IMG/VR virus record: IMGVR_UViG_3300009285_001197
Location: 1 to 64,000 of that record
DNA length: 64,000 nt
Source: a virus
Reading direction: 5' to 3' (one strand)
Shown here: piece after piece, positions 1-64,000 of the stretch
How the letters are laid out: every line of letters begins with the position of its first letter
Position numbering within the stretch: position 1 is the stretch's first letter
Made by a program: the position numbers and the translations under genes
The notes under the pieces: generated by a model
What the model was told of the DNA's origin: nothing
The model's input: only the letters and a program-made list of their open reading frames with translations
Database searches by the model: none

Positions 1-253
1 CCGGACTATACCCGCCTGCCGGATATACCACCAGGTCAGACGTAAAGAACTCGTAGGTTTTTCCGTCACCGCCTGACAAATGTATAAACTGTTGACCCGC
101 CTGTGGATCGTGCCTGTACTTTAAGAGCACGCTGCCTAAGATCATGTGACCTATAACTGCGTACTTGTTACGTGCGAGCTGTCTGAGTTTTGATTTTGCG
201 ATGGGGAGAAACGCAGCCGCCGCCACGGAGCTGATTATCTTGTGAACAAACAC
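1..253 (-). CDS. Partial gene, unidentified late protein (3' end outside window)
   Basis: The frame opens at a GTG just after an in-frame TAG, with AGAGG about 12 bases upstream, and stays open to the window edge (about 84 codons), so the C-terminus is missing. The visible part has a short hydrophobic Val/Ala stretch and then a basic segment; no family is recognised. It starts 18 bases after the stop of the preceding late gene, so it belongs to the late operon. On a circular map it may continue as the gene entering at 64000; the joining sequence is absent, so that is inference. Confidence 0.6.
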   Translation of the reverse strand, partial: MFVHKIISSVAAAAFLPIAKSKLRQLARNKYAVIGHMILGSVLLKYRHDPQAGQQFIHLSGGDGKTYEFFTSDLVVYPAGGYSP

Positions 254-271
254 CGTGGCGGGCCTCTAAAT

Positions 272-721
272 CTACGCCGCTGGCAACGTGAACTGGAATA
301 CGTCAACTGTATTTGGAGAACCAATAACCACGCTAATATTGCTCAGATTCATATCTGCACCAGACGTAGCGATTGAGCCGTCAAGGCGTGCAGCTGTACT
401 TGATGTGTCGGTAGGCACATCGCCAACTGCGTGAAAGCGGAACCACCCAGCTGTTCCACTGGCTGCGCCTGTAAACTTCCAATTTTCCACAGCGGCCTTT
501 ACTGATACACCCGCTACAGCAGCATCGAACGTCAGTCCTGTGCCACCTGCGTCGACAGACACTGTACCTAAAAGAGTACCTGTAGCCCCGGTATCAGCTG
601 TTAGCGGTTGCGGACCAGAATAAATTTTGATGAAGCCAAGGGCTAGAGCACCCTTAAAGCCTCCACCAACCCCTCCGTCCAGCATTTTGTTACGAAGACC
701 TGTTGATAACCGTACTGTCAT
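272..721 (-). CDS. Small late structural protein, unidentified
   Basis: A 149-residue Gly/Ala/Thr-rich protein with predicted beta character and no Cys. Its ATG has GAGG eight to ten bases upstream and lies five bases after the stop of the preceding tail gene, so the two are co-transcribed. Composition and position among tail genes suggest a virion component such as a fibre-associated or tail-tip protein. I recognise no domain, so the role is inferred from context only. Confidence 0.7.
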   Translation of the reverse strand: MTVRLSTGLRNKMLDGGVGGGFKGALALGFIKIYSGPQPLTADTGATGTLLGTVSVDAGGTGLTFDAAVAGVSVKAAVENWKFTGAASGTAGWFRFHAVGDVPTDTSSTAARLDGSIATSGADMNLSNISVVIGSPNTVDVFQFTLPAA

Positions 722-726
722 GATAA

Positions 727-1932
727 TTACCTCATGTTAAACGCGGTGCCACCGCTATGGATTATTGCGACGTACTTCTTGAACCCGCCGCGCTCTATGA
801 TTCCGCCACCTGCATAAAATCCGGGTGCTACACTCACTCTTGACTCCGTTAAATTCTCGAAAGGTGAAACTCGGCACAGACCTCGCTTTGTCCAGAAGTA
901 GATTTTTCCATCCGCCCCAAGCTCGGCATGCTGCCCTGGAACTGCGCCGTACTCGGCGACCTGTCTGAGCTTGTCTTCGCTGTACACAAATGCGCGGTTT
1001 TGAGTAGTAATAGCCAGCTCGACTTCGGCCCCGTACATCTGCGTGACCTCACCCGGAATGATGAAGTAGTTGGAGTTCAAGTTAAACAGGTGATACCCAA
1101 GCCCTTCGCTGATCCAGATAACCGTCTGGTCAATCTCCGGAATGTACTCTGCGGCGTATAGGCTGGCACCAAATAGGGCAACGTATTTCGCGTCTGCTGG
1201 CACTTCGTCCAAGAACTGGGTGGTCAGTTCAGAACCTGTTGGTGGGTGTGTAACAGTGAAGGATGTCTGCGAGGTAAGACCAGCGCAGCGGTAGAATACC
1301 GCGCCACCAGGTTCGGTGCAGTACAGGTTAACCGTATAACCCGTCAATTGGGGGATGTTACTTACCGTAACGCCCCCGTTTTCCACAACTATGGCTATGA
1401 CGCTATTACTAGCACCACCTTCACGTCCGTATTCGTCGCTATACGTCAGCGCTACTTGCACGACTCCGGCAAAGAGCGATCCATTAGCGGCGCTGACGGA
1501 CGGTTGGGCTGGTGTTGGGACACCCCACTTGCTGACACGTCCGTCAGCGTGGATTTCAAGCTTGCTTGTTCCACAGGACAGGTAGACAACATCATTAACC
1601 TCAGACCAGAAAGCATCCCCCGAAAGTGCAGTTTGCAGTGTGAGTGTAGTTCCGTCATGGTTAACCCGTTTTAGCGTGCCTGATTCGATGATGTACAGTC
1701 TGGAATAGTCAAACGTGGAATAGGAGCCTGTTACCCCAGAACCTGTGACGAACGCGGTGTAACCCTCACGAAGTTGAATTCCCTCGGAATCCGTACAATC
1801 CACGTTATCCGCAATGGATTGCCACTCCCACGATTCATGATTTTTTGTTCCAGGCGCAGTTCCGCGCATCGGGTCAGCTACAGTATTCAGACCCCTGAAA
1901 CGCTGGATATTTTTAGTTGAACTCGCCTGCAT
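727..1932 (-). CDS. Tail nozzle/stabilisation-like protein
   Basis: About 401 residues, rich in short beta strands, with an opening RGLNT-VADP segment and the 'DNVDC...GIQLREGY' style region that I associate with podoviral tail needle-platform or nozzle proteins built on beta propellers. I chose the ATG at 1932 because AAGG lies about nine bases upstream; an in-frame GTG at 1959 has no such site. It follows the large Asp-box protein and precedes another small tail gene. The nozzle/stabilisation assignment is a fold-level guess; virion location is well supported by operon position. Confidence 0.6.
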   Translation of the reverse strand: MQASSTKNIQRFRGLNTVADPMRGTAPGTKNHESWEWQSIADNVDCTDSEGIQLREGYTAFVTGSGVTGSYSTFDYSRLYIIESGTLKRVNHDGTTLTLQTALSGDAFWSEVNDVVYLSCGTSKLEIHADGRVSKWGVPTPAQPSVSAANGSLFAGVVQVALTYSDEYGREGGASNSVIAIVVENGGVTVSNIPQLTGYTVNLYCTEPGGAVFYRCAGLTSQTSFTVTHPPTGSELTTQFLDEVPADAKYVALFGASLYAAEYIPEIDQTVIWISEGLGYHLFNLNSNYFIIPGEVTQMYGAEVELAITTQNRAFVYSEDKLRQVAEYGAVPGQHAELGADGKIYFWTKRGLCRVSPFENLTESRVSVAPGFYAGGGIIERGGFKKYVAIIHSGGTAFNMR

Positions 1933-1994
1933 CTGTGGCAACCTTACAGAGTGTTCCACATAGTATATCAGATTTTGTCATAGTCAAGCCCATC

Positions 1995-4900
1995 TTACCT
2001 ATGTAGAACTACAGTCGGTTTGCGCTGAGCTATTGTCAACTGCGCACTTGAATGTTCAGCTGGAACATAAAGCGCCCCAGTAAAGCTGCACTCGGCAAGG
2101 GTTAACCCCCTAACATGTATGCCTGATGTAATTTCACCATTGAGATAACTAACCGCGCTTGGTCTAGCATAAAATCTCGCTCGGGCTGTGAGTTCAGCTG
2201 TGGGGCTCGACCTCGCAAAACATTCTGCTAAAATAGGTATCCCTGTAAGTACCGACCCTCTGACACTGGTACTGGCGTTGACCTGCGATGAAAGCGCTGC
2301 CCAGTGAGTGAGCACGCCTACAACGGCAGATTGAGCAAATGAAGTGGCCAGCATTACTTTTGGAAAGTACAAATTCAGCGCGCTCAAAGTAGACTGGCTA
2401 ACGCAATTAGCCTCTAGCGGTTTAGGCACCATTATGGTAGGGGCTCTGGCAGATGCTGCGACAATTGAGCTTCCGCCAAGCGTAATCCCGCATAGCATGT
2501 CAGCTGTAGTGATCGCAAAACCACCTGCAGCGGCAGTAGGCAAAGGCGTGCTAGTTTGTAAAAAGCCAATCGCAACCGCAGAGGAATGTACCGCCCCATC
2601 AACTGACTGCATGGTAGAGAGCTTAGCCCGGGCATTAGCGAGCGCTGAGAAAGCTCCATATAACCTGATCTGCGTAGTCAATGACATCTGAGACCATGAG
2701 TAACCATATGCTTTTGATGGGGCCAGTAGTAGTGTGGTTGTTCGTAAAACTGACAAAGAGGTGCATGAAGTTTGTGCTACCAACCGTATAGCCGTAGACA
2801 TGGCAGCTGAGGCGCTGGACACAGCCTGCAACTGGATAGAAAAAGAGACGCCCAGCGTACCCGATGTAGTTGCCGATGCTGTGATGGATGCGCCGACAAG
2901 TATTTCAGTGCTCAGCCCAGAGCTAGTAGCAGAAACCCCACTCACAGCCCCAACAAGCCTCGCCCCCAAAACAGTAAGCGTGGCTAATGTACTCGCCTCG
3001 TCAGTTACCCGTACTGCCACGCCGTCAATAGCGTCGGTTAACCTTGCTAGAGCCTTTGATCCACGCCCAAAAGCGAATGTCGTAACGCGCGTTCCAGTGC
3101 CTTGGCTCGTAAAAAAACGAAGTCCGCTGTTAGCCATCCACCCGTCATTAACTGCAACAACGCCGTAAGGCGAAATTAACCCTGTGTCCTCCCAGTTAGT
3201 AGCGTCGTCTGATTTATATACCATCCCACCGGTAGTGCGTAGACCCAAGAAGCCGTCGGTTGGAGACTCGCCCCGTATCAGCTTTACGTCGTAAAGGTGG
3301 GGGGCAACACTACTCAGCGTTGATGTGAGAAAACCGTCGCTACTATGAAGTCTCGCCAAGTCAAAGCACACCACTTCCCCTGAAACGGTTTCCAGCACAT
3401 TGTCTATTGGTATGTTTGTCCAATAGAAAATACTTCCACCGGAAGGGAACGTAGAGACTGGGCATCTGTAATAATCAAAACGATTATAATACGCAACGTA
3501 CTTACACCAGTAATACGCCCCTTTTGAAAAAAACAAACTCGTGTACCATACTGCCGGACCAGTAAACGGCGTCCAAGTTATCCCGTCAGGCGACTTCGCT
3601 GCTGCGGTACTGTCAAACGAGATGGCGTAATATTCACCGTTTAAATATTTAATTACGTATACGTCTGCGCTATGTGTATACGTAGCCACCCACGTTTTTC
3701 CATCAAGTGAGTATGAAATAACTGGCCCACTATGACCTATGAATAACTGGGAACAGTAGCCAAACCACTCATTGTCTATTACTGTAGGCGCTGTATACGC
3801 CCCAGAAACAAGCGTATTTACATCGGGTGAATGAGCGTATACGGTTGAACCAACACCACCAATGAGTAAAGCGTTACGTGTTACGGCAAGATTCCCACTA
3901 ATAGCCTTCGGTGCCCATGTCTCCCCGAAACGTACACCCCATTCCAGCCCTGGACGCGCATATAGTAGCGTCTCAACTCTAAGGTCAGATGAGCATGCAA
4001 CAGAGGCTTGTAGGACGACGGCGGGTTGTTGCAAAGGGTTTAGCGACGTACTTGACCTGCTGTTACACCATGAGCCACCATTGACCGTGTAGTCAATTGG
4101 CATACTCCATGTATCTTGTAAGTAGTTAACCCACGTACCGCCAATATACAGCGATAACGTGCTTACTAAGTAGCCTGCAATACGTACTGAATTTTTTGCT
4201 GGATATACCGCACCGCCACCAGCAGTTATGTCCCGCAACAATTCATTTGGTGGACTTACCCACGTAGCACCATTGTCATTTGACACTCGTAGGTTTGAGT
4301 AACTAAACAGAGGCACCAGTGGGTGCAGCACATGCACTCCACCATGTTGCGTAGGCACGTAGGCTACGTTACACGTTTCCACGCCAGATGTGTTTGGATA
4401 CCATGTTATTCCATCAAGAGTGCGATGGGCAGCTGTGTCTTCGTCAGAAAACAGAACTCCACCTGATAGGCGCATATTTCCAAGAAATGACCTGCCAGTG
4501 CTCCACGATATTCCGTCTGTCGAGGTGTATCCGTTAATTACGAATCTGTTTCCAACAAAGCAGCACTGTGAAATCCCACTTACAGGGAGGGTTCTGATTG
4601 TCCAGTTTATTCTGTCAATGGAGGTTGCGTACTGATTTGTAGCTACACCTGATATGTATGGAGCAACCGCAACATATATGTTTGAGCCGTAAGCTAAGTC
4701 GCTCCATTTGGCAGCGAACGGTAACGTGAGCGTATGAAAATTACCTGCTTGAAAGTAAACAGCGTCGCTATTATTGGCTCGATAGCCATGCACCTGCGTT
4801 ACGTTTAGACTACCGCCACGAACAAGGACATAAAGCGAATCATTTACTGCGCGGACATTTCCCCAATATCCAGCGGCAAGTTGCATCACCGCATACTGAC

Positions 4901-6023
4901 CAGAATCTGAATTAAAGACCAGCGCTGATGTCTGCAGCGCCATTTCAGTTGACGGGTAATTATTAACGACCGTGTATCCGCACAACACGGTCGTGCTACC
5001 AAGTGTGTCTGCGTAAAGACGCCGCTGCCCAGCGATTACAGACTCAGCTCCGTAAAACCAGCCTGCCGGAACAACGTCTGAAAGAACGACCTCGGAAGCT
5101 GAGAGTCTCAATGCAATTGCGCTAGCTTCCGAGCTTATGGATGCAAGCCATAGAAATGGATCAGTTGTTAAGTCTGCGCTAGCCGTGGCTACAGCGACCA
5201 CTCCCCAACTGGCGTCTGGAAAGCGTTCCTCGATAAACGCTGAGACACTTGCAAATGAAGCAGGTGTCGCCGCGAATCGTATAGCCGTTGAGAGGATCGC
5301 CGCAGTGCTAGAACTGGCAGTTACTGTTGCGAAAATATCAGGCGATAGTGTTCGTAAAACAATAGTGACATAGGCGCGATTAGTTGAACTGTCCGCAGTG
5401 GATAATACTGGTCCGGTATCAGTGAGGGCACTTGAAAGCTCCCCGGTTATTAGCGCTATTCCGCCGCCAGCACCCAGTGACGTTGAGCTGTCCGCACGCT
5501 TAACAAGGTTAACTTGCTGGCCAAAATTGCTTACAAGCGTGCCTGTAATTGTGTTGGTCTGTGTCGCATCTTTATCCAGACCTATAAAGCTTGCGACGAG
5601 TGACCCGGCAGGAAAGGGGTCCCCCGCCGTAGCGACGGCGGTTGTTTCTATGTAGTCTGTGGCAGGCTCAAGGACATGCGAGCCTGAGTCCTCATACCAA
5701 ACCGCTGGACCAGCTGCATCTCTGAAAACAAAAATCTGTGCCGTGGTATAGCTACCAGCATCTGAGACAGCTACGTTACTTTGCGTACCAGCAACGTCTT
5801 TTCCAAATAATCGCAGCGTTACTGCGCCAGCTACGTCTGGCGTAACTACATTTGAAGCCGCGTTGTGAAATGTCCAGCCGGATACGGCATCTCCATTAAA
5901 ACTGGCGTGATTTATAGCCAGTAGGGCGTAATCACCATCCTGATACCCTGCTGGCCAAGGAACAGATAGCGCACCTGTGCCCGCCGTAAATGCTCCGGCA
6001 GCTACAAATGATGGCTGGGCCAA
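1995..6023 (-). CDS. Large tail protein with Asp-box-like propeller repeats
   Basis: 1342 residues, probably a tail spike or receptor-binding component. The start is TTG, supported by AGGAG six bases upstream. The N-terminal ~230 residues resemble a virion-attachment beta domain. From about residue 465 to 940 there are spaced Asp-box/BNR-like motifs (SxDGxTW type: ISIDRINW-like near 468, TDGISW 501, LDGITW 536, NDNGATW 584, LDGKTW 776, PDGITW 814, DDATNW 939), the signature of sialidase-type beta propellers, which bind or cleave glycans. The last ~300 residues are Ala/Ser/Thr-rich imperfect repeats. It lies just after two fibre-like paralogues. No catalytic residues could be assigned, so glycan binding rather than hydrolysis is the safer reading. 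Confidence 0.7.
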   Translation of the reverse strand: MAQPSFVAAGAFTAGTGALSVPWPAGYQDGDYALLAINHASFNGDAVSGWTFHNAASNVVTPDVAGAVTLRLFGKDVAGTQSNVAVSDAGSYTTAQIFVFRDAAGPAVWYEDSGSHVLEPATDYIETTAVATAGDPFPAGSLVASFIGLDKDATQTNTITGTLVSNFGQQVNLVKRADSSTSLGAGGGIALITGELSSALTDTGPVLSTADSSTNRAYVTIVLRTLSPDIFATVTASSSTAAILSTAIRFAATPASFASVSAFIEERFPDASWGVVAVATASADLTTDPFLWLASISSEASAIALRLSASEVVLSDVVPAGWFYGAESVIAGQRRLYADTLGSTTVLCGYTVVNNYPSTEMALQTSALVFNSDSGQYAVMQLAAGYWGNVRAVNDSLYVLVRGGSLNVTQVHGYRANNSDAVYFQAGNFHTLTLPFAAKWSDLAYGSNIYVAVAPYISGVATNQYATSIDRINWTIRTLPVSGISQCCFVGNRFVINGYTSTDGISWSTGRSFLGNMRLSGGVLFSDEDTAAHRTLDGITWYPNTSGVETCNVAYVPTQHGGVHVLHPLVPLFSYSNLRVSNDNGATWVSPPNELLRDITAGGGAVYPAKNSVRIAGYLVSTLSLYIGGTWVNYLQDTWSMPIDYTVNGGSWCNSRSSTSLNPLQQPAVVLQASVACSSDLRVETLLYARPGLEWGVRFGETWAPKAISGNLAVTRNALLIGGVGSTVYAHSPDVNTLVSGAYTAPTVIDNEWFGYCSQLFIGHSGPVISYSLDGKTWVATYTHSADVYVIKYLNGEYYAISFDSTAAAKSPDGITWTPFTGPAVWYTSLFFSKGAYYWCKYVAYYNRFDYYRCPVSTFPSGGSIFYWTNIPIDNVLETVSGEVVCFDLARLHSSDGFLTSTLSSVAPHLYDVKLIRGESPTDGFLGLRTTGGMVYKSDDATNWEDTGLISPYGVVAVNDGWMANSGLRFFTSQGTGTRVTTFAFGRGSKALARLTDAIDGVAVRVTDEASTLATLTVLGARLVGAVSGVSATSSGLSTEILVGASITASATTSGTLGVSFSIQLQAVSSASAAMSTAIRLVAQTSCTSLSVLRTTTLLLAPSKAYGYSWSQMSLTTQIRLYGAFSALANARAKLSTMQSVDGAVHSSAVAIGFLQTSTPLPTAAAGGFAITTADMLCGITLGGSSIVAASARAPTIMVPKPLEANCVSQSTLSALNLYFPKVMLATSFAQSAVVGVLTHWAALSSQVNASTSVRGSVLTGIPILAECFARSSPTAELTARARFYARPSAVSYLNGEITSGIHVRGLTLAECSFTGALYVPAEHSSAQLTIAQRKPTVVLHR

Positions 6024-6081
6024 AGGTGGCTCCTACTGAAAGATGGGTGTCGCCACGAGAGTAATCTCGTGGCGTTGAGAT

Positions 6082-6552
6082 TTAGTTGTCTATCTGGAAG
6101 CTGAGCGCAGCGGCTGCAAAACTCGGAGCTGCGTCCCCATTATTTACAGTTTTGCTGGTTGTCAAAGCGCCCCATACCAGCATATTACCGCCCGTAACCG
6201 CATCAAAAATAGCAAAGCCTGTAACTACTCCCCAGTTTGCCGTAGGCGCAGGGAATGTAATCGCAGCGTTGTTGCTCGTGGTGCCAGTCGTGCCTGTCGA
6301 AACAGTTGTTGACGCTGCGGACTGTGTGCCTGACCAATTAGCTAGAGAGCTAGTGATTGCCACCCGCGCATAACTGCCGCCTGTAACCTCGGTTCCACCC
6401 GCCGTGTCGGTGGGGTTTACAGTATAAAGTGCAACGTATAAGGACGTTGGGCCCGACCCTGCGGCAGCTGATGCTCCAGTAAGTCCAATAGCTTGTCCGC
6501 GAAAAAACCAGTCGATCAATTTGTTTTCAAGTACGTCACTCATTGCAGCCAT
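6082..6552 (-). CDS. Tail fibre-like protein, paralogue A
   Basis: 156 residues of a common phage tail-fibre family: an N-terminal helix (SDVLENKLIDWFFRG), then a LYVALYT strand, the 'SYARVAI...NWSGTQ' segment, 'NNAAITFP..TANWG.V.GFAIFD' and 'GGNMLVWGALT.SK'. The neighbour at 6566-7003 has the same motif order, so the pair arose by duplication. The start ATG lies downstream of AGGGG. Proteins of this family sit at the distal tail or fibre of many phages; the exact place here is not shown. Confidence 0.75.
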   Translation of the reverse strand: MAAMSDVLENKLIDWFFRGQAIGLTGASAAAGSGPTSLYVALYTVNPTDTAGGTEVTGGSYARVAITSSLANWSGTQSAASTTVSTGTTGTTSNNAAITFPAPTANWGVVTGFAIFDAVTGGNMLVWGALTTSKTVNNGDAAPSFAAAALSFQIDN

Positions 6553-6565
6553 GGTGTTTCCCCTA

Positions 6566-7003
6566 TTAAGATTTTAATTGGTACATCAACGCACCTGGTA
6601 CAAACACCGGGGGGTGCTCCCCAAAACTGATAAATTTTGAAGTTGTAAGCTCACCAAAAATGATCATATTTCCTCCAACCTGTGAATCATATAGCGCGAA
6701 GCCTCTAACCTCACCCCAATCTGCTGTCGGAACTGGGAATCTGATCGGCAGGTTGTTGCTTGTAGCACCTGAGTCCCCTGTGCTTTGGGAAGCGCTCCCT
6801 CTATCTTGAGTTCCAGACCACGCATCCATACTAGATACAACAGGTACACGCGCGTAAGAATGACCGCATAACTCAACCTCGACTTGCCCATCGTAAGGCA
6901 ACGACCTCAGCAACCCGACATACATTACATCAGGCGCTATAAATTCCTTAGCGCGAAAAATATGATCTACGAGTTTATTTTTCAGATAGTTACTGGCAGC
7001 CAC
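6566..7003 (-). CDS. Tail fibre-like protein, paralogue B
   Basis: 145 residues, starting at GTG with TAGGGG upstream. It shares with the next gene the helix 'YLKNKLVDHIFRA', the 'MYVGLLRS' strand, 'SYARVPV', 'AWSGTQ', 'NNLPIRFPVPTADWG.VRGFALYD' and 'GGNMIIFGELTTSK'. The two are clear paralogues, with B lacking the Gly/Ala linker near residue 25 of A. It follows the spanin genes, so the lysis cassette is embedded within the tail-gene block. Confidence 0.75.
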   Translation of the reverse strand: MAASNYLKNKLVDHIFRAKEFIAPDVMYVGLLRSLPYDGQVEVELCGHSYARVPVVSSMDAWSGTQDRGSASQSTGDSGATSNNLPIRFPVPTADWGEVRGFALYDSQVGGNMIIFGELTTSKFISFGEHPPVFVPGALMYQLKS

Positions 7004-7028
7004 GATACGCCCCTAACGTGAGTTGAAA

Positions 7029-7502
7029 TTATTCAGCCGCATGCCACAAAACCAGCGTATTCAGCCTCAATGCGCAGGTGTCATAGAGCTGGTTGGCTTC
7101 GGCGATCCAGTAGGCAACGTCCCGATCAGAGGCGGCAAGTGCTCCGGCACCTTCTGTAGCAGGTTCGCTGGCGGGGGGACGGATGCCCTGAGCGCTGCCG
7201 GGCTGCAGCAGGCTGACAGCGGCAGGACTAAGACAAGGAGTAGTGCCTGTGGTGACGGTGGGAACATATTTGATTACCTCCACGGTTTTTACGGTGATGC
7301 GAGCCTCGGCTTTCGCCAGCTTGTCAGAAAGCTCGTTACCCCGCTTGATTTGCGTATCAAGCGCCTTGCGATACGCAGCCTGCTCTTTCGCACGCTGCGC
7401 TTCGTACTTGGTATTGGCCCAGTTCTGGCCGGTATAGAAGCCCATGCAGAGCGATGTAGCTACAGCCAGCATGGCGGCGATTATGATTTGCGGCGTAAAC
7501 AT
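7029..7502 (-). CDS. Rz: Rz-like inner-membrane spanin (i-spanin)
   Basis: About 157 residues with one N-terminal signal-anchor helix (IIIAAMLAVATSLCMGF) and a charged, coiled-coil periplasmic domain (residues ~25-80), the usual i-spanin layout. It would link the inner membrane to the outer-membrane lipoprotein encoded inside it and fuse the membranes in the last step of lysis. The start overlaps the holin stop; GTG at 7505 and ATG at 7502 are adjacent alternatives. The C-terminal third is Pro/Ala-rich because it overlaps the Rz1 frame. Confidence 0.8.
   Translation of the reverse strand: MFTPQIIIAAMLAVATSLCMGFYTGQNWANTKYEAQRAKEQAAYRKALDTQIKRGNELSDKLAKAEARITVKTVEVIKYVPTVTTGTTPCLSPAAVSLLQPGSAQGIRPPASEPATEGAGALAASDRDVAYWIAEANQLYDTCALRLNTLVLWHAAE
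7067..7267 (-). CDS. Rz1: Rz1-like outer-membrane lipoprotein spanin, nested in Rz
   Basis: 66 residues lying wholly within the Rz gene in another frame, as in lambda-type nested spanin pairs. A strong GGAGG (7277-7281) sits nine bases before the ATG. The protein has a short signal sequence and a lipobox (PLSAC, Cys at about residue 20), then a Pro-rich mature part typical of Rz1 (VPPP, HLPPL, SPKPT). It would be lipidated, sorted to the outer membrane and pair with Rz. The ribosome binding site, lipobox and nesting together make this a confident call. Confidence 0.85.
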   Translation of the reverse strand: MFPPSPQALLLVLVLPLSACCSPAALRASVPPPANLLQKVPEHLPPLIGTLPTGSPKPTSSMTPAH

Positions 7503-7726
7503 CACTTATCCCCAAGCGATGTCGTGGTTTTGAAACGCAACATGATGTTCATCACAATCACCAGTCCCATAGCATACTTGAAAGCTTGGTCAGGGACATA
7601 CTGGCTCAGTGCTGGAAGGCTATCCTGTAGCATTGGTAGCCCAGTTATGAGTGCACCTGCGACACCGTTAAGCCAGATAGTAAGCGACTTATGCGCGCGT
7701 TTTAATTTGTACAGGAATGATGTCAT
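7502..7726 (-). CDS. Holin-like membrane protein
   Basis: 74 residues with two hydrophobic segments (about residues 17-35 and 48-64) separated by a short polar loop and ending in a charged tail, which matches a small two-helix holin. It overlaps the upstream DUF5675 gene by ATGA and is followed directly by Rz/Rz1, so it forms a compact lysis cassette. Holins assemble in the inner membrane and time lysis. No family name can be given from sequence reading alone. Confidence 0.7.
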   Translation of the reverse strand: MTSFLYKLKRAHKSLTIWLNGVAGALITGLPMLQDSLPALSQYVPDQAFKYAMGLVIVMNIMLRFKTTTSLGDK

Positions 7727-8142
7727 AGTTCAGTCGCCTCTGCAATGATCTCAATGGTGATAGGGTCATGAACGTCATACGCGTCGTCAAGTGCATCCAT
7801 AAATTTTGCCAGAGCAAGTCTGGAATTACCGACAAAATCCGTACTGTGCGTCATACCAAGCAAAATGCAGCCTTCGGTATTTTCAGCCACATTTCCTGAA
7901 TGAATTCTTACCCCAACGAAGTTGGGTACGCCGATCAGTAGGGGTAACGGTTTTTGAAAGCGATCAGAGAAAGTTACAACCAGCGGATACGTGCCCCACG
8001 GGATAGCTGTTTTTCCGTACACCTTCTCGCCTGCTGGGCGAACTACATCCTCCAACGTGTAGCAGAAGAATGCTCCATCGACGTACAGAATCCCTGTAGT
8101 TGATTTCCCTGTGAACCATTTACGACGGAGCGATAACTTCAT
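7723..8142 (-). CDS. DUF5675 family protein in lysis cassette
   Basis: 139 residues matching the DUF5675 pattern: 'LRRKWFT..STTG.LYVDG.F.CYTLED.VRP', 'KVYGKTAIPWGTY', 'GVRIHSGN..ENTEGCILLG'. I chose the ATG at 8142 because AAGG precedes it; longer in-frame starts run back to 8190. The family is widespread in phages and is often next to lysis genes; the conserved His/Cys block (HSGN...GC) resembles L,D-transpeptidase-type active sites. With no other endolysin seen in the cassette, it is the best endolysin candidate here, but that is inference. Confidence 0.75.
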   Translation of the reverse strand: MKLSLRRKWFTGKSTTGILYVDGAFFCYTLEDVVRPAGEKVYGKTAIPWGTYPLVVTFSDRFQKPLPLLIGVPNFVGVRIHSGNVAENTEGCILLGMTHSTDFVGNSRLALAKFMDALDDAYDVHDPITIEIIAEATEL

Positions 8143-8159
8143 AACGAAACCCTTACCCC

Positions 8160-8510
8160 TTAGAAAGTCGCCAATTGGCATCGCTGCCACGAATTAACCG
8201 CAACGCATACGTATAAATACCCCATTGCTACGCGCACCTCCCCTGGGGTTCCGTAGTCTGATGGGCTGGTTGGTGCCCCAACAACTGCTGAGGTTATTCC
8301 TTGTGGACCCTGTTCACCAACTGATAGCACGTGCAGGCTGTCTTCTGGCGCTATCACTACAGATGATTCTGCGCCATCAACTACCACAATCTCTGCTTCT
8401 TCCAACACTGCAATGGTTGGACTTGATGGAGTCTCCACTGTGGCGATCTGCACCTCAGTGGAGAATACGCCGTTGGCTACGACCTTTTCTATTATCACCA
8501 CTTCAGTCAT
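8160..8510 (-). CDS. Small virion-associated protein with collagen-like segment
   Basis: 116 residues, Val/Glu-rich in the first half, with a GEQGPQG collagen-like motif near residue 68 and a 'PTSPSDYGTPGEVRVA.GYLYVCV..NSWQRC' C-terminus typical of short phage fibre or tip proteins. Its ATG overlaps the stop of the 58-residue gene before it. Location between tail genes and the lysis cassette supports a tail role. No definite family. Confidence 0.65.
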   Translation of the reverse strand: MTEVVIIEKVVANGVFSTEVQIATVETPSSPTIAVLEEAEIVVVDGAESSVVIAPEDSLHVLSVGEQGPQGITSAVVGAPTSPSDYGTPGEVRVAMGYLYVCVAVNSWQRCQLATF

Positions 8511-8683
8511 AGCAGTACCGCCCTGTCTGTTTCAGCTTTCGTTATTATAACGTCTGTCTGAATATCACGCACATAAAACTCTACTGGGCGTCTGATCCAA
8601 CCTGTAGGAATAACTCCTGCAACGCCCCATATCAACCGGAACGTCCACGCTGCGAATGTCTTGGCTGCAAAACTAGCTAACAT
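8507..8683 (-). CDS. Small late protein, 58 aa
   Basis: A 58-residue gene that fills the space between two longer late genes. Its ATG lies inside the end of the upstream gene (overlap of 11 bases) and its TGA overlaps the ATG of the next gene, the tight coupling seen throughout this operon. The sequence begins with a mildly amphipathic helix (ASFAAKTFAAWTF) and a hydrophobic stretch (LIWGVAGVIPTG). Function unknown. Confidence 0.6.
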   Translation of the reverse strand: MLASFAAKTFAAWTFRLIWGVAGVIPTGWIRRPVEFYVRDIQTDVIITKAETDRAVLL

Positions 8684-9260
8684 TAGTCACAACCCCAGTT
8701 CTATTTCCAAAGCTATCTACAGTAACTACAGCGCGATCTGTCAGATCATTCATATCTCTGAATACTTCTGTGCCTGTACCCGCACCGGATACTTTACCTG
8801 CCAGCACTGATGACATCAGGCGCATGATCTGCTCGGCTGTGTAAACCCCTTCCACCTGTTTTACCCACACAGCCGCAGCAACTTCCGCAGCGGTCGGTGC
8901 TGGCACGCCTGATGTGCTGTATCCAATTGCAATGCCGGGTATCTGCCGGTTAATCCGGATCTTGTACGTGCCTACTGGGTCACCGAACGGGTCGCCGCCG
9001 CCTTCGCGCACAAAAATCCCGTTTGTCACGCTCAGCGTGTGGTCTGCGGATTGCGGGATAACGACCCATCCATTGCGGATAAACAGGTACAGCGGTATCT
9101 CCGCTATATCTCCGCCTACGGTGCCGAATGCTGGCAGGCAGGATGCGTTACCGGCCAGCACCCAATCCTTCCAGCGGCTGTGCAAGTCGATCAAATCCAG
9201 CGTCACCATTCCGGATGGCAGGATGATCAGCTTGTTTTGACCGTCAAATGTGTAGGCCAT
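8673..9260 (-). CDS. Late structural protein, tail-associated
   Basis: 195 residues. Residues 1-110 form a beta-rich domain beginning 'YTFDGQNKLIILP.G', which recurs in phage tail operons. A segment 'PTAAEVAAAVW' and a helical C-terminal part follow, ending in a small beta domain (VTVDSFGNRTGVV). The gene follows the 453-residue tail protein after two bases. I recognise the pattern from tail operons of other Proteobacteria phages but cannot assign a specific role. Confidence 0.65.
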   Translation of the reverse strand: MAYTFDGQNKLIILPSGMVTLDLIDLHSRWKDWVLAGNASCLPAFGTVGGDIAEIPLYLFIRNGWVVIPQSADHTLSVTNGIFVREGGGDPFGDPVGTYKIRINRQIPGIAIGYSTSGVPAPTAAEVAAAVWVKQVEGVYTAEQIMRLMSSVLAGKVSGAGTGTEVFRDMNDLTDRAVVTVDSFGNRTGVVTNVS

Positions 9261-9262
9261 GC

Positions 9263-10624
9263 TTAAACCGGGTTGCTATACCAACGCTCAAGCCCTGCAA
9301 CAAACACCAGTTTTACCCCGCTTGGCTCGATTGTTCCGGTCGCCACTGCAATCTTTGCGCCATCTTCGCCAAGCGCGATGGCGGTTACCGGGACATCAAC
9401 CGTATGGACGTAGCTGAAACTGGTGTTTGCAGTGGCCGCGCCTTTCATTTGCACACCGAGCGAGTCGAGCAGCGGGGTTGCGCCTGGCGTGCCGTAATCC
9501 GATGTTCGGAAAATCCAGAAATATGAACTGGCGTCGCCAATCAGGTAGCCGTCAAACTCGCACACCACCGACACCGACAGCGGATAGGCTCTGAGCAGGT
9601 TGAGGTCGTCGCGCTCGTTGACGTAGTTGTAGCTGGATGCAGCAACGCCGGATATATGCACGCCGCCCACACCTGTCTGGTAGATGGTCTTGAGTACCGC
9701 GCCGTCCATGAAGGTCAGGGCTGCGCTCACGTTACCGTTGCGCACGCTGGCCCCGGCATCAATATCCGTTGCCTGGCGCAGCCGCCACTGCACCCATGAG
9801 TAAACCTGTGCGTGCGTCTTGCCGTTTGCCGTAATGTTGACGTGGTAGTTGTAGGGGCCATTGGTGCCGAGCGAGTACGGCTGAGCGGTGGCATACCACT
9901 GGATCGCCATGCCGGTGTACGCCGAGACGGTTGCATCTGTTTCGGTCACGCCAGCATCGACTACCGAGGTGAGCGGGTAATTGTATTTTTTGTAGGTCAG
10001 TACCGGGTAGCCGATGTCCGCGTTGCTCGATTCGTCAAACGTGTAACCGCCCGGGCGCAGGAACAGTTTTGAGTATGCGCGGTAATCATAATCCGGCGTG
10101 CCGTCGCCGTTGGTGTCGGAATAAATCTGCACCAGCTCGTTGACGCCGAATGTAGTGCCGGTGTTGACGTGCGTGAAGGTTGCCGTGCTCGCGTCGGTCG
10201 CGCTGGACTGGGTGTAATAGATCGCCGTTGCGATGTCTGCCGCTGCCGGTAATTCTCCAAGCGAGACGAAGCAGGCGAACTCTGCGGTGATGACGCCTGC
10301 CGCGTTGACATAGGCCACGCCGCAGTCCCTGATTGATTTCAGGGTGTTGGTGTTTTTGAACGTCCAGCCCGCCAGCAGCTCCATCGATTCATCGTGAATC
10401 ATCTCCTTGACTGGCAGCGGGACAGATGTCAGCAGTGGGCTGGCCCTGATCACCGTCTTGATCCTGGAAAACAGGCACTGTCCGGTAACGCCATCGCTGA
10501 AGGTGAACGCCCCGCCCTCTACCAGCTCGATGGTCTGGGCTGTCGTGTCAAAGCGCAATATTTCTGTCGTGGGCGTGCCGTTGACGATGTAGGTGAGAAG
10601 GTCTAAGTCGATAATTTTTGCCAT
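9263..10624 (-). CDS. Tail protein, 453 aa, unidentified
   Basis: A beta-rich protein with an N-terminal 'IDLDLLTYIVNGTPTTEILRFDTTAQTI' region and a central helical stretch. An Asp-rich 'DTNGDGTPDYD' loop near residue 170 looks like a calcium-binding site. Aromatic-rich beta segments make up the C-terminus. The DNA of 9263-10624 is more GC-rich than the large Asp-box gene downstream. Operon position between fibre-like genes indicates a virion tail role; no enzyme motif is visible. Confidence 0.65.
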   Translation of the reverse strand: MAKIIDLDLLTYIVNGTPTTEILRFDTTAQTIELVEGGAFTFSDGVTGQCLFSRIKTVIRASPLLTSVPLPVKEMIHDESMELLAGWTFKNTNTLKSIRDCGVAYVNAAGVITAEFACFVSLGELPAAADIATAIYYTQSSATDASTATFTHVNTGTTFGVNELVQIYSDTNGDGTPDYDYRAYSKLFLRPGGYTFDESSNADIGYPVLTYKKYNYPLTSVVDAGVTETDATVSAYTGMAIQWYATAQPYSLGTNGPYNYHVNITANGKTHAQVYSWVQWRLRQATDIDAGASVRNGNVSAALTFMDGAVLKTIYQTGVGGVHISGVAASSYNYVNERDDLNLLRAYPLSVSVVCEFDGYLIGDASSYFWIFRTSDYGTPGATPLLDSLGVQMKGAATANTSFSYVHTVDVPVTAIALGEDGAKIAVATGTIEPSGVKLVFVAGLERWYSNPV

Positions 10625-10636
10625 TGCTTTTGTCCT

Positions 10637-11038
10637 TTATGCCGGGTTGTTGAACCACTTGTCCGGCTCTTGCTGGATAGGGATAGAACCTGTTCCCACG
10701 CTCGCCAGGTAATTGAATTCTTTCGTCCCATAGAGTTCGTTGACGATCACGATCCTGACGGTGTTATTCGCACTGCCTGGCGAATAGGCACCCCATATCA
10801 GCACCTGATCGGCCACACAACTTTCCACCCCGGCGGCCTCTGTACCATCCGGGAGGAATACACGGATTTCGCTTCCGGCGTTGACGCCTTCGAATGTGCG
10901 CGTTGCGTTTCCTATGCTGTCTGTTGGCAGGCGTCCCAATGACAACACGGCGCTTCCTACACTCATCGGACCGCGCGTTAGCGGCGGGGAAATAGTGGCC
11001 GCATGAAACGCGAAAAGTGGCGCAAGAATTGTGTTCAT
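10637..11038 (-). CDS. Small tail-associated protein
   Basis: 133 residues starting at the ATG at 11038, which shares one base with the TGA of the preceding 644-residue gene (TGATG coupling). Longer in-frame extension upstream lies inside that gene and is not needed. It is beta-rich with 'GSEIRVFLPDGTEAAGVESC' and 'LIWGAYSPGSANNTVRIVIVNELYGT' segments. Probably a fibre or baseplate accessory; function unknown. Confidence 0.65.
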   Translation of the reverse strand: MNTILAPLFAFHAATISPPLTRGPMSVGSAVLSLGRLPTDSIGNATRTFEGVNAGSEIRVFLPDGTEAAGVESCVADQVLIWGAYSPGSANNTVRIVIVNELYGTKEFNYLASVGTGSIPIQQEPDKWFNNPA

Positions 11039-12972
11039 CAAACGATGCTCACGTCCGGGTCGATGAAAATAACCTGCTGCACATTGGCTACGCTGGAGCC
11101 TATGTATACATTTGCAACCACCTCGCAACCAGAGGCCATGTCCTTACCGGCTGGCGTCGAGAATGTAAATTTATAGCGGTCGAAATTGATTGTGCCGCCA
11201 TCGACGAATGTCACTTTTGTCCCGTTCCACGTTGACCATCCGGTATTGGTGGAGGCGGTCAGCGCTGAGGCTGTAACAGGGGCATGCGTTGTCAAATAGA
11301 CTGGATTTCCAGAGGTATCGATATAGGACAGGGTTGCCCACAGATTCCCAGCGTTAAACGCTGTAACCGCGTCATTCAGGACATACTCCAGTGTTATTGC
11401 CCGCGCGCCGTTTGCGAGCGAGTTTATTTTAGACAGCCTCGGCGATTTGTGCGGTCTGCCGTCGGTGCATTGCCCAGGCACAATACTGGACAACATGCGC
11501 ATAGACCATTTTTCGATCCCATCCAGCAGTGTCGCGGCAAGGACCGGGAATCCCAGGCCAGGCGTCCAGTCGGTTCTGCCACGGATGGATTCAATTGAAA
11601 ACATCCTGCTGGCCAACTGCGAGAACACGGCGGCAGAGCGAAGCAATGTGGAGAAGGACGTATTCGTGTAGGTACAGGCGAATGGTCCTAGATTGGTGAT
11701 ATTTCCAAGATCGGCATCAGTTACCAGAATGTTTGACGCGCCAATACCTGTTGTAGCCACAAACAATTTAGACCCGGCAAGAAATCCGGTCGCTTTAATG
11801 CCGCTTATTTCGATCTCTCCAGCTGACCCGCTGTATGCGCTTATTAAGCCTGAGTGTGGAGACACTGCTCCTGAATTGTCGATCTCTATATTTCTGAATG
11901 TTCGGGATGAATATGAGTCTGCATTCAGGAGTGGATACGCATAACTGCTTGTTACTATCCCAATATCAGCCACGGTCTGACCCGTACCTGTTGATGCGTT
12001 TGCGGTTATTGATATGGTGGAATAGAACCCAGTATTCAGGACGTGCGATGCAAGCAACGTGCCGCTCAAACAGCTATTGTGACCTAGAGAGATCGAAAAA
12101 TACGATGCAGAAGTTACGGATGCAGTCGTGCATTTAAATTGTAGGCTGTAGGTTCCGCTGCTGTATTTTTTACCTACCACTCTTGTCGCAAGATGTGAGG
12201 ATAAATTTATGATGAATGATTGTGACGCCGTAGCTGGCCAATTTATCAGTAATACCGGATCAACCCCGTCTGCCCATATAGTCGAATCGTCAATAATGAA
12301 ATATGTTGGCAACGCTACAGAACTGATGCTGGTTGGTGGATTTAGCGTATATGCAGCTGCTGTTGCGGTAATTGTTTTGTTCGCGCGGATGTATACCCGT
12401 GAGCCTGGAGAGATAAGCCCGGCGAACGGCTGCGCCGCGCACCACGCGCCATAACCGCCAATGGCGATGGCTGAAGGCCACATCGTCCCGACGTTGAACA
12501 GATACCCCCACGCGCCACCTGTTCCGCCAACAAAATTTATCGTTCCGGCACTGCTTACGTTGTTTAACGTGTGCGTGAATGCAACCAGCCCTGCATGCGC
12601 AGCAGCGGCCTGGCGCGTCATAACCTGGCAGGTTCCGGCAGGCGCACCGTTAGCAGGGCCGCGCGCGTACAGGTGATTGCGCACCTGTGATTTTGTCCCG
12701 AAACTGGATGGGCTGACGGCAACAGTAGCGAGTGCGTTGATAGATGTTGCAAGGTTATTCGCACAGGTGTTCGCGTCTGTCGCCCATGTTGGACTGACCA
12801 CCACGCCCATGACGTAAATTGTCCCGCTGGACGGCACGCCGGTAAATACCACCTCAGCGGTAGACGGTGTTGCAAGACCCGTCGCAGTTCCGTCTCCATC
12901 CTGAGCAGCGCCCCATGTGGGCACCGCCGCATAGTCCGGGTATAGCCCATGATCTAGGTAGTAATCAGCCAC
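11038..12972 (-). CDS. Large tail spike/fibre-like protein (beta-helix type)
   Basis: 644 residues rich in Ser, Thr, Ala and Asn with few charged residues. The N-terminus 'ADYYLDHGLYPDYAAVPTWG.AQDGDG' recurs in phage tail proteins. The middle (about 200-450) has repeating short strands of the right spacing for a right-handed parallel beta-helix ('IEIDNSGAVSPHSGLI', 'ISGIKATGF', 'ILVTDADLGNITNL'). The C-terminus is a compact beta domain. It likely contributes to host recognition. The beta-helix call comes from pattern reading only. Confidence 0.65.
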   Translation of the reverse strand: MADYYLDHGLYPDYAAVPTWGAAQDGDGTATGLATPSTAEVVFTGVPSSGTIYVMGVVVSPTWATDANTCANNLATSINALATVAVSPSSFGTKSQVRNHLYARGPANGAPAGTCQVMTRQAAAAHAGLVAFTHTLNNVSSAGTINFVGGTGGAWGYLFNVGTMWPSAIAIGGYGAWCAAQPFAGLISPGSRVYIRANKTITATAAAYTLNPPTSISSVALPTYFIIDDSTIWADGVDPVLLINWPATASQSFIINLSSHLATRVVGKKYSSGTYSLQFKCTTASVTSASYFSISLGHNSCLSGTLLASHVLNTGFYSTISITANASTGTGQTVADIGIVTSSYAYPLLNADSYSSRTFRNIEIDNSGAVSPHSGLISAYSGSAGEIEISGIKATGFLAGSKLFVATTGIGASNILVTDADLGNITNLGPFACTYTNTSFSTLLRSAAVFSQLASRMFSIESIRGRTDWTPGLGFPVLAATLLDGIEKWSMRMLSSIVPGQCTDGRPHKSPRLSKINSLANGARAITLEYVLNDAVTAFNAGNLWATLSYIDTSGNPVYLTTHAPVTASALTASTNTGWSTWNGTKVTFVDGGTINFDRYKFTFSTPAGKDMASGCEVVANVYIGSSVANVQQVIFIDPDVSIV

Positions 12973-13381
12973 GTTTCACCGCCTCTGTTTCTTCTGCTGT
13001 CATGATGCCGAGCGCCATATAGGTATCCAGCATGGCAATGGTGTCAGGATCGTCCAGATTGACCTCTGACGCCGCCTTGTAATCCTCCAGCCCTGAGCGG
13101 ATGGCTCGCTTCTGATCATCTGTCAGATACGGGTGCGTCTCGAACGTGGCGTTGAACTCGTCCACGAATGGGCGCTTCACGGATGGGAAAAGGCGGCGAA
13201 ACTCCAGCTTTTGCAGGTTGCGTCTGCCACCGTAAACGACCGTAGCGGCAACCTCCTGCTGGACTTCCTCAATGTGATCGTGCGTAGCGAACTCCATCCC
13301 TGACCACTCTATCGGGCCGGGCGCGCTGTACTGGTATACCTCTGCTCCAGTCGCCTTGTCGGACACCTTGTAAACAGCCAT
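12965..13381 (-). CDS. Tail operon protein, 138 aa
   Basis: 138 residues, mixed alpha/beta, beginning 'AVYKVSDKATGAEVYQYSAPGPIEW' and continuing with a helical charged half (KLEFRRLFPSVKRPFVDEF). The final part (DPDTIAMLDTYMALGIMTAEET) is acidic. It overlaps both neighbours by a few bases. Similar small proteins accompany tail and fibre genes in related podoviruses, but I cannot name the family. Confidence 0.6.
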   Translation of the reverse strand: MAVYKVSDKATGAEVYQYSAPGPIEWSGMEFATHDHIEEVQQEVAATVVYGGRRNLQKLEFRRLFPSVKRPFVDEFNATFETHPYLTDDQKRAIRSGLEDYKAASEVNLDDPDTIAMLDTYMALGIMTAEETEAVKRG

Positions 13382-13596
13382 TATTTTCCACCCCCGAAAT
13401 TCTGCCGCCCGCGCACTTCAGCCCAGTACGATTCCTCGCAGTGCTTTGGGTCGCTGAACAGCCAGTTAATCGCGCGCTGCGACTCCCATCCTTCGCGGTA
13501 GGCCCGTGACGAAATGGTCTCATCCGCATACGCGCCGGGTATAAACGCGCCGACGAACTGGTCGAACGCGATCAGGATTGTCTTGACGTAGCTCAC
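13381..13596 (-). CDS. Conserved small phage protein, 71 aa
   Basis: 71 residues starting at GTG, overlapping the end of the 33-residue membrane protein. The sequence 'IAFDQFVGAFIPGAYADETISSRAYREGW', followed by a 'FSDPKHCEESYWAE' segment, matches a small family seen next to tail or lysis genes in many Proteobacteria phages. It has an N-terminal hydrophobic helix and a conserved His-Cys. Function unknown. Confidence 0.65.
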   Translation of the reverse strand: MSYVKTILIAFDQFVGAFIPGAYADETISSRAYREGWESQRAINWLFSDPKHCEESYWAEVRGRQNFGGGK

Positions 13597-13694
13597 GTCA
13601 CCGCCCTGTAAGCCAGCACGCAGACAGCAATAATCGCTACCCAGTAGAGCGTCCAGAATGCGGCCAGGTGGATTTGATCGCGGGTCATAGTCAT
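13593..13694 (-). CDS. Tiny membrane protein, 33 aa
   Basis: A 33-residue gene with a single hydrophobic helix (AAFWTLYWVAIIAVCVLAY) after a short polar N-terminus. Its ATG at 13694 overlaps the TGA of the preceding coiled-coil membrane gene; a second in-frame ATG is at 13688. Its stop overlaps the GTG of the 71-aa gene. Translational coupling on both sides argues that it is real. It may act with the neighbouring membrane protein, for example as a holin-like pair; that is a guess. Confidence 0.55.
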   Translation of the reverse strand: MTMTRDQIHLAAFWTLYWVAIIAVCVLAYRAVT

Positions 13695-14044
13695 ACGCCT
13701 ATGCTGATGCGCAATCCGAGCATGAAGATGATTGCCGTGGCCACAGCCGCGCTGCCGACCAGCAAAGCGCCGAGATTTTTCATGACGAAGCTGAATCCCT
13801 TGACATTCTGGTACAGGGTGATGACCTCGGCCAGCTGGGTGGTGTTGCCTGCGATGACATCGAGGGCGCGCGAGATGTCTGTCACCGCGACGGTCAAGGT
13901 CTTGATGTCGCCATCAATGCGCATCAGGTCGCCGCGCATGGCGTTGAACTGCTTGGCCAGGCCGTCGATCTGCTGGTCCTTCTCGCGCGAGCAGGATTCA
14001 AGGTCGCGTCTGAGCTGTAAAGCTTCTGGGCAGGCTTGGATCAT
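13691..14044 (-). CDS. Coiled-coil plus transmembrane small protein
   Basis: 117 residues: about 80 residues of charged coiled coil (REKDQQIDGLAKQFNAMRGDL, then KTLTVAVTDISRALDVI), followed by a C-terminal membrane segment (LGALLVGSAAVATAIIFML). This layout recalls XhlA-like or antiholin-type membrane proteins found near phage lysis genes, and the next gene is a tiny membrane protein. Membrane location is well supported; a lysis role is inference. Confidence 0.6.
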   Translation of the reverse strand: MIQACPEALQLRRDLESCSREKDQQIDGLAKQFNAMRGDLMRIDGDIKTLTVAVTDISRALDVIAGNTTQLAEVITLYQNVKGFSFVMKNLGALLVGSAAVATAIIFMLGLRISIGV

Positions 14045-14637
14045 CGTGTAACTTCCTTGTCCAGGGTTAATTTTCCGTTCATGATCTCAGTCACAATGCC
14101 TCCACTCGACACCATCTCAAGCGAGTACACGGCAGATTTGAAGGTAAGCTGCGTGGTCTGGGCAGCGGTGAGGGTAACGGTGATGGTCTTGGCTACGTTG
14201 TCTACTGTGATGCCTGCTGCGGGGCTTGATGTCAGTTCCAGTATGTTCGTCGCGTCGGCCAGCTTGGCCTTGATCTGCATACGCGCCGTGTAGCCAGTGA
14301 GGTCGATTGGCTGGTTGTAAGCAACGACGCCACCTGAAGTGTAGGTGCCGTATTCGAGCGCATTCACGTCGTTCAGCTCGATGGTGTTAGCATCAACAAC
14401 GGTGGCTTTGTGGTAGTCAGTTTGTTTTGGAGGGGTGTTCTGTGCGTTGATCTGCTTCATGCCCTGCGCAGACTGGATATTTACTCTCCAGCCGTCAGGG
14501 ACGCCGTGGGATGTGGACGTGATGCGAACCGGGGCAGACTTCGTGATAGCAGTGATCGGCTTGTAAACAACTGTAGGCGACTCCCACCTGAGTACGCGAG
14601 AGAAGGTGCTGCCCTGCTTGATAGTGAAATCAGTCAC
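14041..14637 (-). CDS. Tail/connector protein with FCCH-like beta domain
   Basis: 198 residues beginning 'TDFTIKQGSTFSRVLRWE', a start typical of proteins in phage head-tail regions, with a 'PVRITSTSHGVPDGWRVNI' segment like the FCCH-type beta domain seen in such proteins. The C-terminal half is an immunoglobulin-like beta domain (ITVDNVAKTITVTLTAAQTTQL). It directly follows the adaptor-like gene with no gap. A structural role is likely; the exact position in the particle is unknown. Confidence 0.65.
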   Translation of the reverse strand: MTDFTIKQGSTFSRVLRWESPTVVYKPITAITKSAPVRITSTSHGVPDGWRVNIQSAQGMKQINAQNTPPKQTDYHKATVVDANTIELNDVNALEYGTYTSGGVVAYNQPIDLTGYTARMQIKAKLADATNILELTSSPAAGITVDNVAKTITVTLTAAQTTQLTFKSAVYSLEMVSSGGIVTEIMNGKLTLDKEVTR

Positions 14638-15318
14638 TTACAGCCCCCCATAGGCGACCGCACGGGTCTTGTGTTTCTTGCGTTCCATTTCGGCCCTAGC
14701 CTCACCACAGTAATTGCGAAATGCCTCTTCGTTTTCCTGTGCCACTTTGCGGTTGAATGCCTCAGCATCCTGCTTGTTGTAAGCAAGGTGCTTCATCCAC
14801 TTTAAAAGGTGCCAGTGGTGTTCCTCATTGACATCTGCTAACTCCTGACCTGCGTCAGTGATCTTCGAGAGAGGAAGGCGGTAAATAACAAGGTTGGCTA
14901 TGTCGTCAGCTTCTGGCACCTGTATCCACTGACAGATATGCTGCTGGGTGCCTATCAGCATGTATCTGACCGGCCCTGGAGTAGTGTCGAGCCACATAGG
15001 CCTGATAAAACCGTAGTCATTTTCACGCAGCATGGGGAGATCGGTAGAATTTATGACATTGATCTCCCGCCCGTCCGATGCACGGTAAGCCTGCATGATG
15101 CGAAGAATTGAGCGATCCAGCGGGGATGTCTTCTCCCCCGCCGTGATCGGGACTACGGTTGCATCTGATGTGAAGTCGGGTATGCCGCCCGTGAGCCGCA
15201 CGAACATGAAGTACGCATCATTCATGTACCGCCAGACTTCGTCGTCAGACCACAGATATGGTCGGGCGAAGTCAACGAGGTCTGATCTGAAGCTGTCGTA
15301 CAGCTCTGAAGAGTTCAT
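14638..15318 (-). CDS. Head-tail adaptor-like protein
   Basis: 226 residues, mainly helical, beginning 'NSSELYDSFRSDLVDFARPYLWSDDE', and continuing with 'YMNDAYFMFVRLTGGIPDFTSD' and a C-terminal charged helix. This matches the podoviral adaptor/connector type (DUF6682-like) that binds below the portal. Gene order capsid - small protein - small protein - this gene agrees with that role. Family assignment is from memory of the N-terminal pattern and is moderate. Confidence 0.65.
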   Translation of the reverse strand: MNSSELYDSFRSDLVDFARPYLWSDDEVWRYMNDAYFMFVRLTGGIPDFTSDATVVPITAGEKTSPLDRSILRIMQAYRASDGREINVINSTDLPMLRENDYGFIRPMWLDTTPGPVRYMLIGTQQHICQWIQVPEADDIANLVIYRLPLSKITDAGQELADVNEEHHWHLLKWMKHLAYNKQDAEAFNRKVAQENEEAFRNYCGEARAEMERKKHKTRAVAYGGL

Positions 15319-15696
15319 TTAAGAATTCTTCTCGGCTACATAGGTCACCCACAAAGGCTCAAATTCCTTCTTGTCAGTATCAAACTCAACGATCTTGACC
15401 AGAGCTGCCTTGCTAGGGATGCCATTACCTGTGAAATCTTTTGGCTCGTTACGCTCTTCCAGCATCTGGAAGGCTGCTACCAGAGCTTCTCTACGCTCAT
15501 CAGCTGTCAGCGGGACAAAGGGGGTTGCTTCGGGGTCAAGAATATCCAGCTTTTCGTCGATGCACTCTGCACCAATCAACTGAGCCTCCTTGGCGCAAAC
15601 AGGTGGCACGTGGACTGGCTCACCCTTCACGAAGCTGATGATGTGACCATTAAGCGAGCGCAGGACATAGTTCCTGTTCAGCACGAATTGTGGCAT
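15319..15696 (-). CDS. Small head-tail region protein
   Basis: 125 residues starting at the ATG at 15696, which has AAGGAGA eight bases upstream; an upstream in-frame extension lacks support. It begins 'PQFVLNRNYVLRSLNGHIISFVKGEPVHVPP', a compact domain that recurs in phage head-completion regions, and ends with a helical 'ADERREALVAAFQML' segment. Probably a head-tail joining or completion protein; function unproven. Confidence 0.65.
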   Translation of the reverse strand: MPQFVLNRNYVLRSLNGHIISFVKGEPVHVPPVCAKEAQLIGAECIDEKLDILDPEATPFVPLTADERREALVAAFQMLEERNEPKDFTGNGIPSKAALVKIVEFDTDKKEFEPLWVTYVAEKNS

Positions 15697-15764
15697 TTCT
15701 GACTCTCCTTGGTTAAAAAAGGTGATGTTCACCTGTCAGAGGTGGACACCACCAAGCCTCACAA

Positions 15765-16199
15765 TTAAGCCACGTCCTGACCACGACCTTCGATGGTGTA
15801 CTGAATACGCACACGGACCTTGCCTGCTGTTGCATCCGCAACAGTCAGCGCCAGTGTGCCAATCACATCCAGACCGCCTGTCGTGGCGGCAGGAATGGTC
15901 AGGGCAGTGCGGGCATTGGCCATGATGTTTACTGCTGAGGCGTACTTTGTGGCAGAACCAGAGTCACCCACGGACAGAGTGGCTACCGTGGTGCCTGTGT
16001 AAGCAGTTTCAACAATGAGGTCTCCGCCCAGTACAACCGAACCAACTGGCAGGCTGAACATGTCGAAAACAGGGTTGCCACCAAAGGTTTTGAAGTTCTT
16101 GGTGACACCATTGACGTCGACAACCGTGTCACCGAAGCTAAACACATATTCCTGCACCAGTGGGTACTGTGCAGCGCGGGATTTTTTGAGAAGTGCCAT
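15765..16199 (-). CDS. Virion protein next to capsid (decoration-like)
   Basis: 144 residues, beta-rich, with AGGAGA upstream of the ATG. It begins 'LLKKSRAAQYPLVQEYVFSFGDTVVDVNGV' and carries repeated strand-rich segments (VVLGGDLIVET, ATLSVGDSGSATKY, LALTVADATAGKVRVRIQY). Genes in this position, immediately after the capsid gene, often encode head decoration or head-fibre proteins. I see no diagnostic motif, so decoration is inferred from position and fold type. Confidence 0.6.
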   Translation of the reverse strand: MALLKKSRAAQYPLVQEYVFSFGDTVVDVNGVTKNFKTFGGNPVFDMFSLPVGSVVLGGDLIVETAYTGTTVATLSVGDSGSATKYASAVNIMANARTALTIPAATTGGLDVIGTLALTVADATAGKVRVRIQYTIEGRGQDVA

Positions 16200-16249
16200 G
16201 GTATGAATCTCCTAAGTGGTGGTCCCAGCCCTCGCGGGCTGGGGTACTA

Positions 16250-17377
16250 TTACTGAGCGGTGTAGAGGGAGATGACGCCGAAGTCTTCGGTCGTGCCACC
16301 GCTATACTGGGTGTAGAACTGAGGCTTCTTAAAGCCGAGAATCTTGCCGGTGCTGATGCCCTGCTGGTTCTCGTAGTCGAAGCCTTTCTCCACCCACTCA
16401 GGGTTGCCAATGTCGGCCATGCCCATCGCCTGTGCGCCGCAGAACAGAATCTGGCAACCGTCAACCGTACCTGATGCACCGTACTTGCTACCAGAAGCAG
16501 CCAGGCGGGTGTTGGGCACATGGCGGAACTCATGCAGGTACAGGCCATCAACTTTCACAGTGGAGCCGGTGAACATTTCGTTGTCACCGCCACGGGTCTG
16601 GGCGTACCGCAGATTGGCCATGTAGGTGGGGTCCAACTTCAGACGGGCCATGGCTTGCGGTGACAGGAAGACGTGGTAGGTTTCCTCGCCGCCCTTGCTC
16701 TTCATGCCACGGATATAGTTGTCCTTGGCGTAAGCCTTGGCCTGAACCAGCATCTCCCAGCAAGGGAAGTCAGCAGTACCGACGGCACCGCCCACAATAG
16801 CGCTAGTACCAGTGCCCCAAACGATGGATTTAGTACCTTCGTCCCACTGGCCAAAACGCTTGGCAGAGGGGGCCGTCACGTCGGCTGCGAACTCCAGGTT
16901 GGTCAGGTCGGAACCTACGCGCGTGCCACCAGAGTTCTTGTTGGCGTAGCTGATACCTGCCAGGGTCAGGAAGGCCAGCTGGTCGATACGGTCAGACAGC
17001 CAGTAGGCCAGCTTGTCGCGGGACTCTTCGCGGAAGGAAACGATGGACTTCTGGTCTGCCATGCGACCTTCGTGGCGGTTGGCATGACGCAACTGATCGA
17101 TGCGAATCACCTGGTCATAAGACTTCATCGCCTCTTCGTTACCTTCCAGGGTGCGATCCCCGGCGATACCGTCACCTTCGAGATCAGCCAGCAAGGTGAT
17201 AACAGCTCGTGCGCCTTTCTCAGACTTCTTCAGCTCAGTGATGTGCTGAACCATTGAGTTGGCGTCTTTACCAAGGAAGGAATTGATGAAGGACATGTTG
17301 CGGGCTTGCGACCACAACTCTTTCGACCACGTGGTTTTTTGTTCAGTGGTCAGTTGGGCGAAATTGGTATAGCTCAT
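16250..17377 (-). CDS. Major capsid protein, N4 gp56 family
   Basis: 375 residues with the features of the N4-gp56 (DUF4043-like) major capsid family: 'QARNMSFINSFLG', 'MVQHITEL.KSEKGARAVITLLADLEGDGIAGDRTLEGNEE', 'VIRIDQLRHA', and 'RDKLAYWLSDRIDQLAFL.LAGISY'. HK97-fold subunits of this family form the icosahedral shell. It follows the scaffold gene after a 238-base leader that holds a promoter-like element and hairpins, as expected for a highly expressed product. The SD is GGAG about ten bases before the ATG. Confidence 0.9.
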   Translation of the reverse strand: MSYTNFAQLTTEQKTTWSKELWSQARNMSFINSFLGKDANSMVQHITELKKSEKGARAVITLLADLEGDGIAGDRTLEGNEEAMKSYDQVIRIDQLRHANRHEGRMADQKSIVSFREESRDKLAYWLSDRIDQLAFLTLAGISYANKNSGGTRVGSDLTNLEFAADVTAPSAKRFGQWDEGTKSIVWGTGTSAIVGGAVGTADFPCWEMLVQAKAYAKDNYIRGMKSKGGEETYHVFLSPQAMARLKLDPTYMANLRYAQTRGGDNEMFTGSTVKVDGLYLHEFRHVPNTRLAASGSKYGASGTVDGCQILFCGAQAMGMADIGNPEWVEKGFDYENQQGISTGKILGFKKPQFYTQYSGGTTEDFGVISLYTAQ

Positions 17378-17397
17378 AGTTCGTACTCCAGTAGATA

Positions 17398-17519
17398 GTC
17401 GTTAAAGTTCGCTGTTGCTCTGATACGCTCTCGCGGTATCTACGTCTGCCTGTGTCGCTGGCAAAGTGCGAATTAACGACCTTTAACGGAGTCGAACCGG
17501 CTGGAATGTCGCATCCAGC
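17398..17519 (-). other. Structured leader of the capsid gene
   Basis: In the minus-strand transcript upstream of the capsid gene, several inverted repeats could fold. GTCGTTAA (17398-17405) pairs with TTAACGAC (17473-17480), and GCTGGA with TCCAGC (17500-17505 and 17514-17519) makes a six-base-pair hairpin. The first arm lies just upstream of the capsid Shine-Dalgarno (17386-17390), so folding could affect translation or mRNA stability. This is sequence inspection only. Confidence 0.4.
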
Positions 17520-17533
17520 TGAGCGAGGTGCTG

Positions 17534-17578
17534 CTAAAAGACCGCCCAGGGTGCGCTTTGTGTAGAGGCGTGGGCGGT
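17534..17578 (-). terminator. Terminator/attenuator-like hairpin before capsid gene
   Basis: On the minus strand ACCGCCCA and TGGGCGGT form a perfect eight-base-pair GC-rich stem (17571-17578 with 17541-17548) around a 22-base loop and are followed by CTTTTAG. This resembles an intrinsic terminator with a short U run. It lies between the promoter-like element at 17595-17612 and the capsid gene, so it would act as a partial terminator or attenuator or protect the capsid mRNA end. The short T tract keeps confidence moderate. Confidence 0.45.
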
Positions 17579-17594
17579 GTATTGCGTGTGACTC

Positions 17595-17612
17595 TAACAG
17601 ATTACATCAGAG
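17595..17612 (-). promoter_or_regulatory. Extended -10 promoter-like element (site a)
   Basis: On the minus strand CTCTGATGTAATCTGTTA combines an extended -10 (TG-A-TGTAAT) with flanks shared by sites at 39919 and 40620. It starts just after the scaffold stop and could drive extra transcription of the capsid gene about 220 bases downstream. No clear -35 is visible, which is usual for extended -10 promoters. Confidence 0.45.
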
Positions 17613-17615
17613 AGT

Positions 17616-18503
17616 TCAAACAAAATCTCCGCGCATCTTGGCTTTTGTTGACTCTGGCAGGGCGTTGAACTCTTCAAAGGTCATGTCTTCCGCACTAGGT
17701 GTTGGTGCGTTCTGACCGGCCTTGTCACTATCCATCCCCACATCTTTCAGGCTGCCTGGCTGACGCTTGGAGGCATCCACGTTCTTAGCCACAGCTGAGC
17801 CCTTACGGTCAACACCGCCCTGGGCCGCAGCTAGACCTGCTTTCTCAGGCGCATCACCCTTCGTGGTAGTGCGTTTCATAATCGACTCTACGGCCTTGGC
17901 CAACGCCTTTGATGGCGACAGGCGCTCGCGCTGCATCAGACCTGCCTGCTTGTCGAGGATATCATCAACGAGTTCCTGACTAAATTCTTCGTTCTCTGAA
18001 TTCAGCACAGGGTACTTCTCCTCCATGCGCTCGATGGTCAGCTCCATACGCATGTCTTCCAGCGCCTGGGCCTTATCCTGGGAGGACATGTGGCCTGCTT
18101 CTGCGATGGCGATGCGGCGGTTCAACAGGTCTGCCTGACGGGAAAGTTCTGCAGCCTTGTCCTCATTGCCGTCCAGCAGTGCAGCCCGCTCCTGCTTGCG
18201 GAGCTCGACCACGTCTTCTTCAAGCTTCCCCACGTCCGCGCTGCGATTCAGACTGGCCTGGTGCTGCTCGATCTCTGCCAGACGGCGCTCTGCGGCTTCC
18301 GCACGAGAACGCTCCTTGCTGACTTGTTCATCAAACCTGTGTTTGGGAATGAACTTGCCGTCGTCGCCGCGCGGCTGCTCTTCGGTTTTTACCTCGTCCT
18401 TGAGAGCTTCTTCACCCTTTGACTCCTCGATGAGGGGATCAGGCTTGATGTCTTCTGTGGGCTCGAAAGTGTCTCCCCTGTCGATAACGTCCTGCTCACT
18501 CAT
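17616..18503 (-). CDS. Scaffolding-like capsid assembly protein
   Basis: 295 residues, highly charged and helical. The acidic N-terminal ~45 residues are followed by 'RGDDGKFIPKHRFDEQV' (a segment common at the start of phage scaffolds), a long coiled coil (SKERSRAEAAERRLAEIEQ) and a flexible C-terminus. Position between portal and capsid gene fits the scaffolding protein that directs procapsid assembly and is then lost. ATG overlaps the portal TGA. Confidence 0.75.
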   Translation of the reverse strand: MSEQDVIDRGDTFEPTEDIKPDPLIEESKGEEALKDEVKTEEQPRGDDGKFIPKHRFDEQVSKERSRAEAAERRLAEIEQHQASLNRSADVGKLEEDVVELRKQERAALLDGNEDKAAELSRQADLLNRRIAIAEAGHMSSQDKAQALEDMRMELTIERMEEKYPVLNSENEEFSQELVDDILDKQAGLMQRERLSPSKALAKAVESIMKRTTTKGDAPEKAGLAAAQGGVDRKGSAVAKNVDASKRQPGSLKDVGMDSDKAGQNAPTPSAEDMTFEEFNALPESTKAKMRGDFV

Positions 18504-20647
18504 TCTGAATCTCCTTGTGGTTGTGAGGATTGAGCGAAGGCTGCCGCCCTGCGCTCTTGTGCGGCTTGTACCGCTTCTTGTTCACGCATCGCCTTGTCGT
18601 GCTCATGCGCGTCTTGTTTCAGAGCGAATTCTCGCTCCTTCAAACTCTTTTCATGCTCATGCTTGTCCTGCTGTAGCGCGAACTCACGTTCTTGCTGCTC
18701 CCTTGCAGCATCAGGGTCTTCCCCGCCATCCTGTGCGCTTTGTGCGGCGATACCGACCTTTGCGGCGTCCACCTCGATCAACGCCAGCTCCCGCTCAGTC
18801 TTGGCAGCCTTGAGCCTGGCGTCAGCATTTTTGACGATAGCTTCGGCCTCCATGGTGCTGACCTCGGCCTCGTGCATACGATCTTCCAGCGCCTTCTTGC
18901 GCTGAGCTTCCGGGGAGTCCACATCTCCTTGCATCTGCTTCAGGACCTCGGCCTTGCGCATTAGCCTGCTGGCCTCGATGATGACGCTGTCAGGTATCTG
19001 CACACCCTGCTCACGCATTGCCATAACCTGGTCGAACTGTGAGTCTTCCAGGCTGGCACGGTAGGGCTGCGAGCTGATGATGATGCTGTATTCGCCGATG
19101 GTGAGGTCGTTGGTAATCTCGCCTGTAGTCGGGTCAGTCTGGTTCACCGTCAGCGTCTCGGGTTCCTTCAGGATATCGTCGTGCGTGATATTAACCAGGC
19201 GCTCCTCGGTGTAATACTCCTGCACGATGTCCAGCACGTTCCTGGCCAGGATGAAGTCGCTGCGTTCGAGATTGTCCATGACCTTTGTCATGTTCATGGA
19301 ACCACGCTGGCTGTTGGTCTGGATGGCCTTCGCTGCCACATCTTCCCGGCTGAAGCCCTGCATGGCGTCGTTGACGTTGCTGATACCCTTGATGTGCTCC
19401 TCGGCCTTATAGCTCAGGCGGTCGAGACCCTGTGGCGTGGCGTTCGGGGTGATCTTCTCGGCGCTGTTGATGTCGTCAAGTTCCAGCACCAGCCCCGTGG
19501 TAGCCCCTTTCGTTTCAAGCTCCTCGACGGACATGTTCTTGAGGGAACCTGCCTTGAGTTTCCAGCCGCTGTTGGCGGTAGTGTTGACCACATGCAGTTC
19601 CTGGCTGGAGACCTTGTTCAACATCTCCTGCGGCCCAATCAGGTTCTCAACGATGCCGACGGTGCGTCCATATCGGAAGTATGGGAAGTAGGGCACCACG
19701 GTGAAGTGCTTGTAGGGGCTCCAGTCATCATGCAGCACCACACTGTCTGCCGTCACTGTCCAGCGCACACGCTTGACCAGCTTCTTGGTGGTGGACAGCT
19801 GGCCTTGTGACTTCTCAAGTACACTGGCGATCTTGTTCCTATCCCAGCTTTCTGGGATAGGACGCATGTCCCCCGTCTTGATGTCTACAAAGTGCAGTTG
19901 TTTATCCAGACGTCGATACTGACGGTCGAGTACGCGAACATTTCGTCTGACACCGTGAGGCTCAATGACCCCGTAGTAGCCTGCGAGAGGGAGCACTCCG
20001 CCGAAGCGATCCCGCACTCGCTCAATGGAGTCATAGCCGTAGGGGAAGGCACTTCCATCCTTATCCTTGAGGTATTCACCATCGTCCTCCGAGTAGATCA
20101 CCGAGATGTCCTGGGGTGTCATCCACTTCGTGATGAACACATCGTTCCAGCTGTCGGAGTCGTACTCCTCTGCGTCGGGGTCTATGACCACGTTCTTGCT
20201 GTTCAGGTTGTCAATCCTGACCTCACCCTGCATGCTGTCAGTGAAGTCCAGACGAACGTCGAGGAAGCCTCTCGAGCGGATTGCCCCGTCTGCGAACAGC
20301 TCTGAGCGTCGCCATGGGAGCTGGTTGTTGTGTGCAATCTGCATCCAGACCTTGGTGAGCGCCTCTGCTGTTTCCGGGCTTGCCCCCGCAGCTGGACGAA
20401 ACAGGATTTCCGAGCGGTTGTAAATCTGCTCCCCCATGACTGTACCGAGGGTGCTGATGATCTTGTTGATCGTGAGGGCGGGTCTGCGTGCGATAGTCAG
20501 CGCGTTGAGGTCGGTAACTTCCCACTGCTCACCAACGAAGAACTTGTCACATTTGTCCGCTTTCTGGATGAAGTCAAGGTGACCGCGATCTCTGCAATAC
20601 TGAAAGCGAACCCACTGTTCCTGGGCGATAGCGTCATTAACTGGCAT
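18500..20647 (-). CDS. Portal protein, P22-like
   Basis: 715 residues matching the P22-type portal family: 'CRDRGHLDFIQKADKCDKFFVGEQW', 'IARRPALTINKIISTLGTVMGEQ', 'YGRTVGIVENLIGPQEMLNKV', 'SGVSNVNDAMQGF'-type region and 'MNMTKVMDNLERS'. The dodecameric ring forms the DNA entry pore and docks the terminase. The last ~110 residues are a charged coiled coil with two tandem copies of 'EREFALxQDxHEHxK', likely the barrel region. It sits between the terminase-proximal small genes and the scaffold gene. Confidence 0.85.
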   Translation of the reverse strand: MPVNDAIAQEQWVRFQYCRDRGHLDFIQKADKCDKFFVGEQWEVTDLNALTIARRPALTINKIISTLGTVMGEQIYNRSEILFRPAAGASPETAEALTKVWMQIAHNNQLPWRRSELFADGAIRSRGFLDVRLDFTDSMQGEVRIDNLNSKNVVIDPDAEEYDSDSWNDVFITKWMTPQDISVIYSEDDGEYLKDKDGSAFPYGYDSIERVRDRFGGVLPLAGYYGVIEPHGVRRNVRVLDRQYRRLDKQLHFVDIKTGDMRPIPESWDRNKIASVLEKSQGQLSTTKKLVKRVRWTVTADSVVLHDDWSPYKHFTVVPYFPYFRYGRTVGIVENLIGPQEMLNKVSSQELHVVNTTANSGWKLKAGSLKNMSVEELETKGATTGLVLELDDINSAEKITPNATPQGLDRLSYKAEEHIKGISNVNDAMQGFSREDVAAKAIQTNSQRGSMNMTKVMDNLERSDFILARNVLDIVQEYYTEERLVNITHDDILKEPETLTVNQTDPTTGEITNDLTIGEYSIIISSQPYRASLEDSQFDQVMAMREQGVQIPDSVIIEASRLMRKAEVLKQMQGDVDSPEAQRKKALEDRMHEAEVSTMEAEAIVKNADARLKAAKTERELALIEVDAAKVGIAAQSAQDGGEDPDAAREQQEREFALQQDKHEHEKSLKEREFALKQDAHEHDKAMREQEAVQAAQERRAAAFAQSSQPQGDSE

Positions 20648-20882
20648 ACGCCTCCCTCAATGCGGCTGCCAACTTTTCAAGACTGTCAGCAACCTCATAG
20701 GCATTGGCGTTTCTACCCCAACTGCAAGCTCTATATTTTTCTGCGTCTGAGTGACATGGGCCGTCGGCAGAGCTTGGTATGACGGCAAACCCAACCTGTT
20801 GCCCATAGTCAAATACGTCAAGGATGAAGGTTAGGTTCCCACCCTCTATTCGACCTGAAATAATACTAGGTTTATTTAGCAT
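20637..20882 (-). CDS. Small late protein, 81 aa
   Basis: 81 residues overlapping the portal start by 11 bases and the upstream gene by 11 bases. It carries 'GGNLTFILDVFDYGQQVGFAVIPS' (beta hairpin type), a Cys pair (GPCHSDAEKYRACSWG) and a C-terminal helix (VADSLEKLAAALREAYAS). No family recognised. Overlaps on both sides and location in the packaging block support it being real. Confidence 0.6.
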   Translation of the reverse strand: MLNKPSIISGRIEGGNLTFILDVFDYGQQVGFAVIPSSADGPCHSDAEKYRACSWGRNANAYEVADSLEKLAAALREAYAS

Positions 20883-21102
20883 GCAGGATCACCGTTTGTG
20901 GTTCGCGGGCTTCGCGTAACCCCTGATAGAGGGTTTGAAGAAATTCCTCGGTCTGTTCGTCGAGCTTGCTGCGAATCCAGGCCCAACTTTCACTGTGCTG
21001 TGTACCAGTGTAACGGGCCAGACCTGCTTTCTGTGCCTGCACTGCGATTTCTATGGTGGGGAAGTCCGCACCAACAATGGCGTCAATCAATAGCTGTTTC
21101 AT
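20872..21102 (-). CDS. Small late protein, 76 aa
   Basis: 76 residues, alpha-helical, beginning 'KQLLIDAIVGADFPTIEIAVQAQKAGLA' with a Trp-containing middle (SESWAWIRSKLDEQ). It starts within the last codons of the ferritin-like gene (ATGA overlap) and ends inside the next gene. No recognisable motif. Probably a virion or packaging accessory by position. Confidence 0.6.
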   Translation of the reverse strand: MKQLLIDAIVGADFPTIEIAVQAQKAGLARYTGTQHSESWAWIRSKLDEQTEEFLQTLYQGLREAREPQTVILHAK

Positions 21103-21467
21103 GACAGGAACCTCAGTTTGTAAAGTGTGCTGTCAATAAGGCCTGTGACATTGTCCACCAGTGCAGCTAAGGAGGGATCACCGCAAGTGATGGCAGTACG
21201 GTTCTTGTCAACCCACTCACCGAGGTCTTTCAGCAGAGGCACTGACTCTGTAGGAATCGTGAAACCGGGCTTGTAACCGGAGAGCAGGCCGTAGCCACCC
21301 TGATAGGCTTCTGCGTAGGTGTCTATCAGAGGGGTGATGCCGTCGTAGAAGTCGTTGAGTGCTTTGTGCTCGGCGTAGGAACGTGTTTTCAGATGCAGGA
21401 TGTGCGCAGAGGTACGTGCATGGAAGCAACGTAGTACGAACTCGGCAGCAGCAGCACGTTCAGCCAT
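21099..21467 (-). CDS. DUF5856 family protein (ferritin/Dps-like helical)
   Basis: 122 residues, all-helical, with 'CFHARTSAHILHLKTRSYAEHKALNDFYDGITPLIDTYAEAYQG', the pattern of the DUF5856 phage family, which resembles one half of a Dps/ferritin bundle with paired His and Glu residues. It lies directly after the large terminase, as this family often does in phages. Its function there is unknown. SD AAGG lies before the ATG. Confidence 0.75.
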   Translation of the reverse strand: MAERAAAAEFVLRCFHARTSAHILHLKTRSYAEHKALNDFYDGITPLIDTYAEAYQGGYGLLSGYKPGFTIPTESVPLLKDLGEWVDKNRTAITCGDPSLAALVDNVTGLIDSTLYKLRFLS

Positions 21468-21527
21468 GGCACAACCTTGCGAAGGGAAATATGTGCGACT
21501 CTATCATAGAGTGTCAGAGTCTGCAAA

Positions 21528-24164
21528 CTACGCAGCCATGTGTCCACCACCACCACCACCACTGAGCGATGCGTTAAGTTTATCCTTCCAACTGGATAGC
21601 TCCTTAGCCTTGGCAAGCTGTGGGGCGCTCTTGCTGAGTGTGAGGCGTACACACCAGCTTGTAGCGTCCACCTGATCGTCGTGCTTGCCTGCAGGAAAAC
21701 GCAGCAGCTCCTGTTCGTATGTCGGATACCAGGGCGCGTTCTTTGGGAAGTAGAGCTTGCCCAACTGCATCCGCCCTTTCAGTGGGTTCGCACGCACCAT
21801 CTTGTCAGTGAAGGGTGTGAGTATTTCGTACGCAGGGTACACATGACGCTCCTGGCAGCGCTTTGTGAACTGTGAGGCGATAGCCTTCCATATCTGACCA
21901 TCCTCGAAGCCGAGAAGCAGTGCACCCCACTGCAGGTAGTTGTCGATGATCGTCTCGACGATAGCGTTACCGTCATCAGAGCGGAAGCGCAGGATGTCAA
22001 GCAGGTACAGGTTGTCGTACTCGTCCTGCAGAATCGTGGCACATACCGTCCAGTCGTTCTGTTCACCTTCGGTAATGGCGAAGTCCCACGCCTGATAGAT
22101 CGACCGGCCACGCCTGTCTGGATTATGCACGTAGTGAAGCATCATCTTCTTGGAGAAGTAGATACCTTCGTCGGGAATAGGGTTTTGCTGGTACAGGGCG
22201 TCCCACATACGCTTCAAACCTGCAGCAATGTAGTTGTACTTCTTCCTGAGCAGGGCCGCAGTGGAGTAACGGGCCGGGTGCAGGGCTGTGTTGTGCCTGC
22301 GGGTCATGCGAGCGCCTTCTGGGACAGGGGCTTCTGGAGGTATCTCGATAATCGTGTCATCGGTCAGGATGTACTCGTCGCCAACCTCGTTGATTGCCGG
22401 GTAGCGCACAATTTCAAAGACCTCGCCACCCATGTCTTCGTCGCCACCCTCGATAGTCTTCTTCATAGTCTGCTGAATACGTCCTGCCCAGTCATCTTCC
22501 GACCACCATGTATTGTGGCTAACCAAACCGTTGGCGATGAAGTTCTCGGTATCTTCAACCTGAACGTCGAACACTTCCTCGACGCCGTCAGGCTCGATAC
22601 TGACTATCTCATCCAGCGTGAAGTCTGAGATAGTCAGCGGCGGCAAGTGCCACTGACTCATTAGCAAGATGTCCGATTCCTGCGTTGCAGTCGTTGCACA
22701 GCAGACCTCTGACTTTCCCTGTGTCGTGGCAGTGATCGACGGCCAGTTTATTCTTCCAATGAGCTGGTGAATTACCTTCCTCAGCAGGTTTGCGACAGAT
22801 CGCACAACACCCACCTTGCGAGGAGTACATGTAGTCGTAGTCTGCAGAGGTGATTCCATATCTGTGCTTGAGGCGTGCGTTGCGCCGAGCAGCAATGTCT
22901 GTGTCGCTTCCTGCTCTGTGCCCGGAAGCCCACCGCTTCTTGGCATAGTGACTGTCGCAAAGTCCGCGACACTTGGCAGGTTTTTCACACCCTTCTGCAG
23001 AGCAGTTAACGCCTCTCCATTTACCCCATTGTCCTTCAAGGTTACGATTCGCTTCGCTGTAGTCAGGTGTTTTAAGCGTGTCCATGATAGCTCCCCATTA
23101 GGTGCGACAGTCAGGAACGGATGTCTCTGATTCGCTCTGACGATTTTACCAGAGTTCATCGTCATTTTGAATACAGAATCACGACCACTTTGTTTGACTG
23201 CCGCCACTCTCGTGCGTGCTAGAGTACCTCGGGCATACGTCGCTATACTATCAGACGGTTTCAGAGTGTCGATCCTGCGCTGTGTACCGTCAGCCATCAG
23301 GACAGGTGTGTCACCAGTCATGCACATTATACCCAGCACGCCGCCGCCGGGTGCCAAGCGGGAGTGCGCGGTGGAGATATACCACTCCCATGTCGCGTCG
23401 CGTTGCAACTGTGAGTCTGCAGCCTCGATGTCCTTCACCAGGTCGTCGAGGATCAGAATATGAGCACCCCGCCCGGTAATCGCAGACCCTACACCAGCCG
23501 CGAGGTAGCCGCCCCCTTCTGTAAGGTTCCAGTTCTCGGTAGATTGACTCGACGGGTCAAGGATACAGTCTGGAAACACAGCGTGGTAAGCCGGGTCTCG
23601 CAAGAGGTCGCGGATATAGCGTGAGAAGCTCAGTGACAGGCTTGTTGTATGGCTGGCGGCGATGATTTCCCAGTCTGGATGTTGCCCGAGTATCCATGGA
23701 GCGAAGTGCCTTGACCCGATCTCACTCTTACCACCACGAGGCGGCATCATCAACAGCAAACGGGGCTCCTCACCGTTCTCCACTGCCTTCAGAAAGCGTT
23801 CAAGGCGACGGCAGATGTCTTCATGAACCCAACCAGCGTCGTATTTCGGACGAAAGCGCTTGATGAAGGGTAGCAAGCGGCGTCGCGCAAGTGTGCGGAG
23901 GGCCAGTTCGGCCTGCGGGTTCGCTGTAGCAGCTGCTTTGTCGAATTTCGGTGGGGTGTAGGGTTCTGACGAGGCTTCTTCAGCTTGCTGGGTGGGTTTT
24001 TCAACAGAACTTCGTGGGTTTCTCCCTCTAGCGGGCTTCTCCACGGGTATTTCGACAGGCAACCGCCCTTCGTCGTGGCAAAACGAACACACACTACCTA
24101 TGAAGGTGTCTGGATCACGTACTGAGCTACAGGCCGGGCAGGTTTGGAAGTCAGTGCTCGACAC
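21528..24164 (-). CDS. terL: Terminase large subunit interrupted by an intein
   Basis: The DNA-packaging motor: an ATPase plus headful/end nuclease. An N-terminal zinc-finger-like CxxC...CxxC (residues ~9-29) precedes the ATPase: Walker A PPRGGKS (~141), Walker B HILILDDLVKD. The coupling motif IM-TWWSEDDWAGRI is split by the intein. The RNase H-like nuclease follows with YQAWDFAITEG, FEDGQIWKAI and GKHDDQVDATSW. I chose GTG at 24164 because GGGAGAG precedes it; TTG at 24182 is an alternative. It overlaps the small terminase. The mature spliced protein would be about 607 residues, normal for this family. The C-terminus has a Gly6 tract. Confidence 0.9.
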   Translation of the reverse strand: MSSTDFQTCPACSSVRDPDTFIGSVCSFCHDEGRLPVEIPVEKPARGRNPRSSVEKPTQQAEEASSEPYTPPKFDKAAATANPQAELALRTLARRRLLPFIKRFRPKYDAGWVHEDICRRLERFLKAVENGEEPRLLLMMPPRGGKSEIGSRHFAPWILGQHPDWEIIAASHTTSLSLSFSRYIRDLLRDPAYHAVFPDCILDPSSQSTENWNLTEGGGYLAAGVGSAITGRGAHILILDDLVKDIEAADSQLQRDATWEWYISTAHSRLAPGGGVLGIMCMTGDTPVLMADGTQRRIDTLKPSDSIATYARGTLARTRVAAVKQSGRDSVFKMTMNSGKIVRANQRHPFLTVAPNGELSWTRLKHLTTAKRIVTLKDNGVNGEALTALQKGVKNLPSVADFATVTMPRSGGLPGTEQEATQTLLLGATHASSTDMESPLQTTTTCTPRKVGVVRSVANLLRKVIHQLIGRINWPSITATTQGKSEVCCATTATQESDILLMSQWHLPPLTISDFTLDEIVSIEPDGVEEVFDVQVEDTENFIANGLVSHNTWWSEDDWAGRIQQTMKKTIEGGDEDMGGEVFEIVRYPAINEVGDEYILTDDTIIEIPPEAPVPEGARMTRRHNTALHPARYSTAALLRKKYNYIAAGLKRMWDALYQQNPIPDEGIYFSKKMMLHYVHNPDRRGRSIYQAWDFAITEGEQNDWTVCATILQDEYDNLYLLDILRFRSDDGNAIVETIIDNYLQWGALLLGFEDGQIWKAIASQFTKRCQERHVYPAYEILTPFTDKMVRANPLKGRMQLGKLYFPKNAPWYPTYEQELLRFPAGKHDDQVDATSWCVRLTLSKSAPQLAKAKELSSWKDKLNASLSGGGGGGHMAA
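22512..23324 (-). other. Intein within terminase large subunit (271 aa)
   Basis: The intein starts at Cys (C-MTGDTPVLMADG, block A), has a block B-like 'GKIVRANQRHPFL' near residue 60 and ends with block F/G 'VEEVFDVQVEDTENFIANG' and 'LVSHN', with Thr as the +1 extein residue. Excision joins ...VLGIM to TWWSEDD..., restoring the terminase coupling motif. Only about 80 N-terminal and 33 C-terminal residues look like splicing domain; the roughly 160 residues between are the alternate-frame translation of the nested HNH gene. Splicing in trans or cis has not been shown; all terminal residues for cis-splicing are present. Confidence 0.88.
22609..23085 (-). CDS. HNH homing endonuclease nested out of frame in the intein
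   Basis: 158 residues read in another frame than the terminase and lying entirely inside the intein. GGGGAG is five bases before its ATG. The N-terminus is a Cys4/His zinc module (CSAEGCEKPAKCRGLCDSHY), followed by an endonuclease VII-type HNH domain: 'YGITSADYDYMYSSQGGCCAIC', 'LAVDHCHDTGKVRGLLCNDCNAGIG'. Such enzymes cut an empty target site to spread the element. The stop falls just before intein block F. The gene reads in the same direction as terL, so it can be translated from the same mRNA independently of the intein. Confidence 0.88.
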   Translation of the reverse strand: MDTLKTPDYSEANRNLEGQWGKWRGVNCSAEGCEKPAKCRGLCDSHYAKKRWASGHRAGSDTDIAARRNARLKHRYGITSADYDYMYSSQGGCCAICRKPAEEGNSPAHWKNKLAVDHCHDTGKVRGLLCNDCNAGIGHLANESVALAAADYLRLHAG

Positions 24165-24585
24165 GGCGACTCTCTCCCTCAATGATTTCCAGCAATTCCT
24201 GATCAGACAGTTGCGAAAACTGCTGCTGTACGCGCTGCTGGTTGCCTGTGAGTTCGATGATCTTCTTCTCTGGTTCGTAGAAGCCTAAGACTTTTGATAT
24301 TTCTCTCGCTCCGGCAATCATTGCTGTAGGGTCTGCCATGGTGCGTGCTATCTGGATGGCATCGAGCATGACTTCGATCATGTCGGCGCGTCTGACCTGG
24401 GTGGCGCTGCTGAGTTCTGAACGGGCAAAGTGAAGTGCATGAGCAACATCATCCGAGCGTTCAATCACAGCTGGTGGCGCTGCATACCCCGCAGCCTTGG
24501 CAGCTTTGCTTTTAGGTTCACCGTCGAGTACTGCTTCGACGTAAGCGTCCTGTTTCTCGGTGAGTTTGGATTTTTGTCTTGGCAT
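24151..24585 (-). CDS. terS: Terminase small subunit
   Basis: 144 residues. N-terminal helix-turn-helix region 'KLTEKQDAYVEAVLDGEPKSKAAKAAGY' is the DNA-recognition type found in small terminases; a helical oligomerisation core ('QVRRADMIEVMLDAIQIARTM', 'MIAGAREISKVLGFYEPEKKII') and an acidic tail follow. It precedes and overlaps terL, the usual order, and would choose the packaging start site. No Shine-Dalgarno is visible before its ATG; a promoter-like element lies 12 bases upstream. Confidence 0.85.
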   Translation of the reverse strand: MPRQKSKLTEKQDAYVEAVLDGEPKSKAAKAAGYAAPPAVIERSDDVAHALHFARSELSSATQVRRADMIEVMLDAIQIARTMADPTAMIAGAREISKVLGFYEPEKKIIELTGNQQRVQQQFSQLSDQELLEIIEGESRRVEH

Positions 24586-24596
24586 ATCTGACAGAA

Positions 24597-24608
24597 TCTA
24601 TCAGATTG
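24597..24608 (-). promoter_or_regulatory. Regulatory motif upstream of terS (site d)
   Basis: On the minus strand CAATCTGATAGA matches the YAATCTGWTARA core of the elements at 17595, 39919 and 40620. It ends 12 bases before the terS ATG and is followed by TTCTGTCAGAT, so it is the probable start of the late operon control region. Lack of a Shine-Dalgarno suggests a very short leader or leaderless start. Confidence 0.4.
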
Positions 24609-24755
24609 TTGTTAGACTTTCAACTGTATGACAAAGGAATAGTGAAACCTTGTAGAAATTTTATAAAATTTTTGTGGCGGTGGTTGTGGGCCATCCCCTC
24701 CCCACCTGTCAAAAACCCCCACCCACTTCGGTTTCGGTTTCTGATTCCACCCTTT

Positions 24756-24782
24756 TCGGATTGGGAACAGCACCCAATCCGA
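24756..24782. repeat. Perfect 10-bp inverted repeat in divergent region
   Basis: TCGGATTGGG and CCCAATCCGA flank a seven-base loop between the divergent late (minus) and early (plus) gene blocks. There is no T run on either side, so it is not a typical terminator. It could be an operator for a switch protein or part of a packaging recognition site near terS. The rest of the 251-base gap (24586-24836) holds an AT-rich stretch and C-rich tracts but no gene. Confidence 0.45.
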
Positions 24783-24836
24783 GTTACTTCTCATGTGTGT
24801 AGTTAGGTCTTTCAATCATTCATCAAGGAGAACACC

Positions 24837-25031
24837 ATGAATATCAAACAACAACGTGCTGCGCTTGCCAAACTGGCCCCTCAAGCTACCAAGGCCACTA
24901 ACGAAGATACTCTTCGTGACAAAGTAGTCAGCGGCATAGCTGCCACCCCCATCGCTGTCACTAGCTTCTTTGGTGACATTGCTAAATCGTATCAGTTCCA
25001 CAAGGCTGTCCGGCAAGGACAGATCAAATAA
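24837..25031 (+). CDS. Small early protein, 64 aa
   Basis: 64 residues with a textbook AAGGAG seven bases before the ATG, the first plus-strand gene after the divergent region. Basic and helical (NIKQQRAALAKLAPQATKATNED), with a short hydrophobic 'IAATPIAVTSFFGDI' part. Being first in the early block, it may be an early takeover or regulatory product; no family recognised. Confidence 0.6.
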   Translation: MNIKQQRAALAKLAPQATKATNEDTLRDKVVSGIAATPIAVTSFFGDIAKSYQFHKAVRQGQIK

Positions 25032-25091
25032 GCACGGAGGGCGCAAGCCCTCTGTCTTTCATTTACGCAATACCACGTAAGGGGCTACATC

Positions 25092-25328
25092 ATGGCTGCA
25101 TTACTCGGTCACATTGACATCTTGCCCTTCTTGTATCTTCTAGCCATGGCCTTTGCCTTCTGGCATGCCATGAGCCTGCTCATACACGGACGCATCGTTG
25201 TCTTCATCGTAGAGATGATTCTTCTCTACATCGCGTTCGCCATGCATGGCGGACATGTCTCGACTGGCATCGCGGTCATGCTGATGCCGGTCATCGTTAC
25301 CTCACTGCTGTTCAGGAGGCACTCATGA
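25092..25328 (+). CDS. Small membrane protein, 78 aa
   Basis: 78 residues with three or so hydrophobic helices (ILPFLYLLAMAFAFWHAMSLL, IVVFIVEMILLYIAFAM, STGIAVMLMPVIVTSLLF) and an AAGGGG site before the ATG. Integral inner-membrane protein of unknown role, located in the early block. Its TGA overlaps the next ATG. Confidence 0.6.
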   Translation: MAALLGHIDILPFLYLLAMAFAFWHAMSLLIHGRIVVFIVEMILLYIAFAMHGGHVSTGIAVMLMPVIVTSLLFRRHS

Positions 25329-25474
25329 ACTTTTACTTTCATCCTGATTTACTCAGGAAAGCCTTTGGAAGAGTCGTTCTTATCGACCCTTATGACAACA
25401 CCCACGTTACCTTAAGTTTATTTAACTATCTGCTTGGGTGCCTGCTCAATTTATATCCACGGAGGAACACATGA
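25325..25474 (+). CDS. Tiny early protein, 49 aa
   Basis: 49 residues, ATG overlapping the preceding stop (ATGA). Mixed composition (NFYFHPDLLRKAFGRVVLIDP) and no recognised motif. Coupled start and stop overlaps on both sides support translation. Confidence 0.5.
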   Translation: MNFYFHPDLLRKAFGRVVLIDPYDNTHVTLSLFNYLLGCLLNLYPRRNT

Positions 25475-25587
25475 ACCTCATGTCCTTCACCTCGTTCGCT
25501 GATGCGCACGATTTTGTAAAACGCTGTCCCCACCGCTGCTGGGTGTGGGACCTGGATGAAATCATTCTCGTGGAGTGGAGATCATGA
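25471..25587 (+). CDS. Tiny early protein, 38 aa
   Basis: 38 residues, with GGAGG five bases before the ATG, which overlaps the previous TGA. Contains a Cys/His cluster 'KRCPHRCWVWDLDE'. Function unknown. Confidence 0.5.
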   Translation: MNLMSFTSFADAHDFVKRCPHRCWVWDLDEIILVEWRS

Positions 25588-25757
25588 GACTGCTAACTAA
25601 CGCATCTGACCTTAGTTCCGATGCAGAAGTAGCTGACTGGCTCTTTGAGTCAGCTAGCTACGATCTGCAATTAGACCCACTGGAGATTCTGCTTCAGCGG
25701 GAAGTAGAAGACGAAGCTGACGACATCGTCTGGTTCGCCCATCAGTATCACAATTAA
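25584..25757 (+). CDS. Small acidic early protein, 57 aa
   Basis: 57 residues, strongly acidic (SSDAEVADWLFESASYDLQLD, then EVEDEADDIVWF). The ATG at 25584 overlaps the preceding stop and has GGAG upstream; an in-frame GTG at 25575 is less likely. Small acidic early phage proteins sometimes mimic DNA or bind host factors; nothing specific is seen here. Confidence 0.55.
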   Translation: MRLLTNASDLSSDAEVADWLFESASYDLQLDPLEILLQREVEDEADDIVWFAHQYHN

Positions 25758-25779
25758 CTTGACAAACTGGAGAACTACC

Positions 25780-26748
25780 ATGAACAAACACGACATCCTT
25801 AACACCCTGTCCACCGTTGACCTCTATACCCAGCTCTCCTGCTTGGGCAGCATGCAGTATGTATGCACAGCAGAGGCCATAAACAGGGCCATCAAGCTCA
25901 TGCCGGGTACGGCTGAAGGGGTAGATGCCTTCCTCAACGAGGAACGCAACCTGAAGCTGGATATTGAGTACGCTGATAACCACCTTGGCGATGGCACAAC
26001 ACGTGGTGAACGTGTTGAATTGGAATCCACGCACGACGTAGAAACCACACCAGGTACATATTACGAGCAACGCCGCGAACTCATGGCCCTACTTGATTTG
26101 CGCCAGACCTTTCTCGATCTCAGCGAAGAACTCTCTGCTGGACTCGAACAACAACCTGGCCAAGAACGTACGCTCTTCAACACCATGGAGTTCATGATGA
26201 GCAACCACAAGGTTGAACCCATCAAGTACGCACGTCAGTACATCATGAACAAGCGACTTGGCATCAAGAACTACGGCCAGACACAGGCGCAGTATGTGGA
26301 TCAGGAAACTAAACGCGCAATGGAGCAGCACGCCCAGTTCGCAGCCAAAGGTGAGATTGCAGTCCAATACCTTGAAGGACTCGATACACGTGAAGGCCCG
26401 CTTCCTGAACGCATCATGGAGACACTAGCCAAACGCTGCATTGGTAAGCTCATTGCACGTCGCATCAAAATTGGCCAATCACTTTCATGGCGTACTGATC
26501 CAGAACAACGTGACACAGCAGAAGCCGACATACTCTTCATCGAGGAAGCCATCATTGCACTCGGCGGTGAGATACCTGCTGAAGCAATCGTTCCGGATGA
26601 ATTGCCTGTCGAACAAGTTACTGCGTCTACACCTGATACAGACTTCACAGCATTCATGCAATGGAAGGAAGAACAAGCATTGAAAGTCCCTGGTAAACCT
26701 TACGCACAATCATCGCGTGAACCTGGTCCAGTAACAACAACCCACTAA
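25780..26748 (+). CDS. Early protein of unknown function, 322 aa
   Basis: 322 residues, helical and acidic, with GGAG before the ATG. It begins 'NKHDILNTLSTVDLYTQLSCLGSMQYVCTAEAINRAI', has a central 'YEQRRELMALLDLRQTFLDLSEELSAG' helix, and a linker-rich C-terminus ending 'FTAFMQWKEEQALKVPG'. I recognise no domain. It is the last gene of the first early block and is followed four bases later by a strong terminator. Confidence 0.65.
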   Translation: MNKHDILNTLSTVDLYTQLSCLGSMQYVCTAEAINRAIKLMPGTAEGVDAFLNEERNLKLDIEYADNHLGDGTTRGERVELESTHDVETTPGTYYEQRRELMALLDLRQTFLDLSEELSAGLEQQPGQERTLFNTMEFMMSNHKVEPIKYARQYIMNKRLGIKNYGQTQAQYVDQETKRAMEQHAQFAAKGEIAVQYLEGLDTREGPLPERIMETLAKRCIGKLIARRIKIGQSLSWRTDPEQRDTAEADILFIEEAIIALGGEIPAEAIVPDELPVEQVTASTPDTDFTAFMQWKEEQALKVPGKPYAQSSREPGPVTTTH

Positions 26749-26750
26749 CA

Positions 26751-26790
26751 ACATGTACCACTCGAAATGAGTGGTACATGTCCATTTTTT
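26751..26790 (+). terminator. Strong intrinsic terminator
   Basis: A perfect 13-base-pair stem (ACATGTACCACTC with GAGTGGTACATGT, loop GAAAT) followed by CCATTTTTT. It starts three bases after the stop of the 25780 gene and separates the first early block from the replication block. Confidence 0.9.
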
Positions 26791-26820
26791 AGTAAACCAC
26801 TATGGGGCTAAAATAACATT

Positions 26821-27180
26821 TGACAAATTCAATAAACACTGAAAAACATGAGCGGTTCCAAACGTTCCGAAATTTTCAACTTCAGATAGAGATATATTTA
26901 TAAACTACTCTCTTATTTTATTTTCTCTATCTGAATATCTCTCTTTAACATTAGAACTTTAGAACTATATAAATAAAACAATAACTTAACAATTCCAAAA
27001 CAGTTCCATTATTCCATTCTTTTTACTCAAATTCAGTTGACTATTTTACTCAACCTTATATCCCAGTAAAACAGTCTGCTTATAATTTAAGCAAATCACC
27101 AAAAGTTCCAAATTTTAACCTCATAACTATTACAACTTGGAACCGCTCTTTTTGCCTATTTTTTAAGCAGACTAAATAAC
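26821..27180. other. AT-rich region with inverted repeats, probable origin/operator
   Basis: The 490-base gap before the primase-helicase gene is very AT-rich and holds no gene. GAGCGGTTCCAA (26850-26861) is the exact inverse of TTGGAACCGCTC (27137-27148). AGTCTGCTTA (27073-27082) is the exact inverse of TAAGCAGACT (27164-27173) and abuts a TATAAT (27081-27086). TTCCA recurs at about 26857, 26993, 27004, 27012 and 27106 as possible iterons. Together with the downstream replication initiator-type gene this suggests a replication origin plus an autoregulated promoter; both are inference. Confidence 0.5.
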
Positions 27181-27241
27181 TCAGTTGCACGCTCTGACGG
27201 TTTATGTCAGACTCATTTCCCATTCTGATGGACCCCTAACT

Positions 27242-29560
27242 ATGAAACTCTCATTCCTCTTTGCAGATATACCACTCAGTAAAACCATCTTCAAAGTTGA
27301 TGGGAAGATTGACAAAAAAGCCTACCCCAATGTAAAGCTATTCACATCTGAAACAGTAATAATTTCAGATGCAGCAAGCCTCTTTGATACCATCAAAGCC
27401 CATGCTGAAGACCCACGTGGACCATGCCTACTTTCTGGACCACTCAACCGAATCCTTAATAATGAATCTCGTGCTGGCAGCACAACCAGTCTAGGGCAAC
27501 GTCAACTCATAATCCTCGACCTGGATAAAGCACAATTCAATTCTCCTGAAGAATTCATGCGCAATGCAGGATTAGAAGATGTCTCTTACACTGTTCAATA
27601 CAGTGCAAGCCAAGGGCTCAGCAAAACCCTTAACTGCCACATCTTCATACTGCTCGAAAAAGCTATCCCTGCACCCCAGCTCAAAACATGGTTAATGTGG
27701 CTCAATCTTCGCAATGATGCACTTAAAAATACACTCACATTATCTAATGCAGGCCACGCCTTGCACTATTCGGTAGACATTACTGTCTGTCAAAATGACA
27801 AACTAATCTATATCGCCACACCAAAATTCGATGGGATAAAAGACCCATGGAAAGAACCTCGCATTCAATTTGTCAAACGCACCCTAGACAAATTACCAAA
27901 TAACAGACTTGCTGAATGTGCTCTCGATGCACTCAAAGTTGATGCAAAGAAAATTCGCGACACCTTACGCAAAGCACAAGGTCTTGCCCCCATCACCTCC
28001 AAAGAAGTAATGCAAGGAGAATATCTTGTCCAAAAAGGTTCAGGACAAGTCACTATCACAGGTATGCGTGATAATGAAGATTTTCGTTATTTCAACTTGA
28101 ATGGAGGAGATTCATGGGGCTATTTTCACCCCATTAACAACTTTGAACTTCTGCACAATTTTAAAGGCGAACCTTTCCTCCTTATCAAAGAGGTCATGCC
28201 TGACTATTACACAGAACAAATACACTTGCGTGATGAACAACACAGCACACCCCATGATCAACGTGACACCATTATGGTATTCATCAATAAACACACTGCT
28301 GAATACAAGAAACTCAAATACATCAACGGCCAGCTGGAAATCACCCCAGCCAAAAACGAAGCACAACTTACACATTTCATGCTTGAAAATCGCCTTTCAA
28401 TGCCAAGATTCATACAAGAATGGGATATGAAATTCAATCCACACAGCGAACAAATCATCAACCCCGAAGAACGTAGTATCAATACCTTCAAACCTTCCAT
28501 GTACATGAACCCTGTTAACCAGGTCAAAGGTACATTCCCCAACATCAAACTTTTCTTTGAAAGTGCTGTAGGAACAGGTGATATTTACGACTATGTAATG
28601 AACTGGCTCGCGGTCATCTTTCAACACAAAATCAAAACTCAAACTAGCCAAGTCTGGCAAGGCGTACAAGGAACAGGTAAGGGAAAAATTGTAGAACTCA
28701 TTCTCAAACCTCTATTTGGTTACCAGAATGTAACCAGTATCCTGGCCTCAGCATTGGATGAAGACTTCAATGCCATTATGGAAAATGCTCTCATTGTCTT
28801 CATTGATGAAATCGAAGCTGACATGTTCTCTAACACCAGCAAATTCGAAAGCAAGCTCAGGAAATGGATCACCGAACCTACTATAGACATTCGCCGCATG
28901 CGTACAGATGTCTATTCAGTGCCTAGCTATATCAACCTGATTTTCGCATCAAACAAACCACGTCCCGTAGACATTCCACCTACAGACAGACGTACTAATG
29001 TAGGACAATTTCAACGCAAACGCTTCCTACCCACAGATGCCCAGCACGATGGTGTCAAAGACGAACTCGCCGCCTTTGCATACTATCTACAACACCACAC
29101 AGCAGATATTGCCTACGCACGTAGCATCCTAGACACAGAAGATCGTCGTGAAATTCAACGTATCAGCATCAACAGCCTGGACGAACTCGCCCATGGTTTA
29201 CTAGAAGGCAACTTCGAAATCATTGCCAGTGCTATGCCGGACGAACGACTCATGAACGAATCAGGTGTAATAACACCAATAGCCAGCAGCTTTATCAACA
29301 TCGTGAAACGCTGCTCATTGGAAACAAAAAGCAAGCTTACTCGTGATGAACTAGCTGTAATCTTCGAACACTGCATTGGACATGTGCCTGAGGGTAAGAA
29401 CAAATTTACCAGTTATCTGAGACACCACGGGATAAACACCAAACGAATTAGTATCAATGGGGATAAAACCTATGGTATAGAAATAACCTGGAAAAAACAT
29501 GACTTCAGTTATACCAAACAGCCATTAAGGGCTGTGAAAGGAACTAAAAATGCCGGATGA
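27242..29560 (+). CDS. Primase-helicase (AEP-like primase plus SF3-type helicase, DUF5906)
   Basis: About 772 residues. The N-terminal part has 'RQLIILDLDK' (hhhDhD-type motif I), 'LNCHIFILLEK' (sxH-type motif II) and 'YSVDITVCQND', consistent with an archaeo-eukaryotic primase fold. The C-terminal part is a DUF5906 helicase: Walker A GVQGTGKGK (~475), Walker B LIVFIDEIEAD (~516), sensor 'INLIFASNKPRPVDIPPTDRR'. It would unwind and prime at the phage origin. The ATG at 27242 follows 'GATGGA'; no strong SD. It is the first gene after the probable origin. Confidence 0.8.
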   Translation: MKLSFLFADIPLSKTIFKVDGKIDKKAYPNVKLFTSETVIISDAASLFDTIKAHAEDPRGPCLLSGPLNRILNNESRAGSTTSLGQRQLIILDLDKAQFNSPEEFMRNAGLEDVSYTVQYSASQGLSKTLNCHIFILLEKAIPAPQLKTWLMWLNLRNDALKNTLTLSNAGHALHYSVDITVCQNDKLIYIATPKFDGIKDPWKEPRIQFVKRTLDKLPNNRLAECALDALKVDAKKIRDTLRKAQGLAPITSKEVMQGEYLVQKGSGQVTITGMRDNEDFRYFNLNGGDSWGYFHPINNFELLHNFKGEPFLLIKEVMPDYYTEQIHLRDEQHSTPHDQRDTIMVFINKHTAEYKKLKYINGQLEITPAKNEAQLTHFMLENRLSMPRFIQEWDMKFNPHSEQIINPEERSINTFKPSMYMNPVNQVKGTFPNIKLFFESAVGTGDIYDYVMNWLAVIFQHKIKTQTSQVWQGVQGTGKGKIVELILKPLFGYQNVTSILASALDEDFNAIMENALIVFIDEIEADMFSNTSKFESKLRKWITEPTIDIRRMRTDVYSVPSYINLIFASNKPRPVDIPPTDRRTNVGQFQRKRFLPTDAQHDGVKDELAAFAYYLQHHTADIAYARSILDTEDRREIQRISINSLDELAHGLLEGNFEIIASAMPDERLMNESGVITPIASSFINIVKRCSLETKSKLTRDELAVIFEHCIGHVPEGKNKFTSYLRHHGINTKRISINGDKTYGIEITWKKHDFSYTKQPLRAVKGTKNAG

Positions 29561-29744
29561 ATTTGACCTCAGCCAGGAACAACAAGCTGAAATGCTCACT
29601 TATCATATTGCTGAACAAATACGCATTTACCCACCCAAACCAATCATCAACTGTTCTGACAACTGTGGGCCAAATATCCCCCATGGAAAAGAATGTACCT
29701 ACTACAAGGATTGCCTGGAAGACTGGCAACTAAGGAATAAGTAA
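29550..29744 (+). CDS. Small Cys-containing protein, 64 aa
   Basis: 64 residues, overlapping the primase-helicase stop by 11 bases, with GGA upstream of ATG. Four Cys (NCSDNCGPNIPHGKECTYYKDC) could bind zinc. Role unknown; translationally coupled to its neighbours. Confidence 0.6.
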   Translation: MPDEFDLSQEQQAEMLTYHIAEQIRIYPPKPIINCSDNCGPNIPHGKECTYYKDCLEDWQLRNK

Positions 29745-30076
29745 TGAAAACATCAGAACTGATTGGCACCCAACTGGATTGGGCGGTGGCGAAATGTGAG
29801 GGGTGGAGTGCGGAAGGGTTGACGGATATTGCGAACGGCAACGTATTCCCCGAGCATGCTTTTTCATCCAACTGGGCACAAGGTGGGCCGATTATTGAGC
29901 GTGAAAGTATAAGCGTACTTGACGCTAATGGGTGCTGGGCTGCCAGATATTCATACTATGATAACTCACAGGTTAGCCGAGACTATTTTGGCCCAACACC
30001 ACTAATTGCAGCCATGCGCTGCTATGTTGCCAGCAAGCTGGGTGATGAAGTTGACGTACCGGAGGAACTCCTATGA
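29744..30076 (+). CDS. DUF2591 (NinX-like) protein
   Basis: 110 residues with the full DUF2591 pattern: 'KTSELIGTQLDWAVAKCEGW', 'FSSNWAQGGPIIERE', 'YFGPTPLIAAMRCYVASKLGDEVDVPEEL'. NinX-type proteins are common in phage early/nin regions of lambdoid and other phages; their function is not established. ATG overlaps the preceding TAA region by one base. Confidence 0.85.
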   Translation: MKTSELIGTQLDWAVAKCEGWSAEGLTDIANGNVFPEHAFSSNWAQGGPIIERESISVLDANGCWAARYSYYDNSQVSRDYFGPTPLIAAMRCYVASKLGDEVDVPEELL

Positions 30077-30765
30077 TCTCTTCAGCCAGCTACTCACGCT
30101 TACTAGACTTTGAATCCTGTAAATTCAAGGCATTTCTCAAACACTACAAACGTATCCCTGACCCTCGCCCAAGCCCAGCTGCAGATCGTGGCACAGCAGT
30201 CCACCAAGCCTGCGAAGACTGGATGCGCGATCTACCCAATCAACCCAAACAGCCTATTGAAGCTGCCAAACACTTCAAAGCTGAGCTTAACTCTCTGAAG
30301 GAATCTTTCATAGCAGGTAAAGCTTCATTAGAAGGTGAGTGGGCATTTAACCATGACTGGAAACCCACTGAGTGGAAAACCGGCTGGTTCCGTCTTAAAG
30401 CAGATGCTGTAGTCCACCCAAAACCTACAGAAGCCGTAGTCATCGACTACAAAACTGGCAAGCGCTTCGGTAACGAACTAAAACACGGTGAACAACTCCA
30501 GCTCTACACCTTAGCTGTCTTTCTACGTGAGCCTGAAATCAAACATGTTGTAGCTGAGCTCTGGTACTTTGACCAAGATGACTTAGCTCGTCTCGAGATC
30601 AGCCGCAAAGAAGGTTTACGTTACTTACGCCTGTTTGATAACCGTGCACGCAAAATGACCGAAGCTACAAGCTTCCCTCCAAACCCCAATGGCTTCAGTT
30701 GCAAATGGTGCCCATACAAACCTGAAGAACTAGGTGGCACAGGACATTGCACTAAAGGAGTCTGA
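30073..30765 (+). CDS. Cas4/RecB-like PD-(D/E)XK nuclease
   Basis: 230 residues. Nuclease core motifs: 'RGTAVHQACED', 'WFRLKADAVV', the catalytic 'AVVIDYKTGK' and 'HGEQLQLYTLAV' (QxxxY). The C-terminal 'FSCKWCPYK' and 'GTGHC' with an N-terminal Cys in 'FESCKFKAF' form the Cas4-type iron-sulphur cluster set. It probably resects DNA ends in phage recombination or replication. No cas genes or CRISPR arrays are nearby, so a CRISPR role is not suggested. Overlaps the DUF2591 stop. Confidence 0.85.
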   Translation: MISSASYSRLLDFESCKFKAFLKHYKRIPDPRPSPAADRGTAVHQACEDWMRDLPNQPKQPIEAAKHFKAELNSLKESFIAGKASLEGEWAFNHDWKPTEWKTGWFRLKADAVVHPKPTEAVVIDYKTGKRFGNELKHGEQLQLYTLAVFLREPEIKHVVAELWYFDQDDLARLEISRKEGLRYLRLFDNRARKMTEATSFPPNPNGFSCKWCPYKPEELGGTGHCTKGV

Positions 30766-30767
30766 GC

Positions 30768-30953
30768 ATGAAACCAAACATAGCATCTAAATGTGAAATC
30801 TGCGGTGGACCTAAAGGTCGCTATTTCAACCATGAAAAATGCTCAAAAATCAAACAACAGCAACACACGCTAGATAAGCGACCACACAAGCAGACACTTG
30901 ACACAAAACGACAGAAATATCTAAGTAAAACAGGAGAGCGTTATGATACCTAA
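30768..30953 (+). CDS. Small zinc-finger-like basic protein, 61 aa
   Basis: 61 residues: 'CEICGGPKGRYFNHEKCSKI' is a compact CxxC...HxxxC metal site, followed by a very basic tail (KRPHKQTLDTKRQKYLSKTG), suggesting nucleic-acid binding. ATG two bases after the nuclease stop, SD GGAG. Function unknown. Confidence 0.6.
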   Translation: MKPNIASKCEICGGPKGRYFNHEKCSKIKQQQHTLDKRPHKQTLDTKRQKYLSKTGERYDT

Positions 30954-31155
30954 AAGAGTACGTCTCCAATTTCAAACCATACTCGAAGCTTCCAGAACAC
31001 ACAGCCTGTGTGTTACTGAAACAACAAACCGTAAAACAGGAGCTAAAGTTTACATTCTCTGTGCCCATACAAATGAAAACCTTTACCCCTTGGCACAACT
31101 GGGAGCCATGTCTGAACTCCATACCCCTCAACATAGCGGGAGTAAACTGATATGA
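30943..31155 (+). CDS. DUF6117-like small protein, 70 aa
   Basis: 70 residues: 'IPKRVRLQFQTILEASRTHSLCVTE..NRKTGAKVYILCA' and 'LYPLAQLGAM' match the pattern of a small phage family (DUF6117-like) found near replication genes. AGGAG lies eight bases before the ATG. Function unknown. Confidence 0.6.
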   Translation: MIPKRVRLQFQTILEASRTHSLCVTETTNRKTGAKVYILCAHTNENLYPLAQLGAMSELHTPQHSGSKLI

Positions 31156-31316
31156 ACAAAAGAACGAACAACATTCTTATAGGTCAAGCTCTATTGGACA
31201 ATATGAAAGCGTATCGCAAGAAAGTTACAGCCACGCCGGATTCTGCACGTAGTTTTCTGACCCGCCTAGGCGTCATGACACCCAACGGTAAGGTTAAGAA
31301 ACTAATACAAAACTAA
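31152..31316 (+). CDS. Small basic protein, 54 aa (copy 1 of repeated start)
   Basis: 54 residues, basic, beginning MNKRTNN. About 35 bases covering its ribosome binding region and first codons are repeated almost exactly before the next gene (31342), indicating local duplication. 'ATPDSARSFLTRLGVMTPNGKVKKL' resembles small phage proteins that accompany replication genes. Function unknown. ATG overlaps the preceding stop. Confidence 0.6.
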   Translation: MNKRTNNILIGQALLDNMKAYRKKVTATPDSARSFLTRLGVMTPNGKVKKLIQN

Positions 31317-31341
31317 CTCTTGCAAAACGGAGTAAATTGAT

Positions 31342-31482
31342 ATGAACAAAAGAACGAACAACCTTATGCGTATTTGGGTAAACGCAGGAATTTCAGCTGC
31401 TAAATTTAACAAAGCCCACGCCGTTTCACTTTTGACTGATCTCGGCGTACCTGAATCAGTGATCCAAAGGACGCTACCATGA
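31342..31482 (+). CDS. Small protein, 46 aa (copy 2 of repeated start)
   Basis: 46 residues beginning MNKRTNN like its neighbour, with the same GGAGTAAA leader. The body differs but keeps a related ending ('FNKAHAVSLLTDLGV' against 'PDSARSFLTRLGV'), so the two are diverged paralogues. Function unknown. Confidence 0.6.
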   Translation: MNKRTNNLMRIWVNAGISAAKFNKAHAVSLLTDLGVPESVIQRTLP

Positions 31483-31559
31483 AGCTAACTTCATATGGAA
31501 CTTTCTGGATGGTGTACTTCATTTTCTTCCTATTTGCAGCCTATTTCTTTGTCGCATAA
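31479..31559 (+). CDS. Tiny single-helix membrane protein, 26 aa
   Basis: 26 residues with one aromatic-rich hydrophobic helix (FWMVYFIFFLFAAYFFV). ATG overlaps the preceding TGA and the stop lies one base before the deaminase ATG, so it may serve mainly to couple translation. Function unknown. Confidence 0.45.
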   Translation: MKLTSYGTFWMVYFIFFLFAAYFFVA

Positions 31560-31560
31560 A

Positions 31561-31989
31561 ATGAACATTCTTAAATTTATACCATTAGTACAAGAACTAG
31601 CGCTACTGTCAAAAGACCCAAGTACAAAAGTAGGTTGCGCAATATTCGGACCAGGTATGGAAATTAGAGCTACAGGATGGAATGGGTTCCCACGAGGGGT
31701 TAATGACACCGAAGAAAGACTCAATGACAGACCTACGAAATATAAATTCATCACCCATGCAGAGGCGAATGCAATCGCTAATGCGGCGCGTTCTGGCGTC
31801 GCCCTCGAAGGATGCTCTCTGCTTGTTACTGCGTTGCACCCGTGCAACGATTGTGCCAAGCTGCTCATTCAGTCTGGCATCAAAAAAGTGTATGCACCAT
31901 TGCCCGAAATCGACGGGCGCTGGGCAGACAGTTTCGAAGTTGCCGCCACAATGTTCCGCGAAGCAGGAGTGGAGGTAGAGTTTTACTAA
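31561..31989 (+). CDS. Deoxycytidylate (dCMP) deaminase
   Basis: 142 residues. Zinc-binding motifs HAEANAI (His and catalytic Glu) and PCNDC are those of the dCMP/cytidine deaminase superfamily, with 'DPSTKVGCAIF' and 'GWNGFPRGVND' typical of dCMP deaminases. It converts dCMP to dUMP, feeding dTTP synthesis for phage DNA. The ATG is one base after the preceding stop. Confidence 0.88.
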   Translation: MNILKFIPLVQELALLSKDPSTKVGCAIFGPGMEIRATGWNGFPRGVNDTEERLNDRPTKYKFITHAEANAIANAARSGVALEGCSLLVTALHPCNDCAKLLIQSGIKKVYAPLPEIDGRWADSFEVAATMFREAGVEVEFY

Positions 31990-32006
31990 ATAAGGAGAAA
32001 GTTTCT

Positions 32007-32207
32007 GTGAATATTATTCTCGAACTTATCGAAGGAATTGCTAATGGTGGACACACAAGCCTTATCCTCCCGAAAGGATTGATGCAGAATGAAAGCTGCT
32101 TAAAGTGCGCATACGGCGGGGAAAACTTAACTGTCAATTTCTGCAAACGCCCACTAGATCAGAAATGTCATAAGGCTATACCCGACGTCGCTTTAACCAG
32201 CTATTGA
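32007..32207 (+). CDS. Small Cys-containing protein, 66 aa
   Basis: 66 residues starting at GTG with AAGGAG nine bases upstream. Contains Cys pairs ('ESCLKCAYGG' and 'NFCKRPLDQKC'), possibly zinc-binding. It lies just before the cassette-like region and has phage-typical base composition. Function unknown. Confidence 0.55.
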   Translation: MNIILELIEGIANGGHTSLILPKGLMQNESCLKCAYGGENLTVNFCKRPLDQKCHKAIPDVALTSY

Positions 32208-32308
32208 GTAGATATAAGTGATGTCCGAGTGGAACGCAGAAATAACCGGCGACTGAAAGCCGTCCGCGTTGATTGCCGGGTTAGCACACAACAAAAAAGG
32301 AGCAAAAA

Positions 32309-32488
32309 ATGAAAATAGAAATCAGGCTCAACGAAGAAACCGAGGAGAAAGAACTGTATCTTTTTGGTGATTTTCAGGCTTCGTGGAATATACTGGTAGA
32401 TGACAGTAAGGTAATTATTCCTTACGCGATAGATGCGGCTATAAAGATCGGAGAAGATTGGACGCCAAGCGGCGTCCCTCTTGAATGA
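32309..32488 (+). CDS. Small protein, 59 aa, first gene of the cassette-like array
   Basis: 59 residues, acidic, with AAGGAG six bases before the ATG. Its last codons run through a GGACGCC-AAGC-GGCGTCC hairpin and end four bases before GTTGGGC, the right end of a cassette boundary. No family recognised. AT-rich in its first part, unlike the GC-richer cassettes that follow. Confidence 0.6.
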   Translation: MKIEIRLNEETEEKELYLFGDFQASWNILVDDSKVIIPYAIDAAIKIGEDWTPSGVPLE

Positions 32489-32498
32489 CGGGTTGGGC
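32450..32498 (+). repeat. Partial attC-like site B
   Basis: The hairpin GGACGCC-AAGC-GGCGTCC is followed by CTCTTGA and by GTTGGGC (32492-32498), which fits the GTTRRRY right end of an attC site. GAGAAG upstream can pair with CTCTT. A canonical RYYYAAC left end is not seen, so only the 3' half is convincing. Confidence 0.45.
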
Positions 32499-32512
32499 AA
32501 CGAAAGGATACT

Positions 32513-32797
32513 ATGAAACGCGAACTTAATGACACAGAAAAACGTGTAATAGATGCTGCAAAAACACTTGAAAAAGACAAGTGGCGCGGTACGTGGGGAG
32601 CAACATCTATCCAGATTCTCGGCTGGCCCGATTCTGGTAAAGCCTACATGGCAAAAGAGCTTGGAATTTCTGCCGCAATAGCCGAGTTGCGAAGGCGCGG
32701 AATTGTGATTATGCATCATCGGCATGGGTACAGGCTGGCAGTGCCCAACGTAAAATTAACCAGCGGTGCGCACGCCGCACCCGAAACGGAGAAATGA
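32513..32797 (+). CDS. Cassette gene, 94 aa, winged-helix-like
   Basis: 94 residues, starting 15 bases after GTTGGGC with AAAGG upstream of the ATG, a usual spacing for cassette genes. The body 'TEKRVIDAAKTLEKD', with 'AYMAKELGISAAIAELRRRGIVIM', looks like a small winged-helix DNA-binding unit. The end (VPNVKLTSG) is encoded by the GCCCAAC-type left end of the next site, typical of genes reading into attC. Function unknown. Confidence 0.6.
   Translation: MKRELNDTEKRVIDAAKTLEKDKWRGTWGATSIQILGWPDSGKAYMAKELGISAAIAELRRRGIVIMHHRHGYRLAVPNVKLTSGAHAAPETEK
32743..32785 (+). repeat. Partial attC-like site C (left half)
   Basis: GCCCAAC (32743-32749) fits RYYYAAC and is followed by a GCGGTGCG...CGCCGCAC-type hairpin. 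No GTTRRRY right end follows, so the site appears decayed, and the stretch 32798-32947 has no convincing gene beyond a possible 25-codon ORF at 32800-32877. Confidence 0.4.
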
Positions 32798-32947
32798 ACA
32801 TGAACGCTACCGAAAGACTAAGGCAGTACATCGGGTCGGAAGAAAGATTAAGAAGGACGGTACGCCTGGGGCAGTAATTTATGAGATATTGGCTAGTTAC
32901 AATAAAAATCCGGTAAAGGTCGTGAATTAGACTGGAGGAGATAGAAC

Positions 32948-33238
32948 ATGAGCATAAGGAAAATTTTTGAGGATTGGTACTTTGGCGAGAACCATACAGG
33001 TAAAGCAAGGGAGCGTAGCGAGAATGGAGGGTACAGATACATCGCCGCCGAAGCTGCGTGGAATACGTGGCAAACAGCAACAAAAGCAGAGCGCGAGGCG
33101 TGCGCAAGGCTATTCGAGGACGCTGACGGCGTGGTGCACGAGCGCACCGCTGCGAACTGGCGCGACCCTGCGCGGGCCATTCGGATGCGATCTAACGTAA
33201 AGGTAAGGGGTCGCCCGCTTTTGGGCGATCCCTCTTGA
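32948..33238 (+). CDS. Cassette gene, 96 aa
   Basis: 96 residues with GGAGGAG nine bases before the ATG. The middle 'AAEAAWNTWQTATKAEREACARLFED' matches a helical motif common in small phage proteins of unknown role. The last 16 residues (RSNVKVRGRPLLGDPS) are encoded inside the attC-like palindrome at 33190-33252. GC content is higher than in the flanking phage genes. Confidence 0.65.
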   Translation: MSIRKIFEDWYFGENHTGKARERSENGGYRYIAAEAAWNTWQTATKAEREACARLFEDADGVVHERTAANWRDPARAIRMRSNVKVRGRPLLGDPS

Positions 33239-33252
33239 CCGCAGGGTTGGGC
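33190..33252 (+). repeat. attC-like recombination site D
   Basis: 63 bases bounded by ATCTAAC (RYYYAAC) and GTTGGGC (GTTRRRY). The inner arms AAGGGGTCGCCC and GGGCGATCCCTCTT pair with extrahelical bases, the architecture of integron attC sites. It lies at the 3' end of the 32948 gene and 22 bases before the next cassette gene. Confidence 0.75.
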
Positions 33253-33273
33253 GGTTTTAACTGGAGAAGAGAA

Positions 33274-33576
33274 ATGAGCGAAACAGCAAAATGTGCAATT
33301 TGTGGCGAGCCAATGCCGCCAGGCGAGGAAATGTTCAAGTACCACGGATACAGTGGGGATTGCCCAAAGCCACCAATGCCGAAACCTCCGGCAAAGCAGA
33401 AAATACCGGGATTGATTGCCGCTGCCGCATACGCGGACAACAAGAGCGTATCAATGCTCTTCGATACCTCAGAACAGGCGCACGCTTTCGTTGCTGGCAT
33501 AGAGGCTGATGTGGCGCCCAACGTGGATTTCAGCGGCTCGACGCCGCTTTATGGCGGCGAGTCCGCTGGAAAGTAG
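33274..33576 (+). CDS. Cassette gene, 100 aa, Cys-containing
   Basis: 100 residues starting 22 bases after a GTTGGGC cassette end, SD GGAGAAG. N-terminal 'AKCAICGEPMPPGEE' is a CxxC zinc-knuckle-like site with 'YHGYSGDCPKPP' supplying more ligands; Pro-rich linker; C-terminal alpha/beta part. The last residues (PNVDFSGSTPLYGGES) are encoded within the next attC-like palindrome. Function unknown. Confidence 0.65.
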   Translation: MSETAKCAICGEPMPPGEEMFKYHGYSGDCPKPPMPKPPAKQKIPGLIAAAAYADNKSVSMLFDTSEQAHAFVAGIEADVAPNVDFSGSTPLYGGESAGK

Positions 33577-33584
33577 GGTTCGGC
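33516..33584 (+). repeat. attC-like recombination site E
   Basis: 69 bases from GCCCAAC (33516-33522) to GTTCGGC (33578-33584; one mismatch to GTTRRRY). TTTCAGCGG and CCGCTGGAAA form the long arms and CGACGCCGC with GGCGGCG the inner part, around a TTTAT loop. It overlaps the end of the 33274 gene. Confidence 0.7.
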
Positions 33585-33620
33585 GTCTTATCGGAGCCGA
33601 CTTTTGAGAAAGGGAACGCA

Positions 33621-33950
33621 ATGGAAAAACTAGACATGAAGCACCGACCGAGCGCCGAGTATCGCTACTGGCTGTACGACCCCGAAGGCGACGGAATGGT
33701 GTACTTCCGCACGCAAACGGAGCGCGACAAACAAGCTGCGAGGGCGATTGATGCGTACCTCGATGACGGGTGGGCGGACGAGGTTGAACTCGTGGCAGCC
33801 GGAGAGTTGACGCACTTTGCGCAGGTGCTTGATAAGCAGATGCGGCCAGCGGACGAAGACCTCGACGAAGACTGGTACGACGGCGAATGCACCGCGTGGC
33901 CCGAAGGCATGGACTGGGGCGAGAGCGGAAGCGGACGAAGGCCGCTGTAG
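33621..33950 (+). CDS. Cassette gene, 109 aa
   Basis: 109 residues, acidic, beginning 37 bases after the preceding cassette end with AAAGGG upstream. The first half 'PSAEYRYWLYDPEGDGMVYFRT' followed by 'ERDKQAARAIDAYLDDGWADEVELVAAGEL' resembles small phage/plasmid proteins of unknown function; 'DEDLDEDWYDGECTAWPEGMDW' is strongly acidic. It ends within a palindrome before GTTGGGC. Function unknown. Confidence 0.65.
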   Translation: MEKLDMKHRPSAEYRYWLYDPEGDGMVYFRTQTERDKQAARAIDAYLDDGWADEVELVAAGELTHFAQVLDKQMRPADEDLDEDWYDGECTAWPEGMDWGESGSGRRPL

Positions 33951-33977
33951 ATAATCGCCTGGAGCGTAGGGTTGGGC
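33915..33977 (+). repeat. Partial attC-like site F
   Basis: GTTGGGC (33971-33977) is a good right end, and GGCGA...AGCGG can pair with CCGCT...TCGCC around ACGAAGG. The expected RYYYAAC left end is absent, so the site is degenerate on its 5' side. Confidence 0.5.
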
Positions 33978-34002
33978 GGCGACGCCCGGAAAGGACAAAG
34001 AT

Positions 34003-34614
34003 ATGAAGTTTGATGACATGAACCCGATGCAGCGACGGTTGCACAACGTGGCATGCGTATTGGACGCGGATGGTGACGAGTACGGTTTTGTTCCGCTGTT
34101 GCTGGAAACGATCGAAGCGCTCGCAACAGCACCTCTAAAAGAGTTCACGCCTGTCGAGTTCCTGCTGGATGGCGCACGACTGAAGCTGTCGTTTCGGCAG
34201 GAAGAATGCGAGTCATGCGGAGCGTCGAGTGCGCACTTCCACACGGCGCCAATGGATCAGTACGCCGAAGAACTGCGAGGCTTGTGGGTGGCGCTGGTGC
34301 CGGCAGAAAACGACAGGCATTTGAAGATGAAGATTCCGACGCCGACTTTTGGAGACAAAGACATGACCTGCCACACAAAAGAACAACTTGAAGAAATGCT
34401 GTTTGACGTGGTGAATGAACTCGACCTGTCGGACTTGATGATCGAAGAGCACGGCCCGCTTGGAACGCCACCGGCAACACTGGTGCGGCTTGTGCTTGAG
34501 CGCAAGGATTTGGAGATTCGCATGCTCAAACAGGGCTTCGTTGCCGTGACGCCGAACGCCAGCGTGAGCGGCGCGGAGCCGCAGGCGGAGCGTCCGACTC
34601 GACGCAACAGTTAG
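34003..34614 (+). CDS. Cassette gene, 203 aa
   Basis: 203 residues, the longest gene in the array, beginning 26 bases after the preceding cassette end, with AAAGGA upstream. Segments: 'DDMNPMQRRLHNVACVLDADGDEYGFVPLLLETIEAL', a 'CESCGASSAHFH' metal-site-like motif, and a second unit 'TKEQLEEMLFDVVNELDLSDLMIEE'. It could be two small domains fused. The C-terminus (PNASVSGAEPQAERPTRRN) is encoded by the attC-like site. Function unknown. Confidence 0.65.
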   Translation: MKFDDMNPMQRRLHNVACVLDADGDEYGFVPLLLETIEALATAPLKEFTPVEFLLDGARLKLSFRQEECESCGASSAHFHTAPMDQYAEELRGLWVALVPAENDRHLKMKIPTPTFGDKDMTCHTKEQLEEMLFDVVNELDLSDLMIEEHGPLGTPPATLVRLVLERKDLEIRMLKQGFVAVTPNASVSGAEPQAERPTRRNS

Positions 34615-34616
34615 AC
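34551..34616 (+). repeat. attC-like recombination site G
   Basis: 66 bases from GCCGAAC (one mismatch to RYYYAAC) to GTTAGAC (34610-34616, exact GTTRRRY). GAGCGGC and GCCGC plus GACGCC and GGCG-GA-GCGTC can pair as nested arms. The overlapping gene ends two bases before the right end. Confidence 0.65.
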
Positions 34617-34628
34617 ATCGGAGGAAAA

Positions 34629-34811
34629 ATGAAAGTCACATGCGAACTTAATATTGGTAACGACCAAGAGCATCCGGGGGTCAAGATTCTGTTTGAGGGA
34701 GAACCAACGGAAAAGCGCGGATTCATCCACCTACGGATAGGTGATGTTCAGTATGAGTTACGGCCATCAGAAGTGGCAGCGGCATTGCAAAGGGTGCGTA
34801 GCGATGCCTAA
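34629..34811 (+). CDS. Cassette gene, 60 aa
   Basis: 60 residues with GGAGG six bases before the ATG, 12 bases after the preceding GTTAGAC end. Beta-rich beginning (KVTCELNIGNDQEHPGVKILFEG) and 'RIGDVQYELRPSEVAAALQRV'. Its TAA stop is the TAA of the GCCTAAC left end of the next site, a hallmark of cassette genes. Function unknown. Confidence 0.7.
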   Translation: MKVTCELNIGNDQEHPGVKILFEGEPTEKRGFIHLRIGDVQYELRPSEVAAALQRVRSDA

Positions 34812-34895
34812 CGTAGAGCTAAGGGGCGCGAGCGATGACGCAACAACGAAGTGAAACCGGCTGTTCGAGCGTCCCATTTGAGCGCCTTGTTATGC
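34806..34895 (+). repeat. attC-like recombination site H
   Basis: 90 bases from GCCTAAC (exact) to GTTATGC (one mismatch). TAAGGGGCGC pairs with GAGCGCCTTG at the outer arms and GACGC with GCGTC inside. The longer loop region matches the size variation known for attC sites. Confidence 0.75.
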
Positions 34896-35224
34896 CTGCT
34901 GGGGCCGTTGCGCTGCGGCCAGTGCGTTTTTTGCCTGGCGACGGACTGCGCTACTACACGGCCACAACATTTCCGCGCGACCGGCGTGCAGGATGTGACA
35001 TGTATTACCGCAGATGCCGCGCCTTCGGCGGCGTGGAAGGCGAGCAAGCAGGAATTTGCGACGTGCTGGACGCGAGCGGTGATGTGGTGGCCGACTTCCC
35101 GCTTACTGCGCATGGCCTGGACTACCTGTACCGCGCACTTGGGTGTCGGGTAGATGGGCATAACGTTCAAATTGAGGCGCGGCGCGCTGTTGCGCCGTCG
35201 CTCTCGAATGCAGGGTTAGGCTGA
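34892..35224 (+). CDS. Cassette gene, 110 aa
   Basis: 110 residues if translation starts at the ATG inside the GTTATGC right end; longer in-frame starts at 34835 lie in the palindrome. No Shine-Dalgarno is visible. Contains 'LPGDGLRYYTATTFPRDRRAGCDMYYRRCRAFGGVEG' and 'ICDVLDASGDVVADFPLTAHGLDYLYRALGCRV'. The C-terminal 'NVQIEARRAVAPSLSNAGLG' is encoded by the next attC-like site and is of the kind often seen at ends of environmental integron cassette proteins. Function unknown. Confidence 0.65.
   Translation: MPAGAVALRPVRFLPGDGLRYYTATTFPRDRRAGCDMYYRRCRAFGGVEGEQAGICDVLDASGDVVADFPLTAHGLDYLYRALGCRVDGHNVQIEARRAVAPSLSNAGLG
35158..35221 (+). repeat. attC-like recombination site I
   Basis: 64 bases from GCATAAC to GTTAGGC (35215-35221, exact GTTRRRY). 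Arms GAGGCGCGGCGC and GCGCCGTCGCTCTC pair almost fully around a short loop. The left end is the exact inverse of the right end of site H (GTTATGC), as expected if the two ends come from one recombination history. Confidence 0.78.
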
Positions 35225-35242
35225 ACTTTTAAGGAGATCAGG

Positions 35243-35428
35243 ATGAAATTTAATGAAACGCTGATTTATAGGGTACTAAGTATTCCTGGAAATGAATGGG
35301 AAAAAAGTTGCGGATATGTGTTTGCATTAAAAATTCCAGTCCTGATTGTGATGATGCTTGTCGGAGTTCCGACTGCAATTGTGATTGATTTTTTCTACGC
35401 AGCATTGAAAGTTGACGGTGATGCCTAA
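35243..35428 (+). CDS. Cassette gene, small membrane protein, 61 aa
   Basis: 61 residues with AAGGAG seven bases before the ATG, 21 bases after GTTAGGC. A single membrane helix (VFALKIPVLIVMMLVGVPTAI) follows a polar N-terminus. Its stop TAA forms part of GCCTAAC (35423-35429), again a cassette-type end, although no right half of a site follows. Function unknown. Confidence 0.65.
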   Translation: MKFNETLIYRVLSIPGNEWEKSCGYVFALKIPVLIVMMLVGVPTAIVIDFFYAALKVDGDA

Positions 35429-35429
35429 C
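35423..35429 (+). repeat. Left half-site J (RYYYAAC only)
   Basis: GCCTAAC overlaps the stop of the 35243 gene exactly as at site H, but the following 50 bases contain no matching palindrome or GTTRRRY end. It probably marks the last, truncated cassette of the array. Confidence 0.4.
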
Positions 35430-35487
35430 GTGAAATAGACAACATACCGTGCAACGAAAGCAGGCATAAAACAAGGAGTAACGCGCC

Positions 35488-35679
35488 ATGCCATCATTGA
35501 AATCCGATATTTTCATCATAGTGAAAGCAGGTGACAAATCGTTTTCAATCGGTGGCGTTCTGCTTCCTGATGGCCGCTATGCCATCAAACGCGGACGATC
35601 CTGGGCGAAGAAGATCAGAACGACAACATTGAGCGAGATATTTACAGAAGCCCGCAAATGGGTGGTGATAAACAAATGA
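35488..35679 (+). CDS. Small basic protein, 63 aa
   Basis: 63 residues with AAGGAG nine bases before the ATG. 'DIFIIVKAGDKSFSIGGVLLPDGRYAIKRGRSWAKKIRTTTLSEIF' is a small basic beta/alpha protein, possibly nucleic-acid binding. It lies at the array edge and may be either cassette-borne or phage-native. Function unknown. Confidence 0.6.
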   Translation: MPSLKSDIFIIVKAGDKSFSIGGVLLPDGRYAIKRGRSWAKKIRTTTLSEIFTEARKWVVINK

Positions 35680-35765
35680 GAAACACTTTTCCCGCGTCGA
35701 TTAACGCAACTCAACAGGAGCGTGAAATCATGAGGTTTGGACGCCAAGCGGGTGCTGACGGGTAA
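35676..35765 (+). CDS. Possible tiny protein, 29 aa
   Basis: 29 codons whose ATG overlaps the preceding TGA (ATGA). No family and no other support; it ends at a small GACGG...CCGTC hairpin. Low confidence. Confidence 0.25.
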   Translation: MRNTFPASINATQQEREIMRFGRQAGADG

Positions 35766-35790
35766 GCCGTCACCTAATTCAAAAATCAAT

Positions 35791-35985
35791 ATGACAACTC
35801 TAACAAAATCTGAAAGAATGATCGACCAATTGCGTCAGAGGTTAAGCACAGCACGCACTAAGGAAATCATTCTTCTCAATCAAATCATACAACTCAAGGA
35901 AGAGATTCATGAGCACTACCTCAACTGCCATGGCTCATCAGAAACAAAGCCTGAAGAAACTGGAAAAGACCCCACTAGCATTTGA
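35791..35985 (+). CDS. Small coiled-coil protein, 64 aa
   Basis: 64 residues with a leucine-rich helix (MIDQLRQRLSTARTKEIILL, then QIIQLKEEIHEH) typical of a coiled coil. No clear SD before the ATG. Its last 77 bases overlap the helicase gene in another frame. Possibly real because codon composition and coiled coil look natural. Confidence 0.45.
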   Translation: MTTLTKSERMIDQLRQRLSTARTKEIILLNQIIQLKEEIHEHYLNCHGSSETKPEETGKDPTSI

Positions 35986-37273
35986 CACCAGCGACCCAGG
36001 TACTGGCAAAACTTTCGTACAAATCATGGATTTTGCTAAACGCCGTCGTAAACAAGGTGGCAAAGCTCTAATCATTGCACCCAAATCTTTACTTGAAAGC
36101 GCCTGGAAAGAAGACTTTCAAAAGTTCGCACCGGACATAGCAGTAGTCTGTGCTTATGCAGAGAATCGTGCAGAAGCATTCAAAATGCCAGCCGACGGAG
36201 TCATCACTAACACAGACGCCCTCCTCTGGCTGAGTAAGCAACCCAAAAAATTCTTCAAGGATTTCGACACCCTAGTTATTGATGAATCAACCAGCGTAAA
36301 GCACAAGACCAGTGGTCGCAGTAAAGCAGCCGCCAAGATCAGCAAATACTTTAAGTACCGCCGCCTAATGACAGGAACACCAACCAGTAACGGTATCACT
36401 GACATCTGGCACCAAGTATTCATTCTCGATGAAGGTGCCCGTTTGGGCAAAAGCTTCTTTAGTTTCCGTGCAGCCGCCTGCACACCTCAACAGGTTGGGC
36501 CAGGTCCTAAAATGATTAAATGGACAGATCGCCCAGGCATTGAAGGAATCATTGGTGTATTGCTCAAAGACATCGTGATTCGTCACAAGTTTGAAGACTG
36601 TGTAGACATCCCTGAGAACCACCGTTACTCAGTGCCCTACACTCTGAAGAAATCTCACAGAGCAAATTACTCTGAGATGGAAAAAGAACAGCTCCTCCTT
36701 CTGAAAGACACTATCATCACAGCAGTCAACGGAGGTGTTGTCTACACCAAGCTTCTACAAATCGCATCTGGAGCTGTTTATGACGGAGAAGGTAACTACA
36801 CGCTTCTGGATACCGGTCGGTACGAACTCGTTCTTGATCTTGTGGAAGCCCGTCAACATTCTATTGTATTCTTCAACTGGCAACATCAGAGAGATTTGCT
36901 GGTTGCCGAAGCAGAGAAGCGCGGCCTAAGCTTTGCTACTTACGACGGAGAAACCAACAAGAATGACCGAAAACAGATCGTTACTGACTTCCAGGCTGGC
37001 AAGTACAACGTACTCTTTGCCCACCCACAGAGTGCTGGCCATGGTCTCACATTGACCAAGGGTACAGCGACGATATGGGCCTCACCCACCTACAACCTGG
37101 AACACTTCGCCCAAGGCTGGAAGCGCGTGCACCGCATCGGTCAGACGCAAAAGACTGAAACCATCGTAGTGGTAGCTAAAGATACTGTAGATGAAAAAGT
37201 ATGGGCCGTGCTCAATGAAAAAGATGGCAAAATGAGCGCCCTGCTAAATGAATTAAAAGAACTGATGAAATGA
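35909..37273 (+). CDS. SNF2-family DEAD/DEAH-type helicase
   Basis: 454 residues. Motif I DPGTGKT (~31), motif Ia 'ALIIAPKSLLESAW', motif II VIDEST (~125), motif III 'RLMTGTPTSNG', then motif V 'SAGHGLTLTKGT' and motif VI 'QGWKRVHRIGQTQKT', the SNF2 order. Such compact phage SNF2 ATPases accompany replication genes and probably remodel or unwind DNA at forks or clear bound proteins. SD GGAAGAG. Codon use and GC are phage-like again after the cassette array. Confidence 0.87.
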   Translation: MSTTSTAMAHQKQSLKKLEKTPLAFDTSDPGTGKTFVQIMDFAKRRRKQGGKALIIAPKSLLESAWKEDFQKFAPDIAVVCAYAENRAEAFKMPADGVITNTDALLWLSKQPKKFFKDFDTLVIDESTSVKHKTSGRSKAAAKISKYFKYRRLMTGTPTSNGITDIWHQVFILDEGARLGKSFFSFRAAACTPQQVGPGPKMIKWTDRPGIEGIIGVLLKDIVIRHKFEDCVDIPENHRYSVPYTLKKSHRANYSEMEKEQLLLLKDTIITAVNGGVVYTKLLQIASGAVYDGEGNYTLLDTGRYELVLDLVEARQHSIVFFNWQHQRDLLVAEAEKRGLSFATYDGETNKNDRKQIVTDFQAGKYNVLFAHPQSAGHGLTLTKGTATIWASPTYNLEHFAQGWKRVHRIGQTQKTETIVVVAKDTVDEKVWAVLNEKDGKMSALLNELKELMK

Positions 37274-37467
37274 AACACCACTTGCTACTTATCTGGTTAT
37301 TCATGGTTCTATATTATGGATTCTTCTTAACCTATAGCACATGGGATACACAACTAGAAATCATCTTGATGGTCACAGTGCCCTTTTTACTAGGTTACCG
37401 CACATGCAAAAACAACACATCATCTTCGACATCGAAATCATCGGAGACCAGAAACCAGTCTTCCTAG
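37270..37467 (+). CDS. Small membrane protein overlapping DNA polymerase start
   Basis: 65 residues with two hydrophobic helices (LLLIWLFMVLYYGFFLTY and LEIILMVTVPFLLGY) and a Ser/Asn-rich tail. ATG overlaps the helicase TGA. The last 64 bases overlap the polymerase gene in another frame, so the tail may be shadow-coded. It bridges an otherwise non-coding gap, which supports it moderately. Confidence 0.5.
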   Translation: MKHHLLLIWLFMVLYYGFFLTYSTWDTQLEIILMVTVPFLLGYRTCKNNTSSSTSKSSETRNQSS

Positions 37468-39305
37468 TCTGCACCAAGAACGTAGAAACAAAGGAAACAC
37501 AAGCCTTCTGGATGCACAAACGCGGACACATGAAAAAACTGGAAGCAATGCTTCCTGAGTATACATGGGTCAGTTTCAACGGAATCAATTTCGATGCACC
37601 ACTAATTTGTGCGGCCATTGCTGGGGCTGACGAACTCTGGCTCAAAGATGTCGCCAACCAAATCATTGAACAGCAAATGCGTTCATGGCAGACCTACCGC
37701 GAATTCAAAATTGAATTCATTGACTTTGATCACATCGACCTGATTGAAACTGCGCCAGGTGTGATGATCTCACTTAAGACATACGCAGGACGAATGGGTC
37801 ACCCCACTATGGTAGATATGCCCTTCCCTCACGACCTAGACCTGAAGCTTTCGCAACACAAACAATTAGAGAATTACTGTCTAAATGACCTAAGCGTCAC
37901 AGAGGCGTTGTTCAAAAAACTATCAAAGGAAATCCAACTTCGCAAAGAATTAGGGGCTAAGTACGGAATTGATCTGCGCAGCAAATCAGATGCCCAGGCA
38001 GCAGAAGCCATCATGAAACAAGAACTAAGAATTGGAAAAGTTCAGAAAGACACTCCAAAGCTTATCAGTTACAAAGCACCTGACATTATCAGACCCAAAA
38101 CCAAAGCAATCAAAGACCTGGTTGCTAAATTTGAAAACACATACTTCAAGATCAACCATGCCAATGGTTCACCCATTGCCCCAGACTGGATGGAAGAAGA
38201 ATTCAAACTGGGCAAAGGCACCTACACCATAGGAATTGGTGGCTTGCACAGTACACATGATCGGAACCTGCACGTCCAAGCCTCTGACACACTCTTGATC
38301 AGCGACTTTGACGTAGCCAGTTACTACCCTAATATCATGATGAAGTGTGGATTGATACCACGTCTTCCAGGCGACCTGGGACTGCAATTCCTTGAAACCT
38401 ACAAAGAGATTTACGAACAGCGTCTGGAAGCCAAACACTCTGGGGACAAAACCGTAGCAGATACACTTAAGATTGTTCTGAACGGAAGCTATGGCAAGCT
38501 AGGCAGCATCTACTCTGTATTCTACTCACCAGACATGATGCTTGGAGTGGCCATCACAGGACAGCTCAACCTGCTAATCCTGATTGACAAGCTCGAACGC
38601 ATCAAAGGCGTAACCGTCTATTCAGCCAACACGGACGGCATCACCGTAGGGCATAGCCCAGAAGCCCGTGAGGCAGTGCTCAAGGTATTCTCAGACAATG
38701 TAAAAATCACCGGCTTTGAGTACGAGGAAACACCTTACAAACTCATCGCTATGAAAGACGTGAACAACTATATTGCTATTACCACATCGGGTAAGGCCAA
38801 GCGTAAAGGCCTGTACGCCAAGTCCGGTGTACATGAAATGAAGAACCCAACAATGGAAGTCTGCTCAAACATGGCCACAGACTACTTGCAATTTGGTAAA
38901 TTACACATTGAGAATTACGACGATATAAAAGATTTCGTCGCAGTACGCAATGTCAAAGGTGGAGGAGTCCAACACCTTCGTACAGAATTGCGTGACGACT
39001 GGGTGGAAACTTCAGATCGGGTTTGGCAGGCCAATGGAAAAACAGTCAAACGCAAGTCTCGCCCAGCACCCTACGAAATCGGTGTAGGGGGAACACCTTT
39101 CGGTCGCGTGGCCAGATGGTACATGGCAACAAAAAAACTGCCTGCTATCACTTATGTAGAAAGTGGCAATCAGGTCCCAAAAACCGAAGGGGCCAAGCTC
39201 TGCATGACCTTGCTCGATAAATTACCAAATGATCTGGACTATGACTGGTACATCAGGGAAACAATTTCAATGCTCAAGGATATGGGCGTCACCTATTCAA
39301 AGTAG
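37404..39305 (+). CDS. Family B DNA polymerase with 3'-5' exonuclease
   Basis: 633 residues. Exonuclease motifs: Exo I IIFDIEI (D9, E11), Exo II SFNGINFDAP, Exo III YCLNDLSVT. Polymerase motifs: A 'DFDVASYYPNIM' (~300), B 'KIVLNGSYGKLG' (~356), C 'YSANTDGI' (~405), where the usual DTD is NTD. This is short for family B, close to the compact phage type. It replicates the phage genome together with the nearby primase-helicase. ATG at 37404 chosen with TAGG upstream. Confidence 0.88.
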   Translation: MQKQHIIFDIEIIGDQKPVFLVCTKNVETKETQAFWMHKRGHMKKLEAMLPEYTWVSFNGINFDAPLICAAIAGADELWLKDVANQIIEQQMRSWQTYREFKIEFIDFDHIDLIETAPGVMISLKTYAGRMGHPTMVDMPFPHDLDLKLSQHKQLENYCLNDLSVTEALFKKLSKEIQLRKELGAKYGIDLRSKSDAQAAEAIMKQELRIGKVQKDTPKLISYKAPDIIRPKTKAIKDLVAKFENTYFKINHANGSPIAPDWMEEEFKLGKGTYTIGIGGLHSTHDRNLHVQASDTLLISDFDVASYYPNIMMKCGLIPRLPGDLGLQFLETYKEIYEQRLEAKHSGDKTVADTLKIVLNGSYGKLGSIYSVFYSPDMMLGVAITGQLNLLILIDKLERIKGVTVYSANTDGITVGHSPEAREAVLKVFSDNVKITGFEYEETPYKLIAMKDVNNYIAITTSGKAKRKGLYAKSGVHEMKNPTMEVCSNMATDYLQFGKLHIENYDDIKDFVAVRNVKGGGVQHLRTELRDDWVETSDRVWQANGKTVKRKSRPAPYEIGVGGTPFGRVARWYMATKKLPAITYVESGNQVPKTEGAKLCMTLLDKLPNDLDYDWYIRETISMLKDMGVTYSK

Positions 39306-39391
39306 CACCAGCATCACGTCTATTGAGACAACGCTTCGGGGACGTAAAAGGCAAACGCGTTGTACTTTGAATCTTTTAACCGAGGAATTTT

Positions 39392-39904
39392 ATGAGCAAC
39401 GTAATGATTGACCTGGAAACACTGGGTAGTGGGAATAAAGCAGCGATCATCTCAATTGGTGCTGTTGAGTTCGACCCTGAAACCAAACGGCTTGGGCGTA
39501 CATTCTACATGACGGTTAATGCGCAAAGCAGCGTAGAACTAGGTCTGGAAATCGATGCAGACACAGTAATGTGGTGGATGCAGCAGGATGTAAAAGCAAA
39601 AGAAGCCTTCAAAGAAAAAGGAGAACCTATCAGAGCTGCACTTGAAGAATTCGCTGACTGGTATCCAGATGAACGAACCCCCCTATGGGGCAACGGAGCA
39701 ACTTTCGACAACGTCATCCTAACCAACGCCTATCGCCTGGCAGGCATAAAACAACCCTGGCGATACAGTGCAGACCGTTGCTACCGCACTCTGAAGAACC
39801 TTCGACCTGACATCGAATACGCACGTATTGGGGTTCACCATAACGCCCTGGACGATGCGATTTATCAAGCACAGCATGCCATTAAATTACTCAACTCTCT
39901 GTAG
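39392..39904 (+). CDS. DnaQ-like/DexA-like 3'-5' exonuclease
   Basis: 170 residues with the DEDDh set: 'MIDLETLG' (Asp, Glu), 'GNGATFDNVIL' (Asp) and 'HHNALDDAIYQAQH' (His, Asp). It resembles T4 DexA/Rv2179c-type exonucleases acting on single-stranded DNA or RNA ends. Separate from, but close to, the polymerase's own exonuclease domain. SD GAGGA before the ATG. Confidence 0.85.
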   Translation: MSNVMIDLETLGSGNKAAIISIGAVEFDPETKRLGRTFYMTVNAQSSVELGLEIDADTVMWWMQQDVKAKEAFKEKGEPIRAALEEFADWYPDERTPLWGNGATFDNVILTNAYRLAGIKQPWRYSADRCYRTLKNLRPDIEYARIGVHHNALDDAIYQAQHAIKLLNSL

Positions 39905-39918
39905 TGTTCTGTCAGAGA

Positions 39919-39936
39919 CTCTGATACAATCTGTTA
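39919..39936 (+). promoter_or_regulatory. Extended -10 promoter-like element (site b)
   Basis: CTCTGATACAATCTGTTA contains TG-A-TACAAT, an extended -10 close to consensus, with the same flanks as sites at 17595 and 40620. It is preceded by TGTCAGAG and lies at the head of the non-coding stretch before the 40150 gene. Confidence 0.5.
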
Positions 39937-39942
39937 AACAAA

Positions 39943-40129
39943 TTGATACAGCAGTGCAACTAGGCTTGGAAGGAGCAGGCCTTAGTGGAGCAAGGTGGGT
40001 CACGGTAGGTAATAAGTAGCAGGCCATCAACCTGCCAACAGATAACTTCACGAACCCAAACGGAGTGGCGGGTAGGGGTGATTCCCAAGGTGTCCACACC
40101 GAACAAGCCTAGTTGCACTGCTGTATCAA
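39943..40129 (+). ncRNA. Candidate structured RNA: 26-bp perfect terminal stem
   Basis: Positions 39943-39968 (starting TTGATACAGC) are the exact reverse complement of 40104-40129 (ending GCTGTATCAA). Between them are 135 bases with smaller hairpins: GCAGG/CCTGC at about 40019-40034 and GGTG/CACC at 40089-40100. Site b lies just upstream, so it is likely transcribed. It could be a stable phage RNA or the 5' leader of the next gene, whose ATG is 20 bases after it. No known RNA family is recognised. The 245-base gap holds no protein gene. Confidence 0.5.
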
Positions 40130-40149
40130 ATATATTTTTAGGAAACACC

Positions 40150-40578
40150 ATGAACGCCATCCTGAAACCTAAAGTCGTCGCTCTGAAGCCCCAGGCACAG
40201 CCCCTTGGCAGCATGATCGACACCCTCAACGACCTGCGCGAAGAAAAACGAGCCCTGGCAGCCAAGACCAAACTCGTCGAGGCTGCGTTCAACATCCTTC
40301 AGAGCCAGATCATCGAGCGCATGGACAAGGAAAAAACCCGTAAAGGCGAAGGCCGTAAAGCCCGCGTCAGCATTACCGAAGTCACTGTCGGCCAGTTCGA
40401 CGGCAACGACCCTGAAGCCCATGACAAACTCCATGCCTACATCAAGAAAACCGGCTACTGGCACCTGCTGGAAAACAAAATCTCTGCCACTGCGTTCCGT
40501 GAAATTCTGGAACTCAAGGGCAAAGTACCGGGCTTGGTGCCGTTCACCAAGCGCAATCTGAACCTGCGCACGCTATAG
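40150..40578 (+). CDS. Conserved phage coiled-coil protein near replication genes
   Basis: 142 residues: a coiled-coil N-terminal half ('MIDTLNDLREEKRALAAKTK' and 'ILQSQIIERMDKEK') followed by a small domain with 'AYIKKTGYWHLLENKISATAFREIL' and 'VPGLVPFTKRNLNLR'. This arrangement is common in phages beside polymerase, exonuclease or ssDNA-binding genes, but the function is not known to me. SD AGGA before the ATG. Confidence 0.65.
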   Translation: MNAILKPKVVALKPQAQPLGSMIDTLNDLREEKRALAAKTKLVEAAFNILQSQIIERMDKEKTRKGEGRKARVSITEVTVGQFDGNDPEAHDKLHAYIKKTGYWHLLENKISATAFREILELKGKVPGLVPFTKRNLNLRTL

Positions 40579-40619
40579 GTTCTGTATAGGGGAATCCCCT
40601 ATATACAAAGTCTCTTAGT

Positions 40620-40637
40620 CTCTGAAATAATCTGATA
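40620..40637 (+). promoter_or_regulatory. Extended -10 promoter-like element (site c)
   Basis: CTCTGAAATAATCTGATA carries TG-A-AATAAT and the same flanks as sites a and b. It lies 16 bases before the ATG at 40654, with GAAGGAG in between, and probably promotes the block beginning there. Confidence 0.5.
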
Positions 40638-40653
40638 GAAGGAGTTAAACAAG

Positions 40654-41403
40654 ATGGCGACATCCAAAAGTACAGAAGTAGCAAAGGCAAAAAACAACTT
40701 GCCTGTTGATTTCAACGCACAGATGGCAGCTGAAGTAGAGGGGTTCAAAAATCGCCTACAGACACATGGTGGTGACAAGATCAAGGCGGATGAAAAACTG
40801 TTCACCTTGCCAAACGGAGATAGCGCAGAAGAACTGAGCGTCATCATCGTGGAGTTCGTCAGTACTAACAAGTACTACGACAAACCCTGGGACCCAAAAA
40901 CCACTGTACCACCAAACTGCTTTGCCATCAGTAATGAAGCAATTGGTATGGTGCCAAGCGATAACAGCCCCGACAAACAATGCGACTCCTGCACGGCTTG
41001 CTGGGCCAATCAATGGAACAGTGCTACTGCAGGCGCAGGCAAAGCTTGTAAGAATGAACGCTTCCTGGCAGTAATGGCACCCGATGATTTCGATGCACCG
41101 TTAATGGTTTTGAATGTCACACCAACCGCACTGAAAAGTTTCGACAATTACGTGGCAAGCGTAGCCCGCAGCTTTCAGCGCCCACCGCGTGGCGTTATCA
41201 CAACCATCAACTTCGATCCGAACGTGAAGTACAGCTCGTTGCGCTTCAGCAACCCCATCCCTTGCACCCAAGAACAACTGGCTGCAGCCTGGGGGCGCAA
41301 AGACGAAGCAATGACTCGCCTGCTGCAGGAGCCTGATGTCTCGAATTTCGAGAAGGCGGCGCCTAAAGCTAAGGGTAAAGCACCCGCACGCAGGGCTGCA
41401 TGA
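40654..41403 (+). CDS. Conserved phage protein with Cys cluster (possible ssDNA-binding)
   Basis: 249 residues. A central Cys set 'QCDSCTACWANQWNSATAG' and 'KACKNERFLAVM' looks like a zinc site; 'LKSFDNYVASVARSFQRPPRGVITTINFDP' follows; the C-terminus is basic with Ala/Lys/Pro (KGKAPARRAA). Proteins of this layout sit in phage replication modules and some are thought to coat single-stranded DNA; that function is inference. GAAGGAG lies before the ATG. Confidence 0.65.
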   Translation: MATSKSTEVAKAKNNLPVDFNAQMAAEVEGFKNRLQTHGGDKIKADEKLFTLPNGDSAEELSVIIVEFVSTNKYYDKPWDPKTTVPPNCFAISNEAIGMVPSDNSPDKQCDSCTACWANQWNSATAGAGKACKNERFLAVMAPDDFDAPLMVLNVTPTALKSFDNYVASVARSFQRPPRGVITTINFDPNVKYSSLRFSNPIPCTQEQLAAAWGRKDEAMTRLLQEPDVSNFEKAAPKAKGKAPARRAA

Positions 41404-41588
41404 ACTGGTTGGTCAACGAAGCTCTGACCTCTGTCCGTAAGCTCCGTCAGAATATTGACCTGCTTACGGAAGAGGAGGTTCTTGCCGCACTGAAACTTGA
41501 ACTTGGAAGCCGACGGCGCAAGCATGTCGTCGCCCTTCTTCAAACCAAAGCACGAAAACATTACCAAGCAACATTAACCAAGGAGTAG
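41400..41588 (+). CDS. Small helical basic protein, 62 aa
   Basis: 62 residues, helical: 'NWLVNEALTSVRKLRQNIDLLTEEEVLAALKLE', with a basic 'GSRRRKHVV'. ATG overlaps the preceding TGA, so it is coupled to the Cys-cluster gene. Could bind nucleic acid; family unknown. Confidence 0.6.
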   Translation: MNWLVNEALTSVRKLRQNIDLLTEEEVLAALKLELGSRRRKHVVALLQTKARKHYQATLTKE

Positions 41589-41594
41589 TTAAAC

Positions 41595-41834
41595 ATGGCA
41601 CGCCCACAATCTGTAGTACTGAGTAAAGAAGAAAAGAAAGCAGCTCTGGCAGAAGTCAAAGCCAGTATCAAGGAAGCTAAAGAAATTCAGAAAAACAACA
41701 CAGCCCGTGAAAAAGCAGCCCTTAAAGAACACGCTGCCTTTATGAAGCAGCTTGGCAAAGATCAGGCCACCACTCTGAAACACTTGGTAGGTCTGGAATC
41801 CAAACTGGCTAAAATGACTGCGCCTGCAGCATAA
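41595..41834 (+). CDS. Small Lys/Ala-rich coiled-coil protein, 79 aa
   Basis: 79 residues, almost entirely Lys/Glu/Ala helix (EEKKAALAEVKASIKEAKEI), with AAGGAG nine bases before the ATG. Likely a coiled-coil accessory protein. Function unknown. The 92 bases after it hold a GCCGG...CCGGC hairpin but no gene. Confidence 0.6.
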   Translation: MARPQSVVLSKEEKKAALAEVKASIKEAKEIQKNNTAREKAALKEHAAFMKQLGKDQATTLKHLVGLESKLAKMTAPAA

Positions 41835-41926
41835 AGCCACTCGTGAAGAACGGGATGTGCACAGCGCACGTTCGCCGGAACCGTAACCGGCACTTCTAGC
41901 AGCATAACCTTCAAAGAAAGGACATC

Positions 41927-42187
41927 ATGGCCTCGGCAAAAGCAGTACAGGTAATCCCCACTGGTAAAACAGCCAATCAGCATGACGCTGTCAACCACCC
42001 TTCGCACTATACTAGCGGAGAAATCGAATGTATCGACGCTATCCAGGCAGCTCTCACGGAAGAAGAGTTCCGTGGGTACTGTAAGGGAAACGCCCTGAAA
42101 TACACATGGCGCGAAGAATTCAAAGGCGGGAATGAAGATTTGCAAAAAGCTGTCTGGTACTTAGATCGCATCGTTCATGGCAGTTAA
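41927..42187 (+). CDS. DUF3310 family protein
   Basis: 86 residues. Contains 'HDAVNHPSHYTSGEIECIDAIQAAL', 'YCKGNALKYTWREEFKGGNEDLQKAVWYLDRI', the DUF3310 signature. Members occur beside phage nucleotide-metabolism genes and resemble nucleotide kinases' small partners; function is unestablished. SD AAAGGA. Confidence 0.88.
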   Translation: MASAKAVQVIPTGKTANQHDAVNHPSHYTSGEIECIDAIQAALTEEEFRGYCKGNALKYTWREEFKGGNEDLQKAVWYLDRIVHGS

Positions 42188-42566
42188 ACCGGAGACGCAA
42201 TTTATGGCAAGTGTCCACAAGCACTTGCCATCTTCGATTTATAAATGCAAAATGAATAATCCCTACATCGGGGGAATACCTGACGTGTGGTACAGTGGGA
42301 GCAAGGCGGACTTATGGGTTGAATACAAATTCATACCCAGGAACCCAACCCGTGGTACGGTGAAGTTTAATCTATCAGAATTACAAAAACATTGGTTAGA
42401 GCAGCGACAAACCGAAGGTCGCAATGTCGCGATCATCGTTGGATGCCCTGCTGGCGGAGTGCTAGTATCACCTCCCACCTACGAAGTCTCTGTAAGTACT
42501 TTTAACTCTCTGCTACAATCCCGAGCCGATCTGGCAGCCTGGATTAGACAGCGCACAGAAGGCTAA
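42177..42566 (+). CDS. VRR-NUC domain nuclease
   Basis: 129 residues with the VRR-NUC core: 'NNPYIGGIPDVWYSGSKADLWVEYKFI' (Asp and E-x-K active site) and 'LSELQKHWLEQRQTEGRNVAIIVG'. A PD-(D/E)XK-type nuclease, stand-alone as is usual in phages, possibly resolving DNA junctions or flaps. It overlaps the DUF3310 gene by 11 bases. Near its end (about 42500) is another CTCTCTG-C-TACAAT promoter-like sequence. Confidence 0.87.
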   Translation: MAVKPETQFMASVHKHLPSSIYKCKMNNPYIGGIPDVWYSGSKADLWVEYKFIPRNPTRGTVKFNLSELQKHWLEQRQTEGRNVAIIVGCPAGGVLVSPPTYEVSVSTFNSLLQSRADLAAWIRQRTEG

Positions 42567-42568
42567 CC

Positions 42569-42694
42569 ATGTTAAATCAACTGATCAAAACCACGAAAGT
42601 GGTCAGTGTCACTTATCGCCTGCTTTCTACATCAGTCCTGCTTGCAGCTTTAGTAAAAAGCATCGTGGACAGAAAAAAAAGGAAACCCCCATGA
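42569..42694 (+). CDS. Tiny protein, 41 aa
   Basis: 41 residues: a hydrophobic middle (LLSTSVLLAALVKSIV) and a basic tail (DRKKRKPP). ATG two bases after the preceding stop; TGA overlaps the next ATG. Possibly membrane-associated; unknown function. Confidence 0.5.
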   Translation: MLNQLIKTTKVVSVTYRLLSTSVLLAALVKSIVDRKKRKPP

Positions 42695-43098
42695 GTATTC
42701 GCTCCGAAAAAACAATCTACACCCTACTGGAAAAACACCTCCGTTCAGCACCCTACCCCATGACATGCACTAACCTCATGGAAATTTCGGAAATTAGGGA
42801 GCAGGCCCTAGATGATTTCAGTGGGGATACCAGAGACGTCAGAGTTGCAACCAACAAACTCTCTGATACCCTCGGATTTATGTGGCGACGCGGAATACTT
42901 ACCCGCTTTCCATCCCAGGAAGCAAACAGTTTTGCTCGCTACGCGTACATATGGGATCAACAAGATGATGCCAGGCCGGTCGAGCCTATCAAACCAACCC
43001 AACGGAAAGTCGGAAAATCCGAACTGAAGATCACCGAACTTGACGATGGGATTCTCATTGAAATGGACAAATTTACCGTGATGATCAAACCAAAATGA
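42691..43098 (+). CDS. Unknown protein, 135 aa, winged-helix-like
   Basis: 135 residues. The N-terminal 'KTIYTLLEKHLRSAPYPMTCTNLMEISEI', followed by 'RVATNKLSDTLGFMWRRGILTRF', looks like a winged helix (helices plus a turn to a beta wing), so it could be a DNA-binding regulator. The C-terminal beta part 'ELKITELDDGILIEMDKFTVMI' is separate. No family assigned. Confidence 0.6.
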   Translation: MSIRSEKTIYTLLEKHLRSAPYPMTCTNLMEISEIREQALDDFSGDTRDVRVATNKLSDTLGFMWRRGILTRFPSQEANSFARYAYIWDQQDDARPVEPIKPTQRKVGKSELKITELDDGILIEMDKFTVMIKPK

Positions 43099-43262
43099 AA
43101 GATGATCCAGCCCTAATCAATGCCGATATAACTTATGGGATGAATGTCCTGATCCGAGATTTCTTCGGCCCAGACATTCGTCTTGACAAATTCCAGCTTG
43201 AGATGACCTCCCCAGATGGAGAAGTCCATCTGTCTTGGGCGCTCAATGCTAAAACACTCTAA
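43095..43262 (+). CDS. Small protein, 55 aa
   Basis: 55 residues, ATG overlapping the preceding TGA. 'GMNVLIRDFFGPDIRLDKFQ' and 'MTSPDGEVHLSWAL' show a compact alpha/beta unit. No family recognised. Confidence 0.5.
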   Translation: MKDDPALINADITYGMNVLIRDFFGPDIRLDKFQLEMTSPDGEVHLSWALNAKTL

Positions 43263-43283
43263 CATTCTCTAAAGGAGAACCCA

Positions 43284-43496
43284 ATGAATATGTCAGTTAC
43301 CGATACCATCAAAAATATTAACTGGAAACTTCTCCGCGAACAAAAAGAATACTGTATCAACGAAGCCAATAATAACCAAGAAGCCACGAACATTTATGAT
43401 GGACTCATCCACCTTATAGATGCACTTCAGGACGCAGCAGTCAACGACGGGCTTGCCACAGAAAATGAAGTCTTCGGTGAACTGGAGGAGCCATGA
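43284..43496 (+). CDS. Small acidic helical protein, 70 aa
   Basis: 70 residues with AAAGGAG eight bases before the ATG. Helical: 'TDTIKNINWKLLREQKEYCIN' and 'IYDGLIHLIDALQDAAVND'. This resembles small phage proteins of unknown function. An ACTCTAACATTCTCTAA stretch upstream is a weak relative of the recurring CTCTGA motif. Confidence 0.6.
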   Translation: MNMSVTDTIKNINWKLLREQKEYCINEANNNQEATNIYDGLIHLIDALQDAAVNDGLATENEVFGELEEP

Positions 43497-43663
43497 GCTT
43501 CGCAGTAGTAAGTGGCACCCCTGCCGATGGCTTCCACCTCATCGGCCCTTTCCCGCACTCAGCCCTGGCAATTGAATGGGCGGAAGCTTGGGAAGAGGAT
43601 ATTGACTGGTGGATTTTACCCATTATTGAACCCCTCAAACTGGAACAGGAGAGACTGAAATGA
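43493..43663 (+). CDS. Small protein, 56 aa
   Basis: 56 residues, ATG overlapping the previous stop, GGAGG close upstream. 'FAVVSGTPADGFHLIGPFPHSALAIEWAE' is a pattern seen in small phage proteins placed before DUF932 genes. Function unknown. Confidence 0.55.
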   Translation: MSFAVVSGTPADGFHLIGPFPHSALAIEWAEAWEEDIDWWILPIIEPLKLEQERLK

Positions 43664-44448
43664 CTGATCTTAGCGTACTCAACCACTTACGTGCCAAAGC
43701 ACCCAGCATCTTCGCCGAAGAGCCTTACGGTGGAATGTCCGACAAATACAAATTCATCCCAACCAGCGAAGTAGTCGAGAAACTACTCGGCGAAGGTTTT
43801 ATTGTTTCCAGCTTTCAGGAAAACCGGGTCCGCAGCGAAGACAAACATGGCTTTGCCAAACACACGGTCCGCTTTCGCCAACCTCGGCTGGCACCCCAGG
43901 TCGGCGATGTAATCCCTGAAGTCGTCCTCACCAATAGCCACGACGGAACCAGTGCGTTCCAACTCTCTGCTGGACTCTATCGGTTAGTCTGTTCGAACGG
44001 CATGATAGTGGGCAATGACATGATCAATGTTCGTCAACGCCATAGCGGAAATGTCGGAGATGTCATAGAGGGCGTATTCAGCGTACTGAATGAAATGCCC
44101 GAAGTTATCGACACGGCACAACGCTGGCAGGGCATAACTCTGAGTAATGAACAGCGGGTTGCTTTCGCTAAAGCAGCCATCCCCCTACGATGGGATGCTG
44201 ACGAACACAATAATTTCCCAGTACGAGCTGACCAGATTCTGCGCCCTCGCCGTCAGGCAGACGTGGCCCCGACCTTGTGGAACACCTTCAACGTCATGCA
44301 GGAGCACATCATCAAAGGTGGAGTTCGTGCCATCAGCAGTAATGGTCGGCGTCGTGCCAGCAAGGCCGTCAATAGTGTCAACGAAGACACCCGGCTGAAC
44401 AAGGCGTTATGGTCACTTGCAGCTGAGATGGAAAAACTCGCAGCGTAA
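43660..44448 (+). CDS. DUF932 family protein
   Basis: 262 residues with the DUF932 pattern: 'YKFIPTSEVVEKLLGEGFIV', 'FAKHTVRFR', 'EVVLTNSHDGTSAFQLSAGLYRLVCSNGMIV', 'WNTFNVMQEHIIKGGVR' and a basic 'NGRRRASKAVNSV'. These phage/plasmid proteins are large-fold relatives of unknown function often near replication genes. ATG overlaps the preceding stop. The 174 bases after it contain a CCGAGCC-GGCTCGG hairpin but no gene. Confidence 0.88.
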   Translation: MTDLSVLNHLRAKAPSIFAEEPYGGMSDKYKFIPTSEVVEKLLGEGFIVSSFQENRVRSEDKHGFAKHTVRFRQPRLAPQVGDVIPEVVLTNSHDGTSAFQLSAGLYRLVCSNGMIVGNDMINVRQRHSGNVGDVIEGVFSVLNEMPEVIDTAQRWQGITLSNEQRVAFAKAAIPLRWDADEHNNFPVRADQILRPRRQADVAPTLWNTFNVMQEHIIKGGVRAISSNGRRRASKAVNSVNEDTRLNKALWSLAAEMEKLAA

Positions 44449-44622
44449 CGAGCACTCCTCCCCGAGCCGCCAATGGCTCGGCCCCAGACGCAGGTGGGCA
44501 ACAGCGTCAGTGTGGGTGTGAGGCTTTTTCCAATTTACCTTATAGCCCACACCGGGAGAAGCGCACGCTACGCGCTAGTCCTGCAAGCCAAGATGCAGGC
44601 ACTAATTCTTAGGAGAACTTTG

Positions 44623-45156
44623 ATGGGATGGCTATGTGGCGACAAACCGCTTAACGTGAAGGAATTCCTCGATTCCCGCTGGGTCGAGGGCTACACCGTA
44701 CTGAAATCCGCACTCAAACTCACCGAATATTACGCAGCAATTCAGCTACCTAACGGGCAGGTGATCTGCGCCATATACCTGCTCAAGTTTTACAGAGCGG
44801 GTGGATACCACCACGGTGGAGAATGGTGCCGCAAGGACATGGACGAATACTCAGGTCCGAACGCAAACAACTGCCCTGAGTCCATTCTGAAACTGCTCAG
44901 CCCTATCGACACCACACAGTACGGTCACGAGTGGGCGCAAGAGTGGCGCAATCGCTGCTGGGCGAAAATCAACAAGCGTAAGGCTACTTCTAACCTCACT
45001 GCAGGCATGGTTGTGCAATACGGAAACCAAAAATACTCATTAAAAAGGAAACTAAAAACCGGGGCGTGGGAAGTATTCGACTCTAACGGTTATGGCCCCT
45101 ATCGAATGAAACGCAGCCAACTTGAAAAAGCTGAGGTGTTTATATGTCAAACCTAA
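44623..45156 (+). CDS. DUF6927-like protein, 177 aa
   Basis: 177 residues starting at the ATG at 44623, with AGGAG eight bases upstream. 'GWLCGDKPLNVKEFLDSRWVEGYTVLKSALKLTEYYAAI', 'KDMDEYSGPNANNCPESILKLLSP' and 'WAQEWRNRCWAKINKRK' match a conserved phage/prophage family (DUF6927-like). The C-terminal ~45 residues form a small beta SH3-like domain (GMVVQYGNQKYSLKRKLKTG). Function unknown. Confidence 0.72.
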   Translation: MGWLCGDKPLNVKEFLDSRWVEGYTVLKSALKLTEYYAAIQLPNGQVICAIYLLKFYRAGGYHHGGEWCRKDMDEYSGPNANNCPESILKLLSPIDTTQYGHEWAQEWRNRCWAKINKRKATSNLTAGMVVQYGNQKYSLKRKLKTGAWEVFDSNGYGPYRMKRSQLEKAEVFICQT

Positions 45157-45350
45157 GAAACTTAAAAAACTCAGCAAAACAAAGCTGTGAATTTCGCGGG
45201 CACAAAATGTCCAGGTGGATGCTAAACGCCGACAAAACCGCAGGCAGTGCGCAATGCAAGTCATGCCATCGGTTTGTGTTTATAACGACGCACCCTTTAC
45301 CAAATGAAATAGACATATCTGGCGAAGCTGTTGCCCGAAGTTGCAAATAG
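45144..45350 (+). CDS. Small Cys/His protein, 68 aa
   Basis: 68 residues overlapping the previous gene by 13 bases. 'CEFRGHKMSRW', 'AQCKSCHRFVFI' provide Cys/His ligands for a possible zinc ribbon. A second copy of similar small zinc-type phage proteins is not seen nearby. Function unknown. Confidence 0.55.
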   Translation: MSNLRNLKNSAKQSCEFRGHKMSRWMLNADKTAGSAQCKSCHRFVFITTHPLPNEIDISGEAVARSCK

Positions 45351-45361
45351 GAGGCCTTGAC

Positions 45362-45604
45362 ATGCGCTTCAACACACCTGATGAAGTAAAGATTTGGGCG
45401 GCTAAAGTAGCGGCTGATGACTACAGAAGGCATATTGAATTTGGAATAGACCTTAACCCTTTTTGCACCAGTGGCGCTCGCAACGACTGGCAACGTGGAT
45501 TTGATAATCTACCACCTCGCAGCTACGAAACTACCCAAGACTTCGACACCATTTACCATCGAGGTCGGGCTGTTGCCCTACTCATAAAGGATAAACAATC
45601 ATGA
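45362..45604 (+). CDS. Small protein, 80 aa
   Basis: 80 residues with AGGAGG eight bases before the ATG at 45362. 'IWAAKVAADDYRRHIEFGIDLNPFCTSGARNDWQRGFDNLP' matches a motif (R-x-x-W-x-x-G-F) common in small phage proteins of unknown role. Next ATG overlaps its stop. Confidence 0.6.
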   Translation: MRFNTPDEVKIWAAKVAADDYRRHIEFGIDLNPFCTSGARNDWQRGFDNLPPRSYETTQDFDTIYHRGRAVALLIKDKQS

Positions 45605-45816
45605 GCTTCAAACCTGGTTTCAAAATACGCGGAGAAAAAGACCTCTGCACCAACGCACAAGCATTCGCTACTCGCGAAGAAGCACATGCTTCAGCCCATG
45701 CACGTTTCATGGTCTGGACCGTGCCGGAAGACTTCGGGGTTATCGAATCCGACGAACCTGTGAACTATGCATGGGTAGACGGGCAGAATGTAATGGTTAA
45801 TCGAGCGGCAGCATGA
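45601..45816 (+). CDS. Small protein, 71 aa
   Basis: 71 residues, coupled by ATGA to the gene before. 'TREEAHASAHARFMVWTVPEDFGVIESDEPVNYAW' is a pattern that recurs in small phage proteins (EAxxxAxxRxxxW..P..FxVxExxxPVNYxW). Function unknown. Confidence 0.6.
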   Translation: MSFKPGFKIRGEKDLCTNAQAFATREEAHASAHARFMVWTVPEDFGVIESDEPVNYAWVDGQNVMVNRAAA

Positions 45817-46466
45817 AACCAAACGACCTACCCATCCACGAGATAATGACCAGCAAGCTGGCTGAATCCATCGTTGGGAAGCTGAGCCATACCACCAAGA
45901 TGCCCTGCCCCAGCTACAGCCTGCCAACATCTGCCTGCAAGGCTGGTGAGCACCTATCCAAGCTGCCCAATAGCGTGTGTAGCAAGTGCTATGCAAAGAA
46001 AGGCAACTACCGTTTTGGCGATGTTGTTCGACAAGCTCGACTTGTAAACTTGTACCATCCTCGTTGGGTAGAAGCCATGGTTCATCTGATCCGCGAATCT
46101 GACACTCTCCATTTCAGATGGCACGACTCTGGCGACCTACAAAGCATGACGCACTTCCTGAACATCTTGCTTGTAGCCCGTACCCTGCCAGAGGTGAAGT
46201 TCTGGCTACCCACACAGGAGGCCAGTTTGATGCGTCAGGTGCAGCAGCACCCATGGGTGCACTTCCCACAGAATCTGGTTGTACGTGTGTCCTCCACTCT
46301 GATAGACTCTGAACCCCGTAAGTGGCCATGGAATACTAGCACCGTCCACAAGCACCGCGATCCTGTGGGACACATCTGCCCTGCACCGGCACAGGGCAAC
46401 AAATGTGGTACATGCAGGATTTGCTGGGACAAGGAGGTTAAGAATGTCAGCTACAAACAACACTGA
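45813..46466 (+). CDS. GP88 family protein
   Basis: 217 residues with conserved Cys pattern of the mycobacteriophage gp88 family: 'TTKMPCPSYSLPTSACKAG', 'VCSKCYAKKGNYRF', 'RWHDSGDLQSMTHFLNIL', 'FWLPTQEASL' and a C-terminal 'GHICPAP', 'NKCGTCRICW'. The Cys clusters suggest an iron-sulphur or zinc protein; function unestablished. ATG overlaps the previous TGA. Confidence 0.82.
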   Translation: MKPNDLPIHEIMTSKLAESIVGKLSHTTKMPCPSYSLPTSACKAGEHLSKLPNSVCSKCYAKKGNYRFGDVVRQARLVNLYHPRWVEAMVHLIRESDTLHFRWHDSGDLQSMTHFLNILLVARTLPEVKFWLPTQEASLMRQVQQHPWVHFPQNLVVRVSSTLIDSEPRKWPWNTSTVHKHRDPVGHICPAPAQGNKCGTCRICWDKEVKNVSYKQH

Positions 46467-46635
46467 TGCTCTAAAAGATAGGGTTATTAACGCAGCGGCA
46501 ACGCTGTATGAATATCTCGAAATAGCCCCAAACGATAGATACCAATCAAGCTCAGATGATGCTGTTTGGGAACTTCGGGATGCTATCGACGCACTGTTTG
46601 ATCAAACAGGAACGCCTACATCATGGATAAGATAA
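46444..46635 (+). CDS. Small acidic helical protein, 63 aa
   Basis: 63 residues with GGAGG six bases before the ATG, overlapping the GP88 gene by 23 bases. 'LKDRVINAAATLYEYLEIAPND' and 'DAVWELRDAIDALFDQ' are two helices. Function unknown. Confidence 0.55.
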   Translation: MSATNNTDALKDRVINAAATLYEYLEIAPNDRYQSSSDDAVWELRDAIDALFDQTGTPTSWIR

Positions 46636-46778
46636 CTGCTGAACTCTGCCCGCGAACCTTTGCCTTGTGGAAACCTGGAGTATCTATCCCAGGTGTTTAT
46701 CACCACTTTGCCTACTCGGGAAAGATTCCTTGTACAGGGCGGATCGTATGCACGATGTGTGGAAAGGAAAAATCATGA
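46623..46778 (+). CDS. Small Cys-containing protein, 51 aa
   Basis: 51 residues overlapping both neighbours. 'IPCTGRIVCTMCGKEKS' ends in a CxxC pair; an N-terminal Cys may add a ligand. Stop overlaps the next ATG. Function unknown. Confidence 0.5.
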   Translation: MDKITAELCPRTFALWKPGVSIPGVYHHFAYSGKIPCTGRIVCTMCGKEKS

Positions 46779-47104
46779 CACCTCAAGAACGATTTACCAA
46801 TGCCTATCTTGAAGCCATTGACTTCACTGAAACAGGTGGCAAAGACCAGCCTGCTACAGGGGCAGAACTTACAGCACTGTCACATTGTATCGCACTGAAC
46901 GACTGCGCGAACTTCTGGAGAGCTTACGGTGATCTCATTCACGAGGCTCGTGCTGAGCAGGCAGGGCACGACTTCTTGCTGACTCGCAACGGACACGGGG
47001 TAGGGTTTTGGGACAGGCCAGAAATATACGGCACAGAGTTAAGCGACCAACTGACCCGTGCCAGCACGGCATGTGGTGAAGTAGATGTTGAATACATAAG
47101 TTGA
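46775..47104 (+). CDS. Conserved small phage protein, 109 aa
   Basis: 109 residues starting at the ATG at 46775, which overlaps the preceding TGA (ATGA). The C-terminal 'EQAGHDFLLTRNGHGVGFWDR' and 'LTRASTACGEVDVEYIS' is a strongly recurring phage motif (AGHDFxLTRNGHGxGFWDR); residues HDF and RNGHG suggest a binding site. Function unknown. Confidence 0.7.
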   Translation: MTPQERFTNAYLEAIDFTETGGKDQPATGAELTALSHCIALNDCANFWRAYGDLIHEARAEQAGHDFLLTRNGHGVGFWDRPEIYGTELSDQLTRASTACGEVDVEYIS

Positions 47105-47115
47105 GAGGAAACAAA

Positions 47116-47364
47116 ATGACCGAACAATACAATTTCAACATAGGCTTCCTAGTACCATCAGGGCGATGGGAAGTAGGTGTGGACACCGCAGCAGCCTACG
47201 GCTTCTTCGAAGATCAGGTTAACGGTACAGGCGGGGGTCTGTGGTTCGAACGAAAAGGTTATGAACTCGAACTCATAGACTACGACGGGGTTGAGGTACT
47301 GCCTAGTAGCATCATCCGTGGTCTGCGTGAGCGCGGACTTATTGTCGGGGAGGAGTTTGAGTGA
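47116..47364 (+). CDS. Unknown protein, 82 aa
   Basis: 82 residues with AGAGGA before the ATG. 'FNIGFLVPSGRWEVGVDTAAAYGFFEDQVNGTGGGLWFER', then 'IDYDGVEVLPSSIIRGLRERG'. A small alpha/beta protein placed directly before the excisionase gene, whose start it overlaps. Role unknown. Confidence 0.6.
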   Translation: MTEQYNFNIGFLVPSGRWEVGVDTAAAYGFFEDQVNGTGGGLWFERKGYELELIDYDGVEVLPSSIIRGLRERGLIVGEEFE

Positions 47365-47642
47365 TCCGCTTTATCACTGTCAAAAAAGCCGCAGAATTCA
47401 CAGGCTACACAGAGGCGGCAATCAAGACTAAAATACGCGATTTCGTCTGGCTCGAAAATGAAGTCTGGATTCGAGCCCCAGACGGTCGCGTATTGATTTC
47501 CATCGAGGGATATAACTCATGGGCAGAGTCTACAGTACCGGCGTCGAAGCCTTCTCGGCAACGACGATCCGTATCACCTTCACCTATCAGGGCATCCGTT
47601 GCCGCGAAGCACTCAAGCTTGAGCCCACTCCCGCTAATCTAA
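47361..47642 (+). CDS. xis: Excisionase-like protein
   Basis: 93 residues starting at GTG. 'IRFITVKKAAEFTGYTEAAIKTKIRDFVWLENEVWIRAPDGRVLISIEGY' matches the MerR-like winged helix of phage excisionases. The last ~40 residues overlap the integrase start in another frame and are Ser/Pro-rich. It would bend DNA at the attachment sites and steer the integrase to excision. Adjacent to the integrase as usual. Confidence 0.82.
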   Translation: MIRFITVKKAAEFTGYTEAAIKTKIRDFVWLENEVWIRAPDGRVLISIEGYNSWAESTVPASKPSRQRRSVSPSPIRASVAAKHSSLSPLPLI

Positions 47643-48697
47643 AGCGAGCGGCGAATCACCGGGCAGTCATCCTCGACGCTATCGAAAAAGGCACGTTTGA
47701 CTACGCAGTCACCTTTCCGAACAGCAAGCGAGTACCCCAGTTCAGTAACAAAACAGTTAGCGACCTGTCTTTTGCTAAGCACCTCGACCAGTGGTTGAAA
47801 AGTAGGTCAAAACAACTCAAAGCCAGCACCCTGCACGCCTATAGAAAGTTGGTCAACCGTATCCCAGAATCACTAGGCAGCATCCCGCTCCAAAGCCTGA
47901 AACGCGCAGACATTCGCGCGTGGCTGGAAACACTCAGCGCAGGTAATCAGTACCTGGCCAACCTGCAAAGTGTGCTGCGGAGTTCACTGCACGACGCTGC
48001 TGAAGACGGGTTGCTACAGACGAACCCAATGCAGGGATGGGTGTATCGCGTGAGGGATGTCATCAAGGAAGACAGTGACATCCTACCCTTCACCGCCATA
48101 GAGCAAGCTGTCATTCTGGCCCAGCTTACGGGTCAGAGCCTGAACCTTGTCCAGTTTGCCTTCTGGACAGGTTTACGGACCTCCGAACTCGCAGGGCTCG
48201 ACTGGGGTGACATCGACTGGCTACGAGGTATTGTCCGCATACGCAGAGTCAAAACACAAGTGTCAGACCAACCCGAGCCGCCCAAGAATCGCGGAAGCAT
48301 CCGTGACGTCAAACTTCTCCCCCTTGCCCTCGAAGCCCTGATACGACAGAAACAGTACACCTACGTGGCAGGTAAGGAAGTATTCCAAGACCCACTCCAC
48401 CTGGCTCGCTGGAAAGGGGACTTCCCTATCCGCACCAACCTGTGGAAACCTGCCTTACGTCGCGCAGGGGTGCTCTACCGTCGCCCATACCAGACACGCC
48501 ACACCTACGCCAGCATGATGCTCACCGCAGGCGAAGACCCTATGTGGGTCGCTCAACAGATGGGTCACAGCGACTGGGGTATGATTCGTAAGGTCTATGG
48601 AAAATGGATCACAGAAGATCGCCCGGATGCCGGGGCAAAAGCTGTCGCCATGTTTTCAAACATAAAGGGGGTTAAAAATGCTGCTCACAAAGAATGA
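47519..48697 (+). CDS. int: Tyrosine site-specific integrase
   Basis: 392 residues. An N-terminal arm-binding domain (TIRITFTYQGIRCREALKLEPTPANLKRA, DUF3596-like) and core-binding helices precede the catalytic domain: first Arg in 'FWTGLRTSELAGL', 'TRHTYASMML' with His-Arg, 'GHSDWGMIRKVYGKW' with the nucleophilic Tyr. This is a lambda-type phage integrase, not an integron integrase (no sign of the IntI extra helix region between motifs II and III that I can see). It overlaps xis. Confidence 0.9.
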   Translation: MGRVYSTGVEAFSATTIRITFTYQGIRCREALKLEPTPANLKRAANHRAVILDAIEKGTFDYAVTFPNSKRVPQFSNKTVSDLSFAKHLDQWLKSRSKQLKASTLHAYRKLVNRIPESLGSIPLQSLKRADIRAWLETLSAGNQYLANLQSVLRSSLHDAAEDGLLQTNPMQGWVYRVRDVIKEDSDILPFTAIEQAVILAQLTGQSLNLVQFAFWTGLRTSELAGLDWGDIDWLRGIVRIRRVKTQVSDQPEPPKNRGSIRDVKLLPLALEALIRQKQYTYVAGKEVFQDPLHLARWKGDFPIRTNLWKPALRRAGVLYRRPYQTRHTYASMMLTAGEDPMWVAQQMGHSDWGMIRKVYGKWITEDRPDAGAKAVAMFSNIKGVKNAAHKE

Positions 48698-48893
48698 TCA
48701 CAAATTTCTGCTTAAAGCCTGTGCTGATAAAAGAGCAACTGATGAGGAGAAAGAGTTCATGTCGTACATGGCCTCGATGGCCGCTGCAGCAGAAGAAGTT
48801 TCTGCAGAAGATGCTCACCGCGTAGCACAACTCACAGGGTCAATCCTGACTCATGATGGGTCCATCTTTGACCGCCCTAAATGTGGGCAGTAA
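48678..48893 (+). CDS. Small protein after integrase, 71 aa
   Basis: 71 residues, helical and acidic, starting within the end of the integrase gene, with GGGGG upstream of the ATG. 'KACADKRATDEEKEFMSYMAS' and 'EEVSAEDAHRVAQLTGSIL'. The end overlaps the ATGTGGGCA repeats. Function unknown. Confidence 0.55.
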   Translation: MLLTKNDHKFLLKACADKRATDEEKEFMSYMASMAAAAEEVSAEDAHRVAQLTGSILTHDGSIFDRPKCGQ

Positions 48894-49063
48894 TGTGGGC
48901 AAAGCTGCCCACTCTTAACCACTCTCACCTATCTGATGACCACTCTGATGAACTTAAGTCTTTGTTTTTATTACGAACCTTAGTCACGATAGGATTATCC
49001 CATGTTCCAAACAAACCCACATTATCAATGAGTTATTTTCAAATGTGGGCTTAGAGTGGGCAG
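48881..49063. other. Repeat-rich intergenic region, candidate attP and terminator
   Basis: ATGTGGGC occurs at 48881, 48893 and 49043 and inverted at about 49015. GTGGGCA-AAGC-TGCCCAC (48895-48912) is a hairpin. CTGCCCACTCT (48905-48915) is the inverse of AGAGTGGGCAG (49053-49063). Position just after int and between convergent genes suits both a bidirectional terminator and phage attachment site with integrase arm sites. The core site cannot be defined without host junctions. Confidence 0.5.
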
Positions 49064-49066
49064 TGA

Positions 49067-49240
49067 CTATTTTCTAGGCATCCGTCGTTTAACGCTTTGG
49101 TAGACTTCCTGAACAGTGAAGCCCTGGGCTGCAGCCTCATCCATCAGCTTGTTGAACCACTCCTGATAAGCCTCCTTGCGTTTCTCTGCAATCTGCTTAT
49201 CAAGAGCGTCACGTTGGCGAATCATTTCGGCATAGTCCAT
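49067..49240 (-). CDS. Short H-NS-like oligomerisation-type protein, 57 aa
   Basis: 57 residues starting at ATG 49240 with AGGAG eight bases upstream. 'DYAEMIRQRDALDKQIAEKRKEAYQEWFNKL' followed by 'AAAQGFTVQEVYQSV' matches the N-terminal oligomerisation half of beta-proteobacterial H-NS proteins, ending in a short basic tail (KRRMPRK) where the full DNA-binding domain would be. A truncated H-NS can poison host H-NS; that role is inference. It lies between attP candidate and the giant gene. Confidence 0.55.
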   Translation of the reverse strand: MDYAEMIRQRDALDKQIAEKRKEAYQEWFNKLMDEAAAQGFTVQEVYQSVKRRMPRK

Positions 49241-49297
49241 TTTTAATCTCCTGTACATTACGGGGGAGATTATCTTACCACGGCGAATAGCCCCGAA

Positions 49298-52200
49298 CTA
49301 TGACCCCCAGTTCATACCTTTCAAAGCCATCTGCAAAGGCCCGACAGCTACCGCATCCTTCACTGTCTCACCAAACGGCTGGGTAGTAGCATCTGCTACC
49401 TGTTCTGCCATCGGCCCGAGAATACCTGACGGTCCATACTCTGCCGCGTCAACACCCATTTGCCCCACGCCCAGCAAACCAGCACGCTGCACGCCGTGTA
49501 CCACCACCCCACCCAAAGATTCGTGGGTCCAGGCCGGAGCGCCCGCCCCCATCGCTTCCTGCAGCAGACCTTTTGCTGCGTCGGCAGCCAGCATCGTCGG
49601 GACGAAGCCTGCCATGAGAATCATCAGCGGGTCAGTGTTGCCATTCTTCACCTCCACCTGCACACGTTTTAACAAGACAGCCTGGGCTGCGTACATAAAC
49701 TGTTTGAGATGATAGAACGTCGCGTAGTGTGGGTCGCTCGACATGCTTGGTCGGATTGCAGCATTCGGACGCATGATGGCACCGTCCACCCACAACATGA
49801 TGGCACGCTGTATCTGTGGACTTTCGATGTTCAAGGAACCATCCTCGCCAATCTTCACATCGTCGCGGCTGATCGTCAGCTCTTTCCAGTAGCGCTCGGA
49901 GTGCTCGTTGGGCTTCTCATAGTGACGCTTGATGAAGCTGATGGCCGCCTGTGTGGCTTGCACGCGCATGGCCTTGTTGAAAGACTCCATACCGTTCCAG
50001 CGGAAGAAGCTGTCGTTCCAGTTCCGCGCCCACTCGGGCAGGTACTGGGAACCATACAGGCTGCCGATGGTATTCATGAAGCCAGCACTGTCTACCGTAC
50101 CGATCATCTCAGCCACTCGCGTGGCCTCGTCGATATCACCAGGCTTCGCTTCGCGTAGACCGGTCAAAGCACCCCAGTTGCGCACCACGTCCCTCATACC
50201 ACGCTTGAAAGCTTCGTAAGCGTCCTTCATTTCACCACCACGGACCATGATACCAAGCGGGTCGATGAAGTTTGCGAACAGGGAGTAGCCCAGCAGGCGA
50301 GTATTCGTATAGACGATGGAGAAAGCGTTGGCCTTGCGTAGCAGCGGGCTGATGTCGGCACCGAGCGTACCTTCCATGGCCATGACTGCCTTACGCGCCG
50401 GTTCGAGTTTCTTCGTTGCGGCAGTGAGAATTTCCTTGCTTTCAACATCTTCACCCGCAAGTTTGCCAAGCTCATCCTGCCATGCAGCGACGTTGGTGGC
50501 TTTCGCCTTGGCTACCGCACCTTCAACCTTGTACTTGTCCTTCATGATCTTGTCGATCTCGAATTCCCACGCTTCTTCCATGGCAGTCTGCAACACATCA
50601 CCATCTGGGCCAAAGCGGTGACTGTACTCAGCACGCTTGGTAGCCTGGCCCACGTAGCTAGAGATGATCCGAGCCATGTCCTTCTGCTGGAACTCGTGAA
50701 ACACACTCTGGTCAATCCAGTGCAGCGTACGCTGGTTCACAGACTTCATCACTGGTGAGAAGCCCAGGGCGTTTTCGTTCTCTTGAAAATCCACCTGACC
50801 GTTAGCAGAAATGATGCGGTTCATGATTGCCACAGCAACGTCGTCGGCAGTGACAGGCTTCGTGTCAGCTGTATCCAGCTTCGTCCAGCTGGCTGTGTAC
50901 TTCCCAGCGTGCCCACCCTTCGATACTTCATCGTTGGCCTGCTTGGCCACAGCTCCCAGCTCCTTGGCGTGGTGCTCGTGAAGCATCTTGATGAATTTTC
51001 CACTGTCGCTGATGATCTTCGCCGCGTCCCACGACACCGGGAAGTAGCCCTTGATCTTGGCGATAGGAACCCACTTCTTGCTCTCTGCGTCGAAGCGCTG
51101 CACACCACGCTCACTGAGGTAGGTGTGCATCTTCTCGAACACATCCTTGGTGTTGTCGTAGATTCCCCTGACGACGGGGTCAACTGGGCGCTCACCTTTC
51201 TGCAGGTAGTCCAACGCCATGCCCACGTCGGCTTTCGTACCGTTACGGAACACCGTGGAGAACTTATTCATCCACATGTTCTCGGCCTGGATGTGCGCGG
51301 CGATGTAGCCAATGTCTGCGTTCTGCGAGCCGGTCTTGTTGTTCATCAGTTGACCGATGCGAATCAGCGCAGGGTTCCCGCTTTCCACCAGCGCATTCTC
51401 AGCGAAGCCACCCCACACCGCCACGTTGTCGAGCACCGGCTTCATCACCGTGCCGACTTTACGGATGTACTTCCCACGCGCTGCCTGGGTATCCAGTACA
51501 CGGGCCATCGCGCTGCGGTTGGACATGTTGCCCCGGTCGAACTCCATCATGATTTCCAGCGCTTGCTTGTCAGCCGTCATCAGGCCGAAGACCTTGCGCA
51601 CCATGTTAATGAGCTTGCGGAAGATCGTCTCGGTCTGTGGGCCGACGGTGAGCTTCCCCGCTGCCCAGAGCTGGTACATGTAGGCTACGCGCTCGGCAGG
51701 GTCTTTCTTCAGATCAGCCAGCACACCCGGCTCGTGCTGGAAGTGACGCTCCAGCGCACGGATGATCAGCTCGCTGTCGGCAGCCTGCTGCAGCACACCA
51801 GCTGCGTGGCCACGGTCATCATCCAGCAGGCGCTGGAAGAACTCGTGCATGGACTCGTGGTAAGCCATGGAGAGCGGGTCCAGCGCCTCAGTGGCTATAC
51901 GGATGATGGCTTTGCCAGTCTTCGGATCACGCGACCAGGTAGCAGAGCCGCCTATGGTCTTGGTCGAGGCGAAGGCTGCATCGACCTCCTTGCCTATGCG
52001 CTTGTAGATGGCTTCGATGGCATCGACGTTCTTGGCGTTGTCGCCTTCGCGGCCTACGGCTTCGCGGTTGAAGCTGACGTAGTTGGTTTCGATGCGGCTA
52101 TCGTCGTAGATGACATAGTTCGGATGCTCATCGTTCCTACCATGGGCGGAAGCGTACTTATGGCCCATGATACCGAGGGACTGAAGGTAGTCTGAGGCTT

Positions 52201-55200
52201 TGGCTTGGGAGCCGAGGGCTTGTGTTAAAGCCTCGTAAATTATCTTACCTGTTGGTCCAACAGCATCGTTCTGAGCATTCATAAAAAATTCATTGAACGA
52301 TTGCCTGGTGATTTCCCCAAACTCACCCATACCATACCCGTCGAGACCCGTTGTATCGTCCATGTCAACTACTTCTTTATCAAATTCGGGGCGAGTGTCC
52401 TCTGAGATTTTATAAAAAGCGTGGTCAAAAAATTTACTCTGCTCACTCAGCGGCTTGTCCCAGTCCATCAATTCTTCGGGCTTGATGTTTACAGAGACGT
52501 GGTATGTGGGTGACGCACCAGATATACCAGATAGAGCAGCGTTAAACTCAGTCATCCAGGCTGCTGTATCCTCACTAAAAGATTTTATTTCACTAATACT
52601 GTTCTGACTAAACGGCTTCATATGAGATTTATCAAGGTACGTATATTTAAGCCTATCGCCGTTGTCGATCCCAACTACAGGTATGGACTCGCTAAATGCT
52701 TTCTCTAAATTAACGTAAGTTTCGTTTGGAACATCTGACATTTCCAACTGATAAAAAAGCCCAGCGGTAGTTTGCATGCCAGGGTCTTCCCCATTAGGGT
52801 TTCCCACAAAACGCTCCATCTGCGAATTTTTATCTCTTGCGTAGGCGGTAAACTGCTTCTTGTAGCTCTTATGCACTCCGTCCGCTGTACTCAGGTACGT
52901 CCCTGCACCGTATGAGGAATTCCCCTCGCCCTTGCCAATGTGCGACCGCCAGTCAAACTTACCCTCGTGCTTGATAGGGCTGTCGTGCGTAGCTGGGAAG
53001 CCGTCCCGGTTAAGCGTTCTGTGGAGGTCAGTGGACTCGCGGTTGAACTTGACAGGTGGGGGCTTTTTCTCAGCAGGTTTCCCAGCGAGTTTTGCCGCTG
53101 CGCGGGCTTCTTGAATCTTGCGCAGAGCGCTTGCTGGTTTCGCAGTAGCTTTACCCTTATCAATCTTTTCAACTATGCGTGTCGAGTCTGCGCCGTCAAA
53201 TGCTGCAGCTACCGTATTAGCAATAGTTTCGACCAGAGTCGTACGTTCAGCACCCAGCTTCTGCCCCTTAGCCTTCAGCACCTCGCGCTGCTCGCGCCAC
53301 TTCTTGAGGTTCCCCTCGCGTACTGCGTTGACCCCCTCCTTAGCTTCGTACTCCTTGATCTTGTCGTTCAGTTCCTTGTAGTCCTTGCGCAGCTCGGTGA
53401 TACGCTTGTCGAGCAGGCGCACGCGGCTGTCAGCACTGGGGGTGTCCTTGTCCTGCAGGGGTAGACCCGTCAGCTCATCGACGTAGCGCTCGGTGTCCTG
53501 GTACTTGCGCTCGGCAGCTTCAGCACGTTGGTCAGCATCATCAAGCTGGTTTGCAGGAACGTACTTGCGTCGAACCAGGTCGTCACCTTCTTTTGTTTTT
53601 GTCTCAACCTTATCAGCGAAGTTCTTACCGCTGGAAACAGCATGGCCAATATCACGAATCACTGCCCAAGCTTCGACCAGACCTTCCTGTGTCATGACCT
53701 TCGTCTTGACGATCCGGTCACTTCCTACAGGTGCGTCCTGGGCTTCCTTGGAGTTCTCAAAAACGTGCTTCACATCCGGCGCTGCCGACTGGGCAGCTTC
53801 CTTGGTGCGATGCAGGCTGTCTACATTCAGTTGACGACCTTCTAGCTGCGTACCCTTGCTCGAACCACGACCCTCACCACGCTCTGAGGCACGCGTGGCC
53901 CTGCCGTACTCATAATCCTCAGCAGGGTTAACCATCTCCAGCACTGCCCACTTACCGTTCTTTCCGATAGCGCGTAGAGTCTGACCAGGCTTACCATGCT
54001 CCATGAACCACTTCTCACCGGCAGCTTGGTTGGGGAAGAAGCCTAGTTTACCGTTTGGCAGAGTGGAAACTTCTTCCACTGCGTGCGGCTTCCTTAGCTC
54101 ATAAACACCGTACTCACCCCTATCACCGTAGGGGAGAACAGCTTGGTTCCCCGCGCCGTACTTCTTGGTGACTGCTTTATCTGCACCAGCCTTGGTAGGA
54201 AACACCAGAGGGTCCCCGTACTCATCCGTAGACAAGCGCCATGCTGCGTCGGGGCGACTTTCATAAACTGCCCACTTATCTTTTCCGTGTTCAGCAACCA
54301 TGGTCTTAGGCATGTCGCGAGACATCAAATCAGCGCCAGCCTTGCTGCTAAAGATCATCTCGATCTTTTGTTCGTTCCGCGCCACGCGCATCTCACCACT
54401 GCGTTCTTTACGAACCTTCTTCGAACCTTCAGCGCGAGCCTCACCCAGCGTCAACACACCATCCTTCCCATGCCAGATAACGAAGTCGTCAGGGAGGTCT
54501 TTCATGCCGTTGATGACCTTCATCTTCCCGTCAGGCATCTTCACCTGCATCTCACCGTGGAAGCCGTCAGACACCAGCAGCGACGTCAGCCCCGCAGCGA
54601 ACATGTTGAGCTTGTCTTTCGCACCTGTCTGCTCACTCGTACCTTCGTCGAACGCACCACGACCTTTCTTCTCCCACATCTTCTCGATCAGCCGGTGAGC
54701 GGAGGTGATGAACTGCTCACCCTTCTTCACCTCTGGTGTAACCTCACCTGTTTCCTTGTTGATCTTCTCGGGGCTGCCTGGCGTGAGGTACAGCCGACCG
54801 TTGGCGATAGTGGATACGTCCTTCGAACCAATCTTCGTCACGTCCTGCCAGCTGCGCTTGTTCGGCTTCCCACCCTTCGTGGGAGGTATCTTCAGCTCTC
54901 TCGGGTCTATGTCCACACCTTCTGCACCCTCGCCCATGCTCTTCTCGTGCGTAACCATCACCTTGAAGCGGTCGTCCAGGTACTTGCTGCTCTTGCCCTT
55001 GTGCTCAGCCTTGAGCTTGTCCAGCAGCGTGTAGTCCCCGGTGTCGTTGGCATGCTGTGCTACGCCAACGGTGTAGTGATCCACCACCTTCTTCCCGGTA
55101 GCGCGGTCGTCCTTCGTGGCCCAGCGCGAGGCGTCCAGGCCAGCTGCTTTGCGCTGGATGTGCCCCTCGGTATGAGGCAGGCTCATGTCGAACGGGTTGC

Positions 55201-57160
55201 CCGCCTCATCACCGAAGTGGTAGGCAGGCTTGTCCGTGTCGTCACTCAGGGGGTTGTCCCAGTCCCCCGACAGGTCAGCGTCGCTACCGGTGTCGTCGCT
55301 GTAGTTCGTGGTCTTGCCTCCCTCTTCCAGCACGTCACCGTCACCCAGCCGTGAGGTGCGTGGCAGACCTGGTTTGTACAGATCGCTAATCTGCTTGACG
55401 AAGCGCTCCTTGCTCGCTCCGAACAAATTGTGGAGCTGCATCTCGATACGTTTGTCCACCTTCCCGCTATGCAGGTAGTCGCGGGTCTTGTGGGCAATGT
55501 CGTTCAAATCTTCGGGCGAAATCGTGTCGTACATTGAAGGTGTAAGGTTGTCTCGCACAATGTTCGCGGCACTCTTGTGAGACTTCTGCTTCTCGCTGAT
55601 GATCTGCGCGATCTCCCTCAGACGAATCTGGGTAGGAACATCAAACGTGCGACCTTTCCCCGCCTGCACGTTGGCGACTTCAAATGCCTTGGTGATAGCT
55701 GGCAGCGTCTGGTCATCCAGCGCCTCGATTAACGAATCCGGCACGTTCACCGCTCCGTCCTTGTCCACGAAGCCTTGAGCCACGTACTGCTTGAGCGCGT
55801 ACAGGGGCATGACCAGTTCTTCCGCGCCCAGGCCCGTCGGCTCTGAGAGCGCGCTGTGCATGGACTTGAAGAACTCGACATCCTGGGGTGTAAGCTCGCT
55901 GTTCTTCTTGATAGCACCAGCCTTCTCACCCACGTAGGCTGAGAAGCGCCCCAGCGCATCCACCACGCGCTCTTTCTTCTGGCGCAGGTGGACGCCTTGC
56001 GTGAACGGCTTCCACGCATCCACGTCGTCTGTTTCCAGCATGGACTGTGCAGCATGCTTGTCCTCGTTGGAGGCGTACTCATCGTCCAGAATCCGCTGGG
56101 CCATCTGCTTGGCCAGCGTGCTACGACGAGCACCGTCCTCGTCGAGGAACTTGTTCACACCGACCACGTCGCCCATGTCCATGCCACCAGGCGCTTCCTG
56201 CTCCTTCATCAGCTCGGAGAACTCAGGGTGCTGGGTATAGAACTCTGCAGGGGTCTTCATCAGGTCCGCAGCAGAGTCGTACGCACGGCCCACGGCTGGC
56301 GCGACGGTGTCCATAGCTGCGCGGCCTGCTTGCCCAGCCAGCGTGCCGCCTGCGCGAGCACCTTTGTCGAGGTAGTCGCGCGCCACGGCCAGTGGTGCAT
56401 GCACTGCACCCATGCCAGCACCACCCACCGCCTCGCCCACACCAGCCTCGAAGGTCTGGCGCGGATTGTACTTCAGCGACGGGTCGAGCTGCATCAAGCT
56501 GCCCTGGCCCAGCACGTCCGAACCAGCTGCGCCAGCACCCTCCAGCGCGGCGTCCGTGGCCAGCACCTTCCCGGCACGGCCCACAGCAGGCATCAGACCC
56601 GCTTTCACCACGGCGCTGGGCTTGAACACGCGGTTCGTCATCCAAGCTGGACCTACGCCTTCGAGACCAGCCTGCAGCGCACCGACGCCGGTAGCCCGGA
56701 GGCGCTTGTCACCCTCGCTCATTCCAGGCTGAGCCACGTCCAGCTCTTGCATGTGGCCACCGGCCATGATGGGCTGGTAGGCTGCTGTAGCACCGAGGTA
56801 CGCACCACGAGCACCTGCAGCCAGCCGCCCTGCTACACCACCGGCCAGGCCGACAGGGAGGGATGCCGCTGCTGAACCCAGGTGGCCCGCCACGTACTGG
56901 GCACCCGTGCTGAAGTCGTCGATCTGGTCAGTGGTTTGTACGTCAGGTGCCCATCGAGCGGCTTCAGCCTGGTTCTGAGCAGCGGCGTCGTTGGCACCCA
57001 CATAGCGCTGGACTGCGCCGACCTGGCTACTTACGGCGCTGTGGAGGCCGCGCCCGAAGGAGCCTGTATTCTCCACTGCGACCTGTTGGGGGTCGATCTC
57101 TTCGACAGGTGCCCACAAGGGCTTACGGGTTAAGGTTGGTTGGTCCCAGAGTCCGGCCAT
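49298..57160 (-). CDS. Giant polyvalent internal virion protein (2620 aa)
   Basis: 2620 residues from the ATG at 57160. The N-terminal ~350 residues include Gly/Ala hydrophobic stretches (LPVGLAGGVAGRLAAG) as in membrane-penetrating ejection proteins. About 1390-1655 is an ADP-ribosyltransferase-like domain (H1392, then GEGNSSYGAGTYLS near 1417). A zincin motif HESMH lies at 1768-1772 with a downstream acidic helix. The C-terminal ~280 residues (VDGAIMRPNAAIRP, YATFYHLKQFMYAAQ) are typical of large phage polyvalent proteins. It is probably injected with DNA to protect or prepare the cell. The ART-like segment is lower in GC than the rest. Confidence 0.8.
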   Translation of the reverse strand: MAGLWDQPTLTRKPLWAPVEEIDPQQVAVENTGSFGRGLHSAVSSQVGAVQRYVGANDAAAQNQAEAARWAPDVQTTDQIDDFSTGAQYVAGHLGSAAASLPVGLAGGVAGRLAAGARGAYLGATAAYQPIMAGGHMQELDVAQPGMSEGDKRLRATGVGALQAGLEGVGPAWMTNRVFKPSAVVKAGLMPAVGRAGKVLATDAALEGAGAAGSDVLGQGSLMQLDPSLKYNPRQTFEAGVGEAVGGAGMGAVHAPLAVARDYLDKGARAGGTLAGQAGRAAMDTVAPAVGRAYDSAADLMKTPAEFYTQHPEFSELMKEQEAPGGMDMGDVVGVNKFLDEDGARRSTLAKQMAQRILDDEYASNEDKHAAQSMLETDDVDAWKPFTQGVHLRQKKERVVDALGRFSAYVGEKAGAIKKNSELTPQDVEFFKSMHSALSEPTGLGAEELVMPLYALKQYVAQGFVDKDGAVNVPDSLIEALDDQTLPAITKAFEVANVQAGKGRTFDVPTQIRLREIAQIISEKQKSHKSAANIVRDNLTPSMYDTISPEDLNDIAHKTRDYLHSGKVDKRIEMQLHNLFGASKERFVKQISDLYKPGLPRTSRLGDGDVLEEGGKTTNYSDDTGSDADLSGDWDNPLSDDTDKPAYHFGDEAGNPFDMSLPHTEGHIQRKAAGLDASRWATKDDRATGKKVVDHYTVGVAQHANDTGDYTLLDKLKAEHKGKSSKYLDDRFKVMVTHEKSMGEGAEGVDIDPRELKIPPTKGGKPNKRSWQDVTKIGSKDVSTIANGRLYLTPGSPEKINKETGEVTPEVKKGEQFITSAHRLIEKMWEKKGRGAFDEGTSEQTGAKDKLNMFAAGLTSLLVSDGFHGEMQVKMPDGKMKVINGMKDLPDDFVIWHGKDGVLTLGEARAEGSKKVRKERSGEMRVARNEQKIEMIFSSKAGADLMSRDMPKTMVAEHGKDKWAVYESRPDAAWRLSTDEYGDPLVFPTKAGADKAVTKKYGAGNQAVLPYGDRGEYGVYELRKPHAVEEVSTLPNGKLGFFPNQAAGEKWFMEHGKPGQTLRAIGKNGKWAVLEMVNPAEDYEYGRATRASERGEGRGSSKGTQLEGRQLNVDSLHRTKEAAQSAAPDVKHVFENSKEAQDAPVGSDRIVKTKVMTQEGLVEAWAVIRDIGHAVSSGKNFADKVETKTKEGDDLVRRKYVPANQLDDADQRAEAAERKYQDTERYVDELTGLPLQDKDTPSADSRVRLLDKRITELRKDYKELNDKIKEYEAKEGVNAVREGNLKKWREQREVLKAKGQKLGAERTTLVETIANTVAAAFDGADSTRIVEKIDKGKATAKPASALRKIQEARAAAKLAGKPAEKKPPPVKFNRESTDLHRTLNRDGFPATHDSPIKHEGKFDWRSHIGKGEGNSSYGAGTYLSTADGVHKSYKKQFTAYARDKNSQMERFVGNPNGEDPGMQTTAGLFYQLEMSDVPNETYVNLEKAFSESIPVVGIDNGDRLKYTYLDKSHMKPFSQNSISEIKSFSEDTAAWMTEFNAALSGISGASPTYHVSVNIKPEELMDWDKPLSEQSKFFDHAFYKISEDTRPEFDKEVVDMDDTTGLDGYGMGEFGEITRQSFNEFFMNAQNDAVGPTGKIIYEALTQALGSQAKASDYLQSLGIMGHKYASAHGRNDEHPNYVIYDDSRIETNYVSFNREAVGREGDNAKNVDAIEAIYKRIGKEVDAAFASTKTIGGSATWSRDPKTGKAIIRIATEALDPLSMAYHESMHEFFQRLLDDDRGHAAGVLQQAADSELIIRALERHFQHEPGVLADLKKDPAERVAYMYQLWAAGKLTVGPQTETIFRKLINMVRKVFGLMTADKQALEIMMEFDRGNMSNRSAMARVLDTQAARGKYIRKVGTVMKPVLDNVAVWGGFAENALVESGNPALIRIGQLMNNKTGSQNADIGYIAAHIQAENMWMNKFSTVFRNGTKADVGMALDYLQKGERPVDPVVRGIYDNTKDVFEKMHTYLSERGVQRFDAESKKWVPIAKIKGYFPVSWDAAKIISDSGKFIKMLHEHHAKELGAVAKQANDEVSKGGHAGKYTASWTKLDTADTKPVTADDVAVAIMNRIISANGQVDFQENENALGFSPVMKSVNQRTLHWIDQSVFHEFQQKDMARIISSYVGQATKRAEYSHRFGPDGDVLQTAMEEAWEFEIDKIMKDKYKVEGAVAKAKATNVAAWQDELGKLAGEDVESKEILTAATKKLEPARKAVMAMEGTLGADISPLLRKANAFSIVYTNTRLLGYSLFANFIDPLGIMVRGGEMKDAYEAFKRGMRDVVRNWGALTGLREAKPGDIDEATRVAEMIGTVDSAGFMNTIGSLYGSQYLPEWARNWNDSFFRWNGMESFNKAMRVQATQAAISFIKRHYEKPNEHSERYWKELTISRDDVKIGEDGSLNIESPQIQRAIMLWVDGAIMRPNAAIRPSMSSDPHYATFYHLKQFMYAAQAVLLKRVQVEVKNGNTDPLMILMAGFVPTMLAADAAKGLLQEAMGAGAPAWTHESLGGVVVHGVQRAGLLGVGQMGVDAAEYGPSGILGPMAEQVADATTQPFGETVKDAVAVGPLQMALKGMNWGS

Positions 57161-57234
57161 GGTGGTAGTCCTATCTGTCAGAGTTTGTTGGAGTTGATTA
57201 CGAAAGTAAGTGCGCAGCTTTAGCTGCACAGTAC

Positions 57235-57564
57235 CTACTTAAACCAGCTTGTGGGGTGCTTCCATGATCGGCACACTGTGTTGCGCAGCCATGAGGCTTC
57301 GCGGGCTTGGTCATCTGGCAGAGTTGCGATGACCAACCAGCCGTCGACATTACGTAAACGAGGTTGAACACAGTCGAAAACAACCCTTGCAGGATGCTTT
57401 GACTCTATCGCCGTGGAACTACCAAGCACTGAGGCAAAATCCCCATTACGCTCGATGGAGTCTTTGTCATAGATCGCTGTGGTGGACCCTGGAATGTAGA
57501 CAATGTTCTGAGCGATCACTGGTGAGGCCAAGAACATTGTAATCAGTGCAAGTAGTTTTAACAT
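57235..57564 (-). CDS. Small secreted protein, 109 aa
   Basis: 109 residues with a clear signal peptide (LKLLALITMFLASPVIA, cleavage before QN) and GGAGG five bases before the ATG. The mature part 'YIPGSTTAIYDKDSIERNGDFASVLG', with two Cys near the end (FDCVQP and NTVCRSW), resembles small periplasmic proteins of the surface-adhesin E type. It lies between two virion ejection genes. A role in envelope modification or superinfection exclusion is possible but unproven. Confidence 0.65.
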   Translation of the reverse strand: MLKLLALITMFLASPVIAQNIVYIPGSTTAIYDKDSIERNGDFASVLGSSTAIESKHPARVVFDCVQPRLRNVDGWLVIATLPDDQAREASWLRNTVCRSWKHPTSWFK

Positions 57565-57598
57565 TGTGTCCTCCTATGCGCGGGAGTATAGCACGTTG

Positions 57599-59851
57599 TT
57601 ATCTACCCCCACGCTCACGTTCATCCAGAATCACCTGGGACTTATTTATGGGGGTCTTGCCCCATAACATACCCCCACCACCCTGGTTACTCGATGCAGG
57701 GATAATTTTACCGTTAGCCTGCTTGAGAGTACGCCCATGCAGCCAGTCACGAGGGCCGTCACCCACAATCACCATATCTTGGGGGCTACTATCTTCGGGG
57801 GCTGGGTTCATGGAAAGGAAGTCCCACAGGGCACTAGAACTCTTACTGCCCTTATTCCCAAGCTTGTGCATAGCATCCATCAGCTGCTCGCGTGACAGGT
57901 TCTCAGGGGCTACACCCTGGAGCTGTGCAGCCATACCCACCCACTTCTGAGCATCACGGAACTTGTCCGGGTCCACCTTGTCAGTCTTTGGGTCAAGCGC
58001 GTACTGTTCCAGGTGCTTGTCCATCTGCTCAAGCTTCTTGTCCCCACGCGCAGCCTTGCGTTCCTCCGCAGCACCCTCGGCAGACATACGCGCTATGTCC
58101 TGATTCCCCTTCTGTATAGCCAGGCGCTCCTGGCGGTCTTGGTGAGCAAGCTGAGCGGCTGCCTGCCGCTCAGCACCCAGTCCCTGCGCACGCATCTGCT
58201 CCTTGTACACACCTGCCGGGTCGCGGACCATAGCCGCTGCTTTCAAACCAGCCTGCTGGTGAGCGTCCTGCACCGCCTGGGCCATACCCGGCAGGCCAGC
58301 AGCCTGACGCATGGCAAAGTCGAAATCACCCTTGTCACCCGAGCTGGCCCGAGCCATGATGCTTGCCTGCAGCCCAGCCTTCTCAGAGGCTGCGCGCTGC
58401 AGTGCTTCCTGGTGAGCTTGTGGATTACGCTGCTCCCAGGTCGTGCCGTCGCCAATGCCCGTGAAGTTGTTCAGCTTTCCATCCTTCCGGTTCGAAGTGC
58501 CATAGATTTCAGCATTGTCACCGTACTGCAGACGACGCTGCTGGCCTGCTTCAAAACCACCTTTACCACCAGTCTGCTGTGACAACTGGTCAGCCTGCTG
58601 GTAGCTGAGCTTGGGTTGAGCAAGATCAGCACCGACCATGCCTGGTTGTGCACCGAGCCACTTGTTCTGACCACGTCCGATAGCAGCGCGCCCTTCGGCA
58701 GTGTAAAGGTCACCTGTACCTTGGGAACCGGTGCCAAGCGCCTGATAGGCTTCCTGGTCCATCGTAGCTGCCTGTTTGGCCTGCTCAGCAGCCTGCGCCT
58801 GAGCTTGTTGGTCTGGAACCACAGTTTTTTTAGAGGGGGTTGCGCTTCCGCCCAAATCATCATAGATTGATGTGGCAGCGCCACCACCTGCTGCCAGCGC
58901 AGCGCCACCGGCAATAACTGGATGGGAATTCACTGAGGTGCGAAGTTGTGAGGCCAACCCTGGGTTTTTTGTAATCACCCCCGAGGCGTCCCTTCTAAAG
59001 CCCTGCTTCACACTGTTTGTACTCGCTGTAGCTGCATCGTCCCCTACCCCAGCAAAAGCGTTCTTTACTTTACCCCACGCGCCAGAAGCAAGTTTCTGCC
59101 CCCCAGCAAGTGCAGATTTTCCAACAGAAGTAACAGCTTTAATCGAACCTGCACCCATACCAGCCTGCACCATCGGGTCTTGTTCAAACTCTTCTTGGGT
59201 GTTCCAACCGAGCTTTGGCTTGTTCTCAGGGGTGATTCCATCGAATAGCCCACTGGCATACCCCCCACCCGCTCTCAAACCAGCAGGTGCCTTCCCGTTC
59301 GTACGCTCGATAAACTCCGGCAGGTTCTCACCTGTCGTCTGGTTGAGCAACTGACCAAGCGCGTGCGTAGACTTGCGCGGCAGGATAGCTTCCTCGCTCG
59401 ACACCTTCACATCCACGTTGTCTTTCTGCTCAGGGTCTACGCCGGGGATTACACCACCGCGATCTGACAGGTCAGGCACCTTGCCGTCACGGAAACCAGA
59501 ACTCTGGTACAGGGCTGCATCTGATGGGGAGAGGGCTGCTTGCTCACGAGGGGTCAAACGACCACGCGTCCAGGTGGCAACTTGGGCAGGTGCAACGGGT
59601 GGGGAGCCTCTCAAGGCAGCTTGTGTCTCAGCGCTCATGGTGGAAATATCAGGACGCTGGGCTGCTGCGGGGGCAACCTGGACAGGTGCTAGGGGGGCTG
59701 ATCCGTTAACAGCAGCATCGATCTGAGCGCCACGTTTACGCAAGGTATTGTAGACGGGCGGGACGAACCCGCCGTCATAGCGCCCCCCACTTTGCAACCC
59801 TTTTGCCTTGTAAAGACCCTTGTTCTTAAATGCTTTCTGGATGTTGTTCAT
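57599..59851 (-). CDS. Internal virion/ejection protein, 750 aa
   Basis: 750 residues, Ala/Gln/Gly-rich and largely helical. It contains a Pro/Ala linker region (~50-110), an Ala/Gly-rich 'VIAGGAALAAGGGAATSIYDDLGG' segment that could be membrane-active, and a long coiled-coil C-terminal part (EEKRKAARGDKKLEQMDKHLEQ-type). Location next to the giant polyvalent gene is that of podoviral ejection proteins. No enzyme motif seen. Confidence 0.65.
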   Translation of the reverse strand: MNNIQKAFKNKGLYKAKGLQSGGRYDGGFVPPVYNTLRKRGAQIDAAVNGSAPLAPVQVAPAAAQRPDISTMSAETQAALRGSPPVAPAQVATWTRGRLTPREQAALSPSDAALYQSSGFRDGKVPDLSDRGGVIPGVDPEQKDNVDVKVSSEEAILPRKSTHALGQLLNQTTGENLPEFIERTNGKAPAGLRAGGGYASGLFDGITPENKPKLGWNTQEEFEQDPMVQAGMGAGSIKAVTSVGKSALAGGQKLASGAWGKVKNAFAGVGDDAATASTNSVKQGFRRDASGVITKNPGLASQLRTSVNSHPVIAGGAALAAGGGAATSIYDDLGGSATPSKKTVVPDQQAQAQAAEQAKQAATMDQEAYQALGTGSQGTGDLYTAEGRAAIGRGQNKWLGAQPGMVGADLAQPKLSYQQADQLSQQTGGKGGFEAGQQRRLQYGDNAEIYGTSNRKDGKLNNFTGIGDGTTWEQRNPQAHQEALQRAASEKAGLQASIMARASSGDKGDFDFAMRQAAGLPGMAQAVQDAHQQAGLKAAAMVRDPAGVYKEQMRAQGLGAERQAAAQLAHQDRQERLAIQKGNQDIARMSAEGAAEERKAARGDKKLEQMDKHLEQYALDPKTDKVDPDKFRDAQKWVGMAAQLQGVAPENLSREQLMDAMHKLGNKGSKSSSALWDFLSMNPAPEDSSPQDMVIVGDGPRDWLHGRTLKQANGKIIPASSNQGGGGMLWGKTPINKSQVILDERERGGR

Positions 59852-59864
59852 TATTCGTACCCCG

Positions 59865-61763
59865 TTAAGCTGTTGATGTATCTATGTCCGCAGCAAGCGC
59901 GTTTAGCCCAGCAAGAGACGAACCTGCCATTGACGCGTACACCTCAGCAGCGCTAACCGCTACTTGCGCCGCGCTGGTCATGTACTGGTTATACCCGTTC
60001 ATGGTTGCGACTGCTATATGTGCGTTTGTGTTGTAGAGCCCTATTTGGTTACGCACAGTGGCCTCATATTCAGCCACCCTAGATTTGGCAGCTGCCTCCT
60101 GCGCACTGGCTAGTGCTACATAACCCTGTATTTCAGCACTATATGCTGATACTTCTGCCTTAACCGCCTCACTCGCACCTCCGACCAGTGCTGTGTAGGC
60201 CTGCACTGCCGCCCCGTAGGTTCTGTATGCGCCTTCGTTCTTGGCAGTAACGGCTTCTACTTCGGTCTTGTACGCTTGAATCTGTGTGGCGTACGCTTGC
60301 ACCTCAGTGCTGTACGCTTTCACTTCAGTCTCGTATGCGCCTAACTTGGCAGTCTCACCTTGAACTTGAGCAGTGAAGCCTTGCCACTCAGCCTGCTTCG
60401 CACCAACCTCAGCTGAGAACGCCTGTACCTCAGCATGGAAAATATCAACCTTCAACTTTTCGATGTTAGCTTTGGCAGCTACACCGTCAATCACAGCCTT
60501 ATATGCGTTAGCGAGGGCAGCGTAAGCGTTAGCCTGCGCGCTGAAAGCATCAACTCTAGCGCGGTCAATGTTAACCTGCGCCTCAAGCGCCTTGACTTCC
60601 GCAAGGTACACGTCGTACACAGCCAGCACAGCCTTCAGGCGAATTTCGTATACTTGAGCCTCAGCTTTGTAAATCTCGATTCGCGCTACAGCTATTTTAA
60701 CCATCGTTTCATACAGGGCAATCGCCGCCTGTAAAACGGATTTTGCATATTCAATGCTCTGCCCATTGAGTTGGATAAGATTACTAAACCAGCTCACCAT
60801 TGCCTGCATCACAGCAGTCCTCAAGTTGGCTGACTGGGTAATGGCGAACTGGATATTGGTTTGCTCCATCTCAGCCTGTTTAATTGCAATGTCCATAGCT
60901 GCGCGAGCATTATTATCTGCAGCGGATTGCCTGGACTGAGCGAGAGCGCTGTACTGTGCGCCGCCTGGGATAGTGAACCCCCTGCTTGCGCCATCCTTCA
61001 TGATCTGATCACGCGCTTTCAGGTATTCGCCGTTGATCTTGTCACGTGCCCGGTTGTAGATTGCCTGCTCAACCTCTACTGGTAAAGCTGTACCGCCAGA
61101 CATGTATGTTGACAGCTTGGCTTCAAGAGCGGCCATCTGCTTGTGGTACTCAGGGTTAATCTGCAGTAGGTGCGCATCCATCGCCCCATCCAGCGCGTTG
61201 CGCATACTCACCGACATGTCAGCGTAATCAGCTGCGAATTTCTCAGCAAAATCTGACGGAGCTAGAACGGTGGTATCAGGTGTAGCCGCCATGAACTCAG
61301 GTAAATCTACTGTTGGGGCGGGTGGGACTGTGATGTTTGTCAAAGTTGGCGGAATGAGGTTGAGTTCATACAGCGCATCCGGTGCAGGTGGAACATACAG
61401 GCTATCAAGCGTTGGCTTGGTGGCGTCAAGCTGGTGCAGCTCGGCTGGTATAATCGGAGTGCTAAACCCAGGATTAACCGCACTCAATACGGGCGGCTCC
61501 CCATACTCTGATGGAGGAACCAACTCCATAACTGGAGCTGCCCCAAATGTTTGTGCCGGAGCTTCGTAATGAAGCCCTGTGTACGCAGGAGCTGAGCCGA
61601 TTGAGAAACTTGCACCAGGGTTAGTTACGGTAAGTGTACCGTACCCGACGGTCATTGGTGATTTAAGACTACTTAACGCAGTCCCAAGTGCAGATGTGGC
61701 TGCACTGCTGAGATTACTTGCGTTGTTCATCGCGGAATCAATTATGGTGGTAGCAATACTCAT
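59865..61763 (-). CDS. Long coiled-coil virion protein, 632 aa
   Basis: 632 residues. After a Pro-rich N-terminal region (~60-160), residues ~190-600 form near-continuous helix with regular Ala/Val/Tyr heptads ('ETEVKAYSTEVQAYATQIQAYKTEVEAV' type, Tyr every seven residues). Such proteins in this place assemble as trans-envelope conduits or tail-internal rods of podoviruses. The ATG overlaps the preceding stop (TAATG). Function inferred from position and structure. Confidence 0.65.
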   Translation of the reverse strand: MSIATTIIDSAMNNASNLSSAATSALGTALSSLKSPMTVGYGTLTVTNPGASFSIGSAPAYTGLHYEAPAQTFGAAPVMELVPPSEYGEPPVLSAVNPGFSTPIIPAELHQLDATKPTLDSLYVPPAPDALYELNLIPPTLTNITVPPAPTVDLPEFMAATPDTTVLAPSDFAEKFAADYADMSVSMRNALDGAMDAHLLQINPEYHKQMAALEAKLSTYMSGGTALPVEVEQAIYNRARDKINGEYLKARDQIMKDGASRGFTIPGGAQYSALAQSRQSAADNNARAAMDIAIKQAEMEQTNIQFAITQSANLRTAVMQAMVSWFSNLIQLNGQSIEYAKSVLQAAIALYETMVKIAVARIEIYKAEAQVYEIRLKAVLAVYDVYLAEVKALEAQVNIDRARVDAFSAQANAYAALANAYKAVIDGVAAKANIEKLKVDIFHAEVQAFSAEVGAKQAEWQGFTAQVQGETAKLGAYETEVKAYSTEVQAYATQIQAYKTEVEAVTAKNEGAYRTYGAAVQAYTALVGGASEAVKAEVSAYSAEIQGYVALASAQEAAAKSRVAEYEATVRNQIGLYNTNAHIAVATMNGYNQYMTSAAQVAVSAAEVYASMAGSSLAGLNALAADIDTSTA

Positions 61764-62833
61764 TAGACGCCCCTCTGTGTCGGCGCTACATGTGCCGTGA
61801 TTTCATCTAGCTCAAGTGAGCCGCCGTTGACATTCTTCACATCCAGGCTGTAGTGCACGCCCCTTATACCTTTACCAACGGTCGTCCTGTGGTTGGCACT
61901 GCCTGCCACCTCGCCCCAGTCAGACTCATACTCATACGTGTCACCTTCATCAGCCGTAACGCCGATTATAACGCCTCCGTCGCTGCGACCAGATACGTAT
62001 ACATAGGGTAAGCGCTTCTGGTTCTTGCTACCAAAATCGGTCATGAAGGTCTTGACGTGAGCCTCAATGGGAAGCGTCAGGTCAACCGCCCCGCCAATCT
62101 CGAACAGGCCGTCCGACTTCACGCCGTAATACTTGTTTCCGAAGCGTAAGATATTGTCAAATGGGTAGTTAGTGTAGTGGCTCACTGCGCCTGTCGTCAG
62201 GTTGATGGCGTAGGCTTCGTATGCAAGTACGATGACTTCACCGCCAGATGCTGACAATGTAAATCTAGGTGCTACCAGCCAAGCCTGACCTGATGGTGCG
62301 GCAACCAATGACGGTGATGTCAGGAGCGCTGAACCATAGTTTTCTAATGACACCGCCGCTGATACACCGTAAGCCCCGGTTAGGATTAAGGTGACTGTCG
62401 CTACTCCGCCGGTTACTGCACCAGCAATGACAGTGTATCTACCAGTTGTGGCTAAATTTGAAGTGGCTCCACCAAGTGAAAGCACGCCTACTGACGGTGC
62501 AACTAGGCTTGCTCGCCCGACAGAGCCTAAGTGCCCCGATGAGATGAGTTGGCACGCGGGGAGTTTGGCGTCCACCCTGCCGACAGCTAATACCGTCCCT
62601 GAAGCAACAAGTTCGCAGGCTGGTAGTTTTGCTGAAACATATCCGCCTGAGTTGGCAGTAATAAAAGCTGATGGGGCAGTTCCGATAAATCCGTCAGGAT
62701 CGCGCAACGTAACGCTAGATTCAAGCACAAAGGCTGTTGTCAGTGACAATGACGCTGTGGCGTGACCTGTAGTGAGCAGATACGCATCAGGCACACTGGC
62801 CGAGCTAGTTACCGCTGCATCAAATATGTCCAT
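61763..62833 (-). CDS. Tail protein with Ala/Ser/Thr repeats, 356 aa
   Basis: 356 residues. The first ~150 consist of low-complexity repeats (AKLPACELVASGTVLAVGR, then DAKLPACQLISSG) like those at the C-terminus of the 1995-6023 protein. The C-terminal ~170 residues have 'YPFDNILRFGNKYYGVKSDGLFEIGG' and 'KRLPYVYVSGRSDGGV', a beta-propeller-like unit found in podoviral tail proteins. SD AGGA. A tail or nozzle component is likely. Confidence 0.6.
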   Translation of the reverse strand: MDIFDAAVTSSASVPDAYLLTTGHATASLSLTTAFVLESSVTLRDPDGFIGTAPSAFITANSGGYVSAKLPACELVASGTVLAVGRVDAKLPACQLISSGHLGSVGRASLVAPSVGVLSLGGATSNLATTGRYTVIAGAVTGGVATVTLILTGAYGVSAAVSLENYGSALLTSPSLVAAPSGQAWLVAPRFTLSASGGEVIVLAYEAYAINLTTGAVSHYTNYPFDNILRFGNKYYGVKSDGLFEIGGAVDLTLPIEAHVKTFMTDFGSKNQKRLPYVYVSGRSDGGVIIGVTADEGDTYEYESDWGEVAGSANHRTTVGKGIRGVHYSLDVKNVNGGSLELDEITAHVAPTQRGV

Positions 62834-62845
62834 ACGATCCTCGCA

Positions 62846-64000
62846 TTACAGCCACCCACCAGACATGCTAAATGACCCAAAGCCGTAAGCAGCCGCCGAG
62901 CTGCCGTATTCACTATACGCCCTATTCTGTTTGAACGCTTTATTAAACATACTACGATGCGAAGTTTTGCTCACAACAAGCCTATCTTCAAAGAGGCATG
63001 AATATGTAATTTTATCATATGTTCCGCACGGCCCGCTGTAGCAAATCGCTATCCCGCCTTCTGGATTGGTTGATAGTTGCGTCTCGCCCAAACCCCCATA
63101 ACTCTCTAAATCACCATAGCCATATGCAAGTGTTTGGTGGGCTACACTGTACAAATTCGGCCCAAGAACTTGCGCCCCGCGAAAATCAACTAGGTAGTCA
63201 GGGACGACTATGTTTAACGTAGCAAATTCGGCTGCAATTTCCGTGGTCGTCGAAAACATACTTATTTTTTTAGACGGTATCCAGCATGCGCTTGCATAGG
63301 AAAAATCGTCATTACCCCTACCTTGCATCTCAACAATCTTACCGTGCTCAAATACGACAAGCCCCTTCCATTCGGGCTTAGTTGGCGTCGGTTTAACATT
63401 AGTTAAAACAACCATTGACAGTGATCGTAAATCGCACCCATTTACAGTTGAAGCCACGCTATTTGGGTAGGCAGTTTCTGACGCATATTGATACCACGTG
63501 CTATCAACGTAATGCGTATCTGTTCGTATGGCGCTAAATGGGTGGCTGCAACTATACTCGTAGCAGCCATTAGGGTCTTCAGCGCAGGGCTTACGCCTGA
63601 TATAGCAAGACTCGTAGTAGCCCTCCGGCAATAGGTTTATCCCACCGTGAACATGCACGTCCAGTGCTGATCCGTCAAATGCTATAGGGTAAGGGACCGT
63701 TGGCACACTCGCGCACTTGTCGTTGTAAACAACCCCTATTCCACCGTATACCCCAGCGGCCCCATAGGAATCCCCTAGCACACTATTATCGTACAAGCTG
63801 TACCCGGAACTACACGCAAAACTTATAATCGCCTCGCCACCAGTTTTCACACGATACACACTAACTGTATGAGCATTATCTGGCCACGCCACTTTTTGCG
63901 AATGAGGTTCCGTTGACGTGGTGTTATATGTATCAATCGACCCTGTAATTAAATCCCCACCACTAACCCCCAAGTTTTCTAACGCAGGGTGCTTGTATGC
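62846..64000 (-). CDS. Partial tail protein (N-terminus outside window)
   Basis: The frame is open from the window end (384 residues visible) to a stop at 62846; a TTG near 63973 is not needed as a start because the frame continues upstream. Cys-rich in the middle (CYIRRKPCAEDPNGCYEYSC), with beta-propeller-like strands and a Gly/Tyr/Ser-rich C-terminus (YGFGSFSMSGGWL). It lies at the head of the right-hand virion block and may be the rest of the gene cut at position 1. Confidence 0.6.
   Translation of the reverse strand, partial: AYKHPALENLGVSGGDLITGSIDTYNTTSTEPHSQKVAWPDNAHTVSVYRVKTGGEAIISFACSSGYSLYDNSVLGDSYGAAGVYGGIGVVYNDKCASVPTVPYPIAFDGSALDVHVHGGINLLPEGYYESCYIRRKPCAEDPNGCYEYSCSHPFSAIRTDTHYVDSTWYQYASETAYPNSVASTVNGCDLRSLSMVVLTNVKPTPTKPEWKGLVVFEHGKIVEMQGRGNDDFSYASACWIPSKKISMFSTTTEIAAEFATLNIVVPDYLVDFRGAQVLGPNLYSVAHQTLAYGYGDLESYGGLGETQLSTNPEGGIAICYSGPCGTYDKITYSCLFEDRLVVSKTSHRSMFNKAFKQNRAYSEYGSSAAAYGFGSFSMSGGWL

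What the first reader, a model, noticed from the sequence alone, without database searches (positions are those of the whole stretch)
32450..35429. Integron-like gene-cassette array (attC cluster without integrase) in a phage genome
Eight or nine sites spaced by single small same-strand genes show the attC ends RYYYAAC and GTTRRRY and inner imperfect palindromes. Best sites: 33190-33252, 33516-33584, 34551-34616, 34806-34895 and 35158-35221. Intervals between right ends are about 280-750 bases, normal for cassettes. Several genes end inside the left half of the site (stop TAA in GCCTAAC), and their start codons follow the right end closely. No IntI gene is in the window, so this is a cluster of attC sites lacking an integrase carried by a virus, a possible vehicle for cassette spread.
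Basis: partly seen in the sequence, partly recalled or inferred. Interest (0 to 1): 0.92.

Follow-up and report, generated by a model that had tools for sequence, protein, structure and literature searches.

The report
Phage integron array, genes facing backwards
A bacterial virus carries a string of small genes separated by the recombination sites that integrons use to swap genes, but every gene points the opposite way from normal integron cassettes, and many other phages share this arrangement, some with their own integron integrase.

Summary
The attC cluster is real: a covariance model built from bacterial attC sites finds six sites in the window (E 4e-13 to 7e-5), all in one orientation, and no IntI is in the 65 kb virus record. 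Bacterial integrons scanned the same way give 61 sense to 5 antisense intervals. The reversal is general: 85 non-redundant viral contigs with attC arrays give 174 antisense to 44 sense. Viral contigs with intI show it too; 41 viral IntI form a virus-only clade (SH-aLRT 99) with bacterial intI-attC geometry and conserved attI-like sites. In the window, array, attI-like site and a conserved 63-aa gene form a 3.7 kb insertion absent from a backbone relative. Antisense ORFs of such arrays often encode DNA methyltransferases, Mom and Acb2/Tad1-like proteins. CALINs in phages are published (Qi et al. 2023); I found no description of reversed polarity, a viral IntI lineage with it, or phage attI in the papers searched. 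Recombination activity was not tested.

The parts
31990..35687 (.). Inserted block: array, attI-like site and 63-aa gene
   Evidence: Backbone relative L307 runs from the dCMP deaminase stop (window 31989) straight into the sequence of window 35688
32229..32286 (-). attC site 1, R' box degenerate (GTTCCAC)
   Evidence: CM 28.3 bits, E 7e-5; PWM 24.6; 94% over 51 bp to an attC of L298
32443..32498 (-). Decayed attC, left half only
   Evidence: left-half PWM 23.7 bits; CM 9.6 bits, E 3, not significant
32743..32762 (-). Decayed attC, right half only
   Evidence: right-half PWM 13.8 bits
33190..33252 (-). attC site
   Evidence: CM 54.4 bits; PWM 38.8
33516..33584 (-). attC site
   Evidence: CM 55.4 bits; PWM 24.9
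33958..33977 (-). Decayed attC, left half only
   Evidence: left-half PWM 19.2 bits
34551..34616 (-). attC site, weaker right half
   Evidence: CM 40.4 bits
34806..34895 (-). attC site
   Evidence: CM 40.9 bits; PWM 34.1; 28 bp identical, in reverse, to the attC after blaOXA-198 in a class 1 integron
35158..35221 (-). attC site, best
   Evidence: CM 61.8 bits; 88.7% to an attC of phage MW202573
35423..35456 (-). attI-like site at the fixed end of the array
   Evidence: block recurs upstream of the 63-aa gene in L298, L299, L300, L301, L229 and L276, diverging at the GTTRRRY box
32007..32207 (+). Small ORF (GTG start) at the left end of the insertion
   Evidence: same stop; lies inside the block absent from L307
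32309..32488 (+). cassette ORF, 59 aa
   Evidence: codon score +15.6
32513..32797 (+). cassette ORF, 94 aa
   Evidence: codon score +13.6
32948..33238 (+). cassette ORF, 96 aa
   Evidence: codon score +9.7
33274..33576 (+). cassette ORF, 100 aa
   Evidence: homologue (55% over 53 aa) is a cassette between two attC in the intI-bearing phage integron L137
33621..33950 (+). cassette ORF, 109 aa
   Evidence: viral homologues 40-76%; attC on both sides of the homologue in L006; third-position substitution bias
34003..34614 (+). cassette ORF, 203 aa, reads through attC 34551-34616
   Evidence: codon score +21.0
34629..34811 (+). cassette ORF, 60 aa; stop TAA lies in the box GCCTAAC
   Evidence: codon score +3.0
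34892..35224 (+). cassette ORF, 110 aa, coding strand uncertain by codon score
   Evidence: codon score -0.3 against -22.6 for the minus ORF
35243..35428 (+). cassette ORF, 61 aa; stop TAA lies in the attI-like R box
   Evidence: codon score +8.2
35488..35679 (+). Conserved 63-aa gene next to the attI-like site, in the place where intI would lie
   Evidence: 57-73% identity in phages of different backbones

Best explanation
The window holds an integrase-less phage integron: a cassette array plus a fixed attI-like site, inserted as one 3.7 kb block into the early operon of a tailed phage. It belongs to a widespread phage-borne kind of integron whose cassette genes face the opposite way from bacterial cassettes. 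Mechanism: IntI, encoded by related phages or supplied in trans by the host or a co-infecting phage, joins cassettes at attI; as in bacteria this fixes the attC orientation relative to attI and intI. Bacterial cassette genes point away from intI because they are read from Pc at attI. In these phages transcription comes from the upstream phage operon and runs towards attI/intI, so cassettes are kept whose gene points towards attI, that is antisense to attC. Shown here: the sites and their strand, the coding strand, the reversed polarity across many viruses, the virus-only IntI clade, the attI-like conservation, the empty site and recurring cassettes. Inferred: IntI acting in trans, promoter position as the selecting force, counter-defence as a main benefit.
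For: Six attC by CM, one orientation. Genes on the other strand. Polarity: bacteria 61 sense/5 antisense, viral intI loci 25/47, other viral arrays 44/174, contigs 10/64, robust to thresholds. Pfam hits in antisense ORFs (25 families in 129 proteins, 9 of them from the window) against 2 of 120 sense ORFs. attC opposite to intI and upstream of it in both groups. Viral IntI clade of 41 with support 98-99. attI-like sites next to phage intI and next to the 63-aa gene. Empty site in L307. Cassette relatives flanked by attC in other phages, one with intI.
Against: No IntI in this record, several sites decayed, so the array may be static now. Promoters and transcription were not tested. TJE1 and about a tenth of viral contigs have sense polarity. 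attI function rests on conservation only.
Confidence: 0.78

Rival explanations
1. Ordinary CALIN: a fragment of a bacterial chromosomal integron picked up by the phage through illegitimate recombination, now decaying, with no phage-specific system behind it.
For: No IntI; half-sites and degenerate boxes; CALINs in phages are known; attC sequences closest to betaproteobacterial ones such as L085.
Against: A bacterial fragment would keep sense polarity in either orientation; here and in most viral arrays it is antisense. The attI-like site and the 63-aa gene recur in phages of different backbones.
Confidence: 0.15
2. The sites are no longer recombination sites but have been kept as RNA or DNA structures (terminators, processing or translation-control hairpins) between operon genes, which would explain a fixed orientation relative to the genes.
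For: Fixed orientation relative to transcription; stop codons and starts lie at the site edges; attC are said to act as weak terminators (Qi et al.).
Against: R'/R'' boxes and unpaired spacer pattern match the bacterial recombination model along its full length; sequences diverge just at the crossover box of attI-like sites; phages with intI have the same arrays.
Confidence: 0.05
3. Spirochaete-type arrangement: intI rather than the genes is inverted.
For: Typical spirochaete integrons are reported with intI in reverse orientation (PMC9668308), and in phages genes and intI also point the same way.
Against: attC strand and array position relative to intI are as in other bacteria (158 of 160 on the opposite strand, 154 upstream); only the genes are flipped relative to attC.
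Confidence: 0.02

Closest known systems
CALINs in phages (Qi et al. 2023, PMC9892861: TJE1, PH101, P12002L, MW202573)
   Same: attC cluster without intI in a phage; MW202573 shares an attC at 88.7% and is also reversed; attC of TJE1, PH101 and P12002L recombine with IntI1 in their assay
   Different: reversed polarity, attI-like platform, empty site and a phage IntI clade are not described in the parts of that text I read; TJE1 has sense polarity
Bacterial chromosomal and mobile integrons (IntI, attI, attC arrays)
   Same: attC sequence and fold, attC orientation relative to intI, cassette-like spacing
   Different: genes antisense to attC; no IntI in this phage; no Pc at attI expected to serve the genes
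Spirochaete integrons with reversed intI (PMC9668308)
   Same: intI reported in reverse orientation there; genes and intI codirectional in phages
   Different: there intI is reversed; here the genes are reversed relative to attC
Phage integrons in temperate phages of Vibrio and Shewanella (Va_90-11-286_p16, M16-3)
   Same: integron parts, with intI, in phage genomes
   Different: described as pieces of host integrons; their IntI fall outside the viral clade; Vibrio example sense in the one interval scored

Membership tests
CALIN (cluster of attC sites lacking an integrase) | at least two attC close together, one orientation | tested here: met
   six CM hits within 3 kb
CALIN (cluster of attC sites lacking an integrase) | no IntI nearby | tested here: met
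   none over cut-off in the 65 kb record, which may be a fragment
CALIN (cluster of attC sites lacking an integrase) | detected by the IntegronFinder or HattCI models themselves | not testable with these tools
   own CM and PWM used instead
Complete integron | IntI gene | tested here: not met
Complete integron | attI site | tested here: inconclusive
   conserved attI-like block at 35423-35456 in seven loci; function untested
Complete integron | cassette genes in the same orientation as attC | tested here: not met
   genes plus, attC minus
Complete integron | site-specific recombination of attC and attI | not testable with these tools
   needs an attC x attI assay
Reversed-polarity phage integron (kind described here) | attC array in a phage with genes antisense to attC and an attI-like end | tested here: met
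Reversed-polarity phage integron (kind described here) | IntI of the viral clade in the same genome | tested here: not met
   absent from this record; present in relatives of the kind

The most novel reading that the evidence does not exclude
Phages carry their own old lineage of integrons, with a phage IntI clade, phage attI sites and a separate pool of reversed cassettes rich in DNA-modification and anti-defence genes. Integrase-less phages such as this one keep the attI platform and array as a satellite and exchange cassettes with an integrase supplied by other phages or by the host.
Probability: 0.6. Interest if true: 0.92.

Novelty: new variant of a known kind. Interest (0 to 1): 0.86.

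Why it matters
Integrons are treated as bacterial devices that phages pick up occasionally. A phage lineage with its own integrase, attI sites and reversed cassettes would be a gene-swapping device fitted to phage operons, and a plausible way for phages to shuffle methyltransferases, Mom and anti-CBASS genes against host defence. It predicts that polarity is set by where the promoter lies, and that rare reversed cassettes in bacterial arrays come from phages; both can be tested directly. Cassette callers that assume sense genes will misread these arrays.

Tried and rejected
Rfam at gathering thresholds: no match in the window. Strict RYYYAAC...GTTRRRY search: found one true site plus chance pairs, too strict. 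Near-DNA relatives in phage and plasmid collections: one short attC match each. Relatives of ORF 34835-35224 in viral contigs: none. Pattern search for the attI-like block: three loci, all on contigs already known. Idea that the minus-strand ORFs are the real genes: rejected by codon scores, homologues and the family search of sense ORFs. Idea that the tyrosine recombinase 47519-48697 is IntI: rejected. Fold of the 63-aa protein: no significant match. Two searches of an order of genomes needed a different handle.

Full report
WHAT WAS CLAIMED.

THE SITES. I trained an attC model on bona fide arrays: 80 bacterial loci anchored on IntI gave 119 non-redundant attC sites upstream of intI. A covariance model from 42 of them (bottom strand) finds six full-length matches in the 64 kb window, 61.8 to 28.3 bits (E 4e-13 to 7e-5), all in one orientation; the other two matches are noise at E 3. 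The PWM scan agrees: five sites score 25-45 bits, chance elsewhere in the window peaks at 14, and 200 dinucleotide shuffles of the region never reach 20. Three more places keep only one half of a site. The array is real and partly decayed.

THE STRAND. All sites lie on the minus strand. The genes are on plus: 9 of 10 plus ORFs have positive codon scores trained on the phage's own large genes, and all 13 minus ORFs tested are negative. In four viral homologues of ORF 33621 differences concentrate at third codon positions of the plus frame. So the genes are antisense to their attC.

IS THAT NORMAL? No. In the bacterial intI loci 61 intervals have the longer ORF in sense and 5 in antisense; 25 loci are mainly sense, none mainly antisense. 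In viral contigs that carry an IntI the counts are 25 and 47 (5 and 19 loci); ten of the sense intervals come from one contig, L139. In 85 non-redundant viral contigs found through an attC pattern, independently of IntI, they are 44 and 174 (10 and 64 contigs, binomial p 9e-11). The contrast holds at stricter length ratios. Longest ORFs can mislead in GC-rich DNA, so I checked the coding strand with protein families: among 129 proteins (120 antisense ORFs of phage arrays plus 9 ORFs of the window) there are hits in 25 Pfam families; of 120 sense ORFs from such intervals only 2 hit; PHROGs agree, 117 families against 5. Phage MW202573, listed by Qi et al. 2023 as a CALIN phage, is reversed too. 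Phage TJE1 is not, so the rule is strong but not universal.

WHAT IS REVERSED. The attC strand relative to intI and the place of the array, on the 5' side of intI, are the same in phages and bacteria (158 of 160 and 122 of 122 sites opposite to intI). Only the genes are flipped. Spirochaete integrons, where intI is reported in reverse (PMC9668308), are a different case.

A PHAGE LINEAGE. In an IntI tree 41 viral IntI form one virus-only clade (SH-aLRT 98). A search of 399 genomes of the order of L053 (titled a Burkholderiales MAG) found IntI in 124, none above 64% identity to the viral query. With the 12 nearest added the clade stays intact (99), and the four of those bacterial arrays that could be scored are sense. 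Upstream of phage intI lie conserved attI-like sites in at least two groups: group A keeps GTTACGCC and TCGAATT before the GTT box, and group B is conserved up to the GTT and then diverges. 17 of 49 contigs tested have Terminase_6N or Phage_portal over cut-off, including intI-bearing ones; none of the 36 attC-anchored contigs in that test has IntI over cut-off, so integrase-less arrays are common.

THE WINDOW'S OWN PLATFORM. The record (65,315 bp) is a tailed phage with portal, major head protein and family B DNA polymerase. Its array ends at 35423-35456 in a block (minus strand TTGCACGG...TCTATTTCAC^GTTAGGC) that recurs upstream of a 63-aa gene in six other viral loci and diverges at the GTTRRRY box. 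That gene (35488-35679) occupies the place of intI and is 57-73% identical across phages with different backbones. L300 holds the block twice with the same flank. The backbone relative L307 runs from the dCMP deaminase stop straight into the sequence of window 35688, so 31990-35687 is one insertion. Other backbone relatives (L308-L317) show no array, apart from one 18-bit hit in L309. Cassettes recur elsewhere: the homologue of ORF 33621 in L006 has attC on both sides, and the homologue of ORF 33274 is a cassette in the intI-bearing integron L137.

CARGO. The window's own cassette genes match no informative family. Across phage arrays the antisense ORFs include N6/N4 DNA methyltransferases (12 of 129), Mom (4 by Pfam, 6 by PHROGs), PAPS reductase, RNA ligase, NinG, QueC and two with an Acb2/Tad1 hairpin. 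This points to DNA modification and counter-defence, as Qi et al. suggested for methyltransferases.

MECHANISM. IntI joins cassettes at attI, which fixes attC orientation in the array. In bacteria the promoter Pc at attI reads away from intI, so useful cassettes carry genes in that direction. In these phages the operon promoter lies upstream of the array and reads towards attI and intI, so useful cassettes carry genes the other way. This explains the data with known integron chemistry and one difference, promoter position. It is inference: I mapped no promoters, and recombination cannot be tested here. For this phage the integrase would have to act in trans, or the array is now static.

NOVELTY. 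CALINs and integrons in phages, and recombination of phage attC by IntI1, are published (PMC9892861). I found no report of reversed polarity, a phage IntI clade with it, or phage attI platforms in the held papers. Preprints and many subscription journals are not held, and I did not read that paper's supplements, so priority is not established. I rate it a new variant of a known kind.

LIMITS. IMG/VR contigs may include misassigned bacterial DNA, though bacterial arrays would push polarity towards sense. The IntI tree used a quick method and a limited bacterial sample. The attC model was trained mostly on betaproteobacterial and class 1 arrays, so other attC types are under-detected.

Noticed in passing
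L300:560-760 and 3560-3760: The attI-like block and the start of the 63-aa gene occur twice in one phage contig with the same flank, as if the platform had been duplicated.
   Followed up: partly
window 35488-35679: The 63-aa protein is predicted as four strands and a helix (pLDDT 76); PUR-repeat proteins appear among the hits but none is significant (E 0.75 and above). It could be an accessory that binds single-stranded DNA, but this is only a lead.
   Followed up: partly
L298:5392-6480 and L300:4505-5167: In these phages a phage tyrosine integrase (not IntI) lies just downstream of the attI-like site and the 63-aa gene; several intI-bearing contigs also have a second tyrosine recombinase near intI.
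   Followed up: no
L014 (phage record KX853513, Virus Rctr41k), 4680-5678: An IntI-like recombinase (45% to IntI1) annotated as xerD in a phage from an enrichment culture; it groups with other viral IntI outside the main clade and no attC were detected by my model.
   Followed up: no
L150-L168 group of viral contigs (e.g. L158, L161, L164, L166): A second, more distant set of viral IntI with no attC detected by the model; they may use other attC types.
   Followed up: no
L181, L187, L220, L241: Viral loci with two attC clusters on opposite strands several kb apart, as if one phage carried two arrays.
   Followed up: no
L139 (isolate provirus contig, 48 kb): 17 attC next to intI with normal sense polarity, unlike the other viral loci; probably a chromosomal integron beside a prophage.
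   Followed up: no
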